A DNA stretch of 33,977 bases from Sideroxydans sp. (GTDB lineage Bacteria; Pseudomonadota; Gammaproteobacteria; Burkholderiales; Gallionellaceae): NCBI GenBank assembly GCA_020053195.1, contig JAGVNQ010000078.1, positions 1 through 33,977 on the forward strand. The letters are read 5' to 3'. A program made the translations under genes and the position numbers. Of this stretch, positions 1 through 33,977 are shown one piece after another. The notes beneath the pieces were generated by a model. That model worked only from the letters and a program-made list of their open reading frames with translations. It was not told the origin of the DNA and searched no databases. The stretch's first letter is position 1. Every line of letters begins with the position of its first letter.

Positions 1-287
1 ACTGCGCCGGGATCGCTCACCGCTGGGGTTCCGGCATCGGTCACCAGCGCCACGCTTTGCCCCTGTTGCAACAGCGCGATGACTTTTTCCGCCGCGCCGC
101 GCTCGTTGTGCTGGTGCAGCGCCAGCAGGCGCGTGTCGGTGATGCCGTGGTGTTGCAGCAGGTGTTTGCTGTTGCGCGTGTCTTCCGCCGCGATTACATC
201 GGCAGCGCCCAGCACTTGCAGCGCGCGCAGGGTGATGTCACTAAGATTTCCAATCGGGGTGGCGACTACATATAATGCGCACTCCAA
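1..287 (-). CDS. rsmI: 16S rRNA (cytidine(1402)-2'-O)-methyltransferase RsmI, partial (N-terminal part; runs off left edge)
   Basis: Reverse-strand translation reads [40 protein letters not shown]...[17 protein letters not shown], the RsmI/YraL signature; apparent TTG start at 287. Confidence 0.9.
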
Positions 288-326
288 TTTTTGCCTGGTT
301 TCGATATGCAAACTTTTGCCTCTGTA

Positions 327-1538
327 ATGAAATGGTCGCGCGGGATTTTGCTCGCCGCACTATACGTGAGCATGTTTGGCTGCGCCACTGCACCGACACC
401 AACCCCGCCCGCTCCGGTGGAACCGGTCGCCGCGCCTGCACCCGCCGCGCAGCCTTCCGTGGAAACCGGCGCGGTGGCCGAGCCGCCGCCAGTGGTGTTG
501 ACCGTTGCGCCCGCCATCGACGGGGCGACCGTCGAAGCGCATATCGCGCTGATTCTGCCCTTGAATTCGCCCGTCTTCGGCAAGGCGGCCGAAGCCGTGC
601 AGCAGGGTTTTGTCGCGGCGGCAACCATGCAAAGAAGCCCCTTCCCGATCCGTGTTTATCCCGCCAACGACGAGAAAATCGAAATCAAGGCGCTGTACCA
701 GCAAGCCATCACGACGGGAGCGGTGGCCGTGGCAGGCCCGCTCACACGTAACGGCGTGGCCGCGCTGGCGGAGAACACCAGCCTGAGCGTACCCACGCTG
801 GCGTTGAACGTGATCGAATCCAAGCGCACCGACCAACTGTATTTCTTCGGTTTACCGGGCGAACAAGAAGCGCGCCATGTGGCGCATCTGGCCGCCAAGG
901 CGGGCATGTTGAACGCTATCGTGGTGCGCACCGATACCTACTTGTCCAAACGGCTGGCGCTGGCGTTTGCCGAGAGGTGGAAGCGCGGGGGCGGCACGCT
1001 ACAGCCCGAGATCGTTTATGCCGGCGATCCCGCGCCGCTGCGTTTGCTGGACACTACGCCCGGCAACATGGTGTTCCTCGCGGCGGAAGTCGAACCGGCG
1101 CGGCTGATGCGCCCCTACATCACCACGTTATTGCCGGTGTATGCCACCTCGCAAATCTATGCGGGCAACGCCAACAACATGATTAATTACGATCTGGCCG
1201 AAGTGCGTTTTGTGGAAATGCCCTGGGTGATCCAGCCCGAGCATGCGGCGGTGATGGTTTATCCGCGCGCCGTGCCGCCGCTGACGCTGGACATGGAACG
1301 CCTGTATGCGCTGGGCATCGACGCTTACCGTATGTTGCAAGTGATTTACAAACACGACACGCTCGGCGCTTTGCCACTGGACGGGGTAACCGGCAAACTG
1401 TATCTGAACGACCATTTGCTGGAGCGCGATGCCTTGCCGTCGGTGTTGCGCCAGGGTCAGGGTTACGCGCTGGACAGCAAGAATCTGCCCGCGCAATATC
1501 AGCCGCCGCCTGTTGACGAAAGCCAGCCCAAGAAATGA
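327..1538 (+). CDS. LppC/LpoA-family penicillin-binding protein activator lipoprotein
   Basis: Signal peptide plus lipobox ([19 protein letters not shown]), periplasmic-binding-like fold sequence ([22 protein letters not shown]), and rsmI-lpoA-yraN-diaA synteny; ORF is open from 291, start at 306 or 327. Confidence 0.85.
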
Positions 1539-1879
1539 AACCCGGCGCGCAGGCCGAACAAACCGCCGCGCGTTATTTGCAACAGCAGGGCTTGCAACTG
1601 GTGCAAGCCAACTACCGCTGCCGTATGGGCGAGATTGATTTGATCCTGCGCGACGGCGACATGCTGGTGTTTGCCGAAGTGCGCCTGCGCAGCCGCAGCG
1701 ATTTCGGCGGTGCGGCAGCCAGCATCGACCGCCACAAACAAGCCAAGCTTATCCGCGCTGCCCAACATTACCTCTCCGCTTTGCCGCGCATTCCGCCTTG
1801 CCGTTTTGACGCGGTGCTGCTGGCCTCGGCGGAGGGTAAGGACGGCATCGAGTGGATAAAGAACGCATTCGAGCTGTAG
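1535..1879 (+). CDS. yraN: YraN family protein (UPF0102, nuclease-like fold)
   Basis: EQTAARYLQQQGLQLVQANYRCRMGEIDLILRDGDMLVFAEVRLRS matches the UPF0102 pattern; overlaps the stop of the upstream gene. Confidence 0.9.
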   Translation: MKPGAQAEQTAARYLQQQGLQLVQANYRCRMGEIDLILRDGDMLVFAEVRLRSRSDFGGAAASIDRHKQAKLIRAAQHYLSALPRIPPCRFDAVLLASAEGKDGIEWIKNAFEL

Positions 1880-1921
1880 GTCGGGCTTTAGCCCGACATG
1901 TCGGGTTGAAACCCGACCTAC
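1876..1921. repeat. Palindromic repeat GTAGGTCGGGCTTTAGCCCGACATGTCGGGTTGAAACCCGACCTAC (family A)
   Basis: Two adjacent hairpins and an overall inverted repeat; second copy at 14057-14103 in opposite orientation. Confidence 0.9.
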
Positions 1922-1945
1922 AACGAATGGACAATCCGGGTTTAA

Positions 1946-2574
<629 letters not shown>

Positions 2575-2575
<1 letters not shown>

Positions 2576-3126
2576 TGCGTAATGTATGGATAGGGTTGTT
2601 GTTGGCGGGTTTGGTGGCGGGATGCGCGCAAACGGGCGGTGCGGGTTCGGTGATTAAAGCCGGTGAACGGCGCACGCCGGGCACGGTGCTGGACGACCAG
2701 AATATCGAGAGCAAAGCGCAGCAGCGCATCGCGGAAAAATTCAAATTCAACGCGCAAGCGCATGTCACTTGCTTCAACCGTTACGCGCTGATTACCGGCC
2801 AGGTGCCGAACGACGCGGCCAAGATCGACATCGAACGCATGGTCGGCGGCATCCCGCCGGTGAAAGGCATCGCCAACGAACTGGAAGTGGCGGGCGTATC
2901 CAGCAGCGGCGCGCGCAGCAGCGACAGCGGTGTGACCAGCGATGTGCAGCGGCGCTTCCTCAGCAGCAAAGCCTTCAACCGCGACCACATCAAAGTGTTT
3001 ACCGAAAACGGCGTGGTGTATCTGATGGGCATCGTCAACCATGCCGAAGCGGATGCCGCCTCCGAAATCGCCAGCACCACGGCGGGCGTGCAGAAGGTGG
3101 TGCGCGTGTTCGAGTACATGGATTAA
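2575..3126 (+). CDS. BON-domain outer-membrane lipoprotein (YraP/DolP-like)
   Basis: Lipobox LLLAGLVAGC; two BON-like repeats (ALITGQVPNDAAK..., VYLMGIVNHAEADAASEIASTTAGVQKVVRVFEYM); synteny. Confidence 0.85.
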
Positions 3127-3138
3127 CGAAATTCAAAA

Positions 3139-3308
3139 TTAGCCACAGAGAACACAGAGGCCACAGAGAATGACGAGATTGACCAACATTTCGCAATTCC
3201 ATTTGAAGAGAGCCGTATGCGATAGGCATAAAAAACCAGTAAAGTTCGGACTCTACTTCTATTTCCAATCGCGATTTTCTCTGTGATCTCTGTGTTCTCT
3301 GTGGCTAA
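3139..3308. repeat. TIR element with CACAGAGA-rich arms (family B)
   Basis: TTAGCCACAGAGAACACAGAGGCCACAGAGAA ... TTTTCTCTGTGATCTCTGTGTTCTCTGTGGCTAA inverted arms; related arms at 26967-27093 with an unrelated core. Confidence 0.85.
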
Positions 3309-3328
3309 TCGATTTTTCAAGGTTTAAC

Positions 3329-3814
3329 GTGTACCCGACTCCCGCCTACGAAAACAAAATTTGCACGGCACAAAATCTCGCGGCGAAGGTTGCCGCGTTG
3401 CCGCGCCCGCTGGTGTTCACCAACGGTTGCTTCGACGTGTTGCATCGCGGCCATGTCACTTATCTGGCGCAGGCGCGCGCGTTGGGCGCATCGCTTATTA
3501 TTGGCGTAAACAGCGATGCTTCGGTCAAGCGTCAGGGCAAAGGCGACGACCGCCCGATCAACGCCGAACAGGATCGTTTGGCCGTGCTGGCCGCGCTGGA
3601 AGCCGTGAGTTTGGTGGTGTTGTTTGAAGAAGACACACCGCTCAATCTCATCCTCGCCTGCCATCCCGACGTGCTGGTCAAAGGCGGCGACTGGAAACCA
3701 GCCAACATTGTTGGCAGCAAAGAAGTGCAAGGCTGGGGCGGCTCGGTGCACAGCATCCCGTTTTTGCACGAACGTTCCACCACCTCATTACTCAAGAAAA
3801 TACGCTCACTATGA
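3329..3814 (+). CDS. rfaE2: D-glycero-beta-D-manno-heptose 1-phosphate adenylyltransferase (RfaE2/HldE C-terminal type)
   Basis: VFTNGCFDVLHRGHVTYLAQARALGASLIIGVNSDASVKR nucleotidyltransferase motif; GTG start. Confidence 0.92.
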   Translation: MYPTPAYENKICTAQNLAAKVAALPRPLVFTNGCFDVLHRGHVTYLAQARALGASLIIGVNSDASVKRQGKGDDRPINAEQDRLAVLAALEAVSLVVLFEEDTPLNLILACHPDVLVKGGDWKPANIVGSKEVQGWGGSVHSIPFLHERSTTSLLKKIRSL

Positions 3815-4158
3815 TTCCAACCGAAATCACCCTGCACCAGCAATCCAGAATGCTGGAGATCGCCTTCAACGAAGGCTCGCGTTTCAAATTGCCGTTCGAG
3901 TTTTTGCGCGTGAATTCGCCCTCCGCTGAAGTGCGCGGCCACGGCCCCGGACAGGAAACGCTGCAAGTCGGCAAACGCAACGTGTTGCTGGTCGATGTCG
4001 AACCGGCAGGCAGCTACGCCGTCAAATTGATCTTCGACGACGGCCACGACAGCGGCCTTTACACTTGGGAATACCTGTACGAGTTGGGCAAATATCAGGA
4101 TGCCATCTGGCACGACTATCTGGGCAAACTGGAAGCAGCAGGCGCATCGCGCGATTAA
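3811..4158 (+). CDS. DUF971 (gamma-butyrobetaine hydroxylase-like N-terminal) protein
   Basis: LPFEFLRVNSPSAEVRGHGPGQ...VEPAGSYAVKLIFDDGHDSGLYTWEYLYELG is characteristic of DUF971. Confidence 0.9.
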   Translation: MIPTEITLHQQSRMLEIAFNEGSRFKLPFEFLRVNSPSAEVRGHGPGQETLQVGKRNVLLVDVEPAGSYAVKLIFDDGHDSGLYTWEYLYELGKYQDAIWHDYLGKLEAAGASRD

Positions 4159-4167
4159 GAATCTGAT

Positions 4168-4258
4168 CCCCTTTCCCTTGCAGGGAGAGGGCTAGGGAGA
4201 GGGTAGAATTTCAAACACCCTCTCCCCAACCCTCTCCCGCAAGCGGGAGAGGGAGCAA
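4168..4258. repeat. Paired-hairpin repeat CCCTTTCCCTTGCAGGGAGAGGG...CCCTCTCCCGCAAGCGGGAGAGGG (family C)
   Basis: Two hairpin arms in inverted orientation; similar architecture at 24391-24496. Confidence 0.85.
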
Positions 4259-4276
4259 ATGACCAAGGAGTGAATG

Positions 4277-5011
4277 ATGAGCAAAACCACCCATTTCGGA
4301 TTCAAAACCGTCGCCGAGGAAGAAAAAGCCAAACACGTTGCGGGCGTGTTCACTTCCGTCGCCAGCAAATACGACATCATGAACGACCTCATGTCGGTCG
4401 GCCTGCACCGCGTGTGGAAGCCGTTCGCCGTGGGCTTGGCCAATGTGCATGAAGGCCAGCGCGTGCTGGACGTGGCGGGCGGCTCGGGCGACATGACCAA
4501 ACTGTTCCTGAAAAAAGTCGGGCGCAGCGGACAAGTGGTGCTGACCGACATCAACAACGCCATGCTGCGCGTGGGTCGCGACCGCATGATAGACAGCGGC
4601 AGCCCCACTCCCACCGCGCAATGCGATGCCGAAAAACTGCCCTTCCCCGACAACTATTTCGACTGCGTCAGCATCGCCTTCGGCCTGCGCAACGTCACCC
4701 GCAAAGATGCCGCCCTGCGCGAAATGAAGCGCGTGCTCAAACCCGGTGGCCGCGTGATTGTTTTGGAATTTTCCAAAATCGCCAAACCTCTGGAAAAAGC
4801 CTACGACCTGTATTCCTTCAAACTGTTGCCCAAGATGGGCGAACTCATCGCCAATGATGCCGACAGCTACCGCTACCTCGCCGAATCCATCCGCATGCAT
4901 CCGGGACAGGAAGAGTTAAAGCAAATGATGTTGGATGCGGGGTTGGAGCGGGTTGAGTATTTCAATATGACGGGCGGGGTGGTGGCGGTGCATCGAGGGT
5001 ATAAGCTTTGA
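4277..5011 (+). CDS. ubiE: Demethylmenaquinone/ubiquinone methyltransferase UbiE
   Basis: [28 protein letters not shown] and [15 protein letters not shown]...[26 protein letters not shown]. Confidence 0.95.
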
Positions 5012-5550
5012 GGTGGGTTGTAAAAATTCCCATTATTCATTGCTGCAATTCAGTAATTATTCCCGTTATTTGTCTTTTTTCTTTGGCAGGATGTGGAGGA
5101 GTATTTTTTGCTTCTGCTGCGACTTCAGCTGTTACTGTAAATGACATTAAAAGATATTCCTTACCAGATTTAGAAGAAATTGATCGTATTGAGATTCAGA
5201 ATGAAACGGAATTCTCCAGTCGAAATATAGTTCGAGGGGATCTATGCAAAACCGAAGAAATTGCGGATTTGGTAAGAATCCTTAATGACAATCGCGCTTC
5301 GTGGAAAAACCCACAATTAGTGTTTATTCCAAATCCTCCGAAGTTATATTCAGGTCTTGAATTGCGAATTCTTTCCTTTTGGAGCAAGAACAACCTTGTT
5401 CGAGTTGTACATGTATATAAACGAACTCTCATTACCCAACTTGAAACAAAGAATATTATTCGGGAAATTTCTCAGGCTGAATCCGATGTTGTTTACCGCA
5501 TATTGGCAAGCCAGCGTAGCCCGGATGGAATGAAATGTAATCCGGGTTGA
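5008..5550 (+). CDS. Hypothetical lipoprotein, AT-rich, no recognisable family
   Basis: 180-aa ORF with N-terminal hydrophobic segment and LFSLAGC lipobox; lower GC than its neighbours; C-terminus runs into a repeat. Confidence 0.6.
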
Positions 5551-5586
5551 TCTCTCCCGGATTTCGCTACGCTACATCCGGGCTAC
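5516..5586. repeat. Palindromic repeat GTAGCCCGGATG...ATCCGGG-CCCGGAT...CATCCGGGCTAC (family D)
   Basis: Nested inverted repeats: outer GTAGCCCGGAT/ATCCGGGCTAC, inner ATCCGGG/CCCGGAT. Confidence 0.85.
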
Positions 5587-5617
5587 ATATTTTTTTAAAA
5601 CATTAACAGGAATCACC

Positions 5618-5959
5618 ATGACCGCTTTACCCAAATGCCCCAAATGCAGTTCCGAATACACCTACGAAGACGGCAGCAACTATGTGTGCCCCGAGTGCGC
5701 GCACGAGTGGGCTAAGGATGCGCCAGCCGACAGCGGCGAGCAGGCTCGCGTTTACAAAGATGCGTACGGCAATGTGCTGGTGGATGGAGATTCAGTGACG
5801 GTGATTAAAGATCTGAAGGTGAAGGGTTCGTCGTCGGTGGTGAAGGTGGGCACCAAGGTGAAGAACATTCGTCTGGTGGATGGCGACCACGACATCGACT
5901 GCAAGATCGACGGCATAGGCGCGATGCAGTTGAAGACCGAGTTTGTGAAGAAGGCGTAG
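5618..5959 (+). CDS. yjdM: Zinc ribbon protein YjdM (PhnA family)
   Basis: [27 protein letters not shown] and [47 protein letters not shown]. Confidence 0.93.
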
Positions 5960-5964
5960 CTGAA

Positions 5965-6159
5965 ATGAGTGGTTGGGGTTGTCCGCATGAGGTGGATGGC
6001 AAGTGTCAGAAGGTGTTGAATAAACCTTGTGATATTGGCATGAAGGGGTGTGTGCTGGCCGGGCGTTTCCGCTTTGCTGATCCGAGCAAGAACCGGGTGA
6101 AGAAAAAGCAAACTTCAGATGTTGTTGAGCCATCGCCCTCTCTCGAAGAGGACAAGTAA
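5965..6159 (+). CDS. Small Cys-containing conserved hypothetical protein
   Basis: MSGWGCPHEVDGKCQKVLNKPCDIGMKGCVLAGRFRF; four spaced Cys in a 64-aa ORF, close behind yjdM. Confidence 0.65.
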   Translation: MSGWGCPHEVDGKCQKVLNKPCDIGMKGCVLAGRFRFADPSKNRVKKKQTSDVVEPSPSLEEDK

Positions 6160-6170
6160 CTTCAGTGTTC

Positions 6171-6345
6171 CGTCATTCCGGCGCTGCGTGTGTTGTTGGG
6201 GCTTTAGCCCCTTACAACCACGGCGTACCCCTTGCGGGTGCAGGCCGGAATCCAGCGATTTTATTCAAAATGCTTTTCAGGTTTTGACCCCGCGTTGCGG
6301 AGATTATTTTTGATTGACTGGATTCCGGCCTACGCCGGAATGACG
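6171..6345. repeat. CGTCATTCCGGC...GCCGGAATGACG repeat pair (family E), left hairpin interrupted by another hairpin
   Basis: Outer arms CGTCATTCCGGCG / CGCCGGAATGACG; copies at about 8767-8881 and 14951-15073. Confidence 0.85.
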
Positions 6346-6380
6346 AAGCTGATTTTTTTGCGAAATATTTGGATACTGAT

Positions 6381-7229
6381 ATGGATCGATCATTCTTGTT
6401 TTTCGTGTTGTTCATAGCACAGATGGCCAGCGCCGCAGCGCAAGTGTTGCCGCGCCCCGATCACATCGTCATCGTGGTGGAAGAAAACAAGTCGTTCACA
6501 CAAATTATCGGCAACAAGGATGCGCCGTATATCAATGCGTTGGCGCGACGCGGTGTGTTGTTCACCAACTCGTTTGGCATCACTCATCCCAGTCAACCGA
6601 ATTATCTGGCGCTGTTTTCCGGCACGACGCGCGGCATTAGCAGCAATGCTTGTCCTCTGGATTTGACGGGAGAAAATCTGGGCAGCGCGTTGATCGCACG
6701 GGGATTGAGCTTTGCCAGTTATTCCGAGTCCATGCCGCAAGCGGGCTTTGACGGTTGCCGTTACGGCGCGTACATGCGCAAACATAATCCGGCGGCGAAC
6801 TGGAAAGAGCTGGCGGCAATTAACCAGCCGTTCACTGCGTTTCCGCAGGACTTTGAAAAATTACCGACAGTGTCGCTGGTGATGCCCGACCAGAACAACG
6901 ACATGCACGACGGCAGCATCGCGCAGGGCGATGTCTGGTTAGCGCAACACATCGAGCAATATGCGCAGTGGGCGCTGACGCACAACAGTCTGCTGATCGT
7001 GACGTGGGATGAAGGTGATTACATTGGCAAGAATCGCATCGCCACGATTTTTGTGGGGGCGATGGTGCAGCCGGGCGAATCGGCGCAGCGCATCAACCAT
7101 TACACGTTGTTGCGTTTGATCTCGGAGATGGTTGGCTTGCCGCTTCTGGGCGAGAGTGCGAATGAAGCAACGATTACGGGCGTGTGGAAAAACCGGCCCG
7201 CAGACAGCAAAATTCAGAAAATCAAATAG
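6381..7229 (+). CDS. Secreted phosphoesterase family protein (acid phosphatase/phospholipase C-like)
   Basis: Signal peptide, then DHIVIVVEENKSFTQIIGN...PYINALARRGVLFTNSFGITHPSQPNYLALFSG...IVTWDEGD. ORF is open from 6369. Confidence 0.85.
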   Translation: MDRSFLFFVLFIAQMASAAAQVLPRPDHIVIVVEENKSFTQIIGNKDAPYINALARRGVLFTNSFGITHPSQPNYLALFSGTTRGISSNACPLDLTGENLGSALIARGLSFASYSESMPQAGFDGCRYGAYMRKHNPAANWKELAAINQPFTAFPQDFEKLPTVSLVMPDQNNDMHDGSIAQGDVWLAQHIEQYAQWALTHNSLLIVTWDEGDYIGKNRIATIFVGAMVQPGESAQRINHYTLLRLISEMVGLPLLGESANEATITGVWKNRPADSKIQKIK

Positions 7230-7243
7230 TCACCTCCTCGGGA

Positions 7244-7320
7244 AGGCGCGCCAATAGGCGATCTACGTCATGCACTTGATGGAGATGCCCGTATTTAGCG
7301 GCTTGCGGGCAAGGTGGGTA
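7244..7320. repeat. Rearranged copy of CAATAGGCGATCTAC hairpin repeat (family F)
   Basis: CAATAGGCGATCTAC at 7252-7266, GAGATGCCCGT and GCGGCTTGCGGGCAAGGTGGGTA; intact copies at 23371-23450 and 24279-24355. Confidence 0.8.
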
Positions 7321-7345
7321 TTTGAAAAACCCGCCAGCGCAGAAT

Positions 7346-8746
7346 TTACTCGCCCCCGCCGTCCAATCCCAATTCCTGAATCTTGCGCGTCAGCGTGTTG
7401 CGCCCCATGCCGAGCAGGGTGGCGGCTTCGATGCGCCGCCCGCCGGTGTGTTGCAGGGCTTGGGTGATGACGGTGCGCTCGAATTCTTTGGTGAGTGTGT
7501 CGAGGATGTTGGGGTCGCCGCGTTGCAGAGCGAGCGCGACTTGTTGCGCGAGTCCGCTGTGCCAATCGCTCAACGCGGGGGCGGCGTGCGCGGCATCGCG
7601 CCATTCGGCGGGCAGGTCGGCGATCTCCACTTGCTGCGTGGGGGTCATCACGGTGAGCCAGTGGCACAGGTTTTCCAGTTGGCGCACGTTGCCGGGGATG
7701 TCTTGCGCGGCCAAATAATTTAGTGCTGCTTCGCTCAATATTTTTTGTTCAACGCCCAATTCCTTCGCGCTCTTTTGCAGGAAATGTTTGGCCAGCACGG
7801 GGATGTCTTCGCGCCGTTCGCGCAGCGGCGGCAGACGCAGGCGGATGACGTTGAGGCGATGGAACAGGTCTTCGCGGAACAAGCCTTGCTTCACGCGCTC
7901 GTCCAGATTCTGGTGGGTGGCGGCGATGATGCGCACGTTGGCTTTGATCGGCTGGTGGCCGCCGACGCGGTAGAAATTTCCGTCGGACAATACGCGCAAC
8001 AATCGCGTCTGCAATTCGGCGGGCATGTCGCCGATTTCATCCAAAAATAAAGTGCCGCTTTCGGCTTGTTCGAAACGCCCGTGGCGTGTGGTGGTCGCGC
8101 CGGTGAACGCGCCGCGCTCGTGGCCGAATAATTCCGATTCGAGCAAATCTCTGGGGATGGCCGCAGTGTTGATGGCGACAAAAGGTTTGTCGGCGCGCAG
8201 GCTGTGGCGGTGCAGCGCCTGCGCCACCAACTCCTTGCCCGTGCCCGATTCGCCGTTAATCAGCACGGTGGCGTTGGATTGCGCCAAGCGCCCGATGGCG
8301 CGAAACACTTCCTGCATGGCGGGCGCGTGGCCGAGGATGTCCGGCGCGTCCGGCATATCTTGTCCGCTGATGTTTTTGCGCTGGCTCTGCGCCAACGCGC
8401 GGCGAATCAACTCGACCGCATGGTTCACGTCAAACGGCTTGGGCAAATATTCAAACGCGCCGCCCTGGAACGACGACACGGCGCTTTCCAGATCGGAATA
8501 CGCCGTCATAATGATGACCGGCAACAAGGGATGATCGCGGCGCAGGATTTGCAGCATGTCCAAGCCGGAACTGCCCGGCATACGGATGTCGCTGATGACC
8601 ATCTGCGGCAGGCTGTTGGGCAACTCGGCCAGCGCTTCGTCGGCGGAAGCAAAACTTTTATATTCGATCTGCTCGCGCGCCAGAGCTTTTTCCAGCACCC
8701 AGCGGATGGAGCGGTCGTCGTCGATGATCCAGACAGGTTTGCTCAT
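7346..8746 (-). CDS. ntrC: Nitrogen regulation response regulator NtrC
   Basis: Receiver ([18 protein letters not shown]...[16 protein letters not shown]), sigma54 AAA+ ([28 protein letters not shown]) and C-terminal Fis-type HTH. Confidence 0.96.
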
Positions 8747-8766
8747 AGTGTGACCTCTAGTAATTC

Positions 8767-8881
8767 GTCATTCCGGCGCAGGCCGGAATCCAGTGATTTT
8801 TTTCAACATGCATTTAGGGTTTGTCCTTGCTGCGCAAGGGTTGATTTTTTGTCTGGATTCCGGCTTTCGCCGGAATGACGA
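8767..8881. repeat. CGTCATTCCGGCGCAGGCCGGAATCCAG repeat pair (family E) in the ntrB-ntrC gap
   Basis: GTCATTCCGGCGCAGGCCGGAATCCAG ... CTGGATTCCGGCTTTCGCCGGAATGACG. Confidence 0.9.
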
Positions 8882-8892
8882 AATAGTCATCA

Positions 8893-9972
8893 TCATTTCT
8901 CCATGTTGGTGAGCGGTAACATCACCGTGAAGCAAGTGCGTCCCGGTTCGCTTTCAAATTCGATGCTGCCCTGATGCTGGCTTACAAAATCCTGCGCCAG
9001 CGTGAGCCCCAGACCGTGGCCGTCGGGTCGGCCCGACACCAGCGGATAAAAAATCTTGTCGCGCAAATGCGCGGGAATGCCGGGGCCGTTGTCGGTGATG
9101 CTGACTTCCACCGCCAAGCGGTGGCGTTTTTTCATCAGCGTGACCTGACGCGTGATGCGCGTGCGCAGGGTGATGATGCCTTTGCCTTTCATGGCCTGCG
9201 CGGCGTTGCGCACGATGTTGAGCACGACTTGAATAAGCTGCTCTTTGTCGCCGTGCAGCTCGGGCAGGCTCAAGTCGTAATCGCGCTGAATAATCAGCCC
9301 TTCCGGCAGTTCCGCCAACACTACGCTACGCACGCGCTCCAGCACTTCATGGATATTCAGCGCACTGAAATGAGGCACGTGTTGCGGCGTGAGCAAATTT
9401 TCCATCAGCGAGCGCAAGCGGTCGGCTTCCTGAATCACCACTTGCGTGTATTCGCGCAACGCGGGTTTTTCCAGTTCCTGCTCCAGCAATTGCGCTGCGC
9501 CGCGAATGCCGCCCAGCGGGTTTTTGATCTCGTGCGCCAGATTGCGCAACAGCAAACGGTTGGCCTGCGTCTGGTCGTGCATCTGTTCTTCGCGCGCCAG
9601 TTTGAGCGGGCGGTCTATGGTGTGAAATTCCAGCAGCAGTGCATGCTGGCCGAGATGGATGGGGGTCACCGTGCAGCTCAAGTGCAGCTTGTAACCTAGC
9701 GTGTAAGTGCCCAGCATCAAGTCGTATTCGATGTGGCTGGCGTGGGTGGATAACGCCGATTGCATCGCGCCGAACAGTTGCTCGGTGTGGGTGAACGCGT
9801 GCTGCAACGGGTGTCCCAGCAGATTGCTGTGGCTCACCGCGAACAAATGTTCCGCCGCCGGATTCAAATAGGCGATGCGTGACTGCTCGTCCAGCAGGAT
9901 GACGGCGGTGGCGAGATGTTCCAGCGATGGGAGTGGGGTGGATGGCATGTCGGGAGAAGGAGCAGAAAACAT
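8893..9972 (-). CDS. glnL: Nitrogen regulation sensor histidine kinase NtrB (GlnL)
   Basis: PAS domain then LLLRNLAHEIKNPLGGIRGAAQLLEQEL, N-box and DNGPGIP/GLGLTLAQ; adjacent to ntrC. Confidence 0.95.
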   Translation of the reverse strand: MFSAPSPDMPSTPLPSLEHLATAVILLDEQSRIAYLNPAAEHLFAVSHSNLLGHPLQHAFTHTEQLFGAMQSALSTHASHIEYDLMLGTYTLGYKLHLSCTVTPIHLGQHALLLEFHTIDRPLKLAREEQMHDQTQANRLLLRNLAHEIKNPLGGIRGAAQLLEQELEKPALREYTQVVIQEADRLRSLMENLLTPQHVPHFSALNIHEVLERVRSVVLAELPEGLIIQRDYDLSLPELHGDKEQLIQVVLNIVRNAAQAMKGKGIITLRTRITRQVTLMKKRHRLAVEVSITDNGPGIPAHLRDKIFYPLVSGRPDGHGLGLTLAQDFVSQHQGSIEFESEPGRTCFTVMLPLTNMEK

Positions 9973-9988
9973 GCCAACAGGTCAAAAC

Positions 9989-10468
9989 TTATTTGAGGTG
10001 ACTTATTTCGGATTTAAGCGCTTTGACATTATTTTCGTGCGCCGTCACTTCTTTCTGCGCATCGCTGACATTCTTTTCGTATTTTGGAACGTTGCGAAAA
10101 ACTTTTCCGTCCGCATTTTTGAAGACCTCGGGCGTGTCTTGCGCATCCTTTAATTTGGCGCGCGCTTCTTCCAGCGCCTTTTGTTCGGTGGCAAGTTCGT
10201 CTTCCAATATCTTGCGCCGCGTGTCGTCGCGTTTGGATTGGGTGGAACCGTCCACGCGGAAGTCGGAATTGTTGTTGCTCGCTTTCGGCGGTACGGGTTG
10301 CGCTGCCAGGGTGGGCAACGGTTCAAGCTGGAGTTTCTTGCCGCCTTTGATCGGCGCGCTGGAATAAGTAACGCGACCTTCGGCATCCACGCGCTTGTAA
10401 ATCTCGGCCTGTGCGACACCGGCAAAAAGAATGGCACAACTCAAAATAGAAAGACGAAAACGTTTCAT
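9989..10468 (-). CDS. DUF4124 domain-containing protein
   Basis: Signal peptide then AEIYKRVDAEGRVTYSSAPIKGGKKLQL, with a charged coiled-coil C-terminus. Confidence 0.85.
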   Translation of the reverse strand: MKRFRLSILSCAILFAGVAQAEIYKRVDAEGRVTYSSAPIKGGKKLQLEPLPTLAAQPVPPKASNNNSDFRVDGSTQSKRDDTRRKILEDELATEQKALEEARAKLKDAQDTPEVFKNADGKVFRNVPKYEKNVSDAQKEVTAHENNVKALKSEISHLK

Positions 10469-10526
10469 GGTCATACCTCGCAACTCGTTGTGCAGAGTAT
10501 AGGTTAAGCCTTGTCAGGAAACAAAC

Positions 10527-10671
10527 GTGGTCGCCTCCCAAAATCCAAATTTCGTCGCAATACTGCGTTGCTCACAAAAAATTACTCCTTACATATTTGA
10601 CATATGCTGCGTCGAAATTTTTTGTTCGCGCCTTGTCTTGCTTAGAACTTTGAATTTTGGGAGGCGACCAC
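10527..10671. repeat. 145-bp MITE-like element with >=18-bp terminal inverted repeats (family G)
   Basis: GTGGTCGCCTCCCAAAAT at 10527 and its exact reverse complement ATTTTGGGAGGCGACCAC ending at 10671; interior also imperfectly palindromic. Confidence 0.8.
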
Positions 10672-10675
10672 ACAA

Positions 10676-10709
10676 TAAAAAACGGAGCCGCGAAGGCCCC
10701 GTTTTTTAT
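10676..10709 (-). terminator. Candidate rho-independent terminator downstream of glnA
   Basis: AAAAAACGGAGCCGCGAAGGCCCCGTTTTTT hairpin flanked by A/T tracts on both strands. Confidence 0.65.
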
Positions 10710-10724
10710 GCCATCCAGAACAAC

Positions 10725-12140
10725 TTAGAGGCTGTAATACATGTCGAACTCGACCGGGTGGGTCGTCATGCGGATGCGGTTCACATCGTCCATCTTCAGG
10801 GCGATGTAAGCGTCGATGAAGTCGCTGGAGAACACACCACCACGGGTCAGGAACTCGCGGTCTTTGTCCAGTGCGGCCAAGGCTTCATCCAACGATGCAC
10901 AAACGGTTGGGATCTTCGCATCTTCTTCCGGCGGCAAGTCATACAGGTTTTTGTCGGCAGGATCGCCGGGGTGAATCTTGTTCTGGATACCGTCCAGACC
11001 GGCCATCAACAGCGCGGCGAAGCACAGGTACGGGTTGGCGGAAGGATCGGGGAAACGGGTTTCGATGCGGCGTGCCTTGTCGCTGGTGACGTGAGGAATG
11101 CGGATCGAAGCGGAACGATTCTTGGCCGAGTACGCCAACTTCACCGGTGCTTCGTAGTGCGGAACCAGACGCTTGTAGGAGTTGGTGCCGGGGTTGGTGA
11201 TCGCGTTCAGCGCCTTGGCGTGTTTGATGATACCGCCGATGTAATACAGCGCGGTCTCGGACAGTCCGGCATAGCCGTTACCGGCGAAAGTGTTCTTGCC
11301 GTCTTTCCAGATGGACTGGTGAACGTGCATGCCGGAACCGTTGTCGCCAACGATGGGCTTGGGCATGAAGGTCGCGGTCTTGCCGTATTGGTGTGCAACG
11401 TTCTGCACCACGTACTTCAGGGTTTGTGTCCAGTCGGCGCGTTTTACCAGCGTGTTAAACATGGTGCCCAGTTCGCATTGACCGGCATTGGCCACTTCGT
11501 GGTGGTGAACTTCGACCGGGATGCCGATTTCTTCCAGCGCCAAGCACATGGCGGCGCGGATGTCGTTCAGGCTATCAACGGGAGGAACGGGGAAATAGCC
11601 GCCCTTCACGGTAGGACGGTGGCCGGTGTTGCCGCCATCAAAATCGTGGCCGGTTGACCATGCGCCTTCTTCCGAATTGACCTTGACGGAGCAGCCGGAC
11701 ATGTCGATTTTCCATTGCACGGAATCGAAAATGAAAAATTCGGGTTCCGGGCCGAAGTAGGCGGTGTCGCCCACGCCGGTGGACTTCAGGTAGGCTTCGG
11801 CGCGTTTGGCGATGGAACGCGGGTCGCGGTCGTAGCCTTTGCCGTCGGTCGGCTCGATCACGTCGCAGGCCAACACGATGGTGGGTTCGTCGTAGAACGG
11901 ATCAACGTAAACGGAATCTGGATCCGGCAGCAACAGCATGTCGGAAGCTTGAATGCCTTTCCAGCCGGAGATGGAAGAACCGTCGAAAGCGTGGCCGCTT
12001 TCAAACTTGTCGGCATCGAAGTGAGAAACAGGCACGCCTACGTGCTGTTCTTTGCCCTTGGTGTCGGTGAAACGCAGATCGACGAATTTGATACCTTGTT
12101 CTTTGATCAGTTTCAGAACGTCGGCGGCTGTTTTAGACAT
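10725..12140 (-). CDS. glnA: Glutamine synthetase type I
   Basis: [62 protein letters not shown]. Confidence 0.98.
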
Positions 12141-12215
12141 ACTCGAATCTCCCATTTAAAAAATATAACGAAGCTGTTTGATGAAACGAAGCGATTGATG
12201 AAACATGCCTGATAC

Positions 12216-12231
12216 AGCAGAAAATGTGCCA
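12216..12231 (-). promoter_or_regulatory. Candidate sigma54 (-24/-12) promoter of glnA
   Basis: Minus-strand TGGCACATTTTCTGCT: GG and GC separated by 10 nt, close to TGGCAC-N5-TTGCW; about 75 bp upstream of the glnA start. Confidence 0.6.
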
Positions 12232-12330
12232 TCACCCTGAATCCTGCAAGACGCGCATTGTGCCATATTTGCATGGTGGCGGGGCTTGCAAAGCGCGCCC
12301 AAAAATGGGGCGCAAACAAGCCGCCCCGCA

Positions 12331-13506
12331 CTAATCTGGTGCGCCGCCTTGGTAAACCTTGATGCGGCGGAAATAGAGGTCGTCCGCCGCAATGGCGGCA
12401 CATCGGCTGCGCCAGGTCTCAAGATCTACCGGGCAATCGAACAAAATTTCCGCCTCGATCTTGCCTTCCAGATAATGCAATACGATGCGCGCGGAAGCGG
12501 GCAGGTTTTCGCCCAAACGCTGGTGCAGATGCGCCAGCAACAGGTGGCGCTGCGGCAACTTGGCATTGGGTTTGGCCAGCGCGTCGTCTTCCGAGTCAAT
12601 ATGCACCATCACATCCAGCACGTGATGCGCTTTCAACACCGCCGCGCGCGCGGCTTCCGCGATGTAGTGCCCTTCAGAAACGCTGATTTTCGGATCGACG
12701 ATGATGTGCGCGTCAACCAGCGCGTTGTCCGCCATTTTTCGCGTGCGCAATTCGTGCAAGCCCTTCACGCCGGGCACGGCTTTTAACGTATTGCGTATCG
12801 CGCGCACTTCCTTTTCATCCAGCCCGGTATCCACCAGTTCCAGCATGGCATCGCGTGCGAACTGAATACCCATGTAAGCAATCATCACCCCCACCACGGC
12901 GGCGGCGACCAGATCGAGAAAAGTGTAGCCCAGCAAATTGCCGACGATGCCGATAATCACCACCAGCGAGGAAGCGGCATCCGAACGCGCGTGCCAGGCA
13001 TTCGCCACCAGCATCTGCGAGCGCACGCGCTGCGCCACCGCCAGCATGTAGCGGAACATGCCTTCCTTGGCGGCCAGCGCGGCAATGGCCACCCACAACG
13101 TAAACGGCTGCACGGCCTGCACTTGTTCGGGATGTTGCAAACGCATCCCGGCAGCGATGAGCAAACCGATGCCCAACGCGGCGAGGCTGGCACCCAGAAT
13201 CAGCGAGGCCGCAGTTTCGATGCGCGCGTGGCCGTAAGGATGATCGGCATCGGCGTGCTTGTTGCCGTGACGGTTGGCGAACAGCACCAGCACATCGGAA
13301 ACCAAATCGGCCAGCGAATGCAAGCCGTCCGCCATCAGCGACTGCGACTTGCCAAAAAATCCCGCCAGCAACTGCATCACCGTCAAGCCCAGATTGATGA
13401 AAATGCTCACCCAAGTGCTTTTGCGCGCGGCGGCGAAGCGCACCGGATGCGCCGGTTCAAACGCGGCGGAGATGTCGTGCGGTTGGGGATGCGTGTGATT
13501 TTTCAT
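12331..13506 (-). CDS. Cation diffusion facilitator (CDF) family transporter
   Basis: SLMADGLHSLADLVSDVLVLFANRHGNKHADADHPYGHARIETAASL and the C-terminal cytoplasmic domain. Confidence 0.95.
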   Translation of the reverse strand: MKNHTHPQPHDISAAFEPAHPVRFAAARKSTWVSIFINLGLTVMQLLAGFFGKSQSLMADGLHSLADLVSDVLVLFANRHGNKHADADHPYGHARIETAASLILGASLAALGIGLLIAAGMRLQHPEQVQAVQPFTLWVAIAALAAKEGMFRYMLAVAQRVRSQMLVANAWHARSDAASSLVVIIGIVGNLLGYTFLDLVAAAVVGVMIAYMGIQFARDAMLELVDTGLDEKEVRAIRNTLKAVPGVKGLHELRTRKMADNALVDAHIIVDPKISVSEGHYIAEAARAAVLKAHHVLDVMVHIDSEDDALAKPNAKLPQRHLLLAHLHQRLGENLPASARIVLHYLEGKIEAEILFDCPVDLETWRSRCAAIAADDLYFRRIKVYQGGAPD

Positions 13507-13581
13507 CTTCGTTGGGATAGTATGCAGACGTGCGGTGCAGCATAGCACTTGCATGTTAAACGTTAAACATAGGTAAAGAAA

Positions 13582-14034
13582 ATGGGAAAGATCACGGAAA
13601 TACTGAATGCCGCGCAACAGCGCGCCAAAGAATTAAACCTGCCGTATGAAGGCGCGCTCACGCCGCAAGAGGCTTACGAACTCATGGTTTCCGCGCCCGG
13701 CGCAAAACTGGTGGATGTGCGTACCCGCGCCGAGATCGACTGGGTCGGCAAAGTGCCGGGCGCGGTGGAAATCGAATGGCTGAATTACCCCGGCATGAAG
13801 CCGAATCCGAATTTTATGGCCGCCTTGGAGCAACAGGTGGATAAAGAATCGCTGGTGATGTTTTTGTGCCGCAGCGCCCACCGCTCGCACGCGGCCGCCG
13901 CGATTGCCACCCAAGCCGGATACGCTGATTGCTACAACATTCTGCAAGGCTTCGAAGGTGACAAAACGCCCGCCAACCAGCGCAACAGCTTGAACGGCTG
14001 GAAGAAGGCCGGGTTGCCTTGGGAACAAAGCTAG
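13582..14034 (+). CDS. Rhodanese-like domain protein
   Basis: LTPQEAYELMVSAPGAKLVDVRTRAEIDWVGKVPGAVEIEW, active-site-type FLCRSAHRS loop. Confidence 0.92.
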   Translation: MGKITEILNAAQQRAKELNLPYEGALTPQEAYELMVSAPGAKLVDVRTRAEIDWVGKVPGAVEIEWLNYPGMKPNPNFMAALEQQVDKESLVMFLCRSAHRSHAAAAIATQAGYADCYNILQGFEGDKTPANQRNSLNGWKKAGLPWEQS

Positions 14035-14056
14035 AGAGAAGCTTTCACAGGGTTTC

Positions 14057-14103
14057 GTAGGTCGGGTTTCAACCCGACAAGTCGGGCTAAAGCCCGACCT
14101 ACG
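14057..14103. repeat. Palindromic repeat family A, second copy
   Basis: GTAGGTCGGGTTTCAACCCGACAAGTCGGGCTAAAGCCCGACCTACG; reverse complement of the 1876-1921 copy apart from the linker. Confidence 0.9.
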
Positions 14104-14926
14104 CAGCCGACCAACTCACCGCGCCGCTGTACGCGGTCAGCAACACAATCACTCCAAACACAATCCGATACCACGCAAACACGGTGAAATCGTGGCGGCT
14201 GATGTAGCGCAGCAGGCCGCGCACGGCGATGAAGGCGCTGATGAACGAGGCGATGGAGCCGACCAGAAAAATGCCGAGATCGTCGGCGTGAAACTGATCG
14301 CGGTATTTCACCACTTCATACAACGTCGCCATGGTCAGCGTGGGGATGGCGAGGAAGAAAGAAAACTCCGTGGCCGCTTTGCGCGAAAGGCCAAAAAACA
14401 AACCGCCGATAATGGTCGCGCCCGAACGCGAAGTGCCGGGAATCAACGCCAAGGCTTGCGCCAAGCCCATCTTCAGCGCGTCTTTCCAGTGCATGTCGTC
14501 CACGCTTTCGATTGTCACCGTGTGCGTGCGTTTTTCCGCCCACAGAATAATGAAGCCGCCGATGATGAAGGCCAGTGCCACCGGCACGGGCGAGAACAAA
14601 TTCGCTTTAATCATCTTGCCGAAGATCAAGCCCAAAATCGCCAGCGGCAAAAACGCGATGAACAAATTGAAAGTGAAACGCTGTGCGCCTTCCTGTTTCT
14701 GCATCAAGCCCGATGTCACCGAAACCAACTTGGCGCGGTATTCCCAGCACACCGCCAGAATCGCCGCGAACTGAATCACGATCTCGAATACCTTGCCGCG
14801 CTCGTCGTTGAAATTGAGCAAATCACCGACCAGAATCAAATGCCCGGTGGAAGAAATCGGCAGGAATTCGGTAAGACCTTCGACGATGCCGAGAATGGCG
14901 GCTTTAAGCAGCAGGATGATGTCCAT
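14099..14926 (-). CDS. uppP: Undecaprenyl-diphosphatase
   Basis: [25 protein letters not shown] and [35 protein letters not shown]. Confidence 0.97.
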
Positions 14927-14950
14927 AAATTTACCTAAAAAATTCAGCCG

Positions 14951-15073
14951 TCATTCCGGCGCAGGCCGGAATCCAGCAATAAAAAAATTCCGCGCAGCGG
15001 ACAAAGCCAAGATGTTGTCCCGCTTGCGCGGGAAATTTGTATTTAACCGGATTCCGGCCTGCGCCGGAATGAC
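14951..15073. repeat. CGTCATTCCGGCGCAGGCCGGAATCCAG repeat pair (family E), third copy
   Basis: CGTCATTCCGGCGCAGGCCGGAATCCAG ... CCGGATTCCGGCCTGCGCCGGAATGACG. Confidence 0.9.
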
Positions 15074-15246
15074 GTGTTGGCGATACGTTGGTTGACCCGG
15101 CAACGATCCTCGTCGCTCATTTCCACCCAGCGCGTGACTTCGTCGAACGTGCGCAGGCAATCGCGGCAGACTTCATCGCCCAGCGCTGTGGAGCAATGGC
15201 CGGTACACGGGCATTCGGCGGTGATTTCGGAAACAGCAGCTTGCAT
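15043..15246 (-). CDS. DUF1289 domain-containing protein with repeat-encoded C-terminal tail
   Basis: DEVCRDCLRTFDEVTRWVEMSDEDRCRVNQRI; tail SFRRRPESG is encoded by the family E repeat; a GTG at 15252 is an alternative start. Confidence 0.8.
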   Translation of the reverse strand: MQAAVSEITAECPCTGHCSTALGDEVCRDCLRTFDEVTRWVEMSDEDRCRVNQRIANTSFRRRPESG

Positions 15247-15248
15247 GC

Positions 15249-16205
15249 TCACTGCTTCCCGTTTTCGTCGGCGTGTTGGCTTTCGCCGTTGGCCACCGCT
15301 TCAAAAAATTCCAGCAGCGTGATTTTTTCTTCGGAATGATTAAAGGTTAAATGTTCGAGCCAGAAGCGCGCTCTGTTTTGCGCCCGCTCATGATCGCCCT
15401 GACCGATCAGCATGGACACCTCCAGATGCGGCAACGCGGGATCATCCGGCACGAGCTGGCGCAAGGTTTCAAACAACACCCACGCCTTCGCGTATTCCTT
15501 GCTGTCGATCAAAATACAGCACTGCCGCTGCATCACGGCGGAGCGCAATTTCAGGTTGGCCGCAGCCAAGCCGATTTCGATCATGCGCGCTTTCTGCTGC
15601 GCATTTCCCAAGCGGTCATAACACGCCAGCAAACTGTTAAAGCAATGTTCGGAACGCTCGTCCAACTGGTCGATGTGTGCAAACAACCCTTCCAGCAATT
15701 TCACCACATCCAACACGCGCCCCTGTTCCATCCACGTTTCCGCCACAAACCCCAACCCCTCCGGCGGCAATTCTGAATAGGGCAAATCGGCAAACTGCTG
15801 CGGTGACAACGCATCCAGCACATGCGGCAACATGCTCAGAAAAAACATGCTGACTTCGGCATGCGCGGCCTTGGCGCAGCAATCCTGAAAATTGCGTTTG
15901 GAATCGCAAGGGCAGCACGCATCGGGTTGCAATTCGGGCAGCGGACGCGGCAAATAATGGTTGCCCGGCAGCGGAGTTTGATCCCAGATGTGGCGCGAGA
16001 ACGCCGAAATAAAACTGCGCAACTCATCCGCATCAGACGCGAAGCGCTGGAAAAAATGCGGAGCCATACTGACCGCATGTTTGCGAAACCAGGCCAGAAA
16101 ATCGTCCGCATTTTCCCGCTGCAAAATTACCACGGCACATTGCCTCAGCAACAGCTCAAGCTCTTTCTCGGACGGATCGACAAAATGAATTTCTTGGGTA
16201 GTCAT
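15249..16205 (-). CDS. SEC-C motif-containing protein
   Basis: PDACCPCDSKRNFQDCC SEC-C-like metal-binding motif followed by a helical, TPR-like C-terminal half. Confidence 0.7.
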   Translation of the reverse strand: MTTQEIHFVDPSEKELELLLRQCAVVILQRENADDFLAWFRKHAVSMAPHFFQRFASDADELRSFISAFSRHIWDQTPLPGNHYLPRPLPELQPDACCPCDSKRNFQDCCAKAAHAEVSMFFLSMLPHVLDALSPQQFADLPYSELPPEGLGFVAETWMEQGRVLDVVKLLEGLFAHIDQLDERSEHCFNSLLACYDRLGNAQQKARMIEIGLAAANLKLRSAVMQRQCCILIDSKEYAKAWVLFETLRQLVPDDPALPHLEVSMLIGQGDHERAQNRARFWLEHLTFNHSEEKITLLEFFEAVANGESQHADENGKQ

Positions 16206-16234
16206 GCAAGGTAAGGAAAAAATTGAGTGCGCGA

Positions 16235-16495
16235 TTATACCGACGGCGCGGTGGCAAGCTCCAACTGATTCAGCCACGCCAGCGCCTGCTCGCGCGACTC
16301 GCCGCACATTTCCGCAGAAGGCCGTAAACCCGCACAGAAGGCAGGGCGTTCCGGCTTGCCGAAAACCTTGCAGCGCTCGTCCGCATCAAGCTGCACGCAA
16401 CGCACCCCGGCAGGTTTGCCGTGTGGCATGCCGGGTAGCGGAGAAGTGATGGAGGGCGCGGTGCAGCAGGCGGCGCAGTGGGGGCGGCAGTTCAT
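16235..16495 (-). CDS. YkgJ family cysteine cluster protein
   Basis: [65 protein letters not shown]. Confidence 0.9.
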
Positions 16496-16587
16496 GGGGT
16501 GGGATTATATCGCCAGCTCGGATGCCGATTTGATTGCCCCATATAGCCGCAGGCAGCAAATCCGGACGGCGGCAATCGAATTCACCC

Positions 16588-16608
16588 TGTGCGTAAAACT
16601 GACGCACA
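16588..16608. promoter_or_regulatory. Palindromic candidate operator upstream of DUF1778 antitoxin
   Basis: TGTGCGT-N7-ACGCACA perfect 7-bp arms, 32 bp before the ATG. Confidence 0.5.
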
Positions 16609-16640
16609 ATACTCACATCGGCATATCGGGAGTAACAGCC

Positions 16641-16907
16641 ATGTCAGCAAGCATTACTAATGAATCATCGCGAATCAGTTTGCGCACCAGCGCCGAAACC
16701 AAAGCCTTGATCGAATGCGCTGCCGCGTTGATGGGGACGACCGTATCCGCCTTCATGTTGCAGAACGCCTTCGAAGCGGCGCGGCGCGTGGTGTCGGACT
16801 ACGACACGCTCATGCTCACCCAGCGCGACTTTGAGGCGTTTGCCTCATCTGTGGAAAAGCCGCCCAAACCAAAAGCCGCATTGCGCAAACTCATGGCGCG
16901 CCGGTAA
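16641..16907 (+). CDS. DUF1778 (TacA-like) type II antitoxin, no cognate toxin adjacent
   Basis: SSRISLRTSAETKALIECAAALMGTTVSAFMLQNAFEAARRVV is an RHH-type DUF1778 sequence; no GNAT ORF follows. Confidence 0.85.
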   Translation: MSASITNESSRISLRTSAETKALIECAAALMGTTVSAFMLQNAFEAARRVVSDYDTLMLTQRDFEAFASSVEKPPKPKAALRKLMARR

Positions 16908-16935
16908 ACGTTGGAGTCATCCAGCCAGCTTGACT

Positions 16936-16972
16936 AGCAGGCGGCGCAGTTGGGTCGGCAAATCAAGGACAT
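16936..16972 (-). pseudogene. 5' remnant duplicate of the ykgJ-like gene
   Basis: Minus strand reads ATG..MSLICRPNCAAC-stop; TGCCGACCCAACTGCGCCGCCTGCT matches 23/25 to the start of the gene at 16495. Confidence 0.75.
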
Positions 16973-17049
16973 GGGTTTAAGCGTTAAAAATTGATTGACT
17001 GGTAATTCATGATGCCATACTGTCCGCAAAAATACCCAGAGGACAGACC

Positions 17050-18327
17050 ATGAACGCACACCTAACCTTGGTCAGCGACGATGCCGCCGCGCTGGTTTAC
17101 CTAGCTGAAGCCCGCAAACACCACACTCAAGCTTACATTGCCAATTATCTGGGCGTAAGCGTCCGCACCGTCCACCGTTGGGAAGCGCGCGAGACCAAGC
17201 CCAGCGCCTATGCGGCGCACGCTTTGCAGCAAATGTTGCCTTTCCCTGACATCCCAACTACAGCAGGCACATTCGATTTCATCGATCTGTTCGCGGGTAT
17301 AGGCGGCATCCGCAAGGCGTTTGAACAAGTCGGCGGGCGCTGCGTTTTCACCAGCGAATGGGACAGTTACGCCCAGAAGACCTACGCCGAAAACTTCCGC
17401 GATGGACACACGATCAACGGCGACATCACCCAGATAGATGCAGCACAAATTCCCGACCACCACGTGTTGCTGGCCGGATTTCCTTGCCAGCCGTTTTCCA
17501 TCGCCGGAGTATCCAAGAAAAATTCACTGGGCAAAGCGCACGGCTTCGCCTGCGAAACACAGGGCACGTTGTTCTTCGACGTGGCGCGCATCATCCAGAC
17601 CAAACGCCCGCGCGCCTTCCTGCTGGAGAACGTCAAAAACCTGCTGTCGCACGACAAAGGCCGCACCTTCGATGTCATCCGCCGCACGCTTACCGAAGAC
17701 CTCGGCTACCACATCCACTACCGCGTCATCGACGGCGCGCACTTCACCCCGCAACACCGCGAACGCATCCTCATCGTCGGCTTCCGCGAACCCGTCGCCT
17801 TCGACTTCGATGCCCTGCCGCTGCCGCCCAAAGGCGCACGCAAACTCAAAGAAATCCTGCACCGCACCGACGGCAGCGAACCCGAGCTGGAATGGGACAC
17901 AGGTCGCTTCTTCGACCACAAAGCCCGGCGCGTCTTTGACAAATACACCCTCACCGACAACCTCTGGCGCTACCTGCAAAACTACGCCGAAAAACACCGC
18001 GCCAAAGGCAACGGCTTCGGCTTCGGACTGGTCACCCCGGAAAACATCTCGCGCACCCTGTCCGCGCGCTACTACAAAGACGGCTCGGAAATTTTGATCT
18101 ACCAAGGCGAAGGCAAAAACCCGCGCCGACTCACGCCAAGAGAATGCGCTAGATTGATGGGTTACCCGGACACGTTCAGGATTCCGGTGTCGGATACACG
18201 CGCGTACAAACAGTTCGGAAATTCTGTTGTTGTAGATGTTATGACTCACGTAGCAAAGTTGATGCAACCCATGCTGGAAGCTGATACCCTGGAACCCGAG
18301 TTACCCCTTCGTTACGCAACTGCCTAA
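17050..18327 (+). CDS. dcm: DNA (cytosine-5)-methyltransferase, Dcm/EcoRII-like, with N-terminal HTH
   Basis: FIDLFAGIGGIRKAFEQVGGRCVFTSEWD, LLAGFPCQPFSIAGVSKKNSLGKAHGFAC, ENVKNLLSHDKG, RRLTPRECARLMGYPDTFRIPVSDTRAYKQFGNSVV; N-terminal AYIANYLGVSVRTVHRWEARETKPS. Confidence 0.95.
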   Translation: MNAHLTLVSDDAAALVYLAEARKHHTQAYIANYLGVSVRTVHRWEARETKPSAYAAHALQQMLPFPDIPTTAGTFDFIDLFAGIGGIRKAFEQVGGRCVFTSEWDSYAQKTYAENFRDGHTINGDITQIDAAQIPDHHVLLAGFPCQPFSIAGVSKKNSLGKAHGFACETQGTLFFDVARIIQTKRPRAFLLENVKNLLSHDKGRTFDVIRRTLTEDLGYHIHYRVIDGAHFTPQHRERILIVGFREPVAFDFDALPLPPKGARKLKEILHRTDGSEPELEWDTGRFFDHKARRVFDKYTLTDNLWRYLQNYAEKHRAKGNGFGFGLVTPENISRTLSARYYKDGSEILIYQGEGKNPRRLTPRECARLMGYPDTFRIPVSDTRAYKQFGNSVVVDVMTHVAKLMQPMLEADTLEPELPLRYATA

Positions 18328-18337
18328 AGGAGAAATC

Positions 18338-18619
18338 ATGCACACCCAATCACGTATTCCAAAACTTAATGACACCACTTTTGATGGTGCTCTGATGTGG
18401 TTCTCGGAAATGCAATGCAGCGAATTGCTTTTTCATCCAGAGGACGATCCCGCTAACATAATTCGCATTTCAAACGGCGAACGGATGTTTACAAATGGCG
18501 AGGTGGTAGAACTTCGCTTTCTGCTGAATGAAATTGAGACAAGTCTGGGACACGATAAATTGGTCGAAGCCGCGTACCCGATTTTCATGAACGCTTTCGG
18601 CAATCAACTGGATGCTTGA
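18338..18619 (+). CDS. 93-aa hypothetical protein within the R-M operon
   Basis: ORF with upstream AAAGGAG; its TGA overlaps the vsr ATG (TGATG). Confidence 0.65.
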   Translation: MHTQSRIPKLNDTTFDGALMWFSEMQCSELLFHPEDDPANIIRISNGERMFTNGEVVELRFLLNEIETSLGHDKLVEAAYPIFMNAFGNQLDA

Positions 18620-19038
18620 TGGTTGATGTTGTCGATTCGGCAACGCGCAGCCGGATGATGGCTGGAATCCAAGGCAAGAACACCAAGCCGGAGCTTCTGG
18701 TTAGAAAATATTTTCATGGTCGTGGGCTACGCTACAGACTTCATGCCAAAGAGTTGCCGGGGAAACCGGATTTGGTATTTCCAAAGTACAAGGCAGTTAT
18801 TTTTGTACATGGTTGTTTCTGGCATCAGCATATCGGATGTAAATACGCTTCAAAACCACAAACTAGGACAGAATTCTGGACTCACAAGTTTTCAGAAAAC
18901 GTGAAACGTGATAGCTATCAAATAGCAGCATTGGAAGGGCTTGGTTGGCGAGTATTCGTTGTTTGGGAGTGTGAATTGCTGGAAGGCACTTCAAGGCTGG
19001 AATCTCTGTTGTTGGATATTTCACAGAAAAGGATTTAA
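18619..19038 (+). CDS. vsr: Very short patch repair endonuclease Vsr
   Basis: SRMMAGIQGKNTKPELLVRKYFHGRGLRYRLHAKELPGKPDLVFPKYKAVIFVHGCFWHQH. Confidence 0.96.
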   Translation: MVDVVDSATRSRMMAGIQGKNTKPELLVRKYFHGRGLRYRLHAKELPGKPDLVFPKYKAVIFVHGCFWHQHIGCKYASKPQTRTEFWTHKFSENVKRDSYQIAALEGLGWRVFVVWECELLEGTSRLESLLLDISQKRI

Positions 19039-19042
19039 CACG

Positions 19043-20008
19043 ATGGCACTGATTGCTCTGACATCATCTCCAGATTGGGACTTGCCCTTCTTCAAGGTAC
19101 TTGCCAATAACGATACAGGTGCGGCATCCGGTCATCAAGGCGGAATTGTTATACCCATGGAGCTTCGCCCCTTCTTCCCTGGGCTGTCCGCTGCAACCTC
19201 GCCATGGAACCCGACGACTGACCAGCGGATTGATGCAGACTTATTTGTAGAAAATCGTTTTCTTGCTTCGGTATCTACTCGTTACCAATTTCAAACATGG
19301 GGCGGCACGCGCAGCCCGGAATCGCGCATTACAGATCAGCTTGCACCACTTAGAAATCTTGCACAGGGTGGAGACATTCTGATATTTCAAAGAAACATTG
19401 ATCGGCTTGACAGTTATCGGCTAACGCTCGTCAGACAGTCATCAGGTGAAGTCGATGCACTTCAAGTTCTCGTTGCTGGAAGGCGTTGGGGCATCTTAGG
19501 TGCAGCCAATCCCATGAGCGACGACGAACTTACAACTGCCTTAAATCAAGAACAGCAGCGCGAGTCATCAAACTTCTCACTTACGGATGACGAAGCACTC
19601 CAAGTGGAAAGCAGGGTGTTTAAGATTGCCCGTTCCGTTGCTTTTCGTTTGTCAGTTACAAAGCTGTATGGATTCACCTGCGCTGTTTGCGGTGAATCTC
19701 TAAAATCGCCTCGGGGCATGATGGAATTAGATGCTGCTCATATCGTCCCACGTTCAAGGCTTGGAGCGGATGACGCGCGAAATGGTATTGCTTTGTGTAA
19801 ACGTCATCACTGGGCATTTGATGGTGGTCTTTTTGGAATTGGAAGTCAGCGAGAAATTATCGTTCCCCCTACAGTCCGGCTAATTTCGGCCAATGCTGTT
19901 CTTGCTAATTTCAACGGGAGACCGATTAGAGAGGCATTCCAGCCACATCTACGTGCTCATGCAGATGCTTTAGCTTGGCATCGGGAAAATATCCTATTGA
20001 AGGATTAG
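19043..20008 (+). CDS. Putative restriction endonuclease: EcoRII-N-like domain fused to HNH nuclease domain
   Basis: N-terminus FKVLANNDTGAASGHQGGIVIP resembles the EcoRII effector domain KRLSANDTGATGGHQVGLYIP (from memory); C-terminus CAVCGES...LDAAHIVPRSRLGADDARNGIALCKRHHWAFDGG is an HNH motif. Confidence 0.8.
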   Translation: MALIALTSSPDWDLPFFKVLANNDTGAASGHQGGIVIPMELRPFFPGLSAATSPWNPTTDQRIDADLFVENRFLASVSTRYQFQTWGGTRSPESRITDQLAPLRNLAQGGDILIFQRNIDRLDSYRLTLVRQSSGEVDALQVLVAGRRWGILGAANPMSDDELTTALNQEQQRESSNFSLTDDEALQVESRVFKIARSVAFRLSVTKLYGFTCAVCGESLKSPRGMMELDAAHIVPRSRLGADDARNGIALCKRHHWAFDGGLFGIGSQREIIVPPTVRLISANAVLANFNGRPIREAFQPHLRAHADALAWHRENILLKD

Positions 20009-20021
20009 CTTTGCACGTTGG

Positions 20022-20050
20022 AAAACGTAGCGCGTGTGACTACGTTTTTT
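20022..20050 (+). terminator. Rho-independent terminator after the R-M operon
   Basis: AAAACGTAG-CGCGTGTGA-CTACGTTTTTT. Confidence 0.8.
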
Positions 20051-20056
20051 AGAATT

Positions 20057-20084
20057 AAGCCTTGTGATAAACCTCCGTCCCTTC
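20057..20084 (-). pseudogene. 3' remnant duplicate of thiC
   Basis: AAGCCTTGTGATAAACCTCCG is identical (21/21) to 21303-21323, the thiC 3' end; minus frame encodes GTEVYHKA-stop versus GAEVYHKA-stop. Confidence 0.7.
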
Positions 20085-20120
20085 TCCCTCAGGCGGGGAA
20101 GGGGACGTAAAGGAAAATAG

Positions 20121-21167
20121 ATGAACACTCTGCGCCTTTTTACCGCCAAAAATTTTTCCATTCCCGCCAGCACGTCCTGGTATCTGGCCGACCTTGGCGA
20201 GTTTCGCGGCAAGCAGGAACTCTATACGCAGCAGTCTCCGCAGCGCCTCAAGACCTTGCGCGAGCATGCGCTGATCGAGAGTGCGGTTTCTTCCAATCGT
20301 ATCGAAGGTGTGTCGGTTGATCCTTCGCGGGTGCGCGATGTGTTGGCCGCCCCCAAGCCTTTGTTCCGTGACCGCGACGAGGAGGAGGTGCGCGGTTATC
20401 GCGATGCATTGAAACTGATACACGAAGGCGCTGAACACATGTCCGTGAGCGAGGCGACGCTAAGCGAGCTGCACCGGTTGGCGCGCGGACAAATCTGGGA
20501 TGCGGGCAAGTATAAGGAGAATGACGGCGACATCATTGAGCGTTATGCGGATGGTCGGGAGCGGGTGCGCTTTCGTCCGGTGTCTGCGCAAGGGACTCCG
20601 GCTGCAATGACTGGACTGGTAGCCGATTGGCAGCATTGCCTTGAGGAGCGTTGGGTGCATCCGCTGATTGCGATGGCGGCCTTCAATCTGGATTTCTTGT
20701 GCATACATCCATTCCGCGACGGCAACGGACGTGTGTCGCGGTTGGCGTTGTTGCTTCAGTGCTATCAGTTGGGCTACGAGGCGGGGCGCTATATCAGCCT
20801 TGAGCGCTTGATCGAGGAAAACAAGGAGCGCTATTACGAGACCCTGGAGCAAAGTTCGCAAGGATGGCATGAGGGCAAGCATGATCCGTGGCCTTTCATC
20901 AATTACGTGCTGTCCATTCTGAAAATGGCTTACCGCGAATTCGCCGAGCGCGTGGGCGAGGTGAAAGCGCCGCGCGGCTCGAAAACGGATTTGGTGTTGG
21001 CGGCAATCAACCGATTCACGGGCGAATTTACGGTGGCGCAGGTGGAGCAGGCTTGTCCCGGTGTGAGCAAAGACATGGTGCGGCGCGTTTTGCGCGAGCA
21101 ACAAACCGCCAATGCAGTGGAGTGCCAAGGCCGAGGCCCGGCGGCGCGGTGGAAAAAGAAGGGGTAA
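20121..21167 (+). CDS. Fic family protein (class II-type architecture)
   Basis: HPFRDGNGRVSR catalytic motif; N-terminal SSNRIEG inhibitory-helix motif (S/T-xxx-E-G/N); C-terminal winged-helix-like segment. Confidence 0.95.
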   Translation: MNTLRLFTAKNFSIPASTSWYLADLGEFRGKQELYTQQSPQRLKTLREHALIESAVSSNRIEGVSVDPSRVRDVLAAPKPLFRDRDEEEVRGYRDALKLIHEGAEHMSVSEATLSELHRLARGQIWDAGKYKENDGDIIERYADGRERVRFRPVSAQGTPAAMTGLVADWQHCLEERWVHPLIAMAAFNLDFLCIHPFRDGNGRVSRLALLLQCYQLGYEAGRYISLERLIEENKERYYETLEQSSQGWHEGKHDPWPFINYVLSILKMAYREFAERVGEVKAPRGSKTDLVLAAINRFTGEFTVAQVEQACPGVSKDMVRRVLREQQTANAVECQGRGPAARWKKKG

Positions 21168-21212
21168 TTACCCTTTAGTGGGGGTAATAGTTAGGGTAAT
21201 AGCGCAGGCGAA

Positions 21213-21248
21213 GTACGGATGGGTGGAGCGCAGCGATACTCATCCGAG
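21213..21248. repeat. Imperfect palindrome CGGATGGGTGGAGCGCAGCGATACTCATCCG
   Basis: CGGATG...CATCCG arms around GGAGCGCAGCGA. Confidence 0.55.
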
Positions 21249-21252
21249 CATG

Positions 21253-21284
21253 CAAAACGAGCCGCAATGCGGCTCGTTTGTTTT
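21253..21284. terminator. Bidirectional terminator between fic and thiC
   Basis: AAACGAGCCGC-AAT-GCGGCTCGTTT (11-bp perfect stem) with T-rich flank. Confidence 0.8.
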
Positions 21285-21300
21285 ACGAAGTGAGAAAGAC

Positions 21301-23204
<1,904 letters not shown>

Positions 23205-23213
<9 letters not shown>

Positions 23214-23290
23214 CTACGACGGCATGACCCGTACAGGTTCAAAGGGACTGTCTCACTCCGCCATCGCGGAGACCCCCAGCGAGGGGCGCA
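23205..23290 (-). ncRNA. TPP riboswitch (THI element) upstream of thiC
   Basis: Minus strand GCTGGGGGTCTCCGCGATGGCGGAGTGAGACAGTCCCTTTGAACCTGTACGGGTCATGCCGTCGTAGGGAAGC contains conserved TGAGA, CCCTTTGAACCTG and CGTAGGGAA. Confidence 0.93.
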
Positions 23291-23370
23291 AGTTACTGGA
23301 ACGGCGGGCAAAACACAAGTTGGCGCGGGGGAATAGACCTGCTGGCGGAATTGATTAGGGCAACCTCTCG

Positions 23371-23450
23371 GAGATGCCCGTCAATAGGCGATCTACGTGA
23401 TGCAATTGTTGTAGATCGCCTATTGGCGCGGCTTGCGGGGCAGGTGGGTA
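23371..23450. repeat. Hairpin repeat family F, copy 2
   Basis: GATGCCCGTCAATAGGCGATCTAC-GTGATGCAATTGTT-GTAGATCGCCTATTGGCGCGGCTTGCGGGGCAGGTGGGT. Confidence 0.92.
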
Positions 23451-23476
23451 AATAAAACCAAAAACCGGATTTGTTC

Positions 23477-23872
23477 TCAGCGAATTTCTTCAACCAATTC
23501 CGGGTGCTTGTCCAGAATGCGAAACAGATTCACAACCGCCGCAACCGGTTTGGATTTGCCGTGTTCATAGCGCGAGAATGCATTCACACCTCCGCCTGCA
23601 ATTACGGCGGCCTCTTTTTGCGACAGCTTGAGTTTTTTGCGAATGCGCGCCAGTTCAGCGGACTCTTGTTGGTCAATTTCATCGCGGAATTGTTCCACTG
23701 CCGCCGCATAACGCTTGCCTTCACCCTTGGCGAATTCACATTCGCCGCACGCGGGGCAATGCCAACCTTCCACCGCTTCAACCGTGATTTGCTTGCCACG
23801 GTATTCGACCACCTTGTCTTTATTGCCGCGCACCATGTCGGCCTTTTCGCAATTCAAGCACAAGTGTTTCAT
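23477..23872 (-). CDS. mqsA: MqsA-family antitoxin (zinc-binding N-terminus + HTH)
   Basis: MKHLCLNCEKADM...WHCPACGECEF two CxxC motifs, then LKLSQKEAAVIAGGGVNAFSRYEHGKSKP HTH_XRE. Confidence 0.9.
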   Translation of the reverse strand: MKHLCLNCEKADMVRGNKDKVVEYRGKQITVEAVEGWHCPACGECEFAKGEGKRYAAAVEQFRDEIDQQESAELARIRKKLKLSQKEAAVIAGGGVNAFSRYEHGKSKPVAAVVNLFRILDKHPELVEEIR

Positions 23873-23873
23873 C

Positions 23874-24170
23874 TCATTTCTCCTTAAACTGAATGACGAC
23901 AATTCCGTTTTCTCGCAGCGTCAGTTTGATATAAACCCGCAAGCCCGATTCCAGATCGGCGTGATAAACGTCTTGCCAAATCCGATGATCGGCATGAGTG
24001 GTCATGCTTTTATAAAAATTGTTTTGCCTGAGGCCAAGCACCACGGCAACCGCAGCCTCCGCAGACAGCCCTAAATCGAAAGCGCCATCCAACGCTGTCT
24101 GAGTAAAAGCATCAACCCCGTTGGCCGCAACGATGGTCAGCACTTCGGACAACTGGTAATTGGGCTTCAT
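23874..24170 (-). CDS. mqsR: MqsR-family mRNA interferase toxin
   Basis: LGLRQNNFYKSMTTHADHRIWQDVYHADLESGLRVYIKLTLRENGIVVIQFKEK; alternative start at 24179. Confidence 0.93.
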   Translation of the reverse strand: MKPNYQLSEVLTIVAANGVDAFTQTALDGAFDLGLSAEAAVAVVLGLRQNNFYKSMTTHADHRIWQDVYHADLESGLRVYIKLTLRENGIVVIQFKEK

Positions 24171-24188
24171 CTTTTCCATGACCAGATG

Positions 24189-24205
24189 CTAACCCAATAG
24201 GTTAG
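24189..24205. promoter_or_regulatory. Palindromic candidate MqsA operator
   Basis: CTAACC-CAATA-GGTTAG immediately upstream of mqsR. Confidence 0.7.
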
Positions 24206-24242
24206 TTTGTTCAACGGGGGAAATTGAGTTCGAGCTTGACCG

Positions 24243-24272
24243 CGTGGGCACAAGAACGTGCCCACCCTACGC
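24243..24272. repeat. Hairpin repeat GTGGGCACAAGAACGTGCCCACCCTACGC
   Basis: TGGGCAC/GTGCCCA arms plus outer GCG. Confidence 0.7.
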
Positions 24273-24278
24273 GCTGAA

Positions 24279-24355
24279 GATGCCCGTCAATAGGCGATCT
24301 ACACGATGTGAATGTTGTAGATCGCCTATTGGCGCGGCTTGCGGGGCAGGTGGGT
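24279..24355. repeat. Hairpin repeat family F, copy 3
   Basis: GATGCCCGTCAATAGGCGATCTAC-ACGATGTGAATGTT-GTAGATCGCCTATTGGCGCGGCTTGCGGGGCAGGTGGGT. Confidence 0.92.
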
Positions 24356-24390
24356 GGTGTAGGAGTCAGAATAATCCAATACAGCCAAAC

Positions 24391-24496
24391 GCACTCCTTC
24401 CCCCTTGCAGGGGGAAGGTTGGGATGGGGGTAGAGTAGTGAAGTGATAACGTTTCTACCCCCACCCTAGCCCTCCCCCTGCATGGGGGAGGGGACG
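24391..24496. repeat. Paired-hairpin repeat related to family C
   Basis: CTTCCCCCTTGCAGGGGGAAGGTTGGGATGGGGGTAG...CTACCCCCACCCTAGCCCTCCCCCTGCATGGGGGAGGGGA. Confidence 0.85.
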
Positions 24497-24509
24497 TGAT
24501 GTTTTTGGC

Positions 24510-26876
24510 TTAGACCGCCTTGCCCAGCTTGCGCCAAGTCTCCAGCAGCGTATCGGGATTGAGCGACATGGTTTGAATGCCGGTCTCGACCAGCCATTGC
24601 GCGAAGTCGAAATGGTCGGACGGGCCTTGGCCGCAGATACCGACGTATTTGTCCAGACGGTTGCAGGTGGTGATGGCCATTTTCAGCAGCACTTTGACGG
24701 CGGCATCGCGTTCGTCGAAACGGTCGGCGACCAGGCTGGAATCTCTATCCAATCCCAGTGTGAGTTGGGTCAGGTCGTTGGAGCCGATGGAGAAGCCGTC
24801 GAAGTATTGCAGGAAGTCTTCGGCCAGAAGCGCGTTGGACGGAATCTCGCACATCATGATGAGACGCAGGCCGTGTTCGCCGCGCTTGAGGCCGTTGCGT
24901 TCCAGCGTGGCGACCACATCGCGCGCTTCCTGCACGGTGCGCACGAAGGGGATCATCAGTTCGATGTTGGTGTAGCCCAAGGTTTCGCGCGCGCGTTTCA
25001 TGGCGCGGCATTCCAGCTCGAAGCAGTCAGTAAAGTTTGCCGCGACGTAACGTCCCGCGCCACGGAAACCGATCATGGGGTTTTCTTCCATCGGCTCATA
25101 CACGTCGCCGCCCAGCAGTTTGCGATATTCGTTGGACTTGAAGTCGGACATGCGCACGATGACTTTTTTCGGCCAGAACGCCGCCGCCAATGTTGAAACA
25201 CCTTCGGTGATTTTCTCCACGTAGAACTCTTCGGGGCTGGCGTAACCCGCCGCGCGTTGCAGCACGGCCTCGTGCAACGACTTCGGCAGCTTGTCGTGTT
25301 CCAGCACCGCTTTGGGGTGAATGCCGATCAGGTTGTTGATGATGAATTCCAAGCGCGCCAAGCCCACGCCCGCCGACGGCAATTGCGCGAACTCGAAGGC
25401 CAGCGTGGGGTTGCCGACGTTGAGCATGAGCTTGACCGGAATCTGCGGCAGCTCGCTTTCGCTATGCACCACCACATCAAAATCCAGCTTGCCGTGATAG
25501 ACAAATCCGGTGTCGCCCTCGGCGCAAGACACGGTGACGGTTTCGCCTTCCTGCAATGCGCTGGTGGCGTGGCCGCAACCGACGATGGCGGGAATGCCCA
25601 GTTCGCGCGCGATGATCGCCGCGTGGCAAGTGCGTCCGCCGCGATTGGTGACGATGGCGGCGGCCTTCTTCATCACCGGTTCCCAGTTGGGGTCGGTCAT
25701 GTCGGTGACCAGCACGTCGCCCGCTTGTACTTGATCCATCTCGGCGGTGCTGGCGACGATGCGCACGCGACCTGCGCCAATCTTCTGGCCGATGGCGCGG
25801 CCTTCGACCAGTACCGTGCCGCGCTGATGCAGACGGAATTTTTCTGTGCCGCCCGCTGCCGTTTCGTTCGACTTCACTGTTTCGGGGCGCGCCTGCAAGA
25901 TATACAGCTTGCCGTCCAGCCCGTCTTTGCCCCACTCGATGTCCATCGGGCGACCGTAATGTTGTTCGATGGACACGGCGTACTTCGCCAACTGCAACAC
26001 GTCGGCATCGCTCAAGGAGAAGCGCGCCTGATCGGCGGCGGGCACGGGTTCGATGCGGCAAGAGCGTCCGGCGGAACGCTGCTCGTCGAACACCATGCGC
26101 TGTTGTTTAGAGCCGAGACTGCGGCGAATCACTGCCGGGAATCCGGCGGCGAGCTGCGGTTTGTGCACATAAAACTCGTCGGGATTTACTGCGCCTTGCA
26201 CCACCATTTCGCCCAGACCGAACGAAGAAGTAATGAACACCGCATCGCGGAAACCGGATTCAGTATCCAGCGTGAACATCACGCCGGACGCGCCCAGATC
26301 GGAGCGCACCATGCGCTGTACGCCCGCCGACAATGCCACATCGGCGTGGGTGAAATCTTTATGGACGCGGTAGGAAATCGCGCGGTCGTTGTAGAGTGAA
26401 GCGAACACTTCGCGGATCGCGTGCAGAATGTTGGCGATGCCGTGGATGTTCAGAAAGGTTTCCTGTTGCCCGGCGAATGAAGCATCCGGCAAATCTTCCG
26501 CCGTGGCCGACGAGCGCACGGCAAAACTGCCTTCGCCTTCGGCCACCAGCTTGTCGTAGTGGCTGCGAATTTCATCTTCCAGACGCTTGGGCAACGGTGC
26601 TTCGACGATCCAGCCGCGAATCAAACGACCCGCTTCGGCCAAGGCCGACACGTCTTCCACATTCAGTTTGGACAGCCTATCTTCAATGCGTTTATCCAGC
26701 CCGCCGTGTGCCAGAAAATCGCGGTAAGCCTGCGCCGTGGTGGCGAAGCCGCCGGGCACATGTACGCCGGACGAGCTCAAGTTGGAAATCATCTCGCCCA
26801 GCGAAGCGTTTTTTCCGCCGACTTCCGGGATGTCCGCGATGCCCAGAGATTGGAATGGAATGACGTAAGACTGCAT
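24510..26876 (-). CDS. ppsA: Phosphoenolpyruvate synthase
   Basis: [91 protein letters not shown]. Confidence 0.98.
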
Positions 26877-26966
26877 GATGACTCCTGTTTTGGTTGGGGG
26901 TTAAAAAATTGAATTGATTGAGTTGTTACGACAAATGTGCGGGCGCGAACTTACAAAAAAAACAAT

Positions 26967-27093
26967 TTAGCCACAGAGAACACAGAGCACACAGAGAAGG
27001 CATCGGTATCCCCAACGATCACGGCAGTAGGCAAAAGAACTGATCTTTAATATCCAGCGTTTTCTCTGTGAACTCTGTGTTCTCTGTGGCTAA
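26967..27093. repeat. TIR element family B, second copy (different core)
   Basis: TTAGCCACAGAGAACACAGAGCACACAGAGAA ... TTTTCTCTGTGAACTCTGTGTTCTCTGTGGCTAA. Confidence 0.85.
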
Positions 27094-27107
27094 AAGGTTT
27101 TTAAGGT

Positions 27108-27293
27108 TTAATGTTTCTCTCGCTTGCATTCGTCTTCGCCGCACTTGTGGTTGCCACAACCGCAGCCTTTGGTTTCATCGCGCAATTCGCCGAACTCGGG
27201 GTGGCGCGCGGCGAAGCGATGCGCGGCGGTGCGCACCAGCAGCCAGATCGCCAGCAAGCCCAGCACGATCAGGATGGTTTGCAGGTAAATCAT
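27108..27293 (-). CDS. 61-aa single-TM protein with Cys-rich C-terminal tail, coupled to rnfA
   Basis: MIYLQTILIVLGLLAIWLLVRTAAHRFAARHPEFGELRDETKGCGCGNHKCGEDECKREKH; start overlaps the rnfA stop (ATGA). Confidence 0.75.
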   Translation of the reverse strand: MIYLQTILIVLGLLAIWLLVRTAAHRFAARHPEFGELRDETKGCGCGNHKCGEDECKREKH

Positions 27294-27880
27294 TCCCCGC
27301 CACCCAGTCCGGCGAAACCCATGAAGGTCAGCGACAGCAATCCGGCGAGGATCAGCGACAGCGCGGTGCCTTGCACCAGCGTCGGCACGTTGGACAGTTG
27401 CAGGCGTTCGCGCAACGAAGCCATCATCACCAGCGCCAGCGTGAAACCCGCGCCACCGGCCACGGCGAACACCAGCGATTGCGAGAAGGTGTATTCGCGC
27501 GCGGTCTGGAACAGTGCGATGCCCAGCACTGCGCAGTTGGTGGTAATCAGCGGCAGGTAAATGCCCAGCGCGCGGAACAAAGCCGGGCTGAATTTTTTCA
27601 TCACCATCTCGACCAGTTGCACCGAGGAGGCGATCACCACGATGTAGGAAATCAGGCGCAGGAATTCCAGGTGGAAATAACCCAACAGCTCGTTCAAAGC
27701 GTAGGCGCACAACGAGGCCACGATCATCACGAAGGTGGTGGCCGCGCCCATTGGAGCGGCGGTGCTCAGACGACCCGACACGCCGAGGAAGGGGCACAGG
27801 CCGAGGAACATGGCCAGCACCAGATTGTTGGTCAGCAGGGTGCTGATGAATATCTGGCTAAGAGACTCAGTCATGAGCAT
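27290..27880 (-). CDS. rnfA: Rnf complex subunit RnfA
   Basis: FISTLLTNNLVLAMFLGLCPFLGVSGRLSTAAPMGAATTFVM...LPLITTNCAVLG. Confidence 0.95.
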   Translation of the reverse strand: MLMTESLSQIFISTLLTNNLVLAMFLGLCPFLGVSGRLSTAAPMGAATTFVMIVASLCAYALNELLGYFHLEFLRLISYIVVIASSVQLVEMVMKKFSPALFRALGIYLPLITTNCAVLGIALFQTAREYTFSQSLVFAVAGGAGFTLALVMMASLRERLQLSNVPTLVQGTALSLILAGLLSLTFMGFAGLGGGE

Positions 27881-28511
27881 GTCCTCCTTCGGAGATAGGC
27901 TTGGTGCGGAATAGGGAGAACAGCAGCAGCCAGCCGCCCAGCACGAAGAAGCCGCCCGGCGGCAATACCATCACCACCCACGGCTGGAAGTGTTCGCCGA
28001 ACAGGGTGATGCCGAACAGTTTGCCCGCGCCCAGAATCTCGCGCGTTGCGCCCAGCGCAAACAGGCCGATGGTGAAACCCACGCCCATGCCCAGCGCATT
28101 GATGACGGCTTTCAGCGGCGGATTTTTCGAGGCGTGCGCTTCGGCGCGCCCGAGGATGATGCAGTTCACCACGATCAACTGGATGAACGCGCCCAGCGCT
28201 TCGTACAGCGCCAAGCTGCCCGCCTGAATCAGATAATCCACCAGCGTGACGAAGGTGGCGATGATGACGATGTAAGTGGCGATGCGCACTTCCTTGGGAA
28301 TCAGGTGGCGGAACAACGACACCAGAAAGCAGGAACACACCAGCACGAAGGTGGTGGCGATGCCCATGGAAATACCGTTGACGGCGGACACAGTAACCGC
28401 CATGACCGGGCACATGCCCAGCACCATCACGAACACCGGGTTTTGCCGCCACACACCTTCCATGAAAGTGTCGAAAGTGATCGGCTCGTTTGCTTGATTG
28501 GGCAGGCTCAT
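27867..28511 (-). CDS. rnfE: Rnf complex subunit RnfE
   Basis: GVWRQNPVFVMVLGMCPVMAVTVSAVNGISMGIATTFVLVCSC...IQLIVVNCIILGRAEA. Confidence 0.95.
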   Translation of the reverse strand: MSLPNQANEPITFDTFMEGVWRQNPVFVMVLGMCPVMAVTVSAVNGISMGIATTFVLVCSCFLVSLFRHLIPKEVRIATYIVIIATFVTLVDYLIQAGSLALYEALGAFIQLIVVNCIILGRAEAHASKNPPLKAVINALGMGVGFTIGLFALGATREILGAGKLFGITLFGEHFQPWVVMVLPPGGFFVLGGWLLLFSLFRTKPISEGGHAHD

Positions 28512-29182
28512 GGTTTTACCTCTCCGATATGTGGCACCAGCATTGGCAGCAGTTTTTGCGCGCTTTCATTGATGCCGCGCCCGACCGCCTTGGAGGTGAT
28601 AGTAGCTCCGGCAATCGCGTCGATTTGCCACGCGTTGGTTTTGGTGCCGTGTTTGACGGTTTTCACCGCGTTGGCCAGCGCGCTCATTTCTGCATTCAGG
28701 CGCACATCCAGCGCCTCGAAGTTTTTCACGAAGGCCGCGTCAGTGATGATTTTGTCGCCGATGCCCGGCGTTTCACGCATGGCCACCACGCCCATGCCGA
28801 TGATGCACTGGCAGGCCACGTCGTAGCCGTACAACACGCGCACCACGTCGGCGTAACCTTTGCCCGCCGCTTCGGCGGCGATACCTTTGAGCGCGCCGGA
28901 TGCGTCGTAAGCCGCATAAAACTTGATGCCACCGGCGGGGACAGCCCCGTCGTTCAGCGGCTGGATGCCCGCAGGTGTGGCGGCATATTCGCGCACGCTG
29001 GTTGCGCCCGGCAACACTTTGAACACGGCGCGTTCGACCATGATGCGCTTGTTTTCGGCGATGGGTTTTTGCGTGCTTTCAAAAGCGCCCACAATCAGCA
29101 CGCCGCATATCGTGGCAACCAAGCCCATGGTAATCACCAGCTTGTTGGCGGGGGTGGTCTGGATGTTGTTAGGCTCGCTCAT
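28508..29182 (-). CDS. rnfG: Rnf complex subunit RnfG (covalent-FMN protein)
   Basis: One TM helix, then FMN-binding domain with AIAGATITSKAVGRGI. Confidence 0.93.
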   Translation of the reverse strand: MSEPNNIQTTPANKLVITMGLVATICGVLIVGAFESTQKPIAENKRIMVERAVFKVLPGATSVREYAATPAGIQPLNDGAVPAGGIKFYAAYDASGALKGIAAEAAGKGYADVVRVLYGYDVACQCIIGMGVVAMRETPGIGDKIITDAAFVKNFEALDVRLNAEMSALANAVKTVKHGTKTNAWQIDAIAGATITSKAVGRGINESAQKLLPMLVPHIGEVKP

Positions 29183-30216
29183 GGTTTCCTCTTCTGGCGA
29201 GTGCCGAACACGCGCGGCTGGGTGTATTGGTCAATGAACGGGGTGAGCGCGTTGCCGATCAGGATGGCGTACATCACGCCTTCGGTGAGACCGCCAAAAT
29301 AGCGGATCATCACCGTCAGCACGCCGATCAGCGCGCCGTAAATCCACACGCCCACGGGAGTCACCGGCGAAGTCGCCATGTCGGTCGCCATATACACCGC
29401 GCCCAGCATCAGACCGCCGGACAGCAACACGAAAGTCGGAGCGGGGAAATGCGCCGGGTTATATAACTGGAACAGCCACGCGGTGAGTGCCGCCGAACCC
29501 AGTACCGCCAGCGGGATACGCCAATCCATAAACTTGCGCGCGGCCAGATAAACGCCGCACAACAAAATCAGCAGAGCCGAAGTTTCGCCGGTGGAAGCAG
29601 TCACCGCGCCGGATAACAAATCTTGCGCCGAGGCGGTGATGTTCTCGAACTTCCAGCGCGCCAGCGGGGTTGCCCCGGTGAACGCATCCACGCTTTGTTG
29701 CTTGACCCATTCCACCACATCGGGCGGCATCATCAGCGGCGCGGTCAGCGTGGTCGGCACAAATTCGCTGAAGCGGTTGGCTGCAAACGCCGGAACCCAG
29801 GTGGTGATGGCTACCGGGAACGCGGCCTGCACGAACGCGCGGCCAATCAAGGCGGGGTTAAACACGTTGTTACCCAGCCCGCCGAACAAAGCCTTGCCCA
29901 GCGCGATAGCCACAAAACCCGCCACCACGCCCATCCACAGCGGGAACGAGGGCGGCAGCGTGAGCGCCAGCAACACACCGGTGATGGTCGCGCTCCAGTC
30001 ACCTATGCTGCTGGGCTGTGCAGATGCGCGGTTGAACCAGCGTTCGGTCAACAGACAAGTGGCGGTGATGGTCAGCAACAAGGCCAGCGCCGACAGGCCG
30101 TATTGCCACACCGAGAAGCCGCACACGGGCAGCAGCGACAACACCACATGTTTCATGATGGTGGGCACGTTGCGCTCGCTGATCTGGTGCGGTGATGTAC
30201 GAAGTTCCATGCTCAT
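29179..30216 (-). CDS. rnfD: Rnf complex subunit RnfD
   Basis: ITGVLLALTLPPSFPLWMGVVAGFVAIALGKALFGGLGNNVFNPALIGRAFV; FTGATPL flavinylation-type motif. Confidence 0.95.
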   Translation of the reverse strand: MSMELRTSPHQISERNVPTIMKHVVLSLLPVCGFSVWQYGLSALALLLTITATCLLTERWFNRASAQPSSIGDWSATITGVLLALTLPPSFPLWMGVVAGFVAIALGKALFGGLGNNVFNPALIGRAFVQAAFPVAITTWVPAFAANRFSEFVPTTLTAPLMMPPDVVEWVKQQSVDAFTGATPLARWKFENITASAQDLLSGAVTASTGETSALLILLCGVYLAARKFMDWRIPLAVLGSAALTAWLFQLYNPAHFPAPTFVLLSGGLMLGAVYMATDMATSPVTPVGVWIYGALIGVLTVMIRYFGGLTEGVMYAILIGNALTPFIDQYTQPRVFGTRQKRKP

Positions 30217-31553
30217 GATTTCGCCTTTTCACGGTTGATCGCTTTGGCGATGCGGAATTGTTGTACCAGCGGAATGTGCGACGGGCAAACGTAGCTACAA
30301 CAGCCGCACTCGAAACAGCGGTCCAAGTTGTAGCGTTCGGCCATTTCCGCGTATTCGCGTTTGGCTGCCAGCAAGCCCAGTTGCGACGGGTTGAGGAACT
30401 TGGGGCACACGTTCACGCATTCGCCGCATTTGATGCAGGCATACACGCGCGCTTCTTCTTGCGGCAGTTGCGATTTGCCGAATGCCAGCACACCGGAAGT
30501 ACCTTTGGTGACCGGCACATCCAGCGACGAGATGGTCATGCCCATCATCGGCCCGCCCAGAATGATCTCTTTGGCGCTGCTTGCAGCACCCACCTGTTCC
30601 AGCAGGAAACGCAACGGCGTGCCGATGGGCACGATGTAGTTGCCGGGTTTTTCTACCGCAGGCCCGGCCACCGTGAGCACGCGCTCCACCAAGCCTTCCC
30701 CGGCGGGCAACAGCCGCCCGAGATACGCCAGCGTCATCACGTTGTTGACCAGCACACCCACCGCAGCGGGACGCTGACCGGCGGGCACTTCGCGTCCGAG
30801 CAGCGCGTAGATCAGCGTCTCTTCCGCGCCTTGCGGGTATTTGGTTTCAATCGCTTTGACTTGAATTGTGCTGTCGGCGGGCAATGCGGCTTGGATCGCG
30901 GCAATCGCATCCGGCTTGTTGTCTTCCACGCCGATGATCGCGCGCGGTGCGCCACTGACTTTCATGGCGTAACCGATGCCGCGAATCAAGTCCTGCGTGC
31001 GCTCGACCATAATGCGGTGGTCGCAGGTGAGAAAGGGTTCACATTCCGCGCCGTTCACCACCAGCGTGTCGATGGTCACATCCGGCGGCACGCTGAGTTT
31101 GACGTGAGCCGGGAAAGTTGCGCCGCCCAAGCCGGAAATTCCGGTGTCCTGTATCGCTGCCAGCAAGGCTTTTTTGTCCAGACTTTCGACATCGCGCGGT
31201 GCGCTGACCATCACCGATTGCGGGTCGGCCTGATACACGCGAATGGTGATGGAATCCACCATTTTGCCGCTGGCCGATGGCATGAATCCGATTGCTTCCA
31301 CCACGCCAGTGGCGGGCGCGTGAACCGGCAGCGAAACGAAGCCGTCCGCCGTGGCGATGACCTGCCCGCGCAACACCTCCTGCCCCACGCTCACGCAACA
31401 CACGGCGGGTTTGCCGATGTGTTGCGACAGCGGCACGATTAGACGCGGCGCAAATGGCAAGCGTCGAATCGGCAAACTTCCGGTCTCTTTATGGTAGGCC
31501 GGATGGATGCCGTGTTCGAAAGTCGCCGTCCTATTAAAGAAAGGCAGGCGCAT
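30213..31553 (-). CDS. rnfC: Rnf complex subunit RnfC
   Basis: GISGLGGATFPAHVKL, NGAECEPFLTCDHRIM, two 4Fe-4S motifs CIKCGECVNVCP and CFECGCCSYVCP. Confidence 0.96.
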   Translation of the reverse strand: MRLPFFNRTATFEHGIHPAYHKETGSLPIRRLPFAPRLIVPLSQHIGKPAVCCVSVGQEVLRGQVIATADGFVSLPVHAPATGVVEAIGFMPSASGKMVDSITIRVYQADPQSVMVSAPRDVESLDKKALLAAIQDTGISGLGGATFPAHVKLSVPPDVTIDTLVVNGAECEPFLTCDHRIMVERTQDLIRGIGYAMKVSGAPRAIIGVEDNKPDAIAAIQAALPADSTIQVKAIETKYPQGAEETLIYALLGREVPAGQRPAAVGVLVNNVMTLAYLGRLLPAGEGLVERVLTVAGPAVEKPGNYIVPIGTPLRFLLEQVGAASSAKEIILGGPMMGMTISSLDVPVTKGTSGVLAFGKSQLPQEEARVYACIKCGECVNVCPKFLNPSQLGLLAAKREYAEMAERYNLDRCFECGCCSYVCPSHIPLVQQFRIAKAINREKAKS

Positions 31554-31554
31554 A

Positions 31555-33977
31555 TCAGTTGAACTTGGCCGCGCGTAACTTCAGCTTGTCCAGGTTCGCC
31601 TCGCTTGCGTTCCACGGTGTGCCCGGATGGATGATGCCCGCCGTGCATTTTTCCGCCGCCTTGACGATGTCCAGATAACTGCCCGCTTTGGCGTTCAGCA
31701 CGATGGCTTTTTTGTTCGCGTCGTAGCCGAAGATTTTCGGGTTGATGTTCATACATTCGTCGCAGGCCGTACATTCCGGCGTATCAATCCACACCGGCTC
31801 GTAACCGTCGGCAGAAGGCGCGGATGCTGTCGCGGCAGACGCGGCGGCAGAAGCGCCACCGCTCAAACCGGAAGACAGTTGCGCGATCAATTCCTGACGC
31901 ACGCGGTTGGCGATTTCGGCCTCGTTTGCGCCCGCTCCACCCTTGCTGCTCAAGTCTTTGAGCTGGTGCCAGAAGCGCAGGCGCTCTTCGCAGGAACGTA
32001 CCATTTCCACCGACACCAACACGCGCATCAGGCGCTGTTTCTTGTCCACCGCCCAGATGAACGGGAACTTGCCTTCGCGGTCGCCTTCATCCATGTTGAG
32101 GAAGTCGGCCAGCAACACTTGATCGTCATTCCAGGTTTCCGGAGGCGCTTTTTTGAACTGCTTGCCGAAGCGACCTTCGGTCACTGCAAAATCGGCGAAC
32201 GTCATGGTCAGGTTCATCGCCTTCTTCGCGCCGGTTTCGTCCACGTAGTCGAGGTTGTATGTCGGCCAGTCGGACTCCAGCGCCGGGTTGCCTTCCAGTG
32301 TGGTGCATTCGGAGAAGGTCACGCCCAGATCGGGGTTGTAGCGGAACAGCGGGAAAGCGCGCGCTTCCATGGCCATCTTGCTTTGCGCCACCGCGCTGCT
32401 GTCGCTCACGCCATGTTCCGGCGGGCAAACGGCATAAGCGTTGAACAAAGCCGGACGGCGGGTGTTGAGACCGTCGATGAAACTTTCCAGCATGTGCGTG
32501 ATATTGCCTTGCGACACTTGCGCCACGAACGAGGTGCGGTGCGCCATGCCGATCACGCTGATTTCTTTGCGTTGTTCGGTCTTGCCGTGCTGGCTTGCGC
32601 CGTAGGGCGACATGTCAGCCACTTGGCCGATAAAGCCGGAAGTGCAGGCTTGGCCGCCGGTGTTGGAATACACCTGCGTATCCACGATCAAAATCTTGAC
32701 CGGTTTGCCCGACATCAGTGCGCGCGACAGATTCTGGAAGCCGATGTCGAACATCGCACCGTCGCCGCCGATGGCGACCACGGGCGGGCACAAATGCCAT
32801 TCTTCGTCGGTGATTTGTTCCCAGTTGAAGCGGGCGAAGAAAGCTTCGTGTTCTGCCGGTTCATAACCGCCCGCAATTTCCATTTCGGCTTGGCGCACGA
32901 CTTTGAAGCCTTCCACCATATTGCACATGTGGCCTTCAAACACGCCCATCGCCACCGACGGCGAATCCTGGAACAGGTGCGAAGTCCACGGGAACGGGTA
33001 AGGGTTGAACGGGTAAGTGGATGCCCACACCGAAGTACATCCGGTCGAGTTGACCACGCCCATCTCGGCGCGACCGTTTTTGCCCGGGCCTTCCATGTAA
33101 CGCCAGCGCAGGTCTTTGAGTTTTGCCAGCATCTGGCTGACGCGGCGCAGCCATTGCGGGTCTATCGGCTGACCGGGGTTTTTGGCTAACAGGGTTTGCG
33201 ACAAGTTAGCCAAGGTCAAATCCTGACCGGCGTGCGCTTGGATGGCCTGCATCAGCGCTTGCGGGTCGGTGAGGTCAACCGAACTGCTGAGTTTCAGGCG
33301 GATGTGGTTTTCCAGATTGGCTATCAGCGTGTCCAGCTTGCTCAGATATTTTTTCACGCGCGGCTGCATCAGCGCGGTGACCGTGCTGGTGAACAGGTGG
33401 ATGGTGCCTTTTTCGCCGCAGCCCAGACACGCGCCGTCGCCGCACACCATGGATTGGTAGTTGTGTTTGTCCAGCAGCAGCGTTTCCAGCGCGCCGACTT
33501 TTTCGTCCAGATCGTCGATGCGGGAAAATTGCGGCGGCGTGGTCGGCAGGTCGAGCCAGAAACTCCAGTCGCTACGCATCTCTTCGATGCTTTGCTGGGT
33601 CTGCGTGACCATGGTCAGCGCATTGTCGCCGCACACTTCCACGCACAAGGCGCAGCCTTTGCATGTGTAGGGGTTGATGGTGATGGAGAACAAACCGCCC
33701 GCGCCTTTTTCCTTCTTTTCTTTCTGTGTCCAGTAAGGTTTGGTGGTGGCGAATTTGAAACTGCCCAGCGCTTCGCGCAGCAAATCAAGTTCGGCTTGCA
33801 ATTTGTCGCGTTCTTCGCCCTGTGTTGCGTCTTCGGTGAACGCTTCGGTGATGGCGTTGGCCAGCAAAGCGCGCACATCCAGCCCGTCTTTTTCCAGCGC
33901 ATTGCGCAATTTCTTGTCGATGACGCGCGTGATCTTGCGCAGGAAACGGGTGGGGCGACCACCGGTTTCGATGTTCT
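31555..33977 (-). CDS. Pyruvate:ferredoxin (flavodoxin) oxidoreductase-like protein, partial (delta and TPP-binding domains plus C-terminal ferredoxin domain)
   Basis: 4Fe-4S INPYTCKGCALCVEVCGDNAL, TPP region GDGACLGCGEKGTIH/GGDGAMFDIGFQNLSRALMSGKPVKILIVDTQVYSNTGGQ, C-terminal CTACDECMNINPKIFGYDANKKAIVLNAK...EKC; frame stays open to the right edge. Confidence 0.9.
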   Translation of the reverse strand, partial: NIETGGRPTRFLRKITRVIDKKLRNALEKDGLDVRALLANAITEAFTEDATQGEERDKLQAELDLLREALGSFKFATTKPYWTQKEKKEKGAGGLFSITINPYTCKGCALCVEVCGDNALTMVTQTQQSIEEMRSDWSFWLDLPTTPPQFSRIDDLDEKVGALETLLLDKHNYQSMVCGDGACLGCGEKGTIHLFTSTVTALMQPRVKKYLSKLDTLIANLENHIRLKLSSSVDLTDPQALMQAIQAHAGQDLTLANLSQTLLAKNPGQPIDPQWLRRVSQMLAKLKDLRWRYMEGPGKNGRAEMGVVNSTGCTSVWASTYPFNPYPFPWTSHLFQDSPSVAMGVFEGHMCNMVEGFKVVRQAEMEIAGGYEPAEHEAFFARFNWEQITDEEWHLCPPVVAIGGDGAMFDIGFQNLSRALMSGKPVKILIVDTQVYSNTGGQACTSGFIGQVADMSPYGASQHGKTEQRKEISVIGMAHRTSFVAQVSQGNITHMLESFIDGLNTRRPALFNAYAVCPPEHGVSDSSAVAQSKMAMEARAFPLFRYNPDLGVTFSECTTLEGNPALESDWPTYNLDYVDETGAKKAMNLTMTFADFAVTEGRFGKQFKKAPPETWNDDQVLLADFLNMDEGDREGKFPFIWAVDKKQRLMRVLVSVEMVRSCEERLRFWHQLKDLSSKGGAGANEAEIANRVRQELIAQLSSGLSGGASAAASAATASAPSADGYEPVWIDTPECTACDECMNINPKIFGYDANKKAIVLNAKAGSYLDIVKAAEKCTAGIIHPGTPWNASEANLDKLKLRAAKFN

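Follow-up and report, generated by a model that had tools for sequence, protein, structure and literature searches.

REPINs, that is, inverted pairs of REP units, probably act in the bacteria studied here as short homologies at which small segments, often toxin-antitoxin (TA) operons, are integrated, excised or exchanged by homologous recombination. The mqsRA operon found between two REPINs in the window (the whole stretch of 33,977 nt that was analysed) would be one such case. An earlier note on this DNA had proposed that the repeats may mark a unit which carries the TA pair and is recombinogenic or mobilisable, and this proposal is supported by single-repeat sites, by recombinant loops and by the REPIN-bounded movement or replacement of other TAs. 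The support comes from draft genomes in which repeats stand at the junctions, and three of these genomes carry the repeat family: the window genome G000 (3.04 Mb in 345 contigs, 87% complete), the congener assembly G020 (40 contigs, 99% complete) and G049. REPINs rank with the most common repeats in bacteria, and whether they affect the host at all is unsettled. If the proposal is true, they gain a concrete consequence for genome content, while TA modules gain a route of chromosomal spread that needs neither an integrase nor a transposon.

The repeat pair around mqsRA

The observation in the earlier note that mqsRA is flanked by two direct, nearly identical repeats was confirmed, each repeat being 78 bp long and the pair lying between thiC and ppsA (Table 1). 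The copies share the same orientation, start 906 bp apart and are identical at 73 of 78 positions (94%). As had also been described, the stem is invariant and the differences are confined to the loop: for these two copies, all five mismatches fall inside the 14-nt loop and the arms are identical. MqsR and MqsA, both recognised by Pfam, are encoded in one operon with the toxin gene first, so that the cargo is a type II TA module of the mqsRA kind, of which only the flanking repeats are unusual. An alternative upstream TTG start of mqsA at 23902 is possible. A BLAST search with the 78-mer gave 77 matches in the window genome, both strands of this palindromic element being counted. The wider search for copies that the earlier note had advised thus revealed many dispersed ones, but the note itself had overlooked the third, diverged copy in the window.

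Table 1. Features of the window around the REPIN-bounded mqsRA operon.
Feature	Position	Strand	Remarks
Diverged third member of the REPIN family	7242..7319	+	Single, without TA cargo; 76-81% identity
thiC, conserved left neighbour	21301..23172	-	Pfam; 97% identity in G020
TPP riboswitch of thiC	23194..23287	-	Rfam RF00059, 55.2 bits; between thiC and REPIN copy 1
REPIN copy 1 (thiC side)	23372..23449	+	Two inverted REP units GTAGATCGCCTATTG, loop GTGATGCAATTGTT
Inter-REPIN cargo	23450..24277	.	Missing from the equivalent site in G020 and G049
mqsA antitoxin	~23477..23872	-	PF15731, E 1e-43
mqsR toxin	23874..24179	-	PF15723, E 2e-32
REPIN copy 2 (ppsA side)	24278..24355	+	Loop ACGATGTGAATGTT
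ppsA-like PEP synthase, right neighbour conserved in G020 and G001	24510..26876	-	Pfam

Elsewhere in the window, upstream of the thiC site, an HNH/EcoRII-N-like gene and a Fic-domain gene lie side by side (18941-21167), and inverted repeats of the form CTCTGTG(A/T)(A/T)CTCTGTGTTCTCTGTGG are present at two loci (3136-3309 and 26958-27109).

The REPIN family

Each element consists of two inverted GTAG-type REP units with the core GTAGATCGCCTATTG, facing a 14-nt loop. The core was counted 267 times in G000, 266 times in G020 and 180 times in G049, whereas a reversed-pattern control gave no match in G000 and 0-1 matches across the three genomes; the repeat pair in the window is therefore far beyond chance. 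In each of the 31 other genus members examined, the core is present in at most four copies. The REP family appears to have expanded in one lineage of the genus, which named relatives of MqsR identify as Gallionella. In 55 paired elements, a loop of 10-18 nt is enclosed by a left and a right REP arm. In G020, 137 REP elements per 1.12 Mb were identified, corresponding to about one per 8 kb, with a spacing that is near random (exponential). REP spacing was for this reason dropped as a sign of cassettes. Direct orientation was likewise set aside as a hallmark of TA-flanking REPs, as it was seen in 6 of 8 such pairs and in 18 of 29 other close pairs, too few to separate the two.

By structure, the window repeats are REPINs, their association with a RAYT being unproven. 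They resemble the REPINs and GTAG-type REP dimers described by Bertels and Rainey (2011; PMC3116915) and the GTAG families of PMC3733652 in having a GTAG foot, palindromic units paired in inverted orientation across a short spacer, and many dispersed, largely extragenic copies (extragenic placement was judged at inspected loci) restricted to few related genomes. In the terms of PMC3733652, the elements are tail-to-tail dimers, with the GTAG inside. They differ from known REPINs in that no cognate RAYT was found and in that they appear here to border exchanged gene cassettes; the word "toxin" appears in neither of the two texts.

Among the 52 REPINs with a 14-nt loop, 49 distinct loop sequences were found, so that loops can serve as barcodes of individual sites. 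Since loops are effectively site-specific, loop differences between the two window copies are to be expected. Most REPIN copies occupy intergenic sites without a TA, indicating that the repeat is not reserved for cargo. The suggestion in the earlier note that the hairpin is under selection was not supported by these sequences. At the one clearly polymorphic stem position tested across the 55 REPINs, the two sides vary independently (24/16/10/4, Fisher p 0.53). Pairing bases occur in only 51% of cases at two stem positions.

The thiC-ppsA site in four genomes

The same locus was compared between four genomes. In G001, thiC adjoins ppsA, with neither a REPIN nor a TA. In G049, one REPIN and then the rnf genes come after thiC, without a TA. 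In G020, thiC is followed by ccdAB (CcdA and CcdB by Pfam), one REPIN and ppsA, and in the window the order is thiC, REPIN-mqsRA-REPIN, ppsA. Relatives with a single repeat and no mqsRA, the finding that the earlier note had named as a check of its proposal, are therefore present at this very locus in two genomes, one without a TA (G049) and one with ccdAB (G020). The rnf genes that follow thiC and the REPIN on G049 C28 (near 171158) stand there without ppsA, so this stretch is either rearranged or has lost ppsA.

The loop of the single REPIN in G020 is GTGATGTGAATGTT, i.e. GTGATG followed by TGAATGTT. In the window, the loop of copy 1 reads GTGATG followed by CAATTGTT and that of copy 2 ACGATG followed by TGAATGTT. 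The left half of the G020 loop is thus that of copy 1 and the right half that of copy 2, and the outer flanks agree, the left one matching the flank of copy 1 (AACCTCTCGGAGATG) and the right one that of copy 2. A hybrid loop with matching outer flanks is the pattern expected from one crossover inside the loop. The argument comes from five nucleotides at one site, and duplication with drift could also give it; duplication followed by five loop changes is the plainer alternative for the loop pattern in the window.

Under homologous recombination, the incoming molecule would carry mqsRA and one REPIN with the predicted loop ACGATGCAATTGTT. A single crossover within the loop, with the REPIN resident between thiC and ppsA, would then yield the product hybrid REPIN-mqsRA-hybrid REPIN, and the same reaction in the opposite direction would remove the cargo, with a single REPIN remaining. 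Neither a donor REPIN with the predicted loop nor an mqsRA circle was found in the sequences examined. We infer the circular intermediate, the dependence on RecA, the direction of the event in the window and the role of addiction.

Other REPIN-bounded cassettes

The second case concerns a vapBC cassette shared by G000 C119 and G020 C24. Here the homology extends exactly from REPIN to REPIN and no further, and the flanks are unrelated. The loop ACGCACCACATGAT belongs to the right REPIN of the vapBC cassette in G000 C119 and to the left REPIN in G020 C24, and it was found nowhere else in the sequences examined. Its presence on opposite sides is what would be expected if a circle with one REPIN had inserted in both cases, the crossover falling to one side of the loop in one genome and to the opposite side in the other.

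Next, eight sites were compared between G000 and G020 (Table 2). They were chosen from G000 TA loci with an anchor in the fetched G020 stretches and are not a random sample; at none of these eight comparable sites do the two genomes have the same TA.

Table 2. TA content of comparable sites in G000 and G020.
Site	G000	G020
thiC site	mqsRA	ccdAB
C327	parDE	vapBC; beside conserved REP
C211	parDE	REPIN-vapBC-REPIN
C78	PIN TA and others	HI1420-type addiction pair; REPs match on both sides
C198	parDE	HicB- and FitA-like ORFs (read by eye) beside REPIN
C132	PIN, cassette between 40-bp REP copies	Different PIN; beside one REP
C330	parDE and 2-kb REP insert	No TA, one REP
C5	Three-interval array, two PIN TA pairs	No REP, no TA

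On G000 C29, brnTA, a PIN_3 toxin gene and a vapC-like gene occupy consecutive REP-bounded positions. On G000 C80 (L110), vapBC lies between 233-bp direct repeats (4367-4600 and 5426-5661; 201 of 233 positions identical), the repeat being composed of the 3' end of the neighbouring VanZ-like gene and a REPIN, and the same site in G049 has one REPIN and no vapBC. Cargo of another kind is represented by a PAS-domain protein gene, which two REPs flank in G000; at this place G020 has a single REP.

Further arrangements around REPs were observed. In G020 C9 (L117, 75674-78070), a 682-aa lipoprotein-like gene lies between two REPINs with identical loops, which also share 141 bp of flank (98.6%). At L006 and L008 (G000 C249 and C18), the sequences left and right of the REP have their counterparts on separate G020 contigs or far apart on a single one, as if REPs were breakpoints of rearrangement.

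Recombination or transposition

The crossover is inferred to lie in the loop in the window, in the left arm in G020 C24 and in the outer right arm in G000 C119. The crossover point thus varies along the REPIN, whereas one fixed point would be expected of a site-specific enzyme; homologous recombination is therefore favoured over transposition by a RAYT. As REPINs are numerous and alike, they are usable as short homologies.

It is doubtful, for the same reason, that a RAYT (TnpA-REP) or another enzyme moves REPIN-bounded segments as single-stranded circles in the manner of IS200/IS605 elements, with the REPINs as ends. Such a mechanism would fit the GTAG-type class to which these REPINs belong, which is tied to RAYTs (PMC3116915, PMC3733652), and Y1_Tnp sequences are present in all three family-bearing genomes (eight genes in G000, ten matches in G020 and four in G049). 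One RAYT of G020, on C24, even has a REPIN about 0.2 kb upstream. However, this gene sits within its own GGGGACAGACCACGG repeat unit and its orthologues occur in genomes without the REP, so that it does not fit as the cognate RAYT. Moreover, the GTAG-type repeats that border RAYT genes in G000 belong to other families (GTAGGTCGGG, GTAGGGTGGAT, GTAGCCCGGAT, GTAGGATGGGT), and no RAYT bordered by a GTAGATCGCCTATTG REP is common to the three genomes. All Y1_Tnp loci in G000 (87% complete), G020 and G049 were inspected, and none was a convincing candidate for the cognate TnpA-REP that the earlier note had advised looking for.

The G000 Y1_Tnp loci (L031-L038) contain several different RAYTs, most of those inspected being bordered by a GTAG-type family of their own. 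In the window, GTAGGTCGGGTTTCAACCCGAC repeats (1876-1921 and 14057-14102) match those bordering a RAYT-like gene on G000 C228 (L034), so the GTAGGTCGGGTTTCAACCCGAC family appears to have its RAYT. A GTAGCCCGGATG-type inverted repeat at 5516-5586 of the window resembles the borders of the RAYT gene on C297 (L036).

Frequency of TA operons beside REPs

The statistics were based on five G020 contigs (1.12 Mb), 250 kb of G000 and 385 kb of G049, together with the best-scoring PIN and ParE loci with 1.5-kb flanks, using simple ORF calls. REPs on both flanks, each no farther away than 1 kb, were found for 10 of the 23 top PIN-domain loci with complete flanks in G000 and G020. The background was 12 of 277 small ORFs (4.3%; PIN loci versus small ORFs, Fisher p 3e-7) and 1.3% of random windows. 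Against a null in which the REPs were permuted among intergenic positions only, for the 16 PIN and ParE genes on the five G020 contigs, four genes with REPs on both sides were observed against 0.85 expected (P 0.005). ParE loci mostly have a REP on one side only, and many TA pairs are one-sided or have no REP. A TA component was recognised by Pfam in 8 of the 19 REP-REP intervals of 350-1700 bp in G020, one of the eight being HVO_A0114, an antitoxin-type regulator, and one a ParE match under the Pfam cut-off; the other 11 contain no recognised TA. The five short REP-REP intervals in the 385 kb of G049 are all devoid of an evident TA, with ORFs read by eye. The link between REPs and TAs may be confined to G000 and G020.

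These figures bear on a reading by coincidence and tolerance, in which REPINs and TAs both gather in non-essential intergenic space and no cargo moves. The density of about one REP per 8 kb, its roughly random spacing and the many REPs and short intervals without a TA would agree with this. It does not account for the relocated vapBC, the homology of which ends exactly at both REPINs with exchanged barcodes, nor for conserved REPs with different adjoining TAs and the excess over the intergenic shuffle, and it is accordingly disfavoured and considered improbable. Under homologous recombination between REPINs, an over-representation of TA operons among the cargo would be plausible: they take up little space, essential functions do not depend on them, and a cell that loses them is punished.

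Misjoining of short-read contigs at repeats might also mimic cassette swaps, and the draft state of the genomes, the repeats at the junctions and the 345 contigs of G000 would make this conceivable. It is nevertheless very unlikely, since the exact identities do not exceed about 43 nt, which is below the k-mer lengths commonly used in assembly, the same architecture is found independently in the better-assembled G020, and hybrid loops with separately diverged flanks are not products of misjoining. As regards a composite or MITE-type transposon, the outer flanks of the two window copies share nothing past the 78 bp, and no acting transposase was identified.

Relation to known systems

The minimal mobile elements of Neisseria (PMC3898611) are different whole-gene cassettes located between conserved genes, for which homologous recombination was proposed. 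Different cassettes between the same conserved genes were likewise found here, at the thiC-ppsA site and seven others, some of which are anchored on one side, and the variable crossover positions seem to fit homologous recombination. Unlike in Neisseria, it seems to be the dispersed REPIN that provides the homology here, which allows a cassette to land at REPIN sites elsewhere, and the cargo is largely TA.

In chromosomal integrons, TA operons stand in arrays, with palindromic sites between them close to the 3' ends of genes. The R boxes of attC sites (RYYYAAC/GTTRRRY) are absent from both window copies as read directly, and REPIN copies differ from integron cassettes in being dispersed rather than collected in one array and in having a variable point of exchange. 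A bolder, integron-like version, in which REPIN-bounded TA circles undergo active excision and enter the chromosome again at other REPINs, the TA pair makes the cell dependent on recapturing the circle and REPINs and TAs spread together, seems to us a long shot. The dif (pdif) modules of Acinetobacter plasmids (PMC13141974, PMC6449649) are also small, often encode TAs, are bounded by short repeated sites and are shuffled. They are plasmid-borne and depend on site-specific recombination by XerCD, whereas REPINs are longer hairpins without a fixed crossover point. Full-text searches of a set of open-access papers turned up no description of TA cassettes with REPs or REPINs as their borders.

Five of the mqsRA loci inspected in other Gallionella and betaproteobacterial genomes have no REPINs around the operon. 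At one of the five (L071), in another Gallionella genome, the 3' end of the gene next to mqsRA is present in 68-bp direct copies on both sides of the operon (4873-4940 and 5735-5802, 82% identity), so that gene ends take the place of the REPINs in the REPIN-mqsRA-REPIN architecture.
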